A stretch of DNA of 64,000 nucleotides from Deltaproteobacteria bacterium (GTDB lineage: Bacteria > Myxococcota > JADLHZ01): the NCBI GenBank assembly GCA_020848545.1, contig JADLHZ010000013.1, positions 1 through 64,000 of the forward strand, read 5' to 3'. The notes under the pieces are model-generated. The model was not told the DNA's origin and made no database searches. It saw only the letters and a list, made by a program, of their open reading frames with translations. A program made the translations under genes and the position numbers. Within the stretch, counting starts at the first letter, position 1. The number at the start of each line of letters is the position of its first letter. This document shows positions 1-64,000 of this stretch, piece by piece.

Positions 1-87
1 GTGTCTTCGCAAACCCACGACAGACGAAGCCGAACTTGTTTTCAAGGCATTTCTGCTATCCAACGTAAATATTTTGTTACACTGGAA

Positions 88-120
88 CCGATTATGAGTG
101 ACGGAGTCACGAATAATCGG
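88..120. terminator. Hairpin downstream of the beta-barrel gene
   Basis: The arms CCGATTAT and ATAATCGG enclose a second perfect stem, GTGAC/GTCAC, closed by a GGA loop. The two stems are separated by symmetrical GA/GA mismatches, which can form sheared pairs. The structure begins about 22 bases after the stop of the minus-strand gene at 143. No clear T-run follows on either strand, so a Rho-independent terminator is only one reading; an mRNA 3'-end stabiliser is equally possible. Confidence 0.5.
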
Positions 121-142
121 GGCTAGTTTGCGGTCCTCGCGA

Positions 143-562
143 TCAAAACCCGTAGCGGAGGCCCAGCGAAAGATCCGGCACGAATTCTCCCGTCGCGTAC
201 TGGTATGCGGCGCCAACACCGAGCGTCACCGCGCCGAAGCCGATGCCAACGCCTCCAGTCACGCGAAGGCGCAGCGCGTCGTTCATCACGTCGACGCCGG
301 CCCGCACTTCGCCGGAGACGAGGCTGCGCTCGGGGTTCCAATGCATGAAACGCGCACCCACGCCGCCGCCCAACGAGTCATCGGTGCCGTCCATCGGCAC
401 GCGCACCATGACCTCGGTGTCGATGGTCAGGTGGTGCCCCTCGTCGTCGCCGCAGTAGAGCGGATTTACCGCGAAGTGCTGCTCGACCGCGGCCGAGGAG
501 CCGCCGCCCCGATAGTGGAAAGTGGTGCTGCCGTTGCCGAGGAAGATCGCTTCACAGCTCAT
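143..562 (-). CDS. Small outer-membrane beta-barrel-like protein
   Basis: This is a 139-residue protein made of alternating hydrophobic/polar strands with Gly/Ala turns. It ends in Tyr-Gly-Phe-stop, the terminal aromatic residue expected of an outer-membrane barrel strand. The ATG at 562 gives no signal peptide. The same frame stays open about 20 codons further upstream but offers no ATG, GTG or TTG before a TGA. The N terminus may therefore be missing, either through 5' decay or a frameshift. I do not recognise a specific family; a similar terminal-Phe architecture recurs in the protein at 12918-13496. The hairpin at 88-120 lies just past its stop. Confidence 0.45.
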   Translation of the reverse strand: MSCEAIFLGNGSTTFHYRGGGSSAAVEQHFAVNPLYCGDDEGHHLTIDTEVMVRVPMDGTDDSLGGGVGARFMHWNPERSLVSGEVRAGVDVMNDALRLRVTGGVGIGFGAVTLGVGAAYQYATGEFVPDLSLGLRYGF

Positions 563-946
563 ACGGTGGATATCGACGCCTGTGGCGCATGGGTGTTCGA
601 GCGGCGCGGCGAGGGACGAGCGTCAGCTTGGCTTGTCAGTCACGACGCCAAGGGCGGCGCAAGCTGCGACAAGAGCACTTGTCTGCGAGTGTCTGACCCG
701 CGCGACAGGGCGGCCGCTGCACGGGCCCTCGCCGGCGCGCGGACGAAGCTCAGGGCGGAGGTATCACGATGCAAGTCGATTGCGAAGCGGTGCAGCGCCA
801 CCCCTGGCTGCCCGCCGGCGCTTCCGCGGCCTCCCAATATGAGCGGCGTCAGCCTGGGCAGCTGGCGACAAAGAGAATGACACAGGCACGTAGGTCTGGT
901 TCGACGAACTTTCTCCGCGGCACGCTCCGGCCCACCTTCACGCCTC
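563..946. other. Gene-poor interval
   Basis: I see no supportable gene in these 384 bases. On the minus strand one short frame around 620-670 reads like the hydrophobic core of a signal peptide (SALVAACAALGVV) but has no start and ends at a TGA. It could be the shifted remnant of the signal peptide missing from the gene at 143-562. That is a suggestion only. Confidence 0.3.
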
Positions 947-1696
947 CTAGGCCTGGCGCGCCCCGGCAGCCGCCGCTTGAAGCGCCGCTTCGTACAAGCG
1001 TTTGGCCTGTCCTCTCACTGGCGCCCCGTGCGCCGGCAACACGTGTTCGAAGTCGAGCGCCAGCGCTCCCTTCAGTGACGCAGCCGACGGCTTCGCTTGC
1101 TTGAGCCATCCCGGCCCGACGTTGTGGGCCTTGAGAAACCCCATCAGCTTCATGACCACCTTGCCCATCAAGCTGAAGTAAGCGTCTGGCGCACTCCAGT
1201 TCTGCAGCGCGTCGCCAGCGATGCAGATGCCCCCGAAGCGATGCAGCAACAACATCGCTTCGGGAGGACTCGAATCGAAGGTGTACAGGCTGGCGTCTCG
1301 CAACGGCAAACCATCGATCCCGAGCCGGGCGTCCGCGTTCAGATAGGTGGGAATCGCCTGGTCTCTGTAGTCGAATCCTTTGACCCAGCGCTGGCCATCG
1401 ACAGCCCACAACTTCGCCGCATAGCGCTGTTGATAGAACGGATCGTCGATGCCGTGAAATCCCGCGAGCCGGACGACATCGGTGACTTTGCCGAGCGCAT
1501 CGAGCTCTTGCAGACCCGCGTCATCGAGGCGCACGGAGTTGATGATGATCAATCGGCCATCTTCCCGCACCACCGTCATGTTGCGGGAGAACCGCATCGC
1601 GCCAGGCATCTTGCTCGTGCCGGTGACGAAATAGATGCCACCAAAAACTTCCTCGATGGAACCGTGCGGGTAGGCGGGAGCGAACGATGCAGTCAT
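947..1696 (-). CDS. MBL-fold-like protein lacking the HxHxDH motif
   Basis: This 249-residue protein resembles metallo-beta-lactamase-fold hydrolases in overall pattern. It has an early GIYFVTG-like strand, a VREDGRLIIINSV strand, a mid-protein GGICIAGDALQNW segment that matches the Asp-bearing motif, and a late FEHVLPAHGAPV segment that matches the last His motif. Where the first metal-binding motif (HxHxDH) should stand the sequence reads AGFHGIDD, so the canonical metal ligands are mostly absent and hydrolase activity is doubtful. I chose the ATG at 1696 because AGGAG lies just upstream; a TTG at 1711 is also in frame. The substrate is unknown. Confidence 0.6.
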   Translation of the reverse strand: MTASFAPAYPHGSIEEVFGGIYFVTGTSKMPGAMRFSRNMTVVREDGRLIIINSVRLDDAGLQELDALGKVTDVVRLAGFHGIDDPFYQQRYAAKLWAVDGQRWVKGFDYRDQAIPTYLNADARLGIDGLPLRDASLYTFDSSPPEAMLLLHRFGGICIAGDALQNWSAPDAYFSLMGKVVMKLMGFLKAHNVGPGWLKQAKPSAASLKGALALDFEHVLPAHGAPVRGQAKRLYEAALQAAAAGARQA

Positions 1697-1771
1697 CTGC
1701 TCCTGCTGCAATATTCGAGGCGACGGTGCAACCGTGACCGACGCCTGCGGCTGAACGTCTGAGGCAGAAGG

Positions 1772-2386
1772 TCAGAACGGCGAAATCAGCCAGTGATAGT
1801 GGTTCGCGAGGGTCTTGTTGCCGGCAGCGGACGCGGCGGCATTACCCGCCTTCGCCCACCCGCTCCCCTTGTCCTCATCCATCAGCTTGGTGAGCGTGGC
1901 CCCCGCGAGCGCCTGGAGCTCCTTGCGATCTTCTGGGCTCATCGGCTTACCGGTGATCGGATTGAGCGCCTCGTTGAGGGCGAAGTAGTTCTGCGCGAGC
2001 GCGTCCCAGCGTTCGTGCTTCGCCTTGGCCAGCGCCTCTTCGGCCTCTTTGCGTTGCGGCGTATCGGGTTTGGTCGCGGCGAGCTTCTTCTCGGCGTCGG
2101 CCACCTTCTTGTCGAGCGCGGGGTCGGGGCCGACGCTCCGCCTGAGCTTCGCGACGTCAGCGGGGCCGTGTTTGTCGATCGCAGCTTCGAACGCAGCCCT
2201 GGTCGCCGGATCGAGTTTTTGGCTCTTCATCGCCGCGCGGATGTCGTCCGGCGATGCGTGATCCATCTGCATCATCGCGATCACCATCGTATCGACTTCA
2301 CCCGCGGTGACAGCGGTCCCGCCGTCCGTGTCTGCCCGGCGCGCCGAATCCAGACCGCGCGCCATCGTGTTCGTCACGTCGACCAT
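1772..2386 (-). CDS. Uncharacterised protein with one EF-hand-like loop
   Basis: This is a 204-residue, Ala/Lys/Asp-rich, mostly helical protein. Near the N terminus (about residues 18-29) it carries DTDGGTAVTAGE, which fits a 12-residue EF-hand loop with acids at 1 and 3, Gly at 4, a hydrophobic residue at 8 and Glu at 12. The centre is a charged helical stretch rich in KKVADAEKKLAAT-type sequence, probably a coiled coil. No signal peptide is visible. The ATG at 2384-2386 was preferred over a much longer upstream extension because that extension overlaps the divergent gene at 2432. No family was recognised. Confidence 0.55.
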   Translation of the reverse strand: MVDVTNTMARGLDSARRADTDGGTAVTAGEVDTMVIAMMQMDHASPDDIRAAMKSQKLDPATRAAFEAAIDKHGPADVAKLRRSVGPDPALDKKVADAEKKLAATKPDTPQRKEAEEALAKAKHERWDALAQNYFALNEALNPITGKPMSPEDRKELQALAGATLTKLMDEDKGSGWAKAGNAAASAAGNKTLANHYHWLISPF

Positions 2387-2431
2387 TCGACAATGGTTGC
2401 ACTCAAGGGGTCGCCCGCGCAAGCTGAACGC

Positions 2432-2761
2432 ATGCCACACCCCATCGTTCGCAAATTGCTCGGCGCGGTTGATTCGAAGGGGATGCGCATCGCCGACGCC
2501 GCGATCTCGGAGGCGCGGGAGGGCTTGTTGAAGCAAGCCGACCCGCGGGCGTTCCTAGACTTGCTCGTCGTCTGGGGCCGCTTCGACGCGCGCAGCGTCC
2601 AGCCGTTGGCGGACCAGCTCCTCGGCCTCGTGCGCCTGTTCTCAGAGCTCGCCGACGCAGACGCCGAGACGCTGCGCCGCCACGCGAAAAAAGAAGAGCG
2701 GCGCACGAGCGTCACGCTGCCCGGCGCGAGCTTGGGGAGCGTCGGGATACGCAAGCGCTAG
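2432..2761 (+). CDS. Small uncharacterised protein
   Basis: This 109-residue protein starts MPHPIVRKLLGAVDSKGM. It has amphipathic helices and a basic C-terminal tail, with codon use like its neighbours. An alternative in-frame ATG lies at 2393, which would leave only six bases to the divergent gene whose start is at 2386; the 2432 start leaves 45 bases for a shared promoter. I do not recognise a domain and no signal peptide or membrane segment is apparent. Confidence 0.45.
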   Translation: MPHPIVRKLLGAVDSKGMRIADAAISEAREGLLKQADPRAFLDLLVVWGRFDARSVQPLADQLLGLVRLFSELADADAETLRRHAKKEERRTSVTLPGASLGSVGIRKR

Positions 2762-2948
2762 CGAGATCACGCCATCACGCCGAGAGCCCCGACGCGCACG
2801 GCGCCGACGCGCTTGAAGCGCAGCCAAGCGCGTCGACGGGACGGTCAACGCATCAGCTCGGCCACCCGAATTTTCCGATTGATACGGCGAAGATCGAGCT
2901 CGACACCGCGCTCAGGACCCCGATCTGCGACTTCGCCGGCTGCGCGCC

Positions 2949-4604
2949 TCACGAAACGGCGGAGGTGCGCAGCAAGTAGCGCTGAATCTTTCCGGTTGCG
3001 GTCTTTGGCAGGGCGGCCACGGTTTCGAACGATCGCGGCAGCTTGTAGGCGGCCAATCGTTTGCGTGCGAAGGCCTCCAGGTCTTCCGCCGTCGGGCGCG
3101 GTGCATCGTCGCGCAGGACCACGAACGCCTTGGGTTTGATGAGACCGTGGGCGTCCGCTTGCCCGACGACGGCGCACTCGAGGATGGCCGGGTGCTCGGC
3201 GAGCGCTGCCTCGACCTCGGTCGGGCTCACCCAGATCCCGCCCGCCTTCAGCATGTCATCGCTCCGCCCCTGGTAGTGGTAGTAGCCGTGCGCGTCGCAG
3301 AGATATTTGTCGCCGGTGCGGGCCCACTCGCCGATGAACGTCGCTTGGCTCCGTTGTTGTTGGTTCCAGTAGCCCGCGCAGATTGAGTCGCCGGCGATCA
3401 GCAGATCGCCGACGACGCCTGGCGCCACATCGGCGTTCGCGTCGTCGACCACCCGAGCGCGATAGCCGGCGACGAGCTTTCCGCTCGACCCGGGCAGCAC
3501 GTCGTTTGGTCGATTGGAAATGAAGATGTGCAACGCCTCCGTCGAGCCGATGCCGTCGAGCAGCTCGCAGCCAAAGCGCGTCCGCCATTTTTCGTACAGC
3601 GCTGGAGGCAGCGCTTCTCCTGCCGACACAGCGAGGCGTAACGCCTGAAGGTCGAACGCGCGCCGCTCTGCTTCGCTCAGGGCACAGATTGCGGCGTAAG
3701 CGGTGGGCACGCCGAAGAACACCGTCGCGCGGTGCTTCGAGGCGAGCTCGAGCGCGCGCTGAGGGGTTGGCTTGTCTGGGTGCAAGATGGTGCTCGCGCC
3801 TACGTAGAGCGGAAAATACAACGCATTGCCCAAGCCGTAGGCAAAGAAGAGCCTGGCCACCGAGTAGGTTCGATCTTCTGGCCGCAGATCGAGCACGCCG
3901 CGCGCGTAGGCCTCGGCGCAGACGATCATATCGTGCTGCAGATGAATCGCGGCCTTCGGGCGGCCGGTGGTGCCAGAAGTATAGAGCCAGAAGCAGGCGT
4001 CGTCACGCCGGGCGTCGAAGGTCGCAACGCGCGAGCCGGCGTGCTTCGCGCAGAGCGCGGCGTAGTCGTGAACGGACAGAAGAGCGTTCTCAGGTAGGCT
4101 CGCCGGCCCGACGATCACCAAGTGTCGCAGGTAACGCAGCCCACCGAGGACGGGGGTGATGCTCGGAAGCAGCGCCGCGCTCACGATCAAGATCCTCGCG
4201 CGACTGTCGTCGCAGAGAACCTCGTAGTCGCTCGGCTTGAGCAGCGTGCTCACCGGCACCGGTACGACGCCAACCTTGATGGCGCCGAAGAAGCAGCACG
4301 CGAAGGCCGCCGAATCTTGCAAGAGAAGCAAGGCCCGCTCTTCCGGGCGCGCGTCGAGGCAGTGAACCAGGGCGGCGGCAAACCGGTCGACGCCGTCCGC
4401 GAGCTCCCCGTAGCTGTAGCTGGTGTCGTCGCCGGCATCGATTATCGCGAGGTCACGGTGACGGCCCTCGCGCAGGTGACGATCGATGAATACATCCGTC
4501 GCGTTCAGTCGTTCCGGGAGATCGTGAATCACGGCGCCTCCGTCTGGCGGCAGCCTGCCGAAGGGGAGCGAAGGGGTCAACTTGAAGACCTCCGGCTCGC
4601 GCAC
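2949..4604 (-). CDS. Benzoate-CoA-ligase-family acyl-CoA synthetase
   Basis: This ANL-superfamily enzyme of about 551 residues adenylates a carboxylic acid and transfers it to CoA. The P-loop motif YTSGTTGRPK is present, followed by GIGSTE, the ARTGDKY core motif, the hinge GRSDDMLKAGGIWVSPTEVE, and the C-terminal PKTATGKIQRYLL carrying the catalytic Lys. The spacing and the FFAYGLGN and ISNRPND segments match benzoate-CoA ligases, as opposed to acetyl- or long-chain-CoA synthetases. The aromatic substrate is inferred. The annotated start is a GTG at 4604; a TTG at 4580, eight bases after GGAGG, is a strong alternative. No other aromatic-degradation gene lies beside it. The helicase gene upstream ends at 4673. 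Confidence 0.85.
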   Translation of the reverse strand: MREPEVFKLTPSLPFGRLPPDGGAVIHDLPERLNATDVFIDRHLREGRHRDLAIIDAGDDTSYSYGELADGVDRFAAALVHCLDARPEERALLLLQDSAAFACCFFGAIKVGVVPVPVSTLLKPSDYEVLCDDSRARILIVSAALLPSITPVLGGLRYLRHLVIVGPASLPENALLSVHDYAALCAKHAGSRVATFDARRDDACFWLYTSGTTGRPKAAIHLQHDMIVCAEAYARGVLDLRPEDRTYSVARLFFAYGLGNALYFPLYVGASTILHPDKPTPQRALELASKHRATVFFGVPTAYAAICALSEAERRAFDLQALRLAVSAGEALPPALYEKWRTRFGCELLDGIGSTEALHIFISNRPNDVLPGSSGKLVAGYRARVVDDANADVAPGVVGDLLIAGDSICAGYWNQQQRSQATFIGEWARTGDKYLCDAHGYYHYQGRSDDMLKAGGIWVSPTEVEAALAEHPAILECAVVGQADAHGLIKPKAFVVLRDDAPRPTAEDLEAFARKRLAAYKLPRSFETVAALPKTATGKIQRYLLRTSAVS

Positions 4605-4672
4605 CGGACGACACCCACCTGCGGTGTCTGACCGTGAATCGGGGGCCGGTGTTCAGTCTGAGCCGGGGCGAT

Positions 4673-6694
4673 TCAACGCCACATCGCCCTGAGCTTACCC
4701 GCGACGTCGACCCGCGGACCGACCGGCGCGGACCCGGCAACCGCGTTCGGGCGATCGCCAAAGCCGATGCACTCGAATTTGTCGGCAATCGCAGGTGGGA
4801 TGAAGCGCGTGCGCGACGCGTAAACGTGCGCGTCGCCGTGGCGGCCTTGCTGCCGAATGAAGAACTTCAACGGGTGCACGACGTCGAGCGACTCCTTCGC
4901 CCGCGTCATCGCCACGTAGAGCAAGCGCCGCTCCTCTTCGAGCTGCTCGGTCGAGCCGACGGCGAGATCGGAAGGGATCGCGCCATCCGCCGCGTTGAGG
5001 ACGAACACCGAGTCCCACTCCTGACCCTTGGCCGAGTGGATGGTCGACAAGATCAGAAAATCCTCATCGAGGTGCGGCGGGCCAGCGAGATCTCCCGTCG
5101 CCTGCGGTGGGTCGAGGGTGAGCTCGGACAAGAAGCGCTCGCGCGACGGGCACTGGGCTGCGATGTGCTCTAGCTGTTCGAGGTCACCGCCGCGCTCGCT
5201 CGGGTGATCATACAGCCGCTCCATGTGCGGCTGGTACCACTTGCGCACGGCGCCGAGCTGCCCTGGCCACGGCGCCCGCTCACCGTGGAGCGCCTGCAAC
5301 AGGTCGACGAGCGCCGAGAATCCGTCGCGCGCGCCGCTCGGCGGAGTGAAGGCGCCGAGCGCCGACAGGTCGTAACCGCTCTCACCAAGGCGCTTCGCCG
5401 CCCGATCTGCCACTGCCGGTCCGATGCCCGGCAAGAGCTGTAGCACGCGAAAGGCCGCCACGTTGTCGCGCAGATTCTCGCACCAGCGCAGCACACACAC
5501 GATGTCTTTGACGTGCGCCGCCTCGAGGAACTTGAGCCCGCCGAACTTCACGTACGGGATGTTGCGGCGCCCGAGCTCGAGCTCGAGCAGGTCCGAGTGA
5601 TGGGCCGCGCGAAACAGCACCGCTTGATGCTGCAGCGCGACGCCGGCTTCGCGCCGCTCGAGAATGCGCCCAACGACGTACTGCACCTGCGCGTCTTCGT
5701 CGGCAGCGCTGACCAAGCGTGGCTTGGCGCCGCCCGCGCGCGTGGTGAACAAATTCTTGGTGAAGCGATGCGCGGCCAAGCCGATGACGGCGTTCGACGC
5801 GTCGAGGATCGGCGCCCGGGATCGATAGTTTTGTTCGAGCGTGATCACCCGCGCGGGCGGCGTGAAGCGATTTGGGAACTCCAAGATGTTGGCGACGTCG
5901 GCCGCGCGGAAGGCGTAGATCGACTGCGCGTCGTCGCCCACCACCGTCAGCCCGCGGCCGTCCGGCTTCATCTTGAGCAGCACCGCCGCTTGCAGCGCGT
6001 TGGTGTCTTGGTACTCGTCGACGAGCACGTGATCGAAGCGCGCGCTCACGCTCGCGGCGAGCGCTTCGTCGCCCATCAGGTAGTACCAGTAGAGGAGCAG
6101 GTCGTCGTAGTCGAGCAGGTGGTGGGCCTGTTTTTCCGCGACGTAGGCGGCGAAGAGCGCCTTGAGCTCCGCGTGCCAGGGCTCGCACCAAGGATAATCG
6201 CGCGCGAGCGCACGTTCGAGCGGCTCTTGCGCGTTGACGACGCGCGAGTAGATGGCGAGGCAGGTGCCCTTCTTCGGAAAGCGCTTGTCGAGCTTCGCGT
6301 AACCGAGCGCGTGCCGGGACACGTCGAGCAGATCGCTCGCGTCCGAGCGATCGAGCACGGTGAAGGCGGGGTCGAGCCCGAGGCTCAACGCGTGCAGCCT
6401 AAGCAGTCGGTTGGCGATGGCGTGGAAGGTGCCGGACCACGGCAGGCTCGCCGCTCGCGCCGTGCGCTGTGCGCGCCGGGTCATCTCGGCGGCGGCCCGG
6501 CGGGTGAACGTGAGCAGCAGGATGCGCTGCGGATTGGCCCCGTGCAGCACGAGCTGCGCGACCCGGTGAGCGAGCGTATTGGTCTTCCCCGAGCCAGCCC
6601 CGGCGATGATCAAGAGCGGGCCGCCCGGTGCGCCGCTCGGCAATCCGTGAAACACAGCCTGGCGTTGAGCATCGTTGAGGGTGTCAGGTTCCAC
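4673..6694 (-). CDS. UvrD/Rep/PcrA-family superfamily 1 DNA helicase
   Basis: This is a 673-residue SF1A helicase. Motifs appear in order: Walker A AGAGSGKT (residues 31-38), LLTFTRRAAAEM, the Walker B region LVDEYQDTN, GDDAQSIYAFR, LEQNYRS, LSTIHSAKGQEWDSVF and EEERRLLYVAMTRAKE. It should translocate 3' to 5' on single-stranded DNA in repair or replication restart. At 673 residues it is Rep-sized and lacks the extended UvrD C terminus. The start is GTG at 6694. The IS5-like fragment at 6721-6988 abuts it, so the original promoter may have been replaced. A second helicase of the same family lies at 23109-25160. Confidence 0.92.
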   Translation of the reverse strand: MEPDTLNDAQRQAVFHGLPSGAPGGPLLIIAGAGSGKTNTLAHRVAQLVLHGANPQRILLLTFTRRAAAEMTRRAQRTARAASLPWSGTFHAIANRLLRLHALSLGLDPAFTVLDRSDASDLLDVSRHALGYAKLDKRFPKKGTCLAIYSRVVNAQEPLERALARDYPWCEPWHAELKALFAAYVAEKQAHHLLDYDDLLLYWYYLMGDEALAASVSARFDHVLVDEYQDTNALQAAVLLKMKPDGRGLTVVGDDAQSIYAFRAADVANILEFPNRFTPPARVITLEQNYRSRAPILDASNAVIGLAAHRFTKNLFTTRAGGAKPRLVSAADEDAQVQYVVGRILERREAGVALQHQAVLFRAAHHSDLLELELGRRNIPYVKFGGLKFLEAAHVKDIVCVLRWCENLRDNVAAFRVLQLLPGIGPAVADRAAKRLGESGYDLSALGAFTPPSGARDGFSALVDLLQALHGERAPWPGQLGAVRKWYQPHMERLYDHPSERGGDLEQLEHIAAQCPSRERFLSELTLDPPQATGDLAGPPHLDEDFLILSTIHSAKGQEWDSVFVLNAADGAIPSDLAVGSTEQLEEERRLLYVAMTRAKESLDVVHPLKFFIRQQGRHGDAHVYASRTRFIPPAIADKFECIGFGDRPNAVAGSAPVGPRVDVAGKLRAMWR

Positions 6695-6720
6695 GAGTGA
6701 GAACGTTACAACTGATTAAA

Positions 6721-6988
6721 TGTTCAGTCCACAACACTGCCTCGACGAAGTTTCGATCGTTTCCGCCACGGCGTCCAAACACACGGTCGCCTTCGACAAA
6801 AGCCTCGATCCGCTCCCATTGCCGATCACTCAATTGAACACGAGGTGCCATCGAGAGCGCAAACGCGCATCACATTGGACCCGCCGCAAATTTCCGGCGC
6901 TCTTCGTCCGCGTCCGCGTCCGCGACAGCGTCTTTCGTTTGCGTTTGCGTCAGCGTTTGCGCAGGAAATCATTCAGGGACACGCCCTA
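6721..6988 (-). mobile_element. Truncated IS5-family insertion sequence
   Basis: Read on the minus strand, an ATG at 6849-6851 opens a frame starting MAPRVQLSDRQWERIEAF and continuing through GRRGGNDRNFVEAVLW. This is the characteristic N terminus of IS5-group transposases. Homology stops after VLW, about 43 codons in; the frame then runs to a TGA at 6684 inside the helicase start. The stretch ATTCAGGGACACGCCCTAA at 6971-6989 sits about 130 bases upstream of the transposase ATG, where the element's terminal inverted repeat would lie. GTCCGC and GTTTGC hexamers are tandemly repeated at 6904-6962. The rest of the transposase and the other end are missing, so the element is immobile. Confidence 0.75.
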
Positions 6989-7110
6989 ATAGATGAGCAC
7001 GAGCCACGCCGGCAGCTTGGCGACGAACACCACGAAGAGCATGTTCACCTTGGCATGAGGAAACAACATCAAGTAGGAGCCGAGCATGCCGGAGATCGCC
7101 TGTGGTGATG
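6986..7110 (-). pseudogene. Rhomboid-family intramembrane protease, C-terminal fragment
   Basis: The minus strand reads AISGMLGSYLMLFPHAKVN and then MLFVVFVAKLPAWLVLIY before a TAG at 6986-6988. This matches the rhomboid segment just after the active-site GxSG, in which AIxGxLGAYLxLFPxARV is the usual consensus. The upstream part with the catalytic Ser is gone, replaced by the start of the caspase gene on the opposite strand. The stop coincides with the putative terminal repeat of the IS fragment. The simplest history is that an insertion sequence truncated a rhomboid gene and later deletions removed the remainder. Confidence 0.6.
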
Positions 7111-10100
7111 CAGCTCGTCGGTGTCTCGATCTTCCTATTCAGCGCCGCCCAGCCCGCTCCACCACGCCTGGTCGTGCAGACCGCGGCGTACCCCGTCTCC
7201 CTCGCCGCGAGTCCTGACGGCCGATTTCTCGCGGCCGAGGATGGGGGGGGAATCAGACTCTGGGACCTCCGCAGCGGGCTCTACACGCGCTCGATCGTCA
7301 AGCCGCACGCGCTCGGCCTGAGCTTCAGCGATGACGGCAAGCGACTGCTGGCGACGGACAACGACAGTGAGGTGTTCGACGTGGCGACCGGAGAGAGCCT
7401 GCTGCGGCTGCCTCGTTTCTTCAGCTTCGGCCACTTCGTGCGCGGGTCGCGGCAGCTCCTGCTCTGCGGCCGAAAACAACTGCAGCTTTGGGATGCGGAA
7501 CGTTTGACCCTCGTGCGCGAGGTGACGCTGCCTCAGCAGCTCGTGATCGAGCAATGCGAGCTCGCCCGCGAGGCGAATGTCATCCTCGCCCGCGTCGCTG
7601 GCGCGGTGCTCTTGCTCGATCCCGCGAGCGGCGCGACGGTCTCCACCCTGCCACAGACCGAAGTCGTCGCGTTTTCACTGAGCGAAAGCGGCAAGCTGCT
7701 TGCCATCGTCCAGAAGAAGGGCAGCGTCGTCCTCGTCGATCTTGGCTCCCGTGCCGAAGTGAAGACGCTCGCTGGCGCCACCGCGAGTCGCGGGGTCTTT
7801 GCCGACCAAGACCGCCGCTTCGTCGCGATCGACCAGAAGCAGCACGCCGTGTCGTGGGACATCGGGAGCGGCGCGGCGACCATCATCAAAGACCGGATCA
7901 TCGAGGGCGAGGGTAAGGAAATAGAGCTGTCGGCCGGCTTCGTCGCGCGCGTCCCCTCGGGCGTCGTCCTGAGTGCACCCCATGTCTCACGCGATCCCGA
8001 CCTCGGCATATGGATAAGATCGATACAGGTCCGCAGCGCCGACGGCCTGCGCGTCCTCGGTCGCGCCGGCGGCATCGCGATCCCGGCGCTCGACGCCGTC
8101 TTCGACGACGCGCGAACCCTGCACTACGCTGGCGGCCAGCGCTTCGACACGAGGAGTGCGGCCCGGGTCAAGGACGGAGACAAGATCATCCTCACCAGCG
8201 CGCGCCACCGGGCTCGTGTGCTCGGAGAGGCCGGGAGCGCGACCTGGATCGAGGCCGGCGGTGAGCGGCGGCCGGTCACAGGCGTGGACCGCATCCTGGC
8301 GCTTTCCGAGAGCGGCGCGCGCGTCATCGTCGCCGATGAGGGCGGGCTGTTCGTCGCCGACACGACGAGCCTCGGCCGCCGCGTCAAGCTCGCGCTGCCC
8401 GCCGGTTTTACGCTCCAGCAGAAGGTTCTGAACCCGGCGCAGTTTTCGCCCGACGGGACAGCGGTCTTGGTGAAGAGCAAGGACAGCGTCTTCGAGCTCG
8501 ATGCCGAGAGCGGCGCCGAGCGCTTCGCCGTGCGCTTCGATCATGTTCTTGGCATCGCCTACGGCAAGCATGGGGCGGTCGTCTGCGCGGCAAGCCCGGG
8601 GAATAGGTTCGCTTTGCACTTCCTCGACCGGCGCGGCGCGATTGCGCACCGCGTGAAAGGAACGACGGTCAAGCTCGTCGCGAGCGCGGATGGGGCTTGG
8701 CTCGCGTACTCGGATCAGGAGGGCGAGTTTCGCCTGGTCTCGGGCGAAGACGGTCAGCTGCTGTGGCAAACGCGCTTCGCCGCTTCCGTCGGGTCGATCA
8801 CCTTTTCCCCGGATGGCTCGACGCTCGCCGTCGTCGAGATGACGGGGGTTGCCTCGCTGCGCGCCGTCGACGACGGGCGCGTGATCGCTCACTTCTTGCC
8901 GGCCGGGCCAGCCGAGCTCGTCACGTTTCTCCCAGAGGGATATTACTTTGGCTCGCGTCAGGCGCTGCGTCTCATCGGCTTTGGCGTCGGCGCGCGCGCT
9001 TTTCCGTTCGAGCAATTCGATCTTCGCTTCAATCGGCCTGACCTGGTGCTCGCGCGCCTCGGCGGAGCCACCCCACAGACGATCGAAGCCTATGCTCGGG
9101 CTCACGCCAGGCGGCTCGAGCGCATGGGCTTTTCTGCGTCGGCGGAGGGCGGGGGCGAGTTGCCCGAGCTCGAGATCGTATCACCGCTGCCGACCACCAC
9201 CCGCGAGGCCGCGCTCCGAATCGAGGTCCGAGCGATCGACGCGCAAACGGCGATCGACCGGATTAACCTGTTCATCAACGACGTGCCGGTCTTCGGCAGC
9301 GAGGGGCGGCGGGTGGCAGCGCAGGCTTCTCATGACGTCCGAGAGGTGATCACGGCAGAGCTGCTCCCGGGGCGCAACCGGCTGCAGATTTCGGCCCACA
9401 ACGTCGCGGGTGTAGAGTCTTTCCGCGAGACCGCCGAGGTGACGCTCGACGCGCCGCCGAAGCAGAGCAACCTCTACGTGCTCGCGATCGGCGTCTCGGA
9501 CTATCCCGGCAAGGATTACGACCTGACCTACGCGGCGAAGGACGCCCGGGACATCGCCGCGTTCTTCGAGCGACAAAAAAAGCGTTTCGGGAAGGTCTTC
9601 ACAAAACGCCTGCTCGACGGAGCGGCGACGCGGGACGGCATCCTCGCGGCGCGGGGGTTCCTCGAACAGGCCCGGGCCGAGGACGAGGTCGTGCTCTTCA
9701 TCGCCGGTCACGGCCTGCTCGACGAGCGCCTCGACTACTTCTTCGCCACGGCCGACGTCGACTTCGCGCAACCGGCGGAGCGCGGGTTGCCGTTCGCGCG
9801 GCTCGAACGCATGCTCGATGGCATCGCCGCGCGAAAGAAGCTGGCACTCGTCGATACCTGCTATTCCGGCGAGGTCGACCAGGCCGATGTCGCGTGGGCG
9901 GCCGCGCCAAAGCGCAGCGGCGCGGTGCGGGCGCGGGCCGTGCGCGGGATGATCGCGAAGCCAGCGGGCGGCGGCCGGTCGACGGAACGCCTCGGCGACG
10001 TCTTCGTCGAGCTTCGGCGTGGCTCCGGCGCGGCCGTGATCGCCAGCGCGAGCGGCCTCGAGCTGGCGCTCGAATCGGACAAGTGGCGCAACGGCGTCTT

Positions 10101-10278
10101 CACCTTCAGCGTGCTCGAGGGCTTGAGCAAGCTGACGGCGGACCGCAACAAGGACGGTCGCGTCAGCTCCACCGAGCTGCGCGACCACGTGGCCAAGAGG
10201 GTGTTCGAGCTCAGCGAAGGCCGGCAACGGCCGACCGCCCGACGCGAGCACGTCGAGTTCGACTTCGACATCTATTGA
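7102..10278 (+). CDS. Secreted caspase-like (C14) protease with beta-propeller
   Basis: This is a 1058-residue multidomain protein. It starts with a short hydrophobic segment (QLVGVSIFLFSAA followed by QPAPP), a probable signal peptide. Residues about 25-650 form repeated WD40-like blades (for example SPDGRFLAAEDGGGIRLWDL). An Ig-like linker follows at about 690-790. A caspase/metacaspase p20-like domain occupies about 790-1058, opening LYVLAIGVSDY and carrying the catalytic dyad His870 (FIAGHG) and Cys920 (DTCYSGE). The start is GTG 7102, seven bases after GGAG; ATG 7108 is an alternative. Propeller plus C14 fits a sensor-protease. No partner or target is evident. It overlaps a rhomboid remnant on the other strand. 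Confidence 0.88.
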   Translation: MVMQLVGVSIFLFSAAQPAPPRLVVQTAAYPVSLAASPDGRFLAAEDGGGIRLWDLRSGLYTRSIVKPHALGLSFSDDGKRLLATDNDSEVFDVATGESLLRLPRFFSFGHFVRGSRQLLLCGRKQLQLWDAERLTLVREVTLPQQLVIEQCELAREANVILARVAGAVLLLDPASGATVSTLPQTEVVAFSLSESGKLLAIVQKKGSVVLVDLGSRAEVKTLAGATASRGVFADQDRRFVAIDQKQHAVSWDIGSGAATIIKDRIIEGEGKEIELSAGFVARVPSGVVLSAPHVSRDPDLGIWIRSIQVRSADGLRVLGRAGGIAIPALDAVFDDARTLHYAGGQRFDTRSAARVKDGDKIILTSARHRARVLGEAGSATWIEAGGERRPVTGVDRILALSESGARVIVADEGGLFVADTTSLGRRVKLALPAGFTLQQKVLNPAQFSPDGTAVLVKSKDSVFELDAESGAERFAVRFDHVLGIAYGKHGAVVCAASPGNRFALHFLDRRGAIAHRVKGTTVKLVASADGAWLAYSDQEGEFRLVSGEDGQLLWQTRFAASVGSITFSPDGSTLAVVEMTGVASLRAVDDGRVIAHFLPAGPAELVTFLPEGYYFGSRQALRLIGFGVGARAFPFEQFDLRFNRPDLVLARLGGATPQTIEAYARAHARRLERMGFSASAEGGGELPELEIVSPLPTTTREAALRIEVRAIDAQTAIDRINLFINDVPVFGSEGRRVAAQASHDVREVITAELLPGRNRLQISAHNVAGVESFRETAEVTLDAPPKQSNLYVLAIGVSDYPGKDYDLTYAAKDARDIAAFFERQKKRFGKVFTKRLLDGAATRDGILAARGFLEQARAEDEVVLFIAGHGLLDERLDYFFATADVDFAQPAERGLPFARLERMLDGIAARKKLALVDTCYSGEVDQADVAWAAAPKRSGAVRARAVRGMIAKPAGGGRSTERLGDVFVELRRGSGAAVIASASGLELALESDKWRNGVFTFSVLEGLSKLTADRNKDGRVSSTELRDHVAKRVFELSEGRQRPTARREHVEFDFDIY

Positions 10279-10371
10279 TGCGCCGCATGACCCTCCGCGA
10301 GGAGCCGGCGAAGAAGTGCGAACGCCAGCCATGCTGTTGACTCGTGCCCCGCGCGCTACGATGCAGGCACG

Positions 10372-11817
10372 ATGCACGCTGACTTCACGACGTTTTGGGG
10401 CACGGACGCGCCGGCCGACATGCAACGCTACGGCGCCTTCGAAGATCCGAGCGCGACGATCTTTCTTCCGCGCGAGGCCACGCTGCTTGCGGCGAAGAAC
10501 GTGTTCGAAGCCGCGATTCTCAGCGCGCGACGCGACGAGAACCTCTTTGTCCAATCGCAGCAGCTGTTCTTGGGCGCGGCCTACATTTGCGACGAGCCGG
10601 ACCGCGGTGATGCGTACTTCGCGCACGTGCCGCCGGACGGTCTATCGACGCGCGTGACGGTTTGGCACCACGACGATCACCTGTTCACCGACGCAACGCA
10701 CGAAGATCTCGACGCCTTCAAGGCAGGTGACGACACGCCGAGGAAACCGCCGGTCGAGCGGTCGAGCCTCGCGAGCCTCGACGTGCGCTGCGCGTGGATC
10801 CACCCCGTGCTCTGCGAAGGACGCTTCGACGCGCATCGCTACGAACCTTCGCAAGGCGGCTATCAGATGGCGGCGACGGCGGAGGCGAAGCTCGCGACGT
10901 TCGTGCCGAGCGGCATGTATTGGCTCTGGCGATCGTTTCTCTTCGGCGATCGACCGACCTGCGAGCGCGTGCTTCAGAAGCTGCTGAGCTCGCGATCGCG
11001 ACTCATGCGTGACGCGGCAACGACCGTGAAGGAGCTCCTCGACGGCCGGCGCGATCTCTTCGGCGTCGATCTTGGCGCGGCGATCGCGGCGATTGCGAAG
11101 CGCCCCGCCCCGCCACCGCCCGCATCCGCGGCGCTGCCCGTCGCGGCGAAGGTTGCAAGTGGGTTACCGAAGCTCGCGCTGTCGCCATCGACCGAGCCGC
11201 GTCCCTCGCCGCCGGGCGCGTGTGCCGCCGAGATCGCTGCGCGGGCGGCGCTCTACCGTGGCCCTACCGTGAAAGGTCGCGTGGTGATCACGACCCAAGC
11301 CCGCACCTTCGTCTTCGCGCCCGGTGCCGCGCATTGCGCGCCCGCGCCCGGCTTACCCGAAGGTCGCACCTGCGTCGTCGACGTGCACCCGTCGCGGGAG
11401 CGCTGTCTACTCGAGGTCGGCGTGTATATGGAGCACGCGCTGTGGGAGCTCGATCTCGAGAGCGGCAAGGCGCGCATATTGGTGAGCGAAAAGGGCGCGA
11501 GCGGCGCCTATGCGGGCGAAAAGCACCTCGTGACGGCACAAAAACAGATCATCACGCTGTGGGCGCTCGACGATGCCGGACCGAAGCAGCTCGCCGCGCT
11601 CGATACCGGAGTCGTGGCGCCGGTGAGGGGCCTCGGCGGCACCGCGATCGTTTGCCAGAGCGGCGTCGCGGGCGGGATGGTGCTTCGCTTGAGCCAAGAC
11701 ACCTTGGAGCCGCTCGGCACCATCGCAGCCGGTTACGACGTGCCGTTCGCAAGCAAGGGCGCGCTGTTCTTCGCACCGACCGACCCCGCCGAGCCGGTGC
11801 GTTCGCTCGCTCTGTAG
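10372..11817 (+). CDS. Uncharacterised 481-residue protein
   Basis: I do not recognise the family. The N-terminal region (about 1-235) is a compact mixed alpha/beta sequence beginning MHADFTTFWGTDAPADMQRYG and containing several conserved-looking Trp and Cys residues. A Pro/Ala-rich linker (about 245-290) follows. The C-terminal 190 residues contain short beta repeats (for example YMEHALWELDLESGKARIL and LITLWALDD-like strands) consistent with a small beta-propeller. There is no signal peptide. It follows the caspase gene by 93 bases on the same strand, so co-expression is possible. It converges on the gene ending at 11845, with only 27 bases between the stops. Confidence 0.65.
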   Translation: MHADFTTFWGTDAPADMQRYGAFEDPSATIFLPREATLLAAKNVFEAAILSARRDENLFVQSQQLFLGAAYICDEPDRGDAYFAHVPPDGLSTRVTVWHHDDHLFTDATHEDLDAFKAGDDTPRKPPVERSSLASLDVRCAWIHPVLCEGRFDAHRYEPSQGGYQMAATAEAKLATFVPSGMYWLWRSFLFGDRPTCERVLQKLLSSRSRLMRDAATTVKELLDGRRDLFGVDLGAAIAAIAKRPAPPPPASAALPVAAKVASGLPKLALSPSTEPRPSPPGACAAEIAARAALYRGPTVKGRVVITTQARTFVFAPGAAHCAPAPGLPEGRTCVVDVHPSRERCLLEVGVYMEHALWELDLESGKARILVSEKGASGAYAGEKHLVTAQKQIITLWALDDAGPKQLAALDTGVVAPVRGLGGTAIVCQSGVAGGMVLRLSQDTLEPLGTIAAGYDVPFASKGALFFAPTDPAEPVRSLAL

Positions 11818-11844
11818 GTGAAAACATGGCCCGTCGCGAGCGCG

Positions 11845-12672
11845 CTACACCGTCGCCGCGAACTGCAGCAGCGCGCGCGAGGTCATGCCGGTGACAGCGG
11901 GGGTGCGGTCGACTTCGAGGCCGGTGATGACGCCGTCCTTCTTGCTCGTCGGTTTCTCTTCCGGCGCGTCGAAGTCGACGATCAGCGCGCCGTCGGCGAG
12001 CTTCAGCTTGCTCTGCGCGTTGGTGATGAGCGCCTTCACCTCGGTCGCGCTCGGAGCATCGCCGCCATCGCTGCGCGTCGTGGCGCCGTTGAGCGCGGTG
12101 AGCACGACGGCGCGGCCGCGGCTCGAGAGGCCGGCGGCGTTGCACGCTTTGCGCAGCGCCGTGGCGAGGCCGTCGCCGCCGTCGTCGTTCTTCGGATCGT
12201 AGAGCTTGAAGCCCGCGTCGACGATCGGCAGGAGCGCCTTCGCCGCTTGGTTCACCTGGGCCACGGTGGCCTTCGCCTTCAAGAACTTCGGATCCGTCTC
12301 GACGGACTTCGTCTTCTTCAGGAACCACTTGTAGAGCGGCAGCGCGACCGGGTTCTTGCTCAGCTCGGCTTCGCGGCTGTCGATGTAGCCGTCATTGATG
12401 CGGCCCTTCGCCTTCTCGTTGGCGAGCGAGCCTTGGGCGCGGCTCACCTGCTCGCGAACTTGGCCGCGCGTGGGAGCGCCGCCGGCCTTCGCCTTCGCCG
12501 CGTCGTAGGCCGCTTCGAGCACATCCACGCCCAACGCGCCGACGTCCTTGTCTGCCTTCGCTTTGGCGATGATGGCCTTCATCGCTTGCGGCGACATCGT
12601 CTTGTCCAGATCGGCGTAGCCGATGGCGCTGGTGAGGCGGTACGAGGAGTAGAGGTCGGTCTTGCGAATCAT
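11845..12672 (-). CDS. Protein with three degenerate EF-hand-like loops
   Basis: This is a 275-residue protein, Ala/Lys-rich and largely helical. Three segments repeat the second half of an EF-hand loop: NDGYIDSREAE (about residue 110), SDGGDAPSATEV (about 213) and KKDGVITGLEV (about 250). Each keeps the Asp-Gly, the acid at position 12 and usually a hydrophobic residue at position 8, but lacks the acid at position 1. Calcium binding is therefore uncertain. The ATG at 12672 was chosen because AGGATGA sits eight bases upstream; the in-frame ATG at 12681 has no spacing to that ribosome-binding site. There is no signal peptide and no recognised family. Confidence 0.55.
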   Translation of the reverse strand: MIRKTDLYSSYRLTSAIGYADLDKTMSPQAMKAIIAKAKADKDVGALGVDVLEAAYDAAKAKAGGAPTRGQVREQVSRAQGSLANEKAKGRINDGYIDSREAELSKNPVALPLYKWFLKKTKSVETDPKFLKAKATVAQVNQAAKALLPIVDAGFKLYDPKNDDGGDGLATALRKACNAAGLSSRGRAVVLTALNGATTRSDGGDAPSATEVKALITNAQSKLKLADGALIVDFDAPEEKPTSKKDGVITGLEVDRTPAVTGMTSRALLQFAATV

Positions 12673-12917
12673 GTGGCTCATCCTGTGTGGTGGGTTTGGG
12701 CCGCGGATTATCGGGGCGGCGATGCCGGTGTTGCGCGGCGAGCGCCGAATTCGATGCTCCCCCGCGTTGCGCCCGCCGACTGCAAGAACCGACAGAACGC
12801 TTTCACGAGCTGCATCTGCCGCGGCCACTTGCACTCCGCTTCGTTGCACTAGCGACAAGCGCGCTTGACTGACGAACCACTCAGCACGGGCGTGCGAAGA
12901 TCGGTGAGGAGACCACC

Positions 12918-13496
12918 ATGACAGACCTCTCAACGCGGAGACCTCGTACTTGGATCACCGTCAGTGGCAGGGGCCAAGGAAGCGATCTGGGTTCCTACGA
13001 AGGAGTGGGCGCAGAGCTCATGGCCGAGCGCAGCGAGTGGCGCGTCGGCCCGCTCGGTCTTGGCTGGCACGGCCATATCGCTGGTCTCGCCACGGCGGGT
13101 TTCTACGAGAGGCGCACCACAAACACGAACGTCGACTACGTCTGTTCGTCTGAGGGCGGCGAGCGTTATGCCACGGGGAGTGGTCCTGCGCTCGCGTTCA
13201 CGCCGGCCTCCTGGTTCGGGCTGCACCTCGCGGCGCCACTGTCTTTTGCGTTGACCCAAGCTTCCGTTCGCTGCGGCTCCAGCTCTCAGGCCCGCCAGTC
13301 TGCCCCGCCCGTTCACAAGACCGACGGTACGGCCGCCTTCGAGCCGCGCGTCAGCCTGAGCTTCAACGCCGGTGTTTCGCTCCGCGCGTCGGGCTTTCTG
13401 ACGGTTCCATTGGCAAGCAGCGATGAACAGGTGGGGCGATACGTCGGCAAAGCGATCGGCGGAGGCGCGACACTTGGGCTCGGTTTCGCGTTCTGA
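12918..13496 (+). CDS. Beta-barrel-like outer-membrane protein
   Basis: This 192-residue protein has a strong ribosome-binding site (GAGGAG, six bases before the ATG). Its body alternates hydrophobic and polar residues in barrel-like strands, contains two Cys (at VCSSEGG and VRCGSSS) and ends GGGATLGLGFAF, a terminal-Phe strand typical of outer-membrane barrels. The usual signal peptide is not visible; the N terminus is hydrophilic (MTDLSTRRPRTWITVSG). Either export uses another route or the start lies in a disrupted upstream region. A divergent gene begins 245 bases away at 12672. No specific family was recognised. Confidence 0.5.
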   Translation: MTDLSTRRPRTWITVSGRGQGSDLGSYEGVGAELMAERSEWRVGPLGLGWHGHIAGLATAGFYERRTTNTNVDYVCSSEGGERYATGSGPALAFTPASWFGLHLAAPLSFALTQASVRCGSSSQARQSAPPVHKTDGTAAFEPRVSLSFNAGVSLRASGFLTVPLASSDEQVGRYVGKAIGGGATLGLGFAF

Positions 13497-13666
13497 GACC
13501 TGACGCACGCACTCGCCTTCGCCGATTCACCGTCCCGCCCCCGCGATTCGCGCGGTGTTGAAATGCTCGATGCGTAAATAGTAAGAAGGGTCATCTTGCG
13601 CCCTGCACCCTACGCAGTTCCTCGCCGAGCGCGTCGCCGCGAGCTTGCGAGCGCCGAGCCGAGCCG

Positions 13667-15850
13667 ATGAAAGTCCAACTCACCGGGGCCGCCATCACGC
13701 TCGACCTCGCCCCGAGCGACACCTCCGAGACGGTGCAAAAGAAGCTGAGGGACGATCACCAGATCGACGTCAGCGAGAAAGAGGCGAGCGCGTTTCTGAA
13801 GCACGTGCGCTCGTTCGCCAAGGACGAAGTCTCGGTCGACTTCAACGCGCAGTTCCCGACCGCCAAGCTGCCGCAGTCCTTGCAGATCACGGCGCCGACG
13901 ACGGCGAAGCCGCAGTTGAGCTCGCGCAACGAGACGCTCGCGCAGAGCAAGCCGACGCCGAAGGATCTGCGCGGCGTCAGCGACGAGCTGAGCTTGCTCG
14001 GGCCACCGAGCGCACCGACAACGGGACCACCGACGCGCGGCCGCGCCGCGGTCGTGACTGCCGTCGATCCCTTCCGCCTCGGCCACGAAACGAAGCTCGC
14101 CCTGGTGCTCCCTGACATGAGCGAGCCAAGCAAGCTGACGCGACTGTTGTCGTTGGCCAAAGGCGACAGCAGCTACATGGAGATCGTCAAGCTGGTCGGC
14201 GAGCACAACCGGCGCGCCGTGAATGTGCCGATCGGAAATCTGCGGGAGCGACGCGAGCTCTCCGCCGCGCGCGCGACGCTGCTCGAAAAGTGCGAGGCGT
14301 GGACGCAGAAGCACTCAGGCCAGTCGGACAAGAGCCACACGGGCTCGGTGCAAAACCTCATGCGGGCGCTGCGCGAGATGCAGTCCAAAGAGAGCGAGGC
14401 CATCGGTCACGGCTCGTTCTCCGACACGCTGAAGCACGTGCTCGCCTCGAACGTCGACGAGAGCGTCAAGGTGCTCGTGCGCCAGGCGCTCGAAACCCTG
14501 CCGAGAGACTCGGCGAAGGTGCCCGCTTACATTGACGCATGCAAGAAGCAGCTCGCCAGCATGGAGCTGTCGGTGCAGAAGAAGGCTGCGCCTTACGTAC
14601 AAGCGCTCGGTGAAATGGAAGCGGGGCTCGTCCTCAACGCATCAGCCGCGCAGCTCGCGCTGACCCTGCTCGGCGGAAGCGGAAAGGCGGCGGCGCCCGA
14701 CAAGCTCGCCGCGGCGCTGTCGCACCCTGTGTTCTCGGAGTCGATCGTCACCGAGAAGCTCGTCAACGAAGATCTCGTGAAGGACACCGCGCGCACACCA
14801 CTGTCTCCCCTCGAGCTCGTGCAGCTCTCGATGCAGCTGAAAGCGATGGCGCCGCACACGAAAGCCTTCGACCTCGTGTCACGCGCCCTCGAAGAAGCGG
14901 CGACCGCCAAGCCAGCTGAGGCGCCCGCGAAGTATCTCGAGGCCTTCGCGCGGCTCACTTCCGTCGACGAGCGCCAAATTCCCCCGAGCTTCAGCAAGGG
15001 CTGGGGCGTGCTCAGCGACGTCGCAAAGAAGCGCCTGCGCATCAACGTCGTCAAAGCGGAAGTCGAGCTCGCCTGCGGGGCGCCGGTCACGAAGATGCGC
15101 TATTTCTCGGGCGCCGTCGGCGGCTACATGGTCGAGCTCGGCGGCAACAAGCACGGCGAGACGCGCTTCGCCAAGATGGTGATCAACCACCCGGCCGCCG
15201 GCACGGGCGATCACCTTGGCGCGCAGGATGAGCTCGAGATCGAATCGCGCGCGCTGCTGCAGCTTCGCACGAACGATCCCGACGCGCGCTACATCGGGAG
15301 CCTGGTCGAAGACCCGCGGCGCAACGACGTCGGCACGCTCTTCCTCTCCGAGTTCTTTGCGAGCAAAGAGATGTCCGAGTTCGCCGGGCACAAGGGTCGC
15401 AGCGAAGCCGAGGTGCTGCCGCGCGCGCTGCAGATGGCCAAGGCGCTCGCCTATTGCCAGCGCTGCGGGCTCCTCCATCGCGACGTCAAGCCCGGAAACT
15501 TTCTCGAGAGCGCCACCGGCCAAGTGAAGCTCATCGACTTCAACACCGCGGTCCCGCTCACCAGCAAGAACGACGCCGGCACCCCCTCGTGGGCGCCCAA
15601 AGAAGAGCACCCATACACTGCCGCGACCGAAGTCTTCTCGCTCGGCGCCTCGATCGCCGTGCTGCTCGGGGCGCAGCGCGAAGACGCGCGCTTCGGGCTC
15701 GCACCCGAGAACGTCGCGACGATGTTGAAGAGCTTGCCGAGCACGACCTCGCCAGAGATGGCGAAGCTCCTCGGCGCCATGCTCGCGCCGGTTCCGGAGG
15801 CGCGGCCGTCGATGAGCGAGGTCGTCAAAGCTTTGGAAACGCTGCAATAG
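13667..15850 (+). CDS. Ser/Thr kinase-fold protein with DFN motif
   Basis: This is a 727-residue cytoplasmic protein. The first 460 or so residues are helical and unrecognised. The C-terminal third is a protein-kinase fold with a Gly-rich strand (SGAVGGYMVEL), the Lys of FAKMV, an alpha-C Glu in LEIESRALLQL, and the catalytic loop HRDVKPGN at residues 604-611. The metal-binding DFG is DFN (624-626), the APE motif reads APK, and the usual alpha-F Asp is Glu (ATEVFSLG). The catalytic HRD and metal-loop Asp are kept, so activity is possible but the activation segment is unorthodox. The reading frame continues open after its TAG into the small gene at 15962. Confidence 0.75.
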   Translation: MKVQLTGAAITLDLAPSDTSETVQKKLRDDHQIDVSEKEASAFLKHVRSFAKDEVSVDFNAQFPTAKLPQSLQITAPTTAKPQLSSRNETLAQSKPTPKDLRGVSDELSLLGPPSAPTTGPPTRGRAAVVTAVDPFRLGHETKLALVLPDMSEPSKLTRLLSLAKGDSSYMEIVKLVGEHNRRAVNVPIGNLRERRELSAARATLLEKCEAWTQKHSGQSDKSHTGSVQNLMRALREMQSKESEAIGHGSFSDTLKHVLASNVDESVKVLVRQALETLPRDSAKVPAYIDACKKQLASMELSVQKKAAPYVQALGEMEAGLVLNASAAQLALTLLGGSGKAAAPDKLAAALSHPVFSESIVTEKLVNEDLVKDTARTPLSPLELVQLSMQLKAMAPHTKAFDLVSRALEEAATAKPAEAPAKYLEAFARLTSVDERQIPPSFSKGWGVLSDVAKKRLRINVVKAEVELACGAPVTKMRYFSGAVGGYMVELGGNKHGETRFAKMVINHPAAGTGDHLGAQDELEIESRALLQLRTNDPDARYIGSLVEDPRRNDVGTLFLSEFFASKEMSEFAGHKGRSEAEVLPRALQMAKALAYCQRCGLLHRDVKPGNFLESATGQVKLIDFNTAVPLTSKNDAGTPSWAPKEEHPYTAATEVFSLGASIAVLLGAQREDARFGLAPENVATMLKSLPSTTSPEMAKLLGAMLAPVPEARPSMSEVVKALETLQ

Positions 15851-15961
15851 CGCGCTGCCTTTGTACCGCTTCGTCCAGCGCTCCTGACGAACCCTCGCAC
15901 CACGCCCCGCGCCGCGCCTGACCTGCGAAGCGAGATCCCGAAGAACCCCTCACCCGAGTAC

Positions 15962-16237
15962 GTGCAGTGGCGCGCGCGCGACAAAGAGACGATCGCAAAC
16001 AGCGACGGATCGGTGAACCACCTGCGCTCCGCCGGGCACAACCTCACGAAGGGCATCTCGGCGATCGTGCTAGCGCCGTTCTTCTTGATCGGCTCGCTGA
16101 CCGATCCAGGCAACATCCTCAGGAACGTCGGCCAATCGCTGCGCGCGCTCTTCGGCGGGTTGAAGGACGTCTTCTTCGATTCGCCCTCGCACGCGGCGAT
16201 GGCTGGGGCGCGCGCTCTTTTCGACAGGAAACCATGA
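15962..16237 (+). CDS. Small protein in frame with the upstream kinase
   Basis: This 91-residue protein starts at GTG 15962 (MQWRARDKETIANSDG). It contains one hydrophobic stretch, ISAIVLAPFFLIGSL, which may be a membrane segment or buried helix. The frame is open from just after the kinase stop at 15850: the 37 codons between read without a stop and include a plausible linker (SEIPKNPSPEY). The real start could be one of two upstream CTG codons, or the gene could once have been the kinase's C terminus. No ribosome-binding site is evident at the GTG. The function is unknown. Confidence 0.4.
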   Translation: MQWRARDKETIANSDGSVNHLRSAGHNLTKGISAIVLAPFFLIGSLTDPGNILRNVGQSLRALFGGLKDVFFDSPSHAAMAGARALFDRKP

Positions 16238-16350
16238 GCCCGACTTCGCGCAGGACCTCTCGAGCGGACGGGGCTCGTTCGGCGGCGCCAGCTTTGCGAT
16301 GAGCTGCGTCAGCGTTGCGCGTGATTCGGAGAAAGCGATAGTGCCCGTGA

Positions 16351-16500
16351 GCCGCTGGCTCCAGACATCGTGCAAGTAGCGGTCTTCCCACAGTGCTCAT
16401 CGGTGGTCTGCCCGCCGCGAGAGTCGGTGACGGCTGCACTTGCACAGGTCCTCAAGATACGATCACCAGCGGCTCGGCGACGGTGTTCATCGGCCCATAA
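16351..16500 (+). pseudogene. PAAR-domain fragment
   Basis: The plus strand encodes GLPTVLIGGLPAARVGDGC, then TCTGPQDTITSGSATVFIGP and a TAA at 16498-16500. This carries the PAAR signature: the LPAARVGD turn, a short Cys pair (CTC) and the repeat-forming SGSATVFIG strand. PAAR proteins sharpen the tip of type VI secretion spikes or similar contractile devices. The frame is open only from a TGA at 16348 and its sole candidate start is a GTG at 16393 without a ribosome-binding site. No VgrG, Hcp or other T6SS gene lies nearby. I read it as a remnant. Confidence 0.6.
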
Positions 16501-16565
16501 AGGGGAATGCGCCTCGATTCGGGGCAACTCTCGGCGACGACATCTTCAACGGCTACGGCCACGAT

Positions 16566-18059
16566 CTACCGTGGATCCTCACACGGAACATGCACCGGCT
16601 TTCCGTTCGCGAACTTCCCGTCGAGGATCGCGCGCACGTACGCTTCCATCTGTGGAAATTCCTTCCGCTTCGGGTGCTTCGTCATCATCGCCTGCAGCGC
16701 CGCGATCGCGCTCTCCGGCTCTTTGATCTCCAGGTACGCTCGCGCGCGCATGATCTCGAGCGAGATCTCCTCTTCGTCGATCGTCGTCTGCTCGTATCCG
16801 TTCACGTGGATCAAGTAGTTGTGCAGCGCCTTCACGGCGAGGTCCAAGAGCTCGAACGCGCGCTTCGGGTACGCTTTGTCGAGCTTGTAGAAGCACACGC
16901 GCTTGGCGAACTTGAACTGCGTGTTGAACGGCGGCCACCCGAACATCATCACGCCGACGATGTCCTGGTAAATCTGATGCGGATCCATGCGGGTGCCCTG
17001 ATCGTTGCGAATGCCGAGCTGCAAGGTGTCGATGAGCTCGAGCTCGCGATCCGTGATGCAGAACTTCTCGTCGTTGGCGCCGCACGCGAGGCCGAAGTTG
17101 CCGCCTCGGTGGGTGCGCTCGCCTTCGATCTGCAGGATGAGCTTCGCCATCGCCTCTTGGTTCTGCAGCCACGCTTGCAGATCGGCCGCGTACGCGCTCG
17201 CCGGGCCGGCGGCCTGATCGGCGACGCGCTTCAAGTACAGCTCGCCGCGCACCGCCACGCGAACGAGGCGCATCCGCCAGTTGAAGTCGCTCCAGTCGGT
17301 CTCGAGGGTCTTCTTGATGTCTTCCCGCATCAGCTCGAGGAGCTCGTCTTCTGCCTTCTTCAACGCGTCGGAGCGCACGGACTTCGCGGCATAGAGCTCC
17401 TTCATGATCGCCATGTAGCGCGTCTTCGCGAGCTGAAACTCCGGCGCGGCCTTCACCACTTTCTGCAGCTCTTCGCCCGCCGTCTTGAGGTCGCCCTGGT
17501 CGCTCGCGTCCAAGCTCTTGCCGTAGCTCTGCGCCGTGGCCAGGCTGTCGACGCCAGCGCCCGCCTTCACGCTCCTGCCGCCGAGCGCGGCGCCGAGGCC
17601 GGTCGTCAGCGCCCTCGCCAGCTGCTCTTGCAGCGCGAAGAACTCCTCCTTCTTGCCGACGACCTGGCTCGCCTTCACCACCGTGCCGGTCTCGATCTTC
17701 ACGACGCGCACGTCGATGCGCACCTGCGGATCGAAGGCCATGAACGATCCGGTGACCGCGAACTCGGCGCCGACGCCCTTGCCGATCTTCTGCGCCGTCT
17801 TCGGATCGAAGTACTTGCCCTTCTGCAGCTTCAGCTCCGCGAGCAGCGCCTGCAGCTTCTCGCGCTCGACGACGCGCACGTCGGGCAGCGCCGAGAGGTC
17901 GGTGATCATCATGTCGGCCAGGCCCTTGCCGAGCGGATCGTACTCTACGTCGCCGCTGTTGTTGTCGAAGTAGAGCACCATGATCGCCGCAGGTGGCTTC
18001 GGCTTCTTCTTCGTCTTCGGCGCGGCGATGAGCGCGAGCGCGCAGAGCAACCAAGGCAT
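16566..18059 (-). CDS. CsgG/FlgO-like exported protein with helical repeats
   Basis: This is a 497-residue protein. The start at 18059 gives a signal-like N terminus (MPWLLCALALIAAPKTKKK). Residues about 25-180 match the CsgG/HfaB-like fold: IMVLYFDNNSGD, GLADMMITDLSAL, VRVVEREKLQALLAE, GAEFAVTGSFMAFD and DVRVVKIETGTVVKAS. The C-terminal 300 residues look like TPR-type helical repeats with several Cys. The family assembles or services envelope structures from the periplasmic side of the outer membrane. There is no lipobox Cys in the signal region. It is divergent from the kinase at 18173, with a palindrome in the shared interval. A shorter paralogue lies at 19758-20450. Confidence 0.75.
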   Translation of the reverse strand: MPWLLCALALIAAPKTKKKPKPPAAIMVLYFDNNSGDVEYDPLGKGLADMMITDLSALPDVRVVEREKLQALLAELKLQKGKYFDPKTAQKIGKGVGAEFAVTGSFMAFDPQVRIDVRVVKIETGTVVKASQVVGKKEEFFALQEQLARALTTGLGAALGGRSVKAGAGVDSLATAQSYGKSLDASDQGDLKTAGEELQKVVKAAPEFQLAKTRYMAIMKELYAAKSVRSDALKKAEDELLELMREDIKKTLETDWSDFNWRMRLVRVAVRGELYLKRVADQAAGPASAYAADLQAWLQNQEAMAKLILQIEGERTHRGGNFGLACGANDEKFCITDRELELIDTLQLGIRNDQGTRMDPHQIYQDIVGVMMFGWPPFNTQFKFAKRVCFYKLDKAYPKRAFELLDLAVKALHNYLIHVNGYEQTTIDEEEISLEIMRARAYLEIKEPESAIAALQAMMTKHPKRKEFPQMEAYVRAILDGKFANGKPVHVPCEDPR

Positions 18060-18144
18060 CGTTGACGCATATCTTGTCAGAGACCGGTGCGCTCCGCAGG
18101 AAAACAGCATTGTGCTCCGCGCGCCGGCCTCTTTTGTTGCGTTG

Positions 18145-18164
18145 GTGTCCACATTCGTGGACAC
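18145..18164. promoter_or_regulatory. Perfect 8-bp inverted repeat upstream of kinase
   Basis: The arms GTGTCCAC and GTGGACAC are separated by ATTC and end eight bases before the kinase ATG at 18173. The site lies in the divergent interval between the CsgG-like gene and the kinase. It could be a dimeric-repressor operator covering the kinase translation start, or an mRNA hairpin that masks ribosome entry. No regulator was assigned. Confidence 0.45.
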
Positions 18165-18172
18165 GGTGAGGC

Positions 18173-19757
<1,585 letters not shown>

Positions 19758-19777
<20 letters not shown>

Positions 19778-20450
19778 GCTCATTCGCCGCGAGGCCGAGC
19801 TCCGGCTCCGCGGCGACGGCGACCTGCAGCTCCTTCTTCGCGGTTTCGGTGTCCTTGCGATCCTTTGCGTCGAGCGCCTTCGAGTACGAGACGATGCTCT
19901 TGATCTTCGCCTTCTTCGCGAGCCCGCGCGCGTTTCGGTTGGTGGTGATCGCCGTCGGCACCACCGCCTTCGGATCCGCCTGCGCCACGAGCACCTTCGC
20001 GAGCCCGGCCGCGAGCTTCTCTTCGAGCTCCATGAACTCGCCCGCCGTGCCGGTCGCGCCCACGCCACGGATCTCGCCGGTCTCGACGTCGATGGTCCGC
20101 GCGTCGACGCGCAGCGCGCCCGAGAGATCGAAGTAGCCGCCGGTGACGATGTACCGCGCGCCGAGCAGCTTGCCGATGCGCACGACCGTGCTCTTGTCCA
20201 TCTTCGCCGAGAGCCCGAGCTTCTGCTCGTCGAGCACGTCTTGCAGCCGCGCGCGCTCGACGAAGCGCAGCGTCTCGATCGCGCTGAGGTCGGTGATCAA
20301 GATCTGCGCGAAGCCCTTCTTCAGCACGGCGAGCGACGCGTCCGGGCCGTCGTAGTCGAAGTACATGATCGCGACCGTCGGCCGCACATCGGTGGGCGAA
20401 ACCGCGGGGGTGGCCGAGAGGAGCGCGGTGAGCAAGAGCGCGGCGGTCAT
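19758..20450 (-). CDS. Short CsgG/FlgO-like exported protein
   Basis: This 230-residue paralogue of the protein at 16566-18059 lacks its long helical tail. It begins with a signal peptide (AALLLTALLSATPA), followed by VAIMYFDYDGPD, GFAQILITDLSAI, LRFVERARLQDVLDE, GARYIVTGGYFDLSG and DARTIDVETGEIRG, then a helical C terminus. It should act in the periplasm or at the outer membrane. It is the last gene of a minus-strand operon and overlaps the stop of the lipoprotein gene by ATGA. Its 3' end runs 20 bases into the convergent kinase gene. Confidence 0.75.
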
Positions 20451-22249
20451 TGTTTCAGCGCCAATCCGATCATCCGCTCGGCGCGAAAGCCGCCGGCATC
20501 CGCTTCGGAGACGAGCCGGCGGGTGAGCACCGCCAGGGTCCCGTCTGGCGCGAAAGTGCCGATGAGCACGAACGAGGCGCCCAATCCGGCGAACGAGATG
20601 CTCACCTTGCCGTCGGCTGCGAGGAGGACGTTCCCGTTCACCGACGCGGTGGTCGTCCGCGCTTCAGCGGCCGCGCAGCTCGCCATATCATTGGAGACGG
20701 AGCAGCGCGCCTTGAACGTACTCGACGCCAGGACGAAGTCCGCCTGTGCCGCAGTGCCCGCAATGGTGATGACGCCGCTGACGAGCTGCGCCGCGTGGTT
20801 GCCGGTCGTCGTCACTTGCTCGCCGATCGCCAAGATCGAATAGCGACCGTCGATGCTCGGCGCGCTCGTGCTCTGCTTCACGCCGAGAAGGATCCCGGCG
20901 TCGCCGCCCGCTTGCATCACGACGAGCTGGCCGCCGGCGCCGAAGGTGCCGCTCAGCGGATCGCCACCTTGCTGCGGAACGCTGAAGCCGCCGTCCTCCG
21001 CCACGGTCAACGGCGACTGAAAGCCGTTGTTCAACATGCCCGTCGGACGCAGCGACGCGCCGGAGCAGATGCCGCAGCCTGGGTAGTCGATCGCCATCGG
21101 ATCTTCGACGCCGCCCGAGACCGCCAGCATTCCAGAGCCGACGGTGGCGGCGCGTTGGCTGGTCTGTATCGTCACGGGGCCACCGGCGTTCCCGCCGTTG
21201 ACCGATGAGTTGTACATGAAGCTGTCGAACGCGCCGCTCGCCGTGCCTTGCGTCCCCTTCTTCACGGCAATGCCGAGGCCGAGGTCGCCATTCGCCCGTA
21301 TGAACGGGAGCATGACGACGTTCGCGCTCGGATCGACGATGCCAACGAAGCTCTGATCGGGACCCGAGAAGAGCACCTGTCCATTGCCGATGCCGCGGAA
21401 TGTCCCGCTCGCCGACACCGCCTGGGTGCTCGTCGAGCCAAGCACACCCTCAGCGCCGCACGAGCTGCAGTTGATCGACACCGACCTGCTGCGTTCGTTC
21501 GCGTTCAACGTCCACGCGCCGCCGGCGCCCAGCGTCACCTCGCCGCTGTTCGCCGCACGCGAGAGCGACGTGTCGCGGTTGTCGAGAAAGAGCGCCTGCC
21601 AACGGAAGTCGCCGGCCAGCGGCGGTGGAGCGCTCGTCTCGCCCGGCTGCGCGATCGCGAGCGCGGCGGCGTCGACCGCCGGACCGATCGTCTGCTCCAA
21701 GTTGGCGAGGACCTCGGTCAAGGTGCTGCCGCCGGCGCTCCCGCGAAGCGACTGCGCCAGCGCGACGAAGCTCGACACTTCGCTCGTCGAGAAGCCGCTG
21801 AAGCCGCTGCCCCGCGCGCGCACGGTGCGAAAGATCGACCGCGTCGCGATCTCGGAAGCCGGATCGATCGGAAGCGGCGTCTGCACCGCGGGGCAATTCA
21901 AGTTATTGCCACCCATTTGCCGCGCGGCACCGCTCGTCACCGGCGAGCATGCCGTCCCGCTCGTCGCCTGCACGAGCAGCTGCACGGAGAGCTCGGTGCC
22001 GGCCGGCGCGTCGATGCGAAACTGGCCCTGCGCGTCAGTCTTCGCTTGCGCGACAGGCGTCGGTTCGAGCGTGCCGTCGTCATTGACGCGGCAGAGGAGC
22101 GCGTTCACCTCGGCGATGCCTACGTCGGCCCCTTGTCGCGTGAGCCCGGCCTGGGGTCCCGCTACGGATCCGGTGATGATGACGCCTCCGGTCTTCTTCG
22201 CCGGAGCGCATGCGATGACGAGCAGGAACAATAGCCAGGGCTTCCTCAT
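20447..22249 (-). CDS. Lipoprotein with N-terminal carboxypeptidase-regulatory-like domain
   Basis: This is a 600-residue exported lipoprotein. The signal peptide MRKPWLLFLLVIAC ends in a lipobox with Cys14. Residues about 20-110 resemble a carboxypeptidase-regulatory-like beta sandwich (VIITGSVAGPQAG, then AQAKTDAQGQFRIDAPAGTELSV). The remainder is Gly/Ser/Thr-rich beta sequence with paired Cys (CSSCG and CGIC). No catalytic motif is visible. It is coupled by ATGA overlaps to psd upstream and the CsgG-like gene downstream. Surface or periplasmic attachment is likely; the function is unknown. Confidence 0.65.
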   Translation of the reverse strand: MRKPWLLFLLVIACAPAKKTGGVIITGSVAGPQAGLTRQGADVGIAEVNALLCRVNDDGTLEPTPVAQAKTDAQGQFRIDAPAGTELSVQLLVQATSGTACSPVTSGAARQMGGNNLNCPAVQTPLPIDPASEIATRSIFRTVRARGSGFSGFSTSEVSSFVALAQSLRGSAGGSTLTEVLANLEQTIGPAVDAAALAIAQPGETSAPPPLAGDFRWQALFLDNRDTSLSRAANSGEVTLGAGGAWTLNANERSRSVSINCSSCGAEGVLGSTSTQAVSASGTFRGIGNGQVLFSGPDQSFVGIVDPSANVVMLPFIRANGDLGLGIAVKKGTQGTASGAFDSFMYNSSVNGGNAGGPVTIQTSQRAATVGSGMLAVSGGVEDPMAIDYPGCGICSGASLRPTGMLNNGFQSPLTVAEDGGFSVPQQGGDPLSGTFGAGGQLVVMQAGGDAGILLGVKQSTSAPSIDGRYSILAIGEQVTTTGNHAAQLVSGVITIAGTAAQADFVLASSTFKARCSVSNDMASCAAAEARTTTASVNGNVLLAADGKVSISFAGLGASFVLIGTFAPDGTLAVLTRRLVSEADAGGFRAERMIGLALKQ

Positions 22250-23112
22250 GTTCTTCCCCTTTGTGCGAGCGCCTCGCCCATCTTCAGCTCGGCGCCGTCA
22301 GCGAACGCAAGCGCACCAATCTTCTTCGGCTCGAACAACATGACGACCGTCGAGCCCATATGGAAGGTGCCGAGCTCTTCGCCTTTGTGCACGCGGATCG
22401 CCGGCTCGTAGCTCCGATGCACCGGCGTCGTCCCCCGGTTCGTCACGAGCGAGGCGTCGTACGCGAAGGTCATCTCGCCCACACACGTGGCGCCGACCAT
22501 CGTCACGCCCACGGTGCCGAAGCCATCGCTCGCGATCCACGTGGTCAAGCGCTCGTTCTTGCAAAACACGCCGTCGAACTTGTTGATCGACGGGATGTTC
22601 ACCGGCAGCAGCTGTCCCGGCAGATGATCCGCCGCGAAGACTCCGCCAGCGACTGGGCTATGCACGCGGTGATAGTGACGCGGGCTCAAGTAGATCGTCA
22701 CGAAAGTGCCGCCCTCGAAGCGCGCAGCCAACGCGTCGTTCTGCAGCAGCTCCTTCACCGTGTACTCGCGCCCCTTCGCCTGCAAGCACTTACCGCCGGT
22801 GATGACGCCGCTCTCGCCGAGCACGCCGTCGCATGGGCTCACGAGCTGATCTGGCCGCGCGTCGATCTTGCGCGCGCCGCGGCGCAGCTTACGGACGAAG
22901 AAGTCGTGCACGCTCGCGTACTCGCCGATCGGCAGCTCGGCCTCGCCGACGTCGATGCCCATCGCACGCGCGAAGGCGCGGACGGCGATCTTCGCGACGC
23001 GGCGCGGACGGCGCGTGCGGGCAGCGACACCGACCGCACGCGACATGGCATTTTGCGGCAAGCGCGCGACGATCTCGAGGACGACGTTACGGAGGGCGGA
23101 CGGCTGGCTCAT
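22246..23112 (-). CDS. psd: Phosphatidylserine decarboxylase
   Basis: This 288-residue proenzyme converts phosphatidylserine to phosphatidylethanolamine at the inner membrane. Key segments are ASVHDFFVRKLR, SPCDGVLGE, the His region IYLSPRHYHRVHSP and the self-cleavage site in FHMGSTVVMLF (about residue 252). There Gly-Ser-Thr is preceded by Met; the commoner residue is Leu. Autocleavage before Ser makes the pyruvoyl group. The length is normal. It overlaps the helicase gene upstream and the lipoprotein gene downstream by four bases each, so it is translated as part of that operon, an unusual setting for psd. Confidence 0.93.
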   Translation of the reverse strand: MSQPSALRNVVLEIVARLPQNAMSRAVGVAARTRRPRRVAKIAVRAFARAMGIDVGEAELPIGEYASVHDFFVRKLRRGARKIDARPDQLVSPCDGVLGESGVITGGKCLQAKGREYTVKELLQNDALAARFEGGTFVTIYLSPRHYHRVHSPVAGGVFAADHLPGQLLPVNIPSINKFDGVFCKNERLTTWIASDGFGTVGVTMVGATCVGEMTFAYDASLVTNRGTTPVHRSYEPAIRVHKGEELGTFHMGSTVVMLFEPKKIGALAFADGAELKMGEALAQRGRT

Positions 23113-25160
23113 GATTCCTCACTTGAACGGCCGGGCAACGCCGGCGCTTGTGTCCCGTCGAGCCGCGGCACGCTGTCGGTAAACGCCTCTTCGAGCTGCC
23201 AAGCTTCGTAGAGCTCGTCTGCGCCCGCCGGCCGCTGCAGCTCGACGATGAAGCGCGACGGCTGCATCAGGACTTGCCGGCGCGAGCGGTCTACCGTCGT
23301 CAGCGGCCAGCACAAGTAGAGCTCGTCCATGGCGCGCGTGACGGCCACGTAGAACAAGCGGCGCTCTTCGTCCTCGGCGTCGGGCGACCCGATCGACGGC
23401 TGCGAAGGGAACTTTCCGTCGGCGAGCCAGATGACAAACACCGCGCGCCACTCGAGGCCCTTCGCTTGATGCACGCTCGACAGCACCACGGCCTCGTCGC
23501 GCGCCGCGCCTTTCAAGAGGTGCTCGCTCGAGATCTCGTTGACGAGCGCGACGTCGGCCAGGAACGCCTCGAGGGTCGCAAACTGCGCGGCGTACTCGGC
23601 GAGGCGCGAAAGATCGTCCTTGCGCATCTCGGCTTGGTCGTAGGTCACCTGCAGATAGTCGCCGTAGAAGTCACGCACATAGCGATCGATGAGCTCCGCC
23701 GGCGAGCGCGCGCCGTCCTTCAGCTCGGAGTACAGGGTCCAGAACGTGGCGAACGCTCTCTGCGAGCGCTTCGGCACGGCGGCGTGCACGTCTTGGCCGC
23801 CGTTGATCGCTTGAAAGAGCTTCTCCGCCGCCGCGTGCCCCACGCCCGGCAGCATGCGCAGCACACGGCGAAACGCGAGCTCGTCCTGCGGATTGTACAG
23901 GCTCTTCATCGCGCACAAGACGTCCTTGACGTGCGCGGTCTCGAAGAACTTCACGCCGCTGCGCACGACGAAGGGAATGCCGCGGCGGCCGAGCTCGATC
24001 TGCAGCTCCAATGATTGATAGTGCGCGCGGTACAAGATCGAGATGTCGTCGAGCGCCATGCCTTCGTCGCGGAGCTCCAAGATCCGCTGCGCCACGAAGC
24101 TCGCTTGTTGCTGCTCGTCGCGCGCGCGGACGAGCGCCGGCCGCATGCCGTGGTCACGCGTTGGCCGCAGCGTCTTCTCGTAGCCCGAGCGCGCGCGCTG
24201 CAGCGATGCGTTGGCGAGCGCCAGGATCTCCGGCCGCGAGCGGTAGTTCGTCTCCAGCTTGAAGATCTTGCAGCCCGGGTGGGTCTCCGAGAAGCCGAGG
24301 ATGTTCTCGCGCGCCGCGCCGCGAAAGCCGTAGATCGACTGCGCGTCGTCGCCGACGACGAGCAGGTTCTTGTGCACCTGACTCACGAGATCACAGAGCT
24401 CGCCCTGCAGCCGGTTCGTGTCCTGATACTCGTCGACGAGCACGTGCTTGTATTGTGCAGCAAAGCGCTCGCCGACGTCCGGATGCTCGACGAAGAGGCG
24501 GCGCCACTCGAGCAACATGTCGTCGAAGTCCATCACGCTGAGCGCGCGCTTCTTCTGCACGTACTGCACGAGCACCTTGATGATGGCGTCGGTCTGCGCT
24601 TCGAACGCTTTGTAGTGATCGAGGATCGTCTCGTGGATCGTCGTCCGGGTGTTGACGGCCTTCGAGTACAGCTCGGCGAGCACCTCGCTCTTTGGAAAGC
24701 GCGCGGCGGCCGGATCGATGCCGGCGTCGACCACGCACGCCGCGAGCAGATCGCCGGCGTCCTCGCGGTCGAGGATGGTGAAGGTCGCGCCGTACCCGAG
24801 CTTCTCAGTGTGATCGCGCAAGAAGCGCAGGCCCACGTGATGAAAGGTACCGCCATCGAGTCGCCCGCGTTGCAGGCCGGCCACTTCACACGCGCGCTGC
24901 AGCATCTCACGCGCGGCCTTGTTGGTGAACGTGAGCAGCAGGATCTGATCCGCCGGCACGCCGCTCTTCAACAGGTACGCCACCCGATAGGTCAGCGCGC
25001 GCGTCTTGCCGCTGCCAGCGCCGGCGAGCACCAAGATCGGACCCCCGCCGGCGGTGGCCACGGCGAGCTGCTCCGGGTTCAGCTCTTTGGCCAACGCCGA
25101 GACGAGCGCGGCATCTTTGGCCGGCTTCGGCTCGCTGACCTGCAGGGAATAGCGGCGCAT
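23109..25160 (-). CDS. UvrD/PcrA-family superfamily 1 DNA helicase (second copy)
   Basis: This is a 683-residue SF1A helicase starting MRRYSLQVSEPKPAKDAALV at ATG 25160. Its motifs are AGAGSGKT (46-53), LLLTFTNKAAREML, VDEYQDTNRLQGEL, GDDAQSIYGFRGAA, LETNYRSRPEIL, SSVHQAKGLEWRAVFVIWLADG and EEERRLFYVAVTRAMDEL. It is clearly related to the 673-residue helicase at 4673-6694 (same length class and domain order) but diverged. The frame stays open upstream to 25889 only because it runs antisense to the methyltransferase. It is the first gene of the four-gene overlapping operon with psd. Confidence 0.92.
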   Translation of the reverse strand: MRRYSLQVSEPKPAKDAALVSALAKELNPEQLAVATAGGGPILVLAGAGSGKTRALTYRVAYLLKSGVPADQILLLTFTNKAAREMLQRACEVAGLQRGRLDGGTFHHVGLRFLRDHTEKLGYGATFTILDREDAGDLLAACVVDAGIDPAAARFPKSEVLAELYSKAVNTRTTIHETILDHYKAFEAQTDAIIKVLVQYVQKKRALSVMDFDDMLLEWRRLFVEHPDVGERFAAQYKHVLVDEYQDTNRLQGELCDLVSQVHKNLLVVGDDAQSIYGFRGAARENILGFSETHPGCKIFKLETNYRSRPEILALANASLQRARSGYEKTLRPTRDHGMRPALVRARDEQQQASFVAQRILELRDEGMALDDISILYRAHYQSLELQIELGRRGIPFVVRSGVKFFETAHVKDVLCAMKSLYNPQDELAFRRVLRMLPGVGHAAAEKLFQAINGGQDVHAAVPKRSQRAFATFWTLYSELKDGARSPAELIDRYVRDFYGDYLQVTYDQAEMRKDDLSRLAEYAAQFATLEAFLADVALVNEISSEHLLKGAARDEAVVLSSVHQAKGLEWRAVFVIWLADGKFPSQPSIGSPDAEDEERRLFYVAVTRAMDELYLCWPLTTVDRSRRQVLMQPSRFIVELQRPAGADELYEAWQLEEAFTDSVPRLDGTQAPALPGRSSEES

Positions 25161-25262
25161 GCGGAGCGAGGTGCTAGCAGTCTGCACACGAAATGGCCAT
25201 GCACGGAGGCACGGCGGCGCCCGGGCTCGACGTTTGCCGCAGAAAAGTGCAAAGAGCGCCGC

Positions 25263-25874
25263 ATGCAACCGACGAACGCCCGCGCGCACGAGACCTGGTG
25301 GAAGAACGCCAGCAGCCACTTCTTGCGGACCCCTGAGGAGCTCACGCACCCGGTCCGCCCTGCGCTGCAAGCGATCGCTCAGGACCTCGGAGCGAAGACC
25401 GTGCTCGAAGTCGGCTGCGCCACCGCCATCGACTGCCCCGCCTACCTCGATCGCGGCATGAGCTACACCGGCTTCGACATGACGCCGAACCTGCTCGCCC
25501 GGGCCAAGGAGCTGAACCCGCGTGGCATCTTCATCAGCGGCAACGCCACTGAGCTCTCGGTGCCCGACGCGTCCTACGACTTCGTCTTCTGCAAAGATCT
25601 GCTCGAGCACCTGCAACCGGACGACGCCGAGAAGGTCGTGCGGCAAATGTTCCGCGCGTCGAAGCGGGGCATCGCCATCGCGTTCTTCATGCCGCTCGCC
25701 GCCGAAGCCCACGTCGAGATCCGCCGCCGCCACTTCCCCCGGAGCCTGTGGGACAAGACTTTCTTTTACAACAATACCTACGCGCGCTCGACGATGCTCG
25801 CCATCTTCGAGAGCTTGGGCGGCGCCGTGCGTGAGCATCAGCCGAACACGCTCTTCAGCATCGTCCGCAAATAA
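25263..25874 (+). CDS. SAM-dependent methyltransferase
   Basis: This is a 203-residue class I methyltransferase. Motif I is VLEVGCATAIDCPAYLD (about 46-62). The acidic residue ending the next strand is in YTGFDMTPNLLARAK, and the post-motif region reads YDFVFCKDLLEHLQPDD. The UbiE/Methyltransf_11 pattern is clear but the substrate is not. The ATG at 25263 is the first suitable start after the divergent helicase, whose start is at 25160, leaving about 100 bases for two promoters. It is followed 17 bases later by the MaoC-like gene on the same strand. Confidence 0.8.
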   Translation: MQPTNARAHETWWKNASSHFLRTPEELTHPVRPALQAIAQDLGAKTVLEVGCATAIDCPAYLDRGMSYTGFDMTPNLLARAKELNPRGIFISGNATELSVPDASYDFVFCKDLLEHLQPDDAEKVVRQMFRASKRGIAIAFFMPLAAEAHVEIRRRHFPRSLWDKTFFYNNTYARSTMLAIFESLGGAVREHQPNTLFSIVRK

Positions 25875-25891
25875 TCCTCCGGGAGTCATCC

Positions 25892-26866
25892 ATGCTCGAC
25901 GCTCTGTTCGCCCCCGCCATCGGCCTCTATCGCCATCGCCACACCGTGCGCGCGATGGGTGCGCTCGCGATGACCGGCATCCGCGCGAACGGCCACGCGC
26001 CGACGATCCCCGCGGACTTCGAGTCGAAGAGCCAAGTGAGCGGCCGCGTGCCGGCGATCGATCGCGCCCTGCTCGCCGACTTCATGCGCGTGACCAAGGC
26101 CGAAGTCTCGCACTTTCGCCAAGGCGACGGCTCGCAGATCGTGCCGCCGACCTTCTACGTCACGTGGGCGATGGCGGCGCTCGCCGACGCGATCGTCAAG
26201 CTCGACATTCCCTACAACTACTCGCGCGTGCTGCACTCGGCGTCCGAGGTGCGTTACGCGCGCCCCTTCCTCATCGACGAGGTCGGTTTCTTTACCAGCC
26301 GCGTCTCGATGATCGACGATAACGAGCGGCGCGCGAAGATCCGCGTCGACTCGGTGGTCACAGAGCGCGACGCGCATGGCCCCGAGATCTTCACGAACGT
26401 GATGGAGCTTCACGTCCCGAAGGCGGTCAAGCGCGAGGGCGCGCGCGGCAGCATGAAGCGCCCCGACCCGCCCATCATTGGACCCGAGCTGCGGCCGCTC
26501 GCCGATCTCGAGATGAGGCGCGATCTCGGCACCCGCTACGCCCTCGTGTCCGGCGACTTCAATCCGGTGCACTGGGCGAAGCCGGCTGCGAAGGCGATGG
26601 GCTTTCGCAGCACCTTCGTCCAAGGCTACTGCACCAAAGCGATGGCCGCGCATGCGATCATTCGCCAGCTCTTGCGCGGCGCTGCGGCCGACCTCGTCTC
26701 GCTGCGCGTCGAGTTCCGTAAGCCGATCCTGCTCCCCGCGCGGGTGTCGCTCTTCATCGGCAAGCCGACAACGGAGCGCGACGGCACCGTCAGCCGCCCG
26801 CTGGCGATCGGTAAGGCCGCAGGCGGCGAGGCGTACGTCACCGGATCGTTCGCCTATCGCGCCTAG
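25892..26866 (+). CDS. MaoC-like (R)-enoyl-CoA hydratase/dehydratase
   Basis: This is a 324-residue double-hotdog protein. The C-terminal hotdog carries the hydratase-2 motif YALVSGDFNPVHW (about 217-229), containing the catalytic Asp and His, followed by STFVQGYCTKAMAAH. The N-terminal half (about 45-180) is the degenerate partner hotdog. Such enzymes hydrate 2-enoyl-CoA to (R)-3-hydroxyacyl-CoA in fatty-acid or polyester metabolism. It probably forms a pair with the upstream methyltransferase (17-base gap), though no joint pathway is evident. GGGAG precedes the ATG. Confidence 0.8.
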   Translation: MLDALFAPAIGLYRHRHTVRAMGALAMTGIRANGHAPTIPADFESKSQVSGRVPAIDRALLADFMRVTKAEVSHFRQGDGSQIVPPTFYVTWAMAALADAIVKLDIPYNYSRVLHSASEVRYARPFLIDEVGFFTSRVSMIDDNERRAKIRVDSVVTERDAHGPEIFTNVMELHVPKAVKREGARGSMKRPDPPIIGPELRPLADLEMRRDLGTRYALVSGDFNPVHWAKPAAKAMGFRSTFVQGYCTKAMAAHAIIRQLLRGAAADLVSLRVEFRKPILLPARVSLFIGKPTTERDGTVSRPLAIGKAAGGEAYVTGSFAYRA

Positions 26867-26879
26867 CGAAGCTCGAACG

Positions 26880-26908
26880 AAAAGGGACCGGGAGCGTATT
26901 CAGCGGGG
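26880..26908. repeat. 29-bp interspersed repeat, copy 1
   Basis: This copy begins AAAAGGGACCGGGAGCGTA and ends CAGCGGGG. A second copy at 48167-48195 matches at 24 of 29 positions, with the first 13 bases identical. The repeat overlaps the last codons and stop of the cytochrome gene that ends at 26900. Both copies lie between genes, immediately beside a gene end or start. Confidence 0.5.
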
Positions 26909-28588
26909 CTCGGCGAGGAACGCGGCCATCTCGTCGATCTCGACGGCGCTCACTTTGACCTTGTTCTTGGCCGCGCAGGCGAGCGCCATGTGACGGAGCG
27001 CCTGCGTGGTGTAGCGCGATGGCACGCGCGCGACGAAGCAGGCCGCGCACCCGACGCGCTTGCACGCCGCCGCACCACGCTCGACCGTGAGCGTGCTTGC
27101 GACCGGCTCGAGCGCTGCCGATGGCGCGCCGCTCTCTGCGACGTGCGCGGCGAGCGCACTCAGCACTTCGGCGTCGCCGCTCTCGCGCAAGCCGTAGTTG
27201 TGCGGCGACCGCGCCAAAGCCCGTGCGAACGTGGGGCCGGTGAGCACCGAGAGGGCGCGCGCATCGTGACACTCACCGCAACCGAGGCGCGCCCAGTAGA
27301 AACCGCCGTTCCTCGCCGGCACCGGGACCTCGCGTGAGCGCGTGGCGACGAGCGAAGCGTCGATGAAGTGCGCGATGGCGTCGCGCTCGGCCGCTCCCAA
27401 GCCGCTCGTGAAATGGCCGCGCACGAGCTTCGCCTCCACCACGTCTGCGCGGGTGATGGGCACTTCAGCGCTGGTCGTATCGTGACAGCCGACGCAACGC
27501 TCGCGTCCGAGCAGCGCGACGCCGAGCGCACGTTGCCGCGTGTGCAGCGGCTCGGCACGCAACGCGGCGAGACCGTTTTCGCCGAGCATCGCATCGGTCG
27601 CCTCCTCGAGAGCGCGCGTCACCGTGGGCCACCGCCCTTCGAAGGTCGGATGCCGTTGAGCCGCGAGTGCTTCGGCCAAGCGCTCGATCTCCCCCTCGCT
27701 CGCCACCACGCTCGGGTGCAGACGAAAGCCGGTGTAGCGCGCTGGCTCGTGCAGCATCGCGCGAAGCCAAGTCGCGTTCGTCTTCGTACCGATGGCGGCG
27801 AGATCGCAAGCGTGTACCGTCTCGCCCTCCCGGCCGTGACAAGTGCTGCAGCCTTCGAGCAGTGCTTTGCCATCACGACCGGACGCTGCGACGGGCTTTG
27901 GCACCTCGACAGGCTTCGGCGGCATGACCAGCAGCGCGACCGCGAGCGCCATTGCCTTCGCTTGCGTCCGGTCCGTGCTCAGCTCCCGTCCCAAGTGGTG
28001 CGTGCCAGCACCGGCGTGTGCATCGAGCGCGCTCGGATCCAAGAGGTAGCGATAGACGAGCTCGCGCGAGAGCTTGCGCCCGAGCCCGGCGAACGGTGGT
28101 GCCACCCGGACCGCGCCCGGCACGAGCGGCGAGGCATGACAGCCGATGCAGCCGCGCGCCTCGAACGCGTGCTCGCCGGCGCTGATCGCCTCGGCACCCG
28201 CGAGCCGCGCCGAACGTGTATGACATTCCATACATTGAGCGCGCACCGCCGCGCCGGCGACGATGCCGTCGTCACGCGAAGCCCAGCGCCCGCCGTGCAA
28301 GGCGCCGGCGAAGCTCAGCGCGCGATCGTCGCCGCGATGACAGCGCACGCACGCGAATGGTTCGACGTGCGACACCGGCGGATGCTGCGCCCGATCGACG
28401 AACGCGAGATGGCAGCTCGTGCAGCCGGTCGCGTCTTCGGGCGGCGGCGCGTGGAAACGCTCTGTGTACGCTTGCCTGGCCGCGACGATCTCGCGGCGCT
28501 CGCACGCCCGCATGGCGACGGCGAGGACGGCGAAGCCTGCGACCGCGGCGAAGGCGAGAAGGAATGATCGATCGGAGCGCGGGGTCAT
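26900..28588 (-). CDS. Membrane-anchored multiheme cytochrome c
   Basis: This is a 562-residue protein with an N-terminal membrane anchor or signal (SFLLAFAAVAGFAVLAVAM). Seven CxxCH heme sites follow: CTSCH, CVRCH, CMECH, CIGCH, CSTCH, CVGCH and CGECH. An eighth Cys pair near the C terminus reads CAACF, with Phe where the heme-ligating His would be, and so should not hold heme c in the normal way. The arrangement suggests a periplasmic electron carrier, possibly related to di-heme/DUF-type cytochromes. No oxidase or reductase subunit gene lies beside it. It ends inside the repeat at 26880-26908, and lon lies 49 bases upstream. Confidence 0.82.
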   Translation of the reverse strand: MTPRSDRSFLLAFAAVAGFAVLAVAMRACERREIVAARQAYTERFHAPPPEDATGCTSCHLAFVDRAQHPPVSHVEPFACVRCHRGDDRALSFAGALHGGRWASRDDGIVAGAAVRAQCMECHTRSARLAGAEAISAGEHAFEARGCIGCHASPLVPGAVRVAPPFAGLGRKLSRELVYRYLLDPSALDAHAGAGTHHLGRELSTDRTQAKAMALAVALLVMPPKPVEVPKPVAASGRDGKALLEGCSTCHGREGETVHACDLAAIGTKTNATWLRAMLHEPARYTGFRLHPSVVASEGEIERLAEALAAQRHPTFEGRWPTVTRALEEATDAMLGENGLAALRAEPLHTRQRALGVALLGRERCVGCHDTTSAEVPITRADVVEAKLVRGHFTSGLGAAERDAIAHFIDASLVATRSREVPVPARNGGFYWARLGCGECHDARALSVLTGPTFARALARSPHNYGLRESGDAEVLSALAAHVAESGAPSAALEPVASTLTVERGAAACKRVGCAACFVARVPSRYTTQALRHMALACAAKNKVKVSAVEIDEMAAFLAEPR

Positions 28589-28637
28589 TCGGCGACGGCG
28601 ACGGCGACGTCAACGACGACGCGTACGTCGATGGTGG

Positions 28638-31115
<2,478 letters not shown>

Positions 31116-31261
31116 GCGTTCGTCCTTTTTCTATGAACTGTGCGGGACGTATTTAACGGGACAGTAGCGCAGGGCAAAACCAGCCACCACCCAAAGTTGA
31201 ACGAGGGGCGGGTCAAACACAAGACCAGCCACGAAACTAAATAAGGGGTAAGCTGAGAACG

Positions 31262-33946
31262 ATGTCGTTCTCTGTCCCGACAGATGCGACGAGTCGCACG
31301 CAGTGGCTCCAGCAAATGCAATCGGAGAACGGCGAGCGCCTCGATCTTTCCCGGGCGGCAGCGCTCGGCGTTCCCGCGGACGTCGCGACCGCGCTGCGCC
31401 GCGCGGACATCAACGGTGACGGCAACCTCAGTTGGCCCGACGTGTGGGCCGCGCTGCAGTCGACGCGACGCAGCACCGAGCCGACGGCCCTGGCCACCCC
31501 GCAAGGGCAACGCGGCGTCGCGGCCAACGGGCGCACGAGCGGCGCCGAGAGCGTGAGCTACGGCGGCCAGACCTTCCGTTTCCCGGCCGGTGCGCTGCGC
31601 GAGCCGCCGCGCGTGCAAAGCGACGGCGTGCACTTGCGCTTCTCTGACGGCACCGACGCCGTCGTCGCCAAAGAGGGCGAGCGCTGGAACATCACGATGG
31701 ATCGGCTGATCTACCATCCGAAGCTCCCGCCCGGCGCCACCATCGAGCTGCGTCCCATGGCCGCCGACCGTCCGAACGAGGGCTTTGCGCGCGGCCACGC
31801 GGTCGAGCTGCGCGCGGCGGGCGGCGCCTGGAGCGTCCTCGCCACGCCGAACGTGCGCGTCCATGCCCTCACGGATGATCCGATCATCACGCCGTCGAAC
31901 TTCGCGCCGGTGACCGCGCCGGGCGCGTCGCGCGTCGAGGTGACGACGATGCGGACGAGCGACGAGCGCTACACGCGGCTCAGCCTCACCTACCCGGATG
32001 GATCGCGGGCGCACCTCGATCTCCACCACGACCGCTACGTGCTCGTCGTCGGCGACGAGCGGCGCGTGATCATGCGCGAAGGCAACGAGATCCCACGCGA
32101 GCTGCGCCTCGAGCGTCCCGGCACGCTCACCATCGCCTCCGAGAATCCCACGCTGCTGGCCGCGAAGAGTGGCAACGGGCTGACGCCGGGGCCGATCGTC
32201 CGTCGTTACGAGCCTGCGCGCGCCGAGCCGACCGAGATTGATCTGCAAACCGCGCCGGCCCGCACCGCGCGCGTCAACGAAAGCATCGCCGCGATCCGAG
32301 GCGGTGACGCGGCCGCGACGAGCACGCTCGCCTCCGCGTACGCGGCCAAGCTGCACTCGGACTTCAGCATGATCACTGGCCCGGTCCATGATCGCGACAT
32401 GTCCCGCGCGTTCGGGCGCGACGCCGGCGCGGCGATCGCCGAGCTCGCGCGCACGAGCCCGAGCGCCGCCCGCGCTGCGCAAGCACGTTTCCTCGCCGAG
32501 GTCTCGGATGGTGCGACGCCGTTCGGCGCCGAAGCGTTGTCGGCAGTCGCGGTCGACGCCTATTTCCGCGCTCTCCTCGACGAGCCGAGCGCGTTGCCAC
32601 TGCTCGAAGCGACCGTCGCCATCCACCCGCGGCCCTTCTCGCTCTCTTTGACGCGGGCCGGCCACACCGAGCTCAACCGCGCGATCGACGCGCGTCTCGC
32701 GGCCAACGATCTCGACGGCGCTCGCCGCCTCGGGCTCTTTGGCGCCCGCACGCGCTCGGACGAGCCGACGCCGCTCATCACCGGAGGGACCCGCAGTGAC
32801 ACGGCGTACACTCTGAGCGCACCCGATGGCACGCGCATCCCGCTGCGTGGCCAGTCTGACCCGGCGGAGGTCCGCGCGTTTCGCGGGCTCGAGACAGCTC
32901 CGGGAGCGGTCGCCCACACCCGCGCGCATCAAATCGCGTTCAGCGCCGCGTTTCGCGCCAACGTCGCCGCGCTTCCGGAAGCCGCGCGCGCTCAATTCAA
33001 CGCGAGTGAGCTCGCGGCGGTGCCACCGACGCCCGAGGTCATGCAACGCTACTTCGCCGCGCGTTACGGCGGCCGCATGCCAGCGGCGATGAACGAGCTG
33101 CAAAACGAGCTCGGCGACTACATGCGTTGCGCCTTCGTGCACCCTGGCCTCGGCGTGCCGAACGATCTCGAGGTATGGAATTCGCGACAGCTTCCGCACG
33201 CCGCCGACGGCCGCTTGATCGGCGACTGCGTCGTCATGAACCGCGCGGTCGTACACATGCTTTCGGGGGTACCGGGCCTGCGCATGCGCGCGGCGATCGC
33301 CGATGGTCATTCGCGCTTGGTCGTCACGACGCCGGACGGCCAGAAGGGCTTCGTGCAGAGCAACGACGCGTTCTTCGCCTTGCCGGCGCGACCACCGGCG
33401 TTGCTCGCGCGCGTGATGAGCACGATCGAGCGTCATAGCGAGCTGCAAGTGCTCTTCGGAATGCCGGCGCCGCTGAGGCTCGGCGGTGAGCTGTCGACCG
33501 ACGACCCGAGCCTCGCGGCCGAAGCCGATGCGCGCTTCAAAGCCAGCCGCGGCGACGCGCATCAGGCGCTCGATGCGCTCACCGGCACGCAGCGTCGCTT
33601 GCGGAAAACCGGAAACGACGTCCGCCCGCTCATTCACCGCTTCGGAGCGTTCCGGGCCGACGCCGACGCCTTCTTCCTCAAGTGGAGCGCGACGCCGGTG
33701 CAAGAACGCGCCGCCCTCGACGGCGAGCGCGAGACGCTGAACCGCCGCTACTTGGGCCTCATGCGCGAGGTCCAGGCGCTGCCCCGCGATCCGAGCGCGA
33801 TGGCCGCGTTCGTCCGCGACTTGAAGACGGAAGGACGCATGTTCAACGTCGGCTCGGGACGCGACTTTCTCGCGGGCGAGCAACGCACCCGCGGGGCGCC
33901 TGTCGGACATGTGATGTCCGAGGGGCACGGCATCTTCCACTTGTAG
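31262..33946 (+). CDS. EF-hand plus transglutaminase-like protein
   Basis: This is an 894-residue protein without a signal peptide. An N-terminal EF-hand-like loop, DINGDGNLSWPD (about residues 49-60), resembles dockerin-type calcium loops. The middle (100-600) is unrecognised. At 650-710 the order Cys656 (IGDCVVMNRAVVHML), His683 (IADGHSRLVV) and Asp702 (FVQSNDAFF) fits the Cys-His-Asp triad of transglutaminase/papain-like enzymes. A helical tail follows. The gene stands alone, divergent from lon and followed by a repeat-rich gap. The calcium loop and the triad are direct readings; the enzymatic activity is inference. Substrate and location are unknown. Confidence 0.65.
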   Translation: MSFSVPTDATSRTQWLQQMQSENGERLDLSRAAALGVPADVATALRRADINGDGNLSWPDVWAALQSTRRSTEPTALATPQGQRGVAANGRTSGAESVSYGGQTFRFPAGALREPPRVQSDGVHLRFSDGTDAVVAKEGERWNITMDRLIYHPKLPPGATIELRPMAADRPNEGFARGHAVELRAAGGAWSVLATPNVRVHALTDDPIITPSNFAPVTAPGASRVEVTTMRTSDERYTRLSLTYPDGSRAHLDLHHDRYVLVVGDERRVIMREGNEIPRELRLERPGTLTIASENPTLLAAKSGNGLTPGPIVRRYEPARAEPTEIDLQTAPARTARVNESIAAIRGGDAAATSTLASAYAAKLHSDFSMITGPVHDRDMSRAFGRDAGAAIAELARTSPSAARAAQARFLAEVSDGATPFGAEALSAVAVDAYFRALLDEPSALPLLEATVAIHPRPFSLSLTRAGHTELNRAIDARLAANDLDGARRLGLFGARTRSDEPTPLITGGTRSDTAYTLSAPDGTRIPLRGQSDPAEVRAFRGLETAPGAVAHTRAHQIAFSAAFRANVAALPEAARAQFNASELAAVPPTPEVMQRYFAARYGGRMPAAMNELQNELGDYMRCAFVHPGLGVPNDLEVWNSRQLPHAADGRLIGDCVVMNRAVVHMLSGVPGLRMRAAIADGHSRLVVTTPDGQKGFVQSNDAFFALPARPPALLARVMSTIERHSELQVLFGMPAPLRLGGELSTDDPSLAAEADARFKASRGDAHQALDALTGTQRRLRKTGNDVRPLIHRFGAFRADADAFFLKWSATPVQERAALDGERETLNRRYLGLMREVQALPRDPSAMAAFVRDLKTEGRMFNVGSGRDFLAGEQRTRGAPVGHVMSEGHGIFHL

Positions 33947-33950
33947 TCGC

Positions 33951-34010
33951 GGTCGCCTGGGTCCGAATGACCCAGTCTGGTGAGGACCCTGGGTTCTTCC
34001 GACCCTGGGT
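33951..34010. repeat. GGTCC/GGGTC palindromic repeat cluster
   Basis: A perfect 7-bp stem, CTGGGTC/GACCCAG, with a CGAAT loop spans 33957-33975. The 10-mer GACCCTGGGT then occurs twice, at 33985-33994 and 34001-34010. GGTCGCCTGGG and GAATGACC are shared with the interval at 37198-37284. It follows the stop of the 894-residue protein and could end or stabilise its transcript. Confidence 0.55.
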
Positions 34011-34129
34011 GACCGTGAGAGCAACCCCCACATTTCTCCTCGAAAACTCAGAACTATCGCTCGCTTGGGGGCATGCGCGGGATTGGCCGCAAACCTGCGG
34101 TTATCGCCACAAATCCAGAGGAGGTCATC

Positions 34130-34372
34130 GTGAACGCCGCCAAGATTCTCGAGCTCGACGCAAGAGGTTTCATGTGTCCGCGGCCGATCATCGAGCTCGC
34201 GAAGCTGCGCCGCAAGACGACTGAGCCATGCCACGTTCATATCGTCGCCGACGATCTTGCGTTCGAAAGTGACGTCGCGGCTTGGTGTGAGACGACGGGC
34301 AACACCCTCCTCACAGTCGAGCACTTGGGCGACGGCGTTCACGCGACGATCGACTTCAAGGCACGGTCATGA
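34130..34372 (+). CDS. tusA: TusA-family sulfur carrier
   Basis: This is an 80-residue protein with the family signature ELDARGFMCPRPIIELAKLR; the Cys of CPxP carries persulfide sulfur between partners. The length fits TusA exactly when started at GTG 34130, five bases after AGAGGAGG; an upstream ATG at 34073 would add an unrelated extension. It overlaps the next gene by ATGA. Together with the two DsrE-type genes downstream it forms a sulfur-relay operon. Whether it serves tRNA thiolation, molybdenum cofactor or sulfur oxidation cannot be told from the window. Confidence 0.88.
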   Translation: MNAAKILELDARGFMCPRPIIELAKLRRKTTEPCHVHIVADDLAFESDVAAWCETTGNTLLTVEHLGDGVHATIDFKARS

Positions 34373-34902
34373 ACGCGCTGGCTTTGCGCACCCCTCTTGG
34401 CAACACAGAAGCGCACCAAGGCGCGGCGGCGAAGCAGGCGTTGTCGATCGTTTGCTTCAGCGGCGAATGGGACAAGCTGTTCGCAGCCTTCACCATCGCC
34501 AACGGCGCGCTGGCCATGGGCAAAGACGTACATGTCTTCATCACATTCTGGGCGACTGCCGCCTTCGATGCGCCACAGGGCTCGAAACCATCGCTGATGG
34601 AACGCGTACGGCGTTGGTTTTTGCGCCCGGGACCCGATGCCGCGCCGTTGTCGAAGCTGAACTTCTTCGGGTTTGGCCGCGCCCTCGTGTCGATGTTCAT
34701 GAAGAAACATGGCGTCGAATCGCTGCCGACGCTCATCGACGAAGCAAAACAACTCGGCGTTCACCTGTACTACTGCGACATGTCGATGCGCCTGCTCGGC
34801 TACCAGCCCAAGAACTTCCCGCTTGGCGAGCGCGACACGCTGTGCGGCGTTGCGACGTTTCTTCGCGTCACTGAAAAATGCCAACAGACCCTCTTCATAT
34901 GA
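34369..34902 (+). CDS. DsrE/DsrF/DrsH-like family protein
   Basis: This is a 177-residue protein with the DsrE fold: LSIVCFSGEWDKLFAAFTIA, the strand VHVFITFWATAAF and the conserved Cys in LGVHLYYCDMSMRLLG. A basic insert (MERVRRWFLRPG) lies mid-protein and could be a surface or membrane-contact loop. Family members accept and pass persulfide sulfur or act as structural subunits in relay complexes. It overlaps tusA by four bases. The next gene begins 11 bases after its stop, so all should be translated from one message. Confidence 0.82.
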   Translation: MNALALRTPLGNTEAHQGAAAKQALSIVCFSGEWDKLFAAFTIANGALAMGKDVHVFITFWATAAFDAPQGSKPSLMERVRRWFLRPGPDAAPLSKLNFFGFGRALVSMFMKKHGVESLPTLIDEAKQLGVHLYYCDMSMRLLGYQPKNFPLGERDTLCGVATFLRVTEKCQQTLFI

Positions 34903-34912
34903 AAGGTGCCCT

Positions 34913-35299
34913 ATGAACACGAAACATGTCGACGTGGTCGTCGTCATCACGACCGGAAAGTCCGACCGAGGAATGCGCGCAACGATCGCGCTCGGCTGGG
35001 CATGCACGGCCTTGGCCCTCGGCAAGACAGTCAGCGTTTTCCTCACGATGGACGGAGCCACCTGGGCCGCGCGCGGCGCCGCCGACGGGGTGCAAGTCGA
35101 AGGCTTCGAGCCCATCCACGCCTACCTCGAGCAGTTCTTTTCGCTCGGGGGCGAGCTGCTCGTGTGCGCGCCGTGCACGAAGTTCTATTGCGGGCGGCGA
35201 GACGGGCAAGAGAACGCGCTGATTCCTGGCGTGCGAATCGCCGGCCTTTCGAGCGTCGTTAGCCTTGCCGGCACACAGACGCAGGTCATCACCTTCTAG
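34913..35299 (+). CDS. DsrE-family sulfur-relay protein
   Basis: This is a 128-residue DsrE-like protein. DVVVVITTGKSDRGMRATIAL and VSVFLTMDGATWAARG mark the fold. The conserved Cys region is LVCAPCTKFYCGRRDGQ, with CxxC plus a third Cys, suitable for persulfide transfer. The ATG at 34913 follows AAAGGTG. It is the third gene of the tusA operon, 11 bases after the previous stop and 13 before the next start. Direct exchange of sulfur with the TusA protein is inferred from linkage. Confidence 0.82.
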   Translation: MNTKHVDVVVVITTGKSDRGMRATIALGWACTALALGKTVSVFLTMDGATWAARGAADGVQVEGFEPIHAYLEQFFSLGGELLVCAPCTKFYCGRRDGQENALIPGVRIAGLSSVVSLAGTQTQVITF

Positions 35300-35312
35300 C
35301 CAGGAGACGTTT

Positions 35313-35792
35313 GTGGCGACACCGCTCCCCGAGCATGACCGCACCGCCTGGCTGGAGCGAGAGGTCGAACGCTTACAGCGATTGACTAAACGACTCGCGC
35401 AAGTGGGCGCCTCCTCAGCAGAGTCGCTCTTGACGCTCGAAGATCGGGGCGATCGCTTGACGGCCGTGAATTCTTCGCTGGCTGCGGCCAACGCGAGAAG
35501 CAGCGAGCTCGTCGCCGAGATCATTGTGAAGAACGATCAGATCCGCGAGCTCAACGTCGCCTTGTCGGCGTCGAATGCGCGAGCGGCCGAAGTCGTCGCG
35601 CAGCTCGAAGAAGCCCTGCTGCAAATCAAGACGCTCACAGGCATCATTCCCATTTGCATGCATTGTCACAAGATCAGGGACGCGCAGAGCGACTGGGGCA
35701 AGCTCGAGAAATACATCGAGGAACACAGCGATGCGCATTTCAGCCACGGCATTTGCCCGGCTTGCCTGGACGAACACCATTCCGGTGCGTGA
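35313..35792 (+). CDS. Coiled-coil protein with C-terminal Cys4 motif
   Basis: This is a 159-residue protein starting at GTG 35313, seven bases after AGGAG. Residues about 10-105 form a long coiled coil (LEREVERLQRLTKRLAQV, then VKNDQIRELNVALSASNA). The tail carries IPICMHCHKIRD and, about 35 residues on, FSHGICPACLDEH. This two-CxxC module is best known at the C terminus of PAS/GAF/receiver signalling proteins; here it stands without any sensor domain. Zinc or redox sensing is plausible. Its place in a TusA-DsrE operon suggests it reports on or scaffolds the sulfur relay. Confidence 0.72.
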   Translation: MATPLPEHDRTAWLEREVERLQRLTKRLAQVGASSAESLLTLEDRGDRLTAVNSSLAAANARSSELVAEIIVKNDQIRELNVALSASNARAAEVVAQLEEALLQIKTLTGIIPICMHCHKIRDAQSDWGKLEKYIEEHSDAHFSHGICPACLDEHHSGA

Positions 35793-35806
35793 AGGCGCGC
35801 AAAGCA

Positions 35807-35818
35807 CCTCCTAGGAGG
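35807..35818. repeat. 12-bp palindrome between convergent stops
   Basis: CCTCCTAGGAGG is a perfect palindrome that includes the clpX stop codon (TAG on the minus strand). It lies in the 18-base gap between the convergent coiled-coil gene and clpX. Without a loop or T-tract it is a weak terminator candidate. Confidence 0.35.
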
Positions 35819-37064
35819 CTTCGGCGGTCTTTTCGTAGACGAGCAGCGGCGTCTCTTTTTTCGTGATGGTCTCTTCGCTGACGACCACTTCCTTGATGCC
35901 CTTCTTCGACGGGATGTCGTACATCACGTCTAGCATCGAGCCTTCGAGGATCGCGCGCAGGCCGCGGGCGCCGGCTTTTCGCTTCAGCGCTTCCTTGGCC
36001 ACGGCCGAGAGGGCGCTGTCCGTGAACTTCAAGCTGACGCCGTCCATCTCGAGCAGGCGGCGGTACTGCTTGACGAGCGCGTTCTTCGGCTCAACCAAGA
36101 TCTTGATGAGCGCCGCTTCGTCGAGCTCGGTCAGCGTGGCAATAATCGGCAAGCGCCCGATGAACTCCGGGATCATGCCGAACTTCAGCAAGTCTTCCGG
36201 CTGAATGTCCGCCAGCATCTCGCCGAGGCGCTTCTCATCGCGCTTGCGCACTTCGGCGCCGAAGCCGAGCGACTTCTTCGACATGCGCCGGCCGATGATC
36301 TCTTCGATGCCGCCGAAGGCGCCGCCGCAGATGAACAAGATGTTCGTGGTGTCGACCTGGATGAACTCCTGCTGCGGGTGCTTGCGACCACCCTTCGGCG
36401 GGACGTTCGCCACCGTGCCTTCGATGATCTTCAAGAGCGCCTGCTGCACACCCTCGCCGCTGACATCGCGCGTGATCGACGGGTTCTCGCCCTTCCTCGC
36501 GATCTTGTCGATCTCGTCGATGTAAATGATGCCGCGTTGCGCCCGCTCGACGTCGCCGTCGGCGTTTTGCAGGAGCGAGACGATGATGTTCTCGACGTCT
36601 TCGCCGACGTAGCCGGCCTCGGTGAGGCAGGTCGCGTCCGCGATGGCAAACGGCACGTTCAAGATGCGCGCGAGGGTCTGCGCGAGCAGCGTCTTGCCGG
36701 AGCCGGTCGGCCCAAGCAGCAAGATGTTCGACTTCTGAATCTCGACGTCATCCGGCGCCGACTTCGAGTTGATGCGCTTGTAGTGGTTGTGAACGGCAAC
36801 CGAGAGGATCTTCTTGGCGCGCTCCTGGCCGACCACATATTGGTCGAGGATCGCCTTGATCTCGCTCGGGCGCGGAATGACGAGCTTCCCAGACTGCTGC
36901 TGCTCTTCCTTCTCGATCTCTTCGGCGATGATGTCGTTGCAGAGCCCGATGCACTCGTCGCAAATGTAGACGGTCGGGCCGGCGATGAGCTTTTTGACCT
37001 CTTTCTGGCTTTTTCCGCAGAATGAGCACGAAAGGCTGCCGTGGTCGCGTTGTCCTTTATCCAA
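35811..37064 (-). CDS. clpX: ClpX, ATPase subunit of Clp protease
   Basis: This is a 417-residue AAA+ unfoldase. The N-terminal zinc-binding domain carries [11 protein letters not shown] and [10 protein letters not shown]. Walker A is [14 protein letters not shown], Walker [12 protein letters not shown], and the pore loop lies in the [10 protein letters not shown] region. The ClpP-binding loop is expected in the [13 protein letters not shown] region. It delivers tagged substrates to ClpP in the cytoplasm. It is last in the minus-strand order tig-clpP-clpP-clpX. The 222-base gap from clpP contains palindromic repeats, so a separate promoter is possible. Confidence 0.97.
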
Positions 37065-37197
37065 GGCGAATGCCTCCTAGCTGGGGAATATAACCGTAGC
37101 TTAGCGACTTGGCTACCAGGGGCCGCAAAAACGTCAAAGAAGACGAAAGTGACACAGTTGTACGATGCGGCGCGCGAGGTCCCGGTGCGCGCCACGC

Positions 37198-37284
37198 GGT
37201 CCCAGGGACCCTATGAATGACCGGTGCGATCGGGTGCGAATGGGAACGAGGGTCGCCTGGGGTTCTGCACGGGTCCCAGGGACT
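37198..37284. repeat. GGTCCCAGGGACC repeats in clpX-clpP gap
   Basis: GGTCCCAGGGACC at 37198-37210 and GGTCCCAGGGACT at 37272-37284 are near-perfect 13-bp palindromes in direct orientation. The second ends two bases before the clpP stop. Between them lie GAATGACC and GGTCGCCTGGG, both shared with 33951-34010. They belong to the same element family as the inverted repeat at 38614-38688. Confidence 0.6.
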
Positions 37285-37286
37285 GA

Positions 37287-37931
37287 CTACTTGTCCTTCG
37301 CGGCCTCGATCTTCGGCCGTTGCAGCATGACCTCGTCGACGAGACCGTATTCCTTCGCCTCGGCCGCGCTCATGAAGAAGTCGCGCTCGGCGTCTTTGGT
37401 CACCTTCTCGGGCGTCTGGCCGCTGTGCTTCGCCAAGATCTCGTTGAGCGTCTTCTTCATCTTGGCGATTTCCAAGGCGTGAATCTGAATGTCGGTCGCC
37501 TGGCCCCGGAAGCCGCCGCTCGGCTGGTGGATCATGATCCGGCTGTTCGGCAACGCGAAGCGCTTACCCTTGCGACCCGCCGCCAAAAGGACGGCGCCCA
37601 TCGACGCCGCCTGGCCGAGGCAAAGCGTCGACACCGGCGACTTCAGGTACTGAATCGTGTCGTAGATCGCGAGGCCGGCGGTGACGCTGCCGCCCGGGCT
37701 GTTGATGTAGAAATTGATCTCTTTCTCGGGATCTTCCGACTCCAAGAAGAGAAACTGGGCGACGATGATGTTGGCGACGTCGTCGTTCACCTCGGTGCCG
37801 AGGAAGACGATGCGGTCTTTCAACAAACGCGACCAAATATCGTAGGCGCGCTCGCCGCGATGCGTCTGCTCGAGCACGCGCGGGATGTAGAAGTTCGCTT
37901 GGACGTCAGGTGGGGCGGTATCACGCGGCAT
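37287..37931 (-). CDS. clpP: ClpP protease subunit (canonical copy)
   Basis: This is a 214-residue serine protease subunit of the ClpXP chamber. Catalytic Ser is in [11 protein letters not shown], His in IMIHQPSGG and Asp in [10 protein letters not shown]. The N terminus [20 protein letters not shown] matches typical ClpP processing-site sequences. GAGGAA lies seven bases before the ATG. The second copy, 28 bases upstream (37960-38565), is highly similar in the body but differs at the N terminus, so hetero-tetradecamers are possible. Confidence 0.95.
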
Positions 37932-37959
37932 GGTGGTCTTCCTCGTCGTATTCGTCGGT

Positions 37960-38565
37960 CTACATCGTTCGGGGGCGCGACATCACTTCGTCGATCAGCC
38001 CGTATTCTTTGGCGTCTTGCGCGCTCATGAAGAAATCGCGTTCGGCGTCTTGCTCGACTTTGCTCACCGGCTGACCGCTGTGCTTCGACAAGATGCCGTT
38101 CAGCTGCTTCTTGATCTTGTCGATCTCGCGCGCTTGGATCTCGATGTCAGTCGCTTGACCCTGAAAGCCGCCGCTCGGCTGGTGGATCATGATGCGGCTG
38201 TTCGGCAGCGCGAAGCGGCGCCCCTTTTTGCCGGCGGTCAGGAGCACCGCGCCCATCGACGCCGCTTGCCCGAGGCAGAGCGTGGAGATCGGCGCACGCA
38301 TGTACTGCATGGTGTCGTAGATAGCGAGGCCGGCGGTCACGCTGCCGCCCGGGCTGTTGATGTAGAAGTTGATCTCTTTCTCGGGGTCTTCCGACTCGAG
38401 CACGAGAAACTGCGCCACGATGAGGTTGGCGACGGCGTCGTCGACCGGCGTGCCAAGAAAGACGATGCGGTCTTTCAGTAAGCGAGACCAGAGATCGTAC
38501 TGATAGATCCCGCGCGGGCTCTCTTCGTAAACGTCGGGGACGAAGTGGTTGGCTTGTATACGCAT
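37960..38565 (-). CDS. ClpP protease subunit (second copy)
   Basis: This is a 201-residue ClpP paralogue with an intact triad: Ser in [11 protein letters not shown], His in IMIHQPSGG and Asp in [10 protein letters not shown]. Its N terminus ([22 protein letters not shown]) departs from the usual VLEQTxRGER form. This is the axial gate region, so gating or ClpX contact may differ. The ATG at 38565 has no clear ribosome-binding site; the frame extends upstream but through non-conserved sequence. It sits between tig and the canonical clpP. Confidence 0.93.
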
Positions 38566-38613
38566 CGCCGGGGCAACATGGACACGGAGCGAGATCGAGT
38601 CAACTGCCGAAAC

Positions 38614-38688
38614 AGTCCCAGGGACCATTTCGTTTGGTCAAAGCGAACGGGCCTGCGGTGGTGTGCGCTTGAAATGGTCCCTGGGACT
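38614..38688. repeat. Perfect 18-bp inverted repeat after tig
   Basis: The left arm AGTCCCAGGGACCATTTC (38614-38631) is exactly repeated in inverse at 38671-38688, with a 39-base spacer. The right arm abuts the tig stop codon at 38688-38690. Each arm starts with the GTCCCAGGGAC palindrome found twice downstream of clpP. The whole can fold into a cruciform or a long mRNA hairpin between tig and clpP. Confidence 0.75.
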
Positions 38689-40013
38689 CACCTCAGCTGG
38701 CGCTCTTCCACCGGCAGCGGCTCACCGTCACTCACGTCCGCCGCGGCGATCAGCATGTCGAGCACCTTCTCGTCGATGAGCTGCAGACGGAGCGCCTCTT
38801 TGCGCTGCGGATCGGCGTAGGCGGCCCGCACGCGCGTCACGTCCTGCTTCGACATCTCGGCGAAGCTCTCGATCTGCTTGTCGACGTCCTCTTCGCTGAC
38901 GTCGAGCGTCTCGGCCTTGGCGACCTCGGCGAGGAGCAAGCCGCCGCGCACGATGCGCTCGGCCTTCGGGCGGTACGTGCCGATCAACTGCTCGACGTCG
39001 GCGGTGTCGAGGTCGTAGCGCATGCCTTCCGACTGCAGGCGGCGCAGCGCCTCGCGCAGGATGTTCATCGACTGCTCGCGCACGAGCGACTCCGGCACCT
39101 CGAAGTCGTGCTTCTTGATCAGCTCGTCGAGCACCTGGTCGCGCAGCTTGTTGCGCACGCGCATATTCTGAACGACCGTCAGCGAATTCTTGAGCGCCGC
39201 CTTCATCGCGTCGACCGACTCGTAGCCGGCGTCCTTGGCGAGCTCGTCGTCGACGGCCGGCAGCTCGAGCTTCTTGATGCTCTTCACGACGACGCGAAAG
39301 TTGATGTTCTTCTCGTGCAGCTCGGCCGCCGGGCCTTCCTTCGGATAGACGAGGTCGAAGCTGCGCAGGTCGCCGACCTTCTGGCCGATGAGCTTCTCGG
39401 TGAAGCCCGGCAGCACGCGATCCGGCCCGATCTCGACGAGCTCTTCCTTCACCGTCAGCTCCGGCACCGGACCGGCCAGCGTATTCGCCTCGATGTCGAG
39501 CGTGACGTAGTCCTTCTCCTCGACGAAGTCGCGGATCATCACCGGCACGAGCTGCGCGGCGGTCATGCGGAAACGCTCGATCTCCTTGTCGACCTCGGCG
39601 TCCGAGACCTCGACCTTCGGCTTCACCAGCTTCAAGCCCTTGTAGCCGTCGATCTTGATCTCCGGCCGCACCTCGAAGCGCAGCGAGAAGTCGAAGGCGC
39701 GGCCGTTCTCGAGCTTCTGCGTCTCGGCCGGCGCCGGCGGCTCGACGGGCCCCACCGGCAGCACCTTGTGCTCGACCATCGCCGTCTTCAACCCGCTCTC
39801 CATCAGCTCCTGCAAGACCTCGTTCTTGATCTCGCTGCCGTACCGACCTTGGATCACCGAATCCGGTGCCTTGCCGGGGCGAAAGCCTTGCACGGACACT
39901 TGCTCGTTCACTTGCCGCGTCTTCTTCTTGAAGGTCTTCGAGACTTCATCCTCGGAGAACTTCACCTTCACTTCGCGGCGAACGGCGCTGAGATTCACGA
40001 GCTCGGTCTGCAT
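38688..40013 (-). CDS. tig: Trigger factor
   Basis: This is a 441-residue ribosome-bound chaperone and prolyl isomerase. The N-terminal ribosome-binding domain includes the signature region VSVQGFRPGKAPDSVI (GFRxGKxP). A central FKBP-type domain (about 160-245) and a helical C-terminal chaperone domain follow. ATG 40013 lies 11 bases from AGGAG; GTG 40019, two codons upstream, is at the better spacing of five and may be the true start. It leads the run tig-clpP-clpP-clpX, coupling folding and degradation functions, with a palindromic element separating it from clpP. Confidence 0.95.
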   Translation of the reverse strand: MQTELVNLSAVRREVKVKFSEDEVSKTFKKKTRQVNEQVSVQGFRPGKAPDSVIQGRYGSEIKNEVLQELMESGLKTAMVEHKVLPVGPVEPPAPAETQKLENGRAFDFSLRFEVRPEIKIDGYKGLKLVKPKVEVSDAEVDKEIERFRMTAAQLVPVMIRDFVEEKDYVTLDIEANTLAGPVPELTVKEELVEIGPDRVLPGFTEKLIGQKVGDLRSFDLVYPKEGPAAELHEKNINFRVVVKSIKKLELPAVDDELAKDAGYESVDAMKAALKNSLTVVQNMRVRNKLRDQVLDELIKKHDFEVPESLVREQSMNILREALRRLQSEGMRYDLDTADVEQLIGTYRPKAERIVRGGLLLAEVAKAETLDVSEEDVDKQIESFAEMSKQDVTRVRAAYADPQRKEALRLQLIDEKVLDMLIAAADVSDGEPLPVEERQLR

Positions 40014-40058
40014 GGTCACGTTGTCTCCTGCTGTTGCTTTCGTCCGAAAAGCCGCCCG

Positions 40059-40140
40059 TGCGAGGAGGGGGACTCGAACCCCCACAGGTTACCCTGGTGG
40101 CTTCTAAGACCACTGCGTCTACCAATTCCGCCATCCTCGC
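40059..40140 (-). tRNA. tRNA-Leu (anticodon UAG)
   Basis: This is an 82-base cloverleaf with a class II variable arm. The acceptor GCGAGGA pairs with TCCTCGC and the discriminator is A. The D-arm contains AATTGGTAGACGC, the anticodon loop is CTTAGAA (UAG), and the T-arm contains GGTTCGAGTCCCC. The 3' CCA is not encoded. It lies just upstream of tig on the same strand. Confidence 0.95.
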
Positions 40141-40216
40141 GGCGCGCGGAGGCACGGGCGCATATGCCAGTCAAACAACGGCGTCAATTTGCTTCGTTCG
40201 TTTGGTGAGGCGGCGG

Positions 40217-40292
40217 TGGTGAGAGCGGACGGAATCGAACCGTCAACCTAAGGATTAAGAGTCCTTTGCTCTGCCAATTGAGCTACGCTCCC
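40217..40292 (-). tRNA. tRNA-Lys (anticodon CUU)
   Basis: This is a 76-base cloverleaf. The acceptor GGGAGCG pairs with CGCTCTC (one G-U). The anticodon stem AAGGA/TCCTT closes the loop CTCTTAA (CUU), and the T-arm has GGTTCGATTCC. The discriminator A is followed by encoded CCA, unlike the neighbouring tRNA-Leu. Confidence 0.95.
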
Positions 40293-40372
40293 GTACCGTC
40301 CGAGTTCCCTTTGGCAAGGGGGGCGGGAGGTACACAAACGCAGAGATCTTTGTCAAGAACGTGGGCGCGCGA

Positions 40373-41824
40373 TCAGCTGAGACGCAGCTTGTCGTGCACG
40401 CGCGGGCGCCCGCGGTGCGTCTCGACGGCGAGGCCGTGGCGAAGGATCGCGCGCGTCACGGCTTGCCGCCCGACGCCGAGCAGCTTCGCGGCGTGCGTGA
40501 GGTTGCCGTGCGCCAGCGCGATCGCCCGCTCGAGCGCTTGGCGTTCGAGATTTTCGAGCGCGCCGTCGCCCCACTTCACCCGAAAGCTGGCGCTCGTCTC
40601 GTCGTCAGGCGGCGGTGCCTGCGCCTGGACCGGCTCGGAGACACTCGGCAAGAACGGCGCGTCGTGATCGGTGACCACGTGCTCGACCGAGATGGTGTCG
40701 CCGAGCGCGCTGACCATGGCCTGCTCCACCAGATTGCGCAGCTCGCGGACGTTGCCCGGGAACGGATGCGCGACGAGCTTGGCCGCCGCTTCGGGCGAGA
40801 AGCGCATGGGTGGCCGGCCTTGCTCGCGACAGAAGCGATCGAGGAAGTGCTCGGCGAGATGCAGGATGTCGGCGGCGCGCTCACGCAGCGGCGGCACGCG
40901 GATTTCGAAGACCGCGAGCCGGTAGTACAGATCCGCACGGAAGCCGCCGGCGCCGACCATGCGCGGCAGATCGCGGTGGGTCGCGGCGACGACGCGCACG
41001 TCGACCGGCCGCGGGCGGCTCGCCCCCACGCGCCAAATCTCGCGCTGCTCGAGCACACGCAAGAGCTTGGCCTGCATCGCCGCCGGCAGCTCGCCGATCT
41101 CGTCGAGAAAGAGCGTGCCTTGGTCGGCAAGCTCGACGCGACCCCGACGCTCGCCGACCGCGCCTGAGAACGATCCGCGCTCGTGGCCGAAGAGCTCGCT
41201 CTCCATCAGGGTCTCAGGGATCGCGCTGCAATCGACGGCAACGAAGGGCCCATGTGAGCGGCCGGAGAGCGCGTGGATGGCGTTGGCGATGAGCTCCTTG
41301 CCCGAGCCCGTCTCGCCGAGCACGAGCACGGTCGTGTTCGGAGTCTTGGCGACGTCGCGCGCGCGCTGCACCGCGTCCCCCATCACCTTCGTCCGCGAGA
41401 CGATGCGGCCGAGGATCGTGCGCTCGGAGTCGAGCCACCGCGGCCGCACCCGCTCCGGGTTCTTGCTCTGCATCGTGTGCTCGACGGCGCGCACCAGCCG
41501 CGGTCCGATCTCGGCGTAGTCGCTGGCGCCTTCGCGAAGCGCGCGAACCGCTTCGTAGGCGTCGGCGTGAACGCAAGCGATGACGACGGGGCACTTGCTC
41601 GCTTGCACCAGCGGGCCGATCTCGTCTTCCAAGGAGGTCGGGCTGCAGATGATGACGTCCGGCGTAAAGGCGCCGATGCGGGCGATGACGTCGGCGACGT
41701 CGTCGGCGCGGCGCAGGTCGACGTTCATGTGGCCGAAGGCGGCGAGGATTTCATCGAAGCGAGACACGCCGGCGCAAACGAGGATCCGCCAATCGTCGGG
41801 CGCACGTTTCTGCGCTTGAGCCAT
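40373..41824 (-). CDS. Sigma-54 activator with pseudo-receiver and GSFSGA loop
   Basis: This is a 483-residue NtrC-like regulator. The N-terminal receiver-like domain (about 10-120) lacks the acidic pair (LVCAGVSR) and the phospho-acceptor Asp (VIICSPTSL), so it should not be phosphorylated normally. The AAA+ domain has GETGSGKE, FLDEIGELP and the arginine-finger region. The sigma-54-contacting loop reads GSFSGA; the canonical form is GAFTGA. A Fis-type helix-turn-helix ends the protein (NLTHAAKLLGVGRQAVTRAI). The divergent FHA gene starts 44 bases away, suggesting linked signalling. Whether it still drives sigma-54 polymerase is open. Confidence 0.88.
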   Translation of the reverse strand: MAQAQKRAPDDWRILVCAGVSRFDEILAAFGHMNVDLRRADDVADVIARIGAFTPDVIICSPTSLEDEIGPLVQASKCPVVIACVHADAYEAVRALREGASDYAEIGPRLVRAVEHTMQSKNPERVRPRWLDSERTILGRIVSRTKVMGDAVQRARDVAKTPNTTVLVLGETGSGKELIANAIHALSGRSHGPFVAVDCSAIPETLMESELFGHERGSFSGAVGERRGRVELADQGTLFLDEIGELPAAMQAKLLRVLEQREIWRVGASRPRPVDVRVVAATHRDLPRMVGAGGFRADLYYRLAVFEIRVPPLRERAADILHLAEHFLDRFCREQGRPPMRFSPEAAAKLVAHPFPGNVRELRNLVEQAMVSALGDTISVEHVVTDHDAPFLPSVSEPVQAQAPPPDDETSASFRVKWGDGALENLERQALERAIALAHGNLTHAAKLLGVGRQAVTRAILRHGLAVETHRGRPRVHDKLRLS

Positions 41825-41868
41825 CCCATCGGCAAAGGTATTCGAAAAACGTCCGAAGTCGAGCGTTT

Positions 41869-42465
41869 TTGCGTGAACATGACGGCGAGTTTGACCCGCC
41901 GCGGCTGCCCGACTACGATGCCCCCGTGGACGTCGTTCCGTTGCTCGATTTCTTCGCGAGCGTGCGCAAGCAGAGTGCCGAGGCTTTCAAGAAGCGGCAC
42001 CCGGAGCCGGTCTTCGTCTTCACTCCGGTCGCGCAAATGAGCGGCCCTGACAAACACTTCATCACCACCCAAGTCACGTCGATCGCCGAAATGCGCCGCA
42101 CGCAAGGCACGGAGGCCGGCAAGAAGGGCATGGAACAGCGGGTTGCCCTGGTGAAGAAGACGAACAGAAATCCTTTTACGGCGCAGATCTACGTCGGTCG
42201 CGCGTCGAACAACGACGTCGTCATCGAAGACCCGAACGTGTCGAAGTCGCACGCGTTCCTCGAGCAAAACAGCGGCCACTGGTTCGTCACCGACATGGGC
42301 TCGGTCAACGGCACTTGGCTCGACACGGCGAAGATCGAGACCGCCACGCCACGAGAGCTGCGCGACGGTGGCAGGCTCCGCCTCGGAACGCTCGAGCTGC
42401 AGTTCTTTTTGCCGGAGACCTTTCACCGCTACATCGCCGAGATGCTCGCCGGCACGCCGGGTTGA
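41869..42465 (+). CDS. FHA-domain protein
   Basis: This is a 198-residue protein with a C-terminal FHA domain (about 100-180) that binds phosphothreonine. The signature is IYVGRASNNDVVIEDPNVSK, then SHAFLE, then DMGSVNGTWL. About 95 N-terminal residues are unassigned. Two starts are possible: TTG 41869 or GTG 41926; neither has a good ribosome-binding site. It is divergent from the sigma-54 activator and convergent with a GGDEF gene four bases beyond its stop. Partners may be the Hanks kinases of the same chromosome. Confidence 0.8.
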   Translation: MREHDGEFDPPRLPDYDAPVDVVPLLDFFASVRKQSAEAFKKRHPEPVFVFTPVAQMSGPDKHFITTQVTSIAEMRRTQGTEAGKKGMEQRVALVKKTNRNPFTAQIYVGRASNNDVVIEDPNVSKSHAFLEQNSGHWFVTDMGSVNGTWLDTAKIETATPRELRDGGRLRLGTLELQFFLPETFHRYIAEMLAGTPG

Positions 42466-42468
42466 GTC

Positions 42469-43521
42469 CTACCCTACGAAGGAAGCGGGGGCGTGCCGAG
42501 AGATGCCGTCGCCGCCTTTGCGTTTGACGCCGTAGAGCGCCGCGTCGGCGCGCTCGATGAGATCGCTCGCCTGCCCTTCTTTGGCGCCGTCCGACGGATG
42601 CGTGGCGATGCCGATGCTGGCGCTCACCTTGGCGCCGCCGGTCTCGATCGCGGCGATCGCCACGCGCATGCGCTCGCCCAAGATCTCGGCCCCGCTCTGA
42701 CCGCCGTGGGTTTCGACCGGCCCGCCGGTGTCCGGCAAGATCACCGCGAACTCGTCGCCGCCATAGCGCACGGGGATGTCGACGCGGCGGACCGCGGCGC
42801 GGATCACGTCGGCCACTTTGCCGAGCAAGCGATCGCCCGCGCGATGACCGAGCGTGTCGTTGACCACCTTGAACTTGTCGAGGTCGATGAGCAGAAACGA
42901 CAGGTAGCGGCCGTAGCGGTTCGCGCGCTGGATCTCTTCGTCGAGGCGGCGCAGGCAGTAGGAGTGGTTGTAGAGGCCGGTCAGCGGATCGGCGATCGAC
43001 GCCGCGTAGAGCTGCGCGTTGTCGAGCGCGATGGCGGCGTGATCCGACAGCGCCATGAAGATCTCTTTCTTCTGCTCGTTGAACGCCCGTGTCGGCGTCG
43101 TCGAATGCACGTAGAGCGCGCCCATGAGTCCCGTGCGCGAGTGCAGCGGCGTGCACATGACCGTGCGCAGCTGCAGCGACTGGATGCTCGCGCGATCCTT
43201 CATGGTGTTGTTGAGATCGGTGTCGAGCACGAAGATCGGCTGGCCGGTGTCGACGACGTCCTGGATCACGCTGCGCGAGTATTTTCCGTGCTTGCCCGGA
43301 TCTTTGCCGGCGACCTTGCTTGCGTCGGCGTGGCGTTCGGCGCGGACCTCGAGCGCGTTGTTCTTGTCGAAGAGCACGAGGAGACAGCTGTCAGCGTGGG
43401 TCAGCGAGATGGCGGCGTCCATGATGCCCGGGAGCTGCGCGTCGACATCGAGCGTGCTGCTCATCGCCTTCGTGACCTGGATGAGCTTTCTGTAGTCTTC
43501 GATGAGGCGTTCGTCGGCCAC
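42469..43521 (-). CDS. GAF-GGDEF diguanylate cyclase
   Basis: This is a 350-residue soluble protein. A GAF domain (about 20-170) is followed by a GGDEF domain (about 180-345). The active-site signature is RYGGDEFAVILP and an inhibitory I-site RxxD (RRVD) stands exactly five residues before it. It should make c-di-GMP from GTP under GAF-ligand control, with product inhibition. The GGDEF domain opens with DPLTGLYNHSYCLRRL. It is a tandem paralogue of the gene at 43555-44559, which lies 33 bases upstream, so it is probably co-transcribed with it. Confidence 0.92.
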   Translation of the reverse strand: MADERLIEDYRKLIQVTKAMSSTLDVDAQLPGIMDAAISLTHADSCLLVLFDKNNALEVRAERHADASKVAGKDPGKHGKYSRSVIQDVVDTGQPIFVLDTDLNNTMKDRASIQSLQLRTVMCTPLHSRTGLMGALYVHSTTPTRAFNEQKKEIFMALSDHAAIALDNAQLYAASIADPLTGLYNHSYCLRRLDEEIQRANRYGRYLSFLLIDLDKFKVVNDTLGHRAGDRLLGKVADVIRAAVRRVDIPVRYGGDEFAVILPDTGGPVETHGGQSGAEILGERMRVAIAAIETGGAKVSASIGIATHPSDGAKEGQASDLIERADAALYGVKRKGGDGISRHAPASFVG

Positions 43522-43554
43522 TGGAGAAAAGGGTAGCCGCCGCGATCTGCTGCG

Positions 43555-44559
43555 TCAAATTTCGCCGAACACCGTGACGCGATTCTTGCCTGCGCGCTTC
43601 GAGGCATAGAGCGCTTGATCAGCGTGATCGACGAGCTCGTCGGCGCCGAGCTCCTGACTCAACGCTGCCACGCCGACGCTCACCGTGATCTGCGCGACCG
43701 GCGGGACGTCCAGCGCGGCGACCTTGGCGCGGATGCGCTCGGCGAGGAGCTTGGCGCCCGAGAGCGCCGCGGTGCCGTCTGTGTCCTTGGTCTCCGGCAG
43801 GATCAGCGCCAGCTCGTCGCCGCCGTAGCGCGCGGCGACGTCGACGTTGCGAACGCTGCTCTGAAGCGCTCCCGCCACCGCCCGGATCACCTCGTCGCCG
43901 CGCCGATGCCCGTGCGTGTCGTTGATGGTCTTGAAGTCGTCGACGTCGAAGAGCAAGAAGCTCAGTGGCCGCGCGTAGCGTTGTGCGCGCTCGACCTCTT
44001 CCTTCAAACGGCGCAGGCAATAGGCGTGGTTGTGGAGGCCGGTCATCGGATCGGACACCGAGGCCTCGAACAGGCGCGCGTTGTTCAACGCGACCGCTGC
44101 GTGCTCGCTGAGCGCGACGAAGATCTCTTTCTTGTGTGCATCGAACGCCTGCACCGGCGTCGACGAGTGCGCGTAGATGACGCCGATGATCCCGGCCGGC
44201 GACGCGAGCGGCGTACACATCACCGTGCGCAGCTGCAGCGCCTCCATGCTCTCGGTCGGCGCCTGCCTGTGGAGATCATTCGCCAAGATGAACAGCGGCT
44301 CGCCGGTGAGAAACACTTTCTCGATCGTCGACTGCGAATACTTCTTGCCGCTGCGCTCTGCGCCCGATCGCGTCGAGCGCTCGGCCTTCACCGCAAACGA
44401 TCCGTCCTGCGCGCGCAAGATGAGCATCGCACGCTCGGCGCCGGTGAGCTGGACGACCGCGTCCATCAACGCCGGCAGCTGCTCTTCGAGGCTCAGCGAC
44501 GAAGAGATGATCTTCGTCGCGTTGAGCAGACAGCGAAAGTCGTCGGCCGGATTCGACAC
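43555..44559 (-). CDS. GAF-GGDEF protein (GGDEL variant)
   Basis: This 334-residue paralogue of the downstream GGDEF protein has the same GAF plus GGDEF layout. The signature is RYGGDELALILP: Leu replaces the last Phe, a conservative change that other active cyclases tolerate. The I-site RNVD precedes it by five residues. The GAF core ALQLRTVMCTPLASPAGIIGV is very close to that of the other copy. The two probably arose by local duplication and may sense different signals. Confidence 0.9.
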   Translation of the reverse strand: MSNPADDFRCLLNATKIISSSLSLEEQLPALMDAVVQLTGAERAMLILRAQDGSFAVKAERSTRSGAERSGKKYSQSTIEKVFLTGEPLFILANDLHRQAPTESMEALQLRTVMCTPLASPAGIIGVIYAHSSTPVQAFDAHKKEIFVALSEHAAVALNNARLFEASVSDPMTGLHNHAYCLRRLKEEVERAQRYARPLSFLLFDVDDFKTINDTHGHRRGDEVIRAVAGALQSSVRNVDVAARYGGDELALILPETKDTDGTAALSGAKLLAERIRAKVAALDVPPVAQITVSVGVAALSQELGADELVDHADQALYASKRAGKNRVTVFGEI

Positions 44560-44613
44560 GCCAGACGAGTCTAGCCGGCAACCCGCCCCGTCGATAGAAA
44601 GTTCGCCGGATTC

Positions 44614-47600
44614 TCAGCGCACGCCGAAGGTGCTGGTCGCGCTCTTCGTCGACGCGACGCTGGTCGGCAGGCCGCTCGGCGCGAGGAGGAAGTCGAGCGA
44701 GGAGACGCGCTCGGTCACGCGGCGCTTGGCGACGGCGCTGCCTTGATCGAAGCGGTGGGTGATCAGGCGTTCGATCGCCACGTCCGAGCGCACCTGCAGC
44801 GCGCCGCGCTCGTCGACGTAGCCGAGGATCTGGCCGCCCGAGACGTAGTCGCCCGAGGTGACGAAGGGGTCGACGCCGCGGAGCGAGAACGCGTGACCGG
44901 CAGCGCTCTGCAAGGTGATCTCGCGGGCGATGGGGTTCACGCTCGTGACGCGGGCGCGGGTCGGCGAGACCACCGGCGTGTCAGCGATCGCGTGCAGGAG
45001 CAAGGTCGTGATCGCGGCAGGCTTGCCCTTCGGCCCTTGCGCTTGAAAGGTTTCGACGTCGATCGCGTCGAGCGGCCAGATCGCCTGGGCGACACGCTTT
45101 CCGTTTTGATCGTAGACGCCGTCGGAGAGGCGCACGACCTCGTAGAAGCGCTTGGCGCCCTGGTTGTCCGGCACGCCGACGCGGGCGGCGACGATTTGGT
45201 GCCCCATCATCAACAACGAGACGCCAAAGCCGCGGTGGATGCGCTCGAAGTCGATGCCGAGGCCGGCGGTCATCGCGCGAAGATCGGCGTATTGGCGCGG
45301 GCCGAGCCCGTAGGCGCTCCACGCTTGCGCGAAGGCGCCTTGGCTGACCGTGACGTCGACGGCGACGGCCTGGCGTAGGCGGCCGTTCTGCCACAGCCAC
45401 GCTTCGCTCGTGCCGTCGGTCTTGGTCAGCTCGAGCGCGGCGATGCGTTCGCCGGCGTCGCGCCGGACGAGCCGGACGCGCACATTCGTGAGATCGGTGC
45501 GCGCGCGCAGGCGCTCGGTGACCGTACGATCCGGTTGCTCTTGCACGACACTGAAACCGCCGGGCTCCCTGACGACGAAGGTGCGCGCCGACTCGCGCGC
45601 ATCGAGGCCGCGGACGCGCACGAAGCGCACGAGCTTCGACATCAACGAGAGCGCACGCGACGCGCCGTTGCCTTGCTGCCACTCGTCACCGCGCAGGAGC
45701 TCGTTGAATTGCTCGAGACGCTCGTCGCGCACGTTGAGCGCGACCTCGGCGCTCTGGAACGCCTCGCGGGTGACGCCCATCCGGTAGAGCGTGTGCAGCC
45801 AATCTTGGCCGTCAGCCTCGACGACGCGCACGACGTCTCCGCCTTTGCGCGCGTCAGTCTCGGCGATGAGCGCGGGACGCTGGGCTTCCTGGCTCTGCGG
45901 ACCTTTGGGGCTCTGCTCGGCGAAGCTCTTGTAACGCTTCTGCCCGACCGAGAGCTGGGCGATGATGCGGCGCATCGCCGGACCCGCGAGGCGGCCGCCG
46001 GTCGCCTGCTCGCCTAGCGGCTTCGGGACGCGGTGGCCGAGGTAGATGGCGACGATCAGCGGCTTGCCGATGTCGCTGTCCGACACGACGCACACCATGC
46101 CGACGCGCGACGACTCGTTGGTCGTGCCGGTCTTGCAGGCGACCTCGGGCGGAACGTCGATGTTCGCGGTCTTCCAACCCTCTTGCAGTTGGGTACCGAG
46201 GCGAATCGCGGTGCCGCCCGGTTGCAGCGCCTTCTTCATGCCGGCGCGCACGCTCTCTGCGACGTCGGTGTCGAACACTTGCACCGCTTCGCTCTCGGGC
46301 TCGTCGTAGAGGAGCTTGCCTTGGCGCGTCTTGGCGCGAGTGAGCAGCCGCGCCGACTTCACCTGGCCGTCGAGCAGCGCGGTGTACGCTTGCGCGAGCT
46401 CGAGCATCGACACTTCCGAGGCGCCGAGCGCGAGCGTCAGGTTCTGCTCGAGCAAGGAGGTGATGCCGAGCTCGCGCAGCTTCAGGTAGAGCTCGGGCAC
46501 CGTCACGGCCTGCGCGGTGCGAACGGCAACGCTGTTGAGCGAACGGGCGAGCGCGTCTTCAACCGGCAGCGAGCCGTTGTACTTGTTGCCGTAGTTCTTC
46601 GGGCACCAACCGTCGATGCAGACGCGCTGGTCGACCACGTTCTTGCCGCGCTTCAGGACGCCTTGCTGAAAGCCGAGCGCGTAGACGAAGGGCTTGATCG
46701 CCGAGCCGACTTGGATCGGCCGCAACGCGAAGGGCACTTGGCTCTCGGCGTAGTCGCGGCCGCCGATGAGGGCGAGCACGTCGCCGCTTTTGGCATCGAG
46801 GACGACGACGCCGCCGTCGATCGGCGCGCCGTGATCTTTCTTCGGATCGCGATCGCGCTCCGCTTCACCGAACGCCTCGTGCAGCGCCATCTCGGCGATC
46901 GCCTGCGCTTGCGTCGACAGCGTGAGCTCGACCCGCGCGCCGCGCACCATCTGCTCGCTGCCCAAGCGATCTTCGACGAGGCTCATCGCCGCGTCGCGCA
47001 CGAAGGGCGTCGTCACGATCTCGTGCTGACGCGACATGGTCAGCGGCGTGTCGAGCGCCTTGGCGATGTTCAAACGACCGTACGCATCGGCGGCGCGATC
47101 GCGGCCGAGGACCTCGCGGTCGATGAGCTCGCGCCAGCCGCGCTTCGCAAACCAACGTGCAAAGCCTTCGAAGGAGACGTCTGGGCCCGGCGTGTCCGGC
47201 CCGAGCGCGACGAAGAGCACCATGTCACGTCGTGAGAGGCCCTGGTGGTAGTCGTTCGCGTACTTACTCGGCGCTTTGACGAGGCCGACGAGGTACGCCG
47301 CTTCGGCGAGCGTGAGGCCGTGGCAGTGCTTGCGCGCGAAGTAGTACTGACAAGCGTTGGCGAGGCCATAGACGTTGTGACCGAAGTACGCGTGATCGGC
47401 GTAGAGCTTGATGATCTCGTCTTTGCTATGGTGCTTCTCGATCTCGAGCGCGAGCGCCATGTCGTCGAGCTTACGCCGCAGGGTGCGCGCCGAGTCGCCT
47501 TTGATCATCTTGGCGAGCTGCATGGTCAGCGTGCTGCCGCCCTCCAGCTGGCCGCGGATCGTCTGCAGGAACGCGCCGAGGAGGCGAACGCGATCGACGC

Positions 47601-48003
47601 CGTTGTGCGCGTCGAAGCGGGCGTCTTCGAAGGAGACGAGGAGATCGCGGAAGGTGTCGGGCAGATCGACGATCGGCTCGCGGCGGCTGTCGTCCTTACC
47701 CGCGGTCGCAATGGTGTAGCCTTCGCGGCTCGTCAGCTGCATCGAGTAGTTCGGGTGGATCTTGTCGGCGATCTGCTCGTAGAGCGCGGGCCCGAGATAG
47801 GCCGAGAGGTAGGTGGTGAGGCCCTCGACCGCGAGCGCGAGCAGGCTGATGCCGATGAGCAAAGTGAGGGTGACGGCGACCGCCGCGTCCCAAATGGCTG
47901 TCCCGCCTAGCGAAACCAGACGTCGCAACGCACGAAACATGCTGCTGATACGACCCATGGGTTGCTCGCAGTTATCGGCATTGGAACGCGAACGTCGAGT
48001 CAT
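44614..48003 (-). CDS. Class A penicillin-binding protein with M23-like tail
   Basis: This is an 1129-residue bifunctional peptidoglycan synthase. A membrane anchor (VAVTLTLLIGISLLALAV) precedes the glycosyltransferase domain with SFEDARF and GGSTLTMQLAK. The transpeptidase domain has SxxK in VGSAIKPF, SxN in SLNSVAVRT and KTG in CKTGTTNESS. A C-terminal segment (about 1020-1090) reads VVSPTRARVTSVNP and later SGDYVSGGQILGYVDERG. It resembles the beta core of M23/LytM endopeptidases but lacks their His ligands. Length is well above the usual PBP1. The start may be ATG 48003 or 47958. The cyclase gene downstream starts at 44559. Confidence 0.9.
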   Translation of the reverse strand: MTRRSRSNADNCEQPMGRISSMFRALRRLVSLGGTAIWDAAVAVTLTLLIGISLLALAVEGLTTYLSAYLGPALYEQIADKIHPNYSMQLTSREGYTIATAGKDDSRREPIVDLPDTFRDLLVSFEDARFDAHNGVDRVRLLGAFLQTIRGQLEGGSTLTMQLAKMIKGDSARTLRRKLDDMALALEIEKHHSKDEIIKLYADHAYFGHNVYGLANACQYYFARKHCHGLTLAEAAYLVGLVKAPSKYANDYHQGLSRRDMVLFVALGPDTPGPDVSFEGFARWFAKRGWRELIDREVLGRDRAADAYGRLNIAKALDTPLTMSRQHEIVTTPFVRDAAMSLVEDRLGSEQMVRGARVELTLSTQAQAIAEMALHEAFGEAERDRDPKKDHGAPIDGGVVVLDAKSGDVLALIGGRDYAESQVPFALRPIQVGSAIKPFVYALGFQQGVLKRGKNVVDQRVCIDGWCPKNYGNKYNGSLPVEDALARSLNSVAVRTAQAVTVPELYLKLRELGITSLLEQNLTLALGASEVSMLELAQAYTALLDGQVKSARLLTRAKTRQGKLLYDEPESEAVQVFDTDVAESVRAGMKKALQPGGTAIRLGTQLQEGWKTANIDVPPEVACKTGTTNESSRVGMVCVVSDSDIGKPLIVAIYLGHRVPKPLGEQATGGRLAGPAMRRIIAQLSVGQKRYKSFAEQSPKGPQSQEAQRPALIAETDARKGGDVVRVVEADGQDWLHTLYRMGVTREAFQSAEVALNVRDERLEQFNELLRGDEWQQGNGASRALSLMSKLVRFVRVRGLDARESARTFVVREPGGFSVVQEQPDRTVTERLRARTDLTNVRVRLVRRDAGERIAALELTKTDGTSEAWLWQNGRLRQAVAVDVTVSQGAFAQAWSAYGLGPRQYADLRAMTAGLGIDFERIHRGFGVSLLMMGHQIVAARVGVPDNQGAKRFYEVVRLSDGVYDQNGKRVAQAIWPLDAIDVETFQAQGPKGKPAAITTLLLHAIADTPVVSPTRARVTSVNPIAREITLQSAAGHAFSLRGVDPFVTSGDYVSGGQILGYVDERGALQVRSDVAIERLITHRFDQGSAVAKRRVTERVSSLDFLLAPSGLPTSVASTKSATSTFGVR

Positions 48004-48081
48004 AATGTGGTTCAGGGTGGGATGCAGTATGCGTACCAGCCATAGCGGTTGAGTTTTTCGGTGGTTTGGCCTTCATTTCGT

Positions 48082-48195
48082 CCTCCGGACCGGAGGGTGC
48101 GAGACGGCGCCACGCATCGCGGCGGCGGTCACACCCCCATGTCCCTCTATCCGGATCGCCGCCGCGAAAAGGGACCGGGGAGGAATTCGGCGGGG
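48082..48195. repeat. Palindrome and interspersed repeat copy 2
   Basis: The divergent interval between the penicillin-binding protein and the hydroxylase holds two elements. CCTCCGGACCGGAGG at 48082-48096 is a perfect 7-bp inverted repeat around one base. At 48167-48195 lies the second copy of the 29-bp element seen at 26880-26908 (AAAAGGGACCGGGG, then AGGAATTCGGCGGGG), ending 15 bases before the hydroxylase ATG. Confidence 0.5.
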
Positions 48196-48210
48196 TAGAC
48201 TTCGCCCGCG

Positions 48211-48990
48211 ATGCCGGCGTGGGTGCCAGCGATAGTCCTCGGGGGCGGGATGGCGGCGGCGGCGGTTGCCGAGCGTTTCTGGCCACTTGCGGGACGGTCA
48301 GGCGGCGGCGGGCGGGTCAAAGCGAACCTGCAGCTCTTGCCGATCGTGATGGCCGCCGGGTGGTTGGTCGGCTTCGCCCTCGCGTACTGGGCGATCTTCT
48401 GTGAACGGCGCGGGGTCGGGCTGCTCGCGTGGCTGCCGGTCGAGGGTGCGGCGAAGACGGCGGCGGGCTTTCTGCTCTTCGAGCTCGGCGACTACGCCCG
48501 CCACTACGCGTTTCACAAAGTGCCGCTGTTTTGGCGCCTGCACCGCGTGCATCACTCGGATCCCGCCCTGGACGCGACGAGCGCGTTCAGGACGCACCCC
48601 TTCGAAAACTTTGCGCAAGGGCTCGTCTACTTCGCGGTCGTCGCGGCCTTTGGCGTGCCGCTATCGGCGCTGCTCTGGCGAACGCCGCTGCTCTTCGCGG
48701 CGCTGATCTTCCAACATGCGCACGTGCGGTTGCCGCTCTGGCTCGATCGCGCCATCTGCGTGGTGACGCCGTCGCCGCGCCAGCACCGGGTGCACCACTC
48801 GCCGGATCCCGCGCGCGCCGATACGAACTTCGGCGTGCTGCTCACGCTCTGGGATCGCGTGCTCGGCACCTACGTCTATCCGGGACGGGACGAGTCGCTG
48901 CGCACTGGCCTCGACCCGCCGCGCGAACAGTCGCTGCGCGCGTTCCTCAAGGAGCCGTTCGCTTCAGACGCCGGCGCAAGACGCCGGTGA
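48211..48990 (+). CDS. Sterol desaturase/fatty acid hydroxylase-family protein
   Basis: This is a 259-residue integral membrane di-iron protein with four or so membrane segments. Three His clusters are present in order: HYAFHKVPLFWRLHRVHHSD (combining the first two), FQHAHV, and HRVHHSPDPARADTN. These ligate the iron pair in the fatty-acid hydroxylase superfamily, which oxidises lipids or sterols. The substrate is unknown. Its last 44 bases overlap the 3' end of the convergent murJ. An interspersed repeat sits immediately before its start. Confidence 0.85.
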   Translation: MPAWVPAIVLGGGMAAAAVAERFWPLAGRSGGGGRVKANLQLLPIVMAAGWLVGFALAYWAIFCERRGVGLLAWLPVEGAAKTAAGFLLFELGDYARHYAFHKVPLFWRLHRVHHSDPALDATSAFRTHPFENFAQGLVYFAVVAAFGVPLSALLWRTPLLFAALIFQHAHVRLPLWLDRAICVVTPSPRQHRVHHSPDPARADTNFGVLLTLWDRVLGTYVYPGRDESLRTGLDPPREQSLRAFLKEPFASDAGARRR

Positions 48991-50533
48991 ACACCGCGAC
49001 TTCCGGCGTCTTCAGCAGCGCGGCGACGGCAATGTAAACAATTCCGCACACAGCCACGCTGCCGATGCCGAAGGCGATGCGCAGCGTCTGCGGGACGCTC
49101 GACGCCGGCGGCAGGGCGCGCAGGCCGTAGAAGCCCGCGGCGCCCATCACCGCCGCAGCGATGCAGACCTTGCCGAACGAGCGCCACGCACGCCGGCGCT
49201 CGGCACGTTCCTCGCCGTCGATCGATGCAGGTGCCGCCCGGCCGAGCAAGAGCGTCAACACGCTGACGTTCGCCCAGGCCGCGACGCTCGTGCCGAGGGC
49301 CATCGCCAGAAAGCCCATCTGCGCGCGCAGAGAGTACGAGACGGCGATGTTGCAAAGCACCGCCACCACGCTCGCGATCAGCGGAACGTGCGTGCGGCGG
49401 CGCGCGTAGTAGATCGGCGCGAGGACTTTGACCGCAGAGTAGGCGAAGAGCCCAATCGCGTAGACGGCCGTGGCGCCGGCCACCGCGTGCGTCGTGTCGG
49501 CGGTGAACGCTCGCCGCTGGTAGATCATCGCGATGATCGGCTCGCTGAGCACCCACAGGCCCACGGACGACGGCACGGTCAGAAACGCCAGCAACGAAAG
49601 CGAATCGCGGATCGTCTTGCGTACGCCCTTCTCGTCACCGAGCGCGACCCGCTCGGCGAGCGCCGTCGTCGACACCGTGGCGATCGCCACGCCGAAGACG
49701 CCGATCGGCAGGTAGAGCAGACGAAACGCGTAGTTCAGCGACGCCGGCCCGCCCGCGAACTCGGACGCGAAGCGGCTGTTGATCACGATGTTGAGCTGCG
49801 TCGCCGCGAGCCCGAGCGTGGCCGGCGCCATCATGCGCATGATCGCTTTGACGTTGTCATCGATCTGAAAGCGCAGGCGCAGGCGAAAGCCCGAGCGCAG
49901 GAGCGCCGGCACTTGCACGAGCATCTGCGCGCCAGCCCCGAGCACGACGCCGAGCGCCCAACCCCACGCCGTGTCTTGCGGCGACTCGTGCATCACCGCG
50001 AGCACCACGCCGAAGGTGATCGCGACGATGTTGAACGCGCTCGACGCAAACGCCGGCGGCCCGAAGATGCGCTGCGCGTTCAACATGCCCATCGCCACGG
50101 CGGCAAACGACGTGAGCATCAGGGACGGCAGCATCACCTGGGTCAGCGTCAGCGTGAGCGTGGCTTGCGCCGGTGACGAAGAGAATCCCGGCGCGATCGT
50201 CTGCACGATGACGCCGGTGAACAAGTAGCCGAGCAGCGTCAGCGCGCCGATGACGAGCGCGAGCACGCCGGCGACACGTTGGCCGAGCACGAACGCTTCC
50301 TCGCGCGAGACCTGCTTGTCGACCTTGGCAAACACCGGCACGAACGCGGCCGAGAGCGCGCCTTCGGCGAGCAGGTCGCGGAACAGGTTCGGGATGCGGA
50401 AGGCGATGTTGTACGCGTCGGCCTCCGCGCCGGCGCCGAGCAACGCCGCGAGGAGCTGCTCACGCACGAGCCCGAGCACGCGCGAGAACATCGTCAGCGT
50501 GCTGATGAGACGTGTGCTGCGGAGGAGCGACAT
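48947..50533 (-). CDS. murJ: Lipid II flippase MurJ
   Basis: This is a 528-residue MviN/MurJ protein of the MOP superfamily with about 14 membrane segments. The N terminus (MSLLRSTRLISTLTMFSRVL, then GLVREQLLAALLG) and EADAYNIAFRIPNLFRDLLAEGALSAAFVPVF are diagnostic. It flips lipid II across the inner membrane for peptidoglycan synthesis, the same pathway as the penicillin-binding protein nearby. The start is ATG 50533, in line with family N termini; an 11-codon extension is in frame. The 3' ends of murJ and the hydroxylase overlap antisense by 44 bases. Confidence 0.95.
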   Translation of the reverse strand: MSLLRSTRLISTLTMFSRVLGLVREQLLAALLGAGAEADAYNIAFRIPNLFRDLLAEGALSAAFVPVFAKVDKQVSREEAFVLGQRVAGVLALVIGALTLLGYLFTGVIVQTIAPGFSSSPAQATLTLTLTQVMLPSLMLTSFAAVAMGMLNAQRIFGPPAFASSAFNIVAITFGVVLAVMHESPQDTAWGWALGVVLGAGAQMLVQVPALLRSGFRLRLRFQIDDNVKAIMRMMAPATLGLAATQLNIVINSRFASEFAGGPASLNYAFRLLYLPIGVFGVAIATVSTTALAERVALGDEKGVRKTIRDSLSLLAFLTVPSSVGLWVLSEPIIAMIYQRRAFTADTTHAVAGATAVYAIGLFAYSAVKVLAPIYYARRRTHVPLIASVVAVLCNIAVSYSLRAQMGFLAMALGTSVAAWANVSVLTLLLGRAAPASIDGEERAERRRAWRSFGKVCIAAAVMGAAGFYGLRALPPASSVPQTLRIAFGIGSVAVCGIVYIAVAALLKTPEVAVFTGVLRRRLKRTAP

Positions 50534-50668
50534 GGGGCGCGAAGGGATAAACCGGTTCGGGGGCAAAGTGCACGTCGCTCGATGGCATCTAGACGCCGTC
50601 TAATTCAGGCGCCTTGACCGATGTAGGACAAAGTCGCAGGGTGCGCCCGCTTTGGAGGGCCCCCGCCT

Positions 50669-53600
50669 ATGAACCAGCGCCTGCTCGTCGGCATCGTCTT
50701 CTTGGCCGCCTGCAACGACTCCCGGGGTACGGTGAAGAAACCGGCCGACTTCGACGCGACCATCGCGCGCGCCGGTGGCGACCTGCCATTGCTCGCTGCC
50801 GACGGACCGGGGGTCGTCGCGCACCGGGACGATCGCACGGGCCTCGCCACCTTCGTCTGGGGCGACGCGCTCGACGCCGCCACGAAGGAGAAGCGCAGGA
50901 CGCAGGCCGCGGAAGTCGCCGCGCAAGCGTACGTCGCCGACTATGGCCCGCGCTTCGGCCTCACGCGCGCACAGGCGAAGCAACTGGAGCTCGGACAAAC
51001 GCACGACCTCGGCAGCGGCGCGATCATCGTCGGCTTCAAGCAGCGCGCGTTCGGCTACGACGTGTTTCGCGGCGAGCTGAAGGTGGCGATGACGCGAGAG
51101 CGTGCGCTCGTGGCGATGAGCGGCAACCCGAGCCCGCACCTCGCGCCGGGCTCCACGGCCAAGCGCTTGACGTTCGTCGTCTCGCCGGAGTCTGCGCTGG
51201 CGTTCGCCTACACGGACGTCACCGGTGAGCCGATCGACGAGAACGAGTTCCACTCGACCGGTGAGCCGCAAGGACCCTACGAGCGTTACCTCGCCGACGC
51301 TGCGGCGCGCCTGATCGTGCCGGCGCGGGTGAAGCGCGTGCTCTTTCCGCTGCCGGATCGCGTCGAGCCCGCGTACTACTTGGAGCTCAGCACGAGCAGC
51401 GATCACGATGACCACTTCGCGTACGTGCTCAGCGCAAAGGACGGCGCCGTGCTCTTTCGCAAGAACCTCACCGCCGCGGCGTTCACCTATCGCGTGTGGG
51501 CGCAGCCGGACGGCTTTCCGCTCGACGGCCCGCAAGGCGATCACACCCCGCACCCGACCGGCCAACCTGACGGCTTCGAGCCGCCCTTCGAAGCGCCGAC
51601 CTTGATCACGCTCGACCACGGTCCGATCAGCACGAACGATCCGTGGCTGCCGCCGAATTCGGTGAGCCTCATCGGCAACAACGTCTTCGCATACGGCGAC
51701 GCCCAGAAGCCCGACGGCTTCAGCCCCGGCGACTTCCTCCCCTTCGTCACCAGCGACAACACCTTCGATCGCACATATGATCCGACGAAGCCGCCGGGCG
51801 CCGATACGAACCAGGTGCTCGCCGCGGCGACGCAGTTGTTCTATGTAAATAACTTCCTACACGACTGGTTCTACGACGCCGGCTTCAAAGAGGTCGACGG
51901 CAACGCGCAAACCAGCAACTACGAGCGCGGCGGCTTGGAGAACGACGCGATCAAGGCCGAGGCGAACGACTTCTCCGGCATCGACAACGCCAACATGTCG
52001 ACGCCCGCCGACGGCGAGCCGCCGCGCATGCAGATGTACGCGTTCAAGGGCATCGTGAAGCTCGTCGCAGACGTGACCGCGCCGGCCGGGATGAAGATCG
52101 AGAAGATCGGCACCGGCGACTTCGGCCTCGACGCGTTCGACTTCAACGGCGATCTCGCGCTTGCTGAAGACGACGCCGATCCGAAGGGCGACGTCTGCAC
52201 GCCCATCGTCAACACAGCCGCGGTCGCCGGCAAGATCGCGGTCATCGATCGCGGAAGCTGCCCGTATGTCGAGAAGGTGCAACGCGCGCAGGACGCCGGC
52301 GCCGTCGCCGTGCTCATCGTGAACAACACGGCGGGCGGCGGTGGCATGAGCGGCCAGTCGACGACGCTCAAGATCGGCTCGTTCCTGATCGATCAAGCGA
52401 GTGGCAACGCGCTGAAGGCGAAGCTCGCGGCGGGCGAAACGGTGAGCGTGCACATGGTGCGGCCGAAACAGCTCGATCGCGCGGGCACGCTCGACAATAT
52501 GATCGTCGCGCACGAGTGGGGCCACTACATCTCGAACCGCTTGGTCGGGAACGCGAGCGGCTTGTCGGCCACGATCTCGCACGGCCTCGGCGAAGGTTGG
52601 GGCGACTTCACCTCGATGCTGCTCACCGTGCGCGAGAGCGACGCCTTGCTGGCGGCGAACCCCAACTACAGCGGCGCCTACGCGATGGCGCAGTACACGA
52701 TGACCGGCGGCGGCAACCAAGGCTACTACCACGGCATCCGCCGCGCGCCGTACTCGACGAACCTCGAGATCAACCCGTTGACCTATCGCCACATCGCCAA
52801 CGGCGAAGCGCTGCCGACCGCGCGCTTCTGGGAGTACGGTCAGGACGGCAAGAACAACGCCGAGGTGCATGCGACCGGCGAGGTTTGGGCGCAGATGCTC
52901 TGGGAGTGCTACGCGGCGCTCCTCAACGAGACCGCGCGCGGCCTCGCGTTCGACGAGAAGCGCGAGCGGATGAAGCGCTACGTCGTCGCCGCCTACAAGA
53001 TGACGCCTATGGCGCCGACGCTGCTCGAAGCCAAAGACGCGTTGCTCGCCGTCGCGCTCGCCGCCGATCGCGCAGACTTCGAGCTCTTCACGAACGCCTT
53101 CGCCAAGCGCGGGGCCGGTCTGCGCGCCGTGGCGCCGCCGAAGAACGCCGAGGACAACGTCGGCGCGCGCGAGAGCTTCTTGACCGGTCCGGATCTCATG
53201 GTGACGAGCGTGAGCGTGGCGGAGACGACGCCGCGCTGCACGCCTGACAACGTGCTCTCCGACGGCGAAGTCGGCACCGTCACGCTCGTCGTGAAGAACG
53301 TGGGCAACGCGCCGTTGACGGGCGCGACCGCGATCGTCACTTCGCCAACGCCGGGCGTCACCTTCCAAGGCGGCGGCCTCGTGACGCTGCCGCCGATGGA
53401 TCTCCTGCAGAGCGCGACGGTGACGACGCCGGTGACCCTCAGCGTGCTCGGCGGCATTGCGCGCATCGATCTCGAGGTCGTCGTGACGAACCCTAGCCTG
53501 GTGCTGCCGGCGGTGACGGCGAAGCACGCGGTGCTCGGAAATTACGCCGTGCAGCGCGGCGCTTTGGCGAGCGACGACGTCGAGAGCCCGGACACCGCTT

Positions 53601-54169
53601 GGAAGCTCGCGCACGATCCGACGCTGTCGAAGACGGCGTGGACGCGCGACGCCGACGACGTCGAGCACCACTTCTGGCGCGGCGCCAGCCAGTCCGAGCC
53701 AGCCGATCTCTATTTGATCTCGCCGATCCTGAACGTGGCATCGACAGGCGACTTCTCGTTCACCTTCAAGCACCGCCACCGCTTCGAGTGGCAAGACAAA
53801 AAGCCGCCGCGCGCGCCGGAGGCGAAGTACTTCGACGGCGGCGTCATCGAGATCTCGAACGACGGCATCACCTGGACCGACATCGGCACGAAGGCGAGCC
53901 CCACGTATAACGCGAAGATCGTCGACAAAGAGACGAAGAGCCCGTTGATCGGCCGCGCGGCATACAGCGGCGACAGCGCCGGCTATCCCGCCTGGGAGAC
54001 GGTCACCGTGTCGCTCGGCAACGCCTACGCGGGACAAAACGTGCTCGTGCGCTTCCGCTCGGCGTCGGACGACGCGTCGGTCGCGGTCGGCTGGGACATC
54101 GACGACCTCGCGTTCACCAACGTGACGAACACGCCGTTCACGAAGCTCGTGCCGGCGGCTTGTCCCTGA
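50669..54169 (+). CDS. M36 (fungalysin-type) metalloprotease lipoprotein
   Basis: This is an 1166-residue exported protease. The lipobox FLAAC gives Cys15. A propeptide-like region is followed by the M36 catalytic domain, into which a PA domain is inserted (about 505-590, with CTPIVNTAAVAGKIAVIDRG). The zinc site HEWGH is at about residue 615-619, and the third ligand is in GLGEGWGDF (about 642). C-terminal beta domains follow: a CARDB-like module (LVVKNVGNAPLTGATAIV) and an adhesion-type sandwich ending WDIDDLAFTNV. It is probably an outer-membrane-attached or surface protease used for predation or nutrient release. RNase R follows 26 bases later. Confidence 0.92.
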   Translation: MNQRLLVGIVFLAACNDSRGTVKKPADFDATIARAGGDLPLLAADGPGVVAHRDDRTGLATFVWGDALDAATKEKRRTQAAEVAAQAYVADYGPRFGLTRAQAKQLELGQTHDLGSGAIIVGFKQRAFGYDVFRGELKVAMTRERALVAMSGNPSPHLAPGSTAKRLTFVVSPESALAFAYTDVTGEPIDENEFHSTGEPQGPYERYLADAAARLIVPARVKRVLFPLPDRVEPAYYLELSTSSDHDDHFAYVLSAKDGAVLFRKNLTAAAFTYRVWAQPDGFPLDGPQGDHTPHPTGQPDGFEPPFEAPTLITLDHGPISTNDPWLPPNSVSLIGNNVFAYGDAQKPDGFSPGDFLPFVTSDNTFDRTYDPTKPPGADTNQVLAAATQLFYVNNFLHDWFYDAGFKEVDGNAQTSNYERGGLENDAIKAEANDFSGIDNANMSTPADGEPPRMQMYAFKGIVKLVADVTAPAGMKIEKIGTGDFGLDAFDFNGDLALAEDDADPKGDVCTPIVNTAAVAGKIAVIDRGSCPYVEKVQRAQDAGAVAVLIVNNTAGGGGMSGQSTTLKIGSFLIDQASGNALKAKLAAGETVSVHMVRPKQLDRAGTLDNMIVAHEWGHYISNRLVGNASGLSATISHGLGEGWGDFTSMLLTVRESDALLAANPNYSGAYAMAQYTMTGGGNQGYYHGIRRAPYSTNLEINPLTYRHIANGEALPTARFWEYGQDGKNNAEVHATGEVWAQMLWECYAALLNETARGLAFDEKRERMKRYVVAAYKMTPMAPTLLEAKDALLAVALAADRADFELFTNAFAKRGAGLRAVAPPKNAEDNVGARESFLTGPDLMVTSVSVAETTPRCTPDNVLSDGEVGTVTLVVKNVGNAPLTGATAIVTSPTPGVTFQGGGLVTLPPMDLLQSATVTTPVTLSVLGGIARIDLEVVVTNPSLVLPAVTAKHAVLGNYAVQRGALASDDVESPDTAWKLAHDPTLSKTAWTRDADDVEHHFWRGASQSEPADLYLISPILNVASTGDFSFTFKHRHRFEWQDKKPPRAPEAKYFDGGVIEISNDGITWTDIGTKASPTYNAKIVDKETKSPLIGRAAYSGDSAGYPAWETVTVSLGNAYAGQNVLVRFRSASDDASVAVGWDIDDLAFTNVTNTPFTKLVPAACP

Positions 54170-54195
54170 CCCGCATCTGAGCCAAGGTCCGGCGC

Positions 54196-56484
54196 ATGGC
54201 AGTGCCGAGTCGAGCCGACGTCCTCGCCTACTTCGAAGAACACCAGGATGACGTCATCACCCTGCGTGAGCTCGTCGATGATCTCGGCGTCGACTCGGAC
54301 GATCGCCACGATCTGCGCGACCTGCTCAGCGCGTTGGTCGAGGACGGCGCGATCGTGCGGTTGAAGAGCAAGCTCTACCGCGCCAAGGCGAAGGACCTGG
54401 GGCCGAAGCCCGAGTGGACCTCGCCGTCGAAGCCCGCGCACGGCAGCCCGCGCCGCCCGCGCGACGACAGTAAGCCGAAGCTCTCGAAGGGCGGCCTGCA
54501 GCTCGGCATCGAGCCGACGCAGCTCGTCGGCGTCCTCCAGCACATGGGCGGCCGCGCGATGGCAGCGTGCTCGCGCCCGAGCGGGGGCCGCGGGCCGAGC
54601 GCGACGGACGAGCTCGAGTACATTCCGCTCGAGGGCGACTTCGCCGGCCTAAAGAAGGGCGACGCCGCGGTGTTCGAGATCGATCAGGGCCGGCATCGCA
54701 CAGCGACGGTGGCAGAGGTGCTCGGCGATCCGAGGCAGCCGCGCATCGAGGCCATGCGCATCGCGTTGGCGCGCGGCTTTCGCACGACCTTCTCGGAGGA
54801 AGCGGAAGCAGAGGCGCGCTCGTTTCGCACGCCCGAGCTCGACGACGAGCACGAAGACTTGCGCAAGATGGCCTTCGTCACGATCGACGGCGAAGACGCC
54901 AAGGACTTCGACGACGCGGTGTACGCCGAGCGCGAGGGCGGCGGCTTTCGCCTGTGGGTCGCGATCGCCGACGTCAGCTACTACGTGAGCACCGGCAGCG
55001 CGCTCGATCGCGACGGCTTTCACCGCGGCACCAGCGTGTACTTTCCGGGCCAAGTGCTGCCGATGCTGCCGCACGCGCTGTCGAGCGATCTCTGCTCGCT
55101 GCGACCGAAGGTCGATCGCTTGGCGTTCGTCAGCGAGATGCACGTCTCGAGCGAAGGCGTGGTCTCGGACGAGAAGAGCTACAAGGCGATCATCTGCTCG
55201 GCGGCGCGGCTCACCTACAACCAAGTGGAAGCCGCGCTGCACAAGGGCGAGCAGAACGTGGCGTTCGAAGTGGGCGAGCCGCTGCGCATCTTCGCCGAGT
55301 GCTCGCGGGCGCTGCGGGCGCAGAAGGCGCGGCGCGGCGCGATCGATCTCGACCTCGATGAGCCGCAGCTCGTGCTCGGCGCCGACGGGCGGCCAACGGG
55401 ATCGGTGTCACGCGCGCGGCTCGAAGCGCACCGCTTGATCGAAGACGCGATGCTCGCGGCGAACAGCGCCATCGCGCGCGAGATGCATCGGCGCAAGCTG
55501 CCGGCCGCGTACCGCGTGCACGAGAAGCCGAACGCGGACAAGCTGGCGCTCGTGCGCATGGCCGCCGCGTCGTTCGGTTACAAGCACGCGCTCCCAGACG
55601 TGCCGAGCGCCGCGATGATCGCGAAGTTCGTCCGCGCGCTGCAGAACGAAGAGCGCGGGCCGATCCTGCTGCCGCTCGTGCTGCGCTCGATGGCGCGCGC
55701 GCGTTACTCGGACGAGCGCCTCGGCCACTTCGCGCTGGCCGAGCCGGACTACTTGCACTTCACCTCGCCGATCCGGCGCTTCCCGGACCTGCTCGTGCAC
55801 AAGAGCCTCGCGTCGAACGGCAAGGACGCGCCGGTCGATCTCGCGCGGGCGACGACGTGGCTCAGCGAGCGCGAGCAATCGTCGGAGCGCAGCGAGCGTG
55901 AGGTGGACGATTTTTACCGCTGCCTGCTCGCCGAGCCGCTGGTCGGCCAAGAGTTCCCGGCCGTGGTCACCGGCGTCACCGACTTCGGCGTCTTCGCCCG
56001 CGTGCTCGATCCTTACATCGAGGGGCTCATCGGCGTGCGATCGCTGAGCGACGACTACTACGCGCTCGACGAGCTCGGCCTGCGCTTGATCGGCAGGCGC
56101 AACGGGCGATCGATCGGGCTCGGCGATCAGATCAAGGTGGAGATCAAAGACGTGCGGCCGCTGCGCCGGCAGATCGGCCTCGAGTGGGTCGGTGGCGGCG
56201 AGCAACGCGTGCGCCCGACGCGCGATGACCGGCGTCCGCGCGACGATCGGCGAGCACAGCAAGAGAGACGACCGTCGCGAGACGACCGGCCGCCCCGCCA
56301 CGGCGAAAAGCGCGAGGAGAAGCGTCAGGAGCCAGCGCGCGGCGGTAGCGACTTCTTGGCGCGGGCGCGCGAGCGGGTGGCGCGCGGAGAGATCGGCAGC
56401 AAGACCTCGGGCGGCGGCGGCCATGGGCACGGAAAGAAGAGCGCCGGCGGCAAGAAGAAGTTCTCGAAGAAGCGCTGGAAGTAA
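54196..56484 (+). CDS. rnr: Ribonuclease R
   Basis: This is a 762-residue 3'-5' exoribonuclease. An N-terminal winged helix (VLAYFEEHQDDVITLRELVD) and cold-shock domains lead to the RNB catalytic domain with the Asp cluster in TIDGEDAKDFDDAVY. The later FTSPIRRFPDLLVHK segment is typical. The S1 domain (FPAVVTGVTDFGVFARVL) is followed by a basic, low-complexity tail ending KKKFSKKRWK that binds structured RNA or the ribosome. Length is typical of RNase R. It is followed three bases later by the convergent amidohydrolase stop. Confidence 0.95.
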   Translation: MAVPSRADVLAYFEEHQDDVITLRELVDDLGVDSDDRHDLRDLLSALVEDGAIVRLKSKLYRAKAKDLGPKPEWTSPSKPAHGSPRRPRDDSKPKLSKGGLQLGIEPTQLVGVLQHMGGRAMAACSRPSGGRGPSATDELEYIPLEGDFAGLKKGDAAVFEIDQGRHRTATVAEVLGDPRQPRIEAMRIALARGFRTTFSEEAEAEARSFRTPELDDEHEDLRKMAFVTIDGEDAKDFDDAVYAEREGGGFRLWVAIADVSYYVSTGSALDRDGFHRGTSVYFPGQVLPMLPHALSSDLCSLRPKVDRLAFVSEMHVSSEGVVSDEKSYKAIICSAARLTYNQVEAALHKGEQNVAFEVGEPLRIFAECSRALRAQKARRGAIDLDLDEPQLVLGADGRPTGSVSRARLEAHRLIEDAMLAANSAIAREMHRRKLPAAYRVHEKPNADKLALVRMAAASFGYKHALPDVPSAAMIAKFVRALQNEERGPILLPLVLRSMARARYSDERLGHFALAEPDYLHFTSPIRRFPDLLVHKSLASNGKDAPVDLARATTWLSEREQSSERSEREVDDFYRCLLAEPLVGQEFPAVVTGVTDFGVFARVLDPYIEGLIGVRSLSDDYYALDELGLRLIGRRNGRSIGLGDQIKVEIKDVRPLRRQIGLEWVGGGEQRVRPTRDDRRPRDDRRAQQERRPSRDDRPPRHGEKREEKRQEPARGGSDFLARARERVARGEIGSKTSGGGGHGHGKKSAGGKKKFSKKRWK

Positions 56485-56487
56485 CGC

Positions 56488-57705
56488 TCAGCGCGCCGGC
56501 AAGAACTGCCCGTAGCCTGCGCCGCGTCCAAGATCTTCCGCGAACGCGCCGTCGGCGAACGCCTTGCGGCCATTGACGATGACAGCTTTCACCGCGCCGT
56601 CGGATCGATTCACCATGCGCACGAGCCCAACAAGACCCTCCATCGGCGCCTCGTGATAACGATCGAGACGATCGTCGAGCTTCGTGCGCGTCGCCTCGTC
56701 CGCGAGGTGCAGCGCCGCTTGGCCCGCCGGAAACTCTTCGAAGACCACGAGCTCCATGCCGTCGGCGTAGACCTCGAAGGGGACCGGGAGCGTCTGCCAG
56801 CGCAGGTTGGCGCCGAGGAAGTTGAACGCGCGCGTGACGAGGCCGATCACGCGGTTCAAGCCCGGGTTCGCCTTCGGATCGGCGAGGGTGATCAACGTGG
56901 TGCGCAGCGCCGGCGAGAGCAAGCCACGCAAGCACCCGAGCAAGAACAAGAGCACGTTCACCTTGGTGACGAGGTTCGGCGCCGACTGCAGGATGCGACC
57001 GCGCGCGCGCAACACGCGGTTCAAGCGCCGGTACTCGCTCCACGTCGCGTACGTCGACGGCAGCTGAGCCGAGCGGTGGCGATCGCCGTCGAGCTTGTCC
57101 CACGGGTTGGTCATGCTCGAGAGGCCGAGGAGCCCCGCGTCGAGCGCGTCAGAGAGCCAGCGCTCCATCTCGGCGAGCTCGGCGGTGCTCGGCCGCGCGC
57201 GCGCGTCGACGGCCCGCGCGAGGCCCATGACGCGCACGCGCAGATCCGAGTGGCCGAGAAACGCCGTCACGTTGGCGCCGAGCGGGTGCTGCTTCAGAAA
57301 CGCCACGTAGTCCTTGGGCGTGGACCACGTCTTCTTGGAGCGGAGGAGCGGCAGCACCTGCTCGCGCGGCACCGACTCCACGCGCGTGAAGAGGTCCGAG
57401 CAATCGTCGGCGACCGAGAGGATCGTGCTGATCGAGCAGCTGCCGACGGTGACGGTGGTGACGCCGTGGCGCAACGACTCGGTGAGCGCGGGGGCGGCGA
57501 GCAGCTCGGCGTCGTAGTGCGTGTGCATGTCGAGAAAGCCGGGCATGACCCACCGGCCGCGGGCGTCGATCGTCTCGTTGGCGACGAGCGGCGCATCGCT
57601 CAGCTCGACGACGCGGCCGCCGGAGATGCCGACGCTCTTGTTCGCGCCGGGCGCGCCGGTGCCGTCGAAGAAGAGGCCGTCGTTGATCGCGAGGTCGAGA
57701 GGCAT
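56488..57705 (-). CDS. N-acyl-D-amino-acid deacylase-like protein, internally deleted
   Basis: This is a 405-residue amidohydrolase-superfamily protein. The N-terminal metal motif PGFLDMHTHYDAE (His61, His63) and the conserved block GLSSMTNPWDKLDGDRHRS are present. Family members of this type run to about 550 or more residues. Here the sequence jumps at about 336-350 from ALHLADEATR directly to LDRYHEAPMEGLVGLVRMVN. The intervening block, which normally carries the late metal/catalytic Asp, is missing while the frame is kept. The product is probably inactive. The start is ATG 57705; it is last in the minus-strand run, 35 bases after the NADPH oxidase. Confidence 0.75.
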   Translation of the reverse strand: MPLDLAINDGLFFDGTGAPGANKSVGISGGRVVELSDAPLVANETIDARGRWVMPGFLDMHTHYDAELLAAPALTESLRHGVTTVTVGSCSISTILSVADDCSDLFTRVESVPREQVLPLLRSKKTWSTPKDYVAFLKQHPLGANVTAFLGHSDLRVRVMGLARAVDARARPSTAELAEMERWLSDALDAGLLGLSSMTNPWDKLDGDRHRSAQLPSTYATWSEYRRLNRVLRARGRILQSAPNLVTKVNVLLFLLGCLRGLLSPALRTTLITLADPKANPGLNRVIGLVTRAFNFLGANLRWQTLPVPFEVYADGMELVVFEEFPAGQAALHLADEATRTKLDDRLDRYHEAPMEGLVGLVRMVNRSDGAVKAVIVNGRKAFADGAFAEDLGRGAGYGQFLPAR

Positions 57706-57740
57706 GCGGGCAGAGCGTACGCGATCGCGGAGGCGGCGGT

Positions 57741-59207
57741 CTAGAACGCTTCCTGCCGAAACCGCAGCCCGTGGTGCCGGCACAGCGCCTTCAGCTCGCG
57801 CCCGAGGCCCGCCGGACCGCAGAAGAACACCGTCGCCGGCGGCTTGCCTTTGTCTTCCTCGGCGATGCGCTGAAAGATCGCGGGCCAATCCGGTCGCCCG
57901 GTCTTCGTCTTGCTCTCGAGGCCGGTGATGAGATCGACCTTCGTCGCCTCGTGCAGCATGTCCATCGCGATGAACAACGTGGCCGACTTCAGATCGTGGC
58001 GGCTCTCGGCGCCGGTCAGATAGACGTTGAGCTCGAAGAGGCCGTCGTCCTCGCGCTCGATCGCCGACAACAGCTGCAAGAACCACTCGAACGATCGCTG
58101 CTCGCGGCTCAGCCAGAAGAAGCGCACGCGCTCGAGGCCGAGCGAATGATCGCCGCGCCGCTTGCGCGCCAAAATGCTCCGCAGCACCGACGCAAAGGGC
58201 GTGACGCCGATGCCGGCGCCGATGAGCACCGCGCGCTCGCTGCCGAAGATCTCTTCCGCCGGCGCACCGTACGGCCCGTCGATGTACACGCTGACATCGT
58301 GCGGGCGCCGCTTGATCAAGCGATACAACGCGCCGGTCCAGCTGCCGACGGCGCGGATGTGCACCGTCAGCGCGTCGTCCTCCGGCGCCGAGCTGATCGT
58401 GAACGGGTGCCACTCGAAGGCCGAGACCTGGGGGCACTTCAAGAACAAGTAGCTTCCGGCGGCATAGTGAAAGCCCGCGGGCTTCTCCACCTTCAGCGCG
58501 AGCACGTCAGACGGCAACAGCTCGCCGGCGCGAACGCTCACCGCGCGGCTCGTCGTACGAAAGCGCCACGTACGTTCGATGAGGAAGCCCACGAGGGGCA
58601 AAGACAGCCACATCCAAAAGCGCGGGCCGTGCCAGATCGCGAGCGCCGCCCATGCGACGTAGAGAAAGTGCGTGAGGTAGAAGAGACGGAAGTGGCCGCC
58701 CTTGCGCACGAACGCGAGCGCCGTGCCCCACATCGCCGCGAAGACGATGAGCAGCGCGAGGCCCGTCTTGCCCGCCGGCGTCTCGAGGATCGCCGCGTTG
58801 TTGCCGAAGTGCGCGAGCGTGTGGACGAGGCCCGCGAAGAACATGACGTGACCGCACAGGCGATGAAACGAAACCGCCTCGTCGAAGGGCAGCGCGCGCA
58901 GCAGCCGGCGATGCCGCAAGTGCGTCAAGAAGTGGCGCATCATCGGCACGAAGATCAGCGCGCCGTTCAAGTAGACGATCGCCGCGGCGCCGCGCGCGAC
59001 TTGAATCCACGCGTTCTTGTCCGAGTGCCGGAGCACCGCCTCGACGCAGACGCCCACGCACAGGGCGAGATAACCCCCCAACGCGATCACGTAGGGCATG
59101 CGGTTCTGCAACAGCTTCTGCAAGAGGCGCCGCCAAGAACGCTGAGCCTTCATTTCGCGCTCTCGCTGCTCCTCTACGCGCTGCGTCTGCCGCGGCCGCA
59201 GCCACAC
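57741..59207 (-). CDS. NOX-family NADPH oxidase (NOX5-like catalytic part)
   Basis: The open frame encodes 488 residues from a GTG at 59207. Six membrane helices carry the two heme-ligand pairs of NOX enzymes: His115/His129 (SFHRLCGHVMFFAGLVHTLAH shortened here to FHRLCGHVMFFAGLVH) and His180/His193 (LTHFLYVAWAALAIWHGP). The FAD site is HPFTISSAPE (267-276) and the NADPH site GAGIGVTPFAS (330-340). The tail has SITGL-like LITGLESKTKTGRPDW, FFCGPAGLG and a terminal Phe, all NOX5-like. It should move electrons from NADPH across the membrane to oxygen. Sequence coherent with NOX5 continues upstream of the GTG (YPGLLSSLAVSPLVWLRP) in this frame and joins the EF-hand gene by a -1 change. Confidence 0.85.
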   Translation of the reverse strand: MWLRPRQTQRVEEQREREMKAQRSWRRLLQKLLQNRMPYVIALGGYLALCVGVCVEAVLRHSDKNAWIQVARGAAAIVYLNGALIFVPMMRHFLTHLRHRRLLRALPFDEAVSFHRLCGHVMFFAGLVHTLAHFGNNAAILETPAGKTGLALLIVFAAMWGTALAFVRKGGHFRLFYLTHFLYVAWAALAIWHGPRFWMWLSLPLVGFLIERTWRFRTTSRAVSVRAGELLPSDVLALKVEKPAGFHYAAGSYLFLKCPQVSAFEWHPFTISSAPEDDALTVHIRAVGSWTGALYRLIKRRPHDVSVYIDGPYGAPAEEIFGSERAVLIGAGIGVTPFASVLRSILARKRRGDHSLGLERVRFFWLSREQRSFEWFLQLLSAIEREDDGLFELNVYLTGAESRHDLKSATLFIAMDMLHEATKVDLITGLESKTKTGRPDWPAIFQRIAEEDKGKPPATVFFCGPAGLGRELKALCRHHGLRFRQEAF

Positions 59208-59689
59208 GAGCGGGCTGACGGCGAGCGACGAGAGCAGGCCGGGATATGCGCGAACGCTGCGCGAAACTCCGTGTAGCTGACGTCTCCGCTCGCGTCGGTG
59301 TCACTGCGCGCGAAGAAACGCTCGACGAGATCGTCGATCTGCGCCGCCGTGAACTGCATGCGGTTCTCGCGCAGGTTCGCGCGCATCATCTCCGCGAGCT
59401 CCGAGCGATCGATGCCGCCGGAGTCGTCGACGTCGTGCAGCTCGAAGGTGAAGCGCAGCCTGTCGTCCTCGGACGCGCCGAGCAGACGTTGCAGCGCCGC
59501 GATGAACTCCTTGCGATCGATGCGGCCGCGCCCGTCCTCATCGAAGCGAGCGAACAGGCGCGCGGCGATGAACGCGTCCTTGACGCCGAGCAGCGCCACG
59601 AACTCGTCCTTTCTCATGAGGCCGTCGCTGCCCGCCGCTTTGGCGAACTCCGCTTCCCACTCCGCGATGACCCCCGCCTCGTTGCTCAT
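59174..59689 (-). CDS. EF-hand regulatory module upstream of NADPH oxidase
   Basis: This is a 171-residue frame starting at ATG 59689. Three canonical EF-hand loops are present: DEDGRGRIDRKE (50-61), DVDDSGGIDRSE (86-97) and DTDASGDVSYTE (130-141). A degenerate one is near residue 20 (GSDGLMRKDE). Four EF-hands with a weak first loop is the NOX5 layout. After about residue 147 this frame turns into low-complexity Arg/Ser/Cys sequence, whereas the -1 frame continues sensibly into the oxidase. It is thus either a separate calcium sensor subunit or the N terminus of one frameshifted NOX5-like gene. The ATG overlaps the upstream stop (ATGA). Confidence 0.82.
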   Translation of the reverse strand: MSNEAGVIAEWEAEFAKAAGSDGLMRKDEFVALLGVKDAFIAARLFARFDEDGRGRIDRKEFIAALQRLLGASEDDRLRFTFELHDVDDSGGIDRSELAEMMRANLRENRMQFTAAQIDDLVERFFARSDTDASGDVSYTEFRAAFAHIPACSRRSPSARSCGCGRGRRSA

Positions 59690-60429
59690 TGACTGTACTG
59701 CACGCCCGCGACGACCGGGTTGTGGTCGGAGAGGCCTTCGCCATCGAGCACCTCGGCGTCGACGGGAGCGGCGCGCCATACGAACGCGTGATCGATCGTG
59801 CTCGACTTTTCGTGGCCAGGAGCGCGAGGCCGAGTCGGCAACGCGGGCTGACGCAGAGGAACGATGGTGAATTCCGGGCCGAGCAGCGCAGAGGCGTCCG
59901 CGACCGACGCGTTGAAGTCACCCGCGATGACGACCTGCCCCGGGTGTGTCTTCGCGTGGGTCACGATTTCGTCAATCTGCTTCTGCGCGCGCGGGCCGAA
60001 GCTCACGTGCGTGTTGACGACGACGAAGCCCGACGGCAGCGCGACCGACAAGAAGCCCTTGCCGGGGTCGCTCGCGAACGCGGCGGCGGCGAGCCGCTCG
60101 GATCCCCGTGCCGCGATGGTCACGAGGTGCTCGGTCGACTCGACGAGCGGTGACTCGGCGCCGCTCTTCAGCTTCGGCACGCGCGGATACCTGAGCTCGT
60201 AGAAGAACGCGCCGGGCAGCGCCATCCGCAGCATCGCCAGCTGATCGCCGCTGACCTCTTGCAGGCACACCGCCTCGCAGCGCGACGCGAGCTCCTTGGC
60301 GACGCGCGTGGCGATCGCGGTCGTCCGTGCCGCCTCGAGCGGGAACGCCTGCGCCTGCGCCTCGCCCCAGTTCTCGGCGTGGATCCGGTGCAGCACGTTC
60401 CACGTCGCGATCTCGATCTGCGCGATCAC
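59686..60429 (-). CDS. Endonuclease/exonuclease/phosphatase-family protein
   Basis: This is a 247-residue EEP-fold protein. Its motifs are IATWNVLHRI (Asn), CLQEVSG (metal Glu), VVNTHVSFG (His), VIAGDFNAS (Asp/Asn) and the terminal LSDHNPVVAGV (Asp-His). The catalytic set for Mg-dependent phosphodiester hydrolysis is complete. The substrate may be DNA, RNA or a phosphoinositide-like lipid. It starts with GTG overlapping the permease stop and ends with TGA overlapping the EF-hand ATG, so its translation is coupled at both ends. No signal peptide. Confidence 0.85.
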   Translation of the reverse strand: MIAQIEIATWNVLHRIHAENWGEAQAQAFPLEAARTTAIATRVAKELASRCEAVCLQEVSGDQLAMLRMALPGAFFYELRYPRVPKLKSGAESPLVESTEHLVTIAARGSERLAAAAFASDPGKGFLSVALPSGFVVVNTHVSFGPRAQKQIDEIVTHAKTHPGQVVIAGDFNASVADASALLGPEFTIVPLRQPALPTRPRAPGHEKSSTIDHAFVWRAAPVDAEVLDGEGLSDHNPVVAGVQYSQ

Positions 60430-61793
60430 TTCTGGGCTTCCGCTTGCCTCCGCGCGATCATTTCATCGATCGGCAGAAACGGGATGATCGCCATCCCAGG
60501 CACGCTGGCAAAGAACGAAAGGACATAGAAGCTCGTGTAGCCCATCTGCTCGACGAGGTCGCCGGCGAAGCCCGAGATGACGATGCTGCCAAAGCCCATG
60601 ATCGCCGACCCGATCGCGTAGTGACCGGCCTTGTGCTCGGGCTTGCAGGTGTAGAGGAGAAACACGAGGTACGCCGCGTCCCCGAGACCCTTGGCGATGT
60701 TCTCGTACGCATGCGCAACGGAGATCGTGACGAGCCCGGAAAGATCCGTCGCCATCGGCCTCGCCCACGCGAGCCAGACATAGACCCAGATGTTGATGTT
60801 CATCAGGATCGTCAGCGGCCAGAGCGCGCGCTTGAAGCCGACCCGCTTTATCCAGATCGACCCAATCACCGTCCCCGCGATCGTCGCCGCCATGCCGATG
60901 ACGCCCGAGAGCCACGACATCTGCGGCTTGGTGACGCCGAGCTCGCGGATGAGGAAGGTCGAGTTGAGCGCGAAGAGCAGCTCGTCGCCGAGCTTGTACG
61001 CGATCATGAACGCGAGGATGAGCGCGATGCGCGGCTGCTCCAAGTACGTGGCGAAGGAACGCAGAAATTCCTTCAACCCGGTGGCCACTCGCTTCGACTG
61101 CGTTTGCGGCAAGAAGAGCAAGTGGCCGACGAAGATCACGCCGAGGATCGCGGCGCCGGCCAGGAAGTTCCAAGTCCACACCGCGAACGCGATCATCGCC
61201 GAGCGGACGACGATGACGGCGATGCGGAAGCCGAGCACGCGCAAGCTCGAGTACACCGCCTGATCGAGCGGATCCGGGATGCCCTCCAGGTAGTACGCGT
61301 CGATCGCGATGTCGTGCGTCGCGCTGAGCAACGCCATCACGCTGATGATCGCGATCATGATGATCACGATCGTCTGGTGGCTGAGCCCGGTCGTCGGATC
61401 GATCGCCTGCGCGAGGTCGGCCCACGACAGCTTCTCGATCGGCTGCGACGCGGCGCCCTGCCCCTTCGGCCCGAAGCTCGACACGAACGCGAGGGTCAGC
61501 GTGAGCAGCGTGAGCAGCCCTTCGATCCACAGCATCCACTTGCGCTTGGTCGCCCAAAGGTCGACGAGCGGCGCCCACAGGAACTTGAACAGCCACGGAA
61601 ACCCGAGCCAGTTCGCGCGCCCGATGAACGCTTCCTTCATCCCGATGTCGGTGAAGTAAATGCCGGAGAGCCAGCGCACGATCTGCGCGGGGAAGCCCTC
61701 GGCGAAGTAGGTCGACAGCACCCACGCGACGATGCCGGCGCGCCGAGGGGCCTTCGCATCAGGGACGGGAGATGTCGGGAGTGAGGTGCTCAA
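60426..61793 (-). CDS. AmpG-like MFS permease
   Basis: This is a 455-residue integral membrane protein with about 12 membrane segments. STYFAEGFPAQIVRWLSGIY and FPWLFKFLWAPLVDLWATKRK match the AmpG/muropeptide-permease branch of the major facilitator superfamily, including the helix 2-3 signature WAPLVD. Uptake of cell-wall fragments is a family-based guess; other AmpG-like proteins carry other solutes. The start is TTG 61793 without a ribosome-binding site, nine bases after the acyl-CoA dehydrogenase stop, suggesting coupled translation. Confidence 0.8.
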   Translation of the reverse strand: MSTSLPTSPVPDAKAPRRAGIVAWVLSTYFAEGFPAQIVRWLSGIYFTDIGMKEAFIGRANWLGFPWLFKFLWAPLVDLWATKRKWMLWIEGLLTLLTLTLAFVSSFGPKGQGAASQPIEKLSWADLAQAIDPTTGLSHQTIVIIMIAIISVMALLSATHDIAIDAYYLEGIPDPLDQAVYSSLRVLGFRIAVIVVRSAMIAFAVWTWNFLAGAAILGVIFVGHLLFLPQTQSKRVATGLKEFLRSFATYLEQPRIALILAFMIAYKLGDELLFALNSTFLIRELGVTKPQMSWLSGVIGMAATIAGTVIGSIWIKRVGFKRALWPLTILMNINIWVYVWLAWARPMATDLSGLVTISVAHAYENIAKGLGDAAYLVFLLYTCKPEHKAGHYAIGSAIMGFGSIVISGFAGDLVEQMGYTSFYVLSFFASVPGMAIIPFLPIDEMIARRQAEAQK

Positions 61794-61802
61794 TCGGGGT
61801 GC

Positions 61803-62978
61803 TTAGAGTCCGAGCAGCTTCGCGATGTAGTAGCGCATGGTCTCCGTCGTGCCGCCGCCGATCCGCAGCAAGCGCGCATCACGCCACGCGCGCGAGATCG
61901 GGTACTCCTCGAGGTAACCGGCGCCGCCGTGAAACTGCACGCACTGGTCGAAGACTTCGTTCGAGGTGTCGCCGACGAAGACCTTGCACATCGAGATGAG
62001 CTTGACGGTGTCCATCGAGAGCTCGGTCTTCTCCACGTACTTCTCGCGGTTGTATTCGGCGACTGCTTGATACGTGAGCGCGCGGCACGCTTCGACCTTG
62101 CAGAGCAGGTCGACGAACTTGTGCTGCCAGTACTCACGCTTGATGATCGGCTTGCCAAACGCCATGCGATCTTTGCCGTAACCGATCGAATCTTCGATCG
62201 CGAGCTGCATGCCGGCGGTGCTGCCGACGCACGCGATCAAGCGCTCGGTCTGGAAGTTCTGCATGAGGTACATGAAGCCCATGCCTTCTTCGCCGAGCCG
62301 GTAGCGCTTCGGCACGCGCACGTTGTCGAAGAAGAGCATCGCCGTGTCGCTCGAGTGATTGCCTGCCTTGATCAGCTTCTTCGAGACCTCGAAGCCCTTC
62401 AGTTTCGTCGGCACCAAAAAGAACGTGCAGCCGTGGGCGCCGGCGCCGGGATCGGTCTTCGTCAGCAGCGTGACGAAGTCGGCTTGCGCACCGTTCGTGA
62501 TGTACGTCTTCGAGCCGCTGATGAGATAGTCGTCGCCGTCTTTCTTGGCGACGGTGCTGATGCCGGCGACGTCGCTGCCGGCGCCGGGCTCGCTGACGCC
62601 GAGCGAAGCGATCTTCTCGCCTTTGATCGCGGGCGTCAGGAACTCTTCCTTCTGCTCCTTGGTACCGAGATCGTTGATGACCGGTGTCGCCATGTCGCTC
62701 TGAACAAGCAGCGCCATCGGCGGTCCGCCCATGCGGCAGCGCGGGTACTCTTCGGCTTTGCAGACGCTGAACCAGTAGTCGCCGCCGCCGCCGCCGACGT
62801 CTTCCGGATAGTGCGCGCCCAAGATGCCGAGGTCGCCGGCCTTCTTGAAGATTTCCTTCGCCGGAAAGATCTTGTCGTGCTCCCACTTCTCGACGTGCGG
62901 CAGCAGCTCCTTTTCCGTGAACTGGCGCACGGTCTTTCGGAACATGTCATGGGCTTCGGTGAACTGGGGGTATTTCAT
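61803..62978 (-). CDS. Acyl-CoA dehydrogenase
   Basis: This is a 391-residue FAD enzyme that introduces the alpha-beta double bond in acyl-CoAs. Family segments include SEPGAGSDVAGI, KTYITNGAQADF and FMYLMQNFQTERL. The active-site region is CVQFHGGAGYLEEYPISRAW, followed by RLLRIGGGTTETM. The catalytic Glu is probably the one in YLEEYP or TTE, depending on subclass. Length is standard. It lies 13 bases after the topoisomerase gene and nine before the permease in the packed minus-strand run; the MaoC-like hydratase at 25892 could act on its product. Confidence 0.93.
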   Translation of the reverse strand: MKYPQFTEAHDMFRKTVRQFTEKELLPHVEKWEHDKIFPAKEIFKKAGDLGILGAHYPEDVGGGGGDYWFSVCKAEEYPRCRMGGPPMALLVQSDMATPVINDLGTKEQKEEFLTPAIKGEKIASLGVSEPGAGSDVAGISTVAKKDGDDYLISGSKTYITNGAQADFVTLLTKTDPGAGAHGCTFFLVPTKLKGFEVSKKLIKAGNHSSDTAMLFFDNVRVPKRYRLGEEGMGFMYLMQNFQTERLIACVGSTAGMQLAIEDSIGYGKDRMAFGKPIIKREYWQHKFVDLLCKVEACRALTYQAVAEYNREKYVEKTELSMDTVKLISMCKVFVGDTSNEVFDQCVQFHGGAGYLEEYPISRAWRDARLLRIGGGTTETMRYYIAKLLGL

Positions 62979-62991
62979 CGCGATCTCCTGT

Positions 62992-64000
62992 CTAGGGCGT
63001 GTCCGGCTTCGCCGGAACGACGATAGCAGCCGGCACCACGCGCGCCAACGTGTCGCGCTTGACGATCTCGTGCCCGAGGCCGCCGCGCGTCACCTTCTCG
63101 TAGCTCCTGCCTGTGAGGCCGATGGTCTTGCCCTTGGAGGTCTCGACGGTCATCGCGACTTCCTTCGGCAAGCCGCACGCCGCGCCGATCAAGTTGTCGT
63201 CGTCTTGAATCTTGATCGCCATGACGCCTTTGCCGGCGCCGCTGAGCAAGTTCACTTCCTCGGCATCGCAGATGAGGACGCGGCCGTGCTCGCTGGCGAC
63301 AATCAAAGTGTCCTTGTCGCCACACAGCCCGACGAACACGACCTCGTCGTTCTCGTTGAGCTTCGCGAAGGTCCGCCCTTTGCGCGTGGACAGCTGCGAG
63401 TGTGGCAGGAGCGAGAAGCGCAGGCCGAGCCCCTTCTTTGTCACCGCGATCATGAACGGCGGGCTCAAGGGATCGACGGCCGGCTCTTCGCCCTCGGCCG
63501 CCGGCTTCACCTCGGGCAAGACGATGCCCGTGCGCGGGTCCAACGACAGCGCGTGCACGATGCGCTCGCCGTCCTCGAACTTGAAGATCTTCTGGATCGG
63601 CTCGCCGTAGCCGGTCGACGCCGGGATGTCGTTGATGCGGGTGACGTAGGCGCCGCCCATGTTCGTGAAGAACACGCAAGGCTTCGCGGTCGAGCCAAAG
63701 AGCACCGCCATCACGCTGTCGCCCTCGCGAATGCGGGTGGACGACGCGTCCTTCATCTCCTTCTGCCGCTTCACCCAACCGTCCTTCGTGACGATCACAT
63801 AACTGTCTTCGTGGACGATGAAGTCTTCGGCCGAAAAGCCGGCGGCCTCGTCGCTCGCGGTGACCTTGGTCTTGCGCTTGTCGGTGTACTTGCGCCCGAT
63901 CTCGTCGAGCTCGTTGCCGATGAGCGTCCAGCGCTTCGGCACGCTCTTCAAGACGCCTTCGATGCGCGACGCTTCCTTCTTCTTCTCGGCGAGCTCTTCT
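62992..64000 (-). CDS. parC: Topoisomerase IV subunit A (C-terminal part, cut by window)
   Basis: The frame runs from the window edge to the stop at 62992, giving about 335 residues. It begins in the coiled-coil exit of the breakage-reunion core (KKKEASRIEGVLKSVPKRW) and then shows the six-blade GyrA/ParC C-terminal propeller, with repeated strands such as YVIVTKDGWVKRQ, VFFTNMGGAYVTRI, MIAVTKKGLGLRFSL, LIVASEHGRVLI and GLTGRSYEKVTRGGLG. The GyrA-box (QxRGGKG) is not seen, favouring ParC over GyrA. The pairing of this subunit with parE cannot be seen here. Its 5' part lies outside the window. Confidence 0.82.
   Translation of the reverse strand, partial: EELAEKKKEASRIEGVLKSVPKRWTLIGNELDEIGRKYTDKRKTKVTASDEAAGFSAEDFIVHEDSYVIVTKDGWVKRQKEMKDASSTRIREGDSVMAVLFGSTAKPCVFFTNMGGAYVTRINDIPASTGYGEPIQKIFKFEDGERIVHALSLDPRTGIVLPEVKPAAEGEEPAVDPLSPPFMIAVTKKGLGLRFSLLPHSQLSTRKGRTFAKLNENDEVVFVGLCGDKDTLIVASEHGRVLICDAEEVNLLSGAGKGVMAIKIQDDDNLIGAACGLPKEVAMTVETSKGKTIGLTGRSYEKVTRGGLGHEIVKRDTLARVVPAAIVVPAKPDTP

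Follow-up and report, generated by a model that had tools for sequence, protein, structure and literature searches.

A disrupted NOX5-type NADPH oxidase gene in a Myxococcota genome, very probably a former single-chain gene broken at the end of its EF-hand domain

Does an EF-hand domain that is encoded directly before a NADPH oxidase, though in another reading frame, represent one half of a genuine two-gene enzyme, or the remnant of a single chain? The question is raised by the minus strand of a 64,000-nucleotide stretch of a Myxococcota contig (JADLHZ010000013.1; hereafter the window), where an EF-hand ORF (59174..59689) overlaps an oxidase open frame (57741..59300). The original prediction had described this pair as a NOX5-like enzyme with a complete catalytic core, once continuous and split at the linker. 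ORF, Pfam and motif analyses confirmed the coordinates and content of both parts, and Pfam domains, structure matches and motifs bore out the assignment to the NOX5 type.

The EF-hand ORF starts at ATG 59689 and encodes 171 amino acids, recognized by Pfam EF-hand models and by homology. In alignments, residues 1-148 are homologous to the NOX5 EF domain, while residues 149-171 form an out-of-frame tail. Three of the four motifs expected in the N-terminal domain of NOX5 have canonical loops, all on the minus strand: loop 2 (59507..59542, DEDGRGRIDRKE), loop 3 (59399..59434, DVDDSGGIDRSE) and loop 4 (59267..59302, DTDASGDVSYTE). Loop 1 is degenerate (AGSDGLMRKDEF), as it is in cyanobacterial homologues.

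The oxidase frame (519 aa) is free of stop codons and comprises a linker, a six-helix haem domain and an FAD-/NADPH-binding dehydrogenase domain, with Ferric_reduct, FAD_binding_8 and NAD_binding_6 all scoring above the Pfam cut-off. Its catalytic motifs are complete. The haem domain is of the ferric-reductase type, with two histidine pairs (H146/H160 and H211/H224, spacings 14 and 13) that are invariant across the alignment; HPFTISS, GAGIGVTPF and GRPDW are mostly invariant, and the C-terminal dehydrogenase domain retains the conserved final aromatic residue. Residues D436 and D456 are the equivalents of D611 and D631 of csNOX5 from Cylindrospermum stagnale, dehydrogenase aspartates required for calcium activation according to the csNOX5 study (PMC7317449). 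Identity of the oxidase to cyanobacterial NOX5 reaches at most 51%. Human NOX5 (PDB 6sz5, 8u7y, 8u85-8u87) was the best solved-structure match of both ORFs (2.4e-22 for the EF-hand ORF, 8e-99 for the oxidase). It was also the top fold match by E-value of an AlphaFold2 model of the oxidase (mean pLDDT 79), with the csNOX5 domains among the top matches. No second NOX5 copy was found elsewhere in the genome. Since the EF domain and the oxidase stand in different frames in this assembly, and not on one polypeptide, the locus is a disrupted NOX5 gene rather than a proven functional NOX5.

The enzyme belongs to an established type: EF-hand NOX5 proteins of bacteria have been described before. The domain order and motifs are those of csNOX5 (PDB 5o0x, 5o0t; PMC7317449), which likewise has four EF-hands, the first of them degenerate. 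Crystal structures of the csNOX5 dehydrogenase and transmembrane domains were found among the solved-structure matches and closely resemble the oxidase; the csNOX5 haem histidines are kept, and a Cylindrospermum sp. homologue (L033) is 51% identical over the oxidase. However, csNOX5 is one chain, whereas here the frame is broken between the EF domain and the oxidase. The Acaryochloris NOX5-like protein AM1_3152 (PMC3591440, PMC5676040) is also a bacterial EF-hand NOX but again a single chain; a homologue from an Acaryochloris MAG (L037) is about 44% identical. Human NOX5 differs in being eukaryotic and single-chain, with longer dehydrogenase insertions. SpNOX-type enzymes (Streptococcus pneumoniae) share the NOX catalytic core, but they lack EF-hands, are constitutive and are distant (16-18% identity in fold alignment). 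The original prediction's suggestion that a calcium-gated bacterial NOX5 would be notable in itself was thus overstated: structures of csNOX5 exist and its calcium dependence has been measured (PMC7317449), papers of 2013 (PMC3591440) and 2017 (PMC5676040) had reported the gene of Acaryochloris marina, and later papers treat csNOX5 as a standard (PMC8228183, PMC11031084).

The change of coding register (59244..59251, minus strand) was located by two approaches, which agree on positions 59246-59248, the place originally proposed. As for homology, in pairwise alignments with 15 homologues the EF-frame similarity ends at residue 143-152, and the oxidase-frame similarity begins at residue 14-20 in all but two of them (L039 and L041, whose divergent linker is unaligned there). 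Against cyanobacterial proteins, EF residue 148 (codon 59248-59246) is followed directly by oxidase Tyr19 (codon 59246-59244), one register off; the two homology blocks abut with zero residues missing. As for codon usage, a model trained on long ORFs was applied to pairs of neighbouring genes in 303 kb of this genome (230 genes). It placed a switch between the EF and oxidase frames at 59248 with a log-likelihood gain of 17.5, by far the best of the 230 genes. A second candidate (gain 9.2) was rejected, as it represented ordinary nuoC/nuoD neighbours. The EF/oxidase pair is the only convincing frame break in the region surveyed.

Downstream of the switch, the oxidase frame encodes a linker (59174..59246, minus strand), over which the EF-hand ORF extends with its tail in the other register and which is supported by both alignment and codon usage. 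When compared with NOX linkers, this extension, YPGLLSSLAVSPLVWLRP, matched the linker of the homologues, FPDLIEAMTVSPISWLRP. The 23-residue EF tail, SRRSPSARSCGCGRGRRSA, behaves in the opposite manner: its codon usage is poor and it has no counterpart among the aligned homologues. All 15 comparable homologues, coming from cyanobacteria, Neomarinimicrobiota, Burkholderiales, Spirochaetes and two Myxococcota (L041 and L045), are single continuous ORFs across the junction, in line with a single-chain ancestry of the protein. None of them belongs to the same class, a search of which returned this genome alone. One further match, in a 'Proteobacteria' MAG (SZAS-78; L043, 5001-6140), was excluded, as it consisted of exon-like pieces in different frames; it is probably a eukaryotic contamination of the bin.

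We consider it very likely that the locus is a former single-chain NOX5 gene with a single break in its reading frame, at about 59246-59251, where the EF domain ends, caused either by a recent mutation or by a sequence error. On this reading the split is young, because ahead of every plausible oxidase start the linker has kept its match to that of the homologues; this is telling, since in a two-gene arrangement that linker would go untranslated in the oxidase frame. The ancestral chain would have consisted of a cytosolic EF-hand calcium sensor, a membrane haem domain and an FAD/NADPH dehydrogenase domain, in this order. Electron transfer in csNOX5 and human NOX5 is turned on by binding of the EF domain to the dehydrogenase domain, once calcium has made the EF domain's C-lobe fold (PMC7317449). 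Judging from the domain order and conserved residues, the intact form may have worked likewise: the calcium-bound EF domain would dock on the dehydrogenase domain and start an electron flow from NADPH through FAD and two haems to O2, with superoxide formed outside the membrane.

The same features may be read in another way, as a genuine two-gene enzyme in which a free EF-hand sensor acts in trans on a separate oxidase, whose translation restarts by coupling to that of the sensor. The restart would occur at ATG 59153, giving the shortest plausible free-standing oxidase ORF (57741..59153, minus strand). This internal codon lies 21 nt past the EF stop and is preceded by AGGAG 14 nt upstream, with an anti-Shine-Dalgarno energy in the lowest 5% of the background; the alternative start GTG 59207 lacks a ribosome-binding site, leaving ATG 59153 as the only plausible one. 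The oxidase frame is also intact across all catalytic motifs, and action in trans is conceivable given that the EF domain of NOX5 works by binding the dehydrogenase domain (PMC7317449). Nevertheless, the AGGAG-ATG spacing is long, the linker conservation and codon signature reach upstream of ATG 59153 into sequence untranslated in the oxidase frame, the EF tail is without counterpart and poor in codon usage, and not one of the 15 homologues compared is split. We therefore regard a two-gene enzyme as improbable. If true, it would represent a natural split NOX5, calcium-gated as two polypeptides, of which no other example was found.

Assuming a broken single-chain gene, the locus as sequenced would yield the EF-hand protein on its own; translation of an oxidase lacking EF-hands could at best resume at ATG 59153, and that product is expected to be nearly inactive. 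This start aligns with approximately residue 204 of csNOX5, and the resulting oxidase resembles the EF-truncated csNOX5 construct 209-693, for which PMC7317449 gives near-background activities of 0.0018 and 0.0025 with or without calcium; the wild type reached 0.0159 when calcium was present. Because of the resemblance to this low-activity construct, a functional calcium-gated oxidase would not be expected from the sequence as given, unless the EF protein can act on the oxidase as a separate chain.

Programmed -1 ribosomal frameshifting, by which both frames would be fused into a protein of normal length, was likewise considered. The -1 offset is indeed the register that gives a full-length colinear protein, and an inverted repeat (59199-59213 / 59286-59300; 15-nt arms, 80% complementary) spans the region. 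However, neither a slippery heptamer nor a run of at least four identical bases occurs at 59300-59170. The repeat pairs imperfectly around a 72-nt loop, with one arm on either side of the junction, whereas a structure that stimulates frameshifting would be expected on the downstream side alone. The combination of slippery heptamer and downstream structure that characterizes such sites is accordingly missing at this junction, and all the homologues manage without frameshifting. This explanation is hence highly improbable, as the original prediction had already argued from the missing heptamer.

With the broken single-chain gene as the preferred explanation, it can be asked if the break exists in the organism or in the assembly only. 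In the latter case, an assembly or consensus error would conceal an intact single-chain NOX5. The homologues are all intact, and the oxidase and EF domain show no other decay; moreover, the sequence comes from a draft genome of 163 contigs with no 16S gene detected, possibly a metagenome bin, and a short direct repeat, TGCGCGAA, occurs at the break in two copies (59247-59254 and 59258-59265) 11 nt apart. On the other hand, there is no homopolymer at the site, and with one convincing frame break in 230 genes (303 kb), frame-breaking indels are rare in this assembly.

Against a mere sequence error speaks also a second, much larger lesion in the neighbouring gene. The amidohydrolase encoded downstream of the oxidase (56488..57705, minus strand, 405 aa) lacks about 175 conserved internal residues. 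The gap is located between residues 340 and 343 (about position 56680), and the remaining ends are in frame. The missing residues are present in all four aligned relatives, one of which is 75% identical, and the missing piece was not found elsewhere in the genome. The gap, which the original prediction does not mention, probably represents another lesion of this cluster. Damage to two neighbouring genes is consistent with a decaying cluster on which selection has been relaxed. Within the explanation by a broken gene, we thus prefer a genuine mutation within a cluster undergoing decay, which is reasonably probable. An assembly or consensus error remains the lesser share of that explanation and, taken by itself, is possible but rather unlikely. 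Either way, the broken frame calls for caution: this assembly is no basis for claiming a novel split enzyme or a case of frameshifting.

Upstream of the EF-hand ORF, the cluster continues with a gene for an endonuclease/exonuclease/phosphatase family protein (59686..60429, minus strand), which overlaps the EF start by 4 nt (ATGA), and with an MFS transporter gene (60426..61793, minus strand), which overlaps the start of the nuclease gene, again by 4 nt. As these start/stop overlaps join the three genes, the transporter, the nuclease and the EF-hand ORF (59689-61793, minus strand) probably form one translationally coupled operon. Farther upstream, an acyl-CoA dehydrogenase and a gyrase A C-terminal domain are encoded. 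The neighbours suggest no dedicated calcium or redox pathway.

Finally, we examined the distribution and relationships of the enzyme. A search of 195 genomes of the phylum yielded one further NOX5, with L041 being additional, and none was found in the plasmids and viral contigs searched. In the phylogenetic tree, the window sequence falls inside a group of cyanobacterial and Neomarinimicrobiota enzymes (99/99), apart from its two phylum-mates; which sequence is its sister is uncertain (85/85, long branches). This greater closeness to enzymes from cyanobacteria and Neomarinimicrobiota than to the two from its own phylum gives a hint of horizontal transfer, though a weak one since the branches of the tree are long. 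Synteny comparison with two genomes (G187 and G111) revealed no oxidase neighbours in common. Single-chain EF-hand NOX5 proteins were observed in L035, L036, L038, L039, L040, L041 and L045, whose sources are Neomarinimicrobiota, Burkholderiales, Spirochaetes, an unclassified bacterium and Myxococcota MAGs. Judged by sequence comparison, bacterial NOX5 is spread more widely than the usually quoted cyanobacterial examples, and the present locus adds one genome to the short list of bacteria carrying it.
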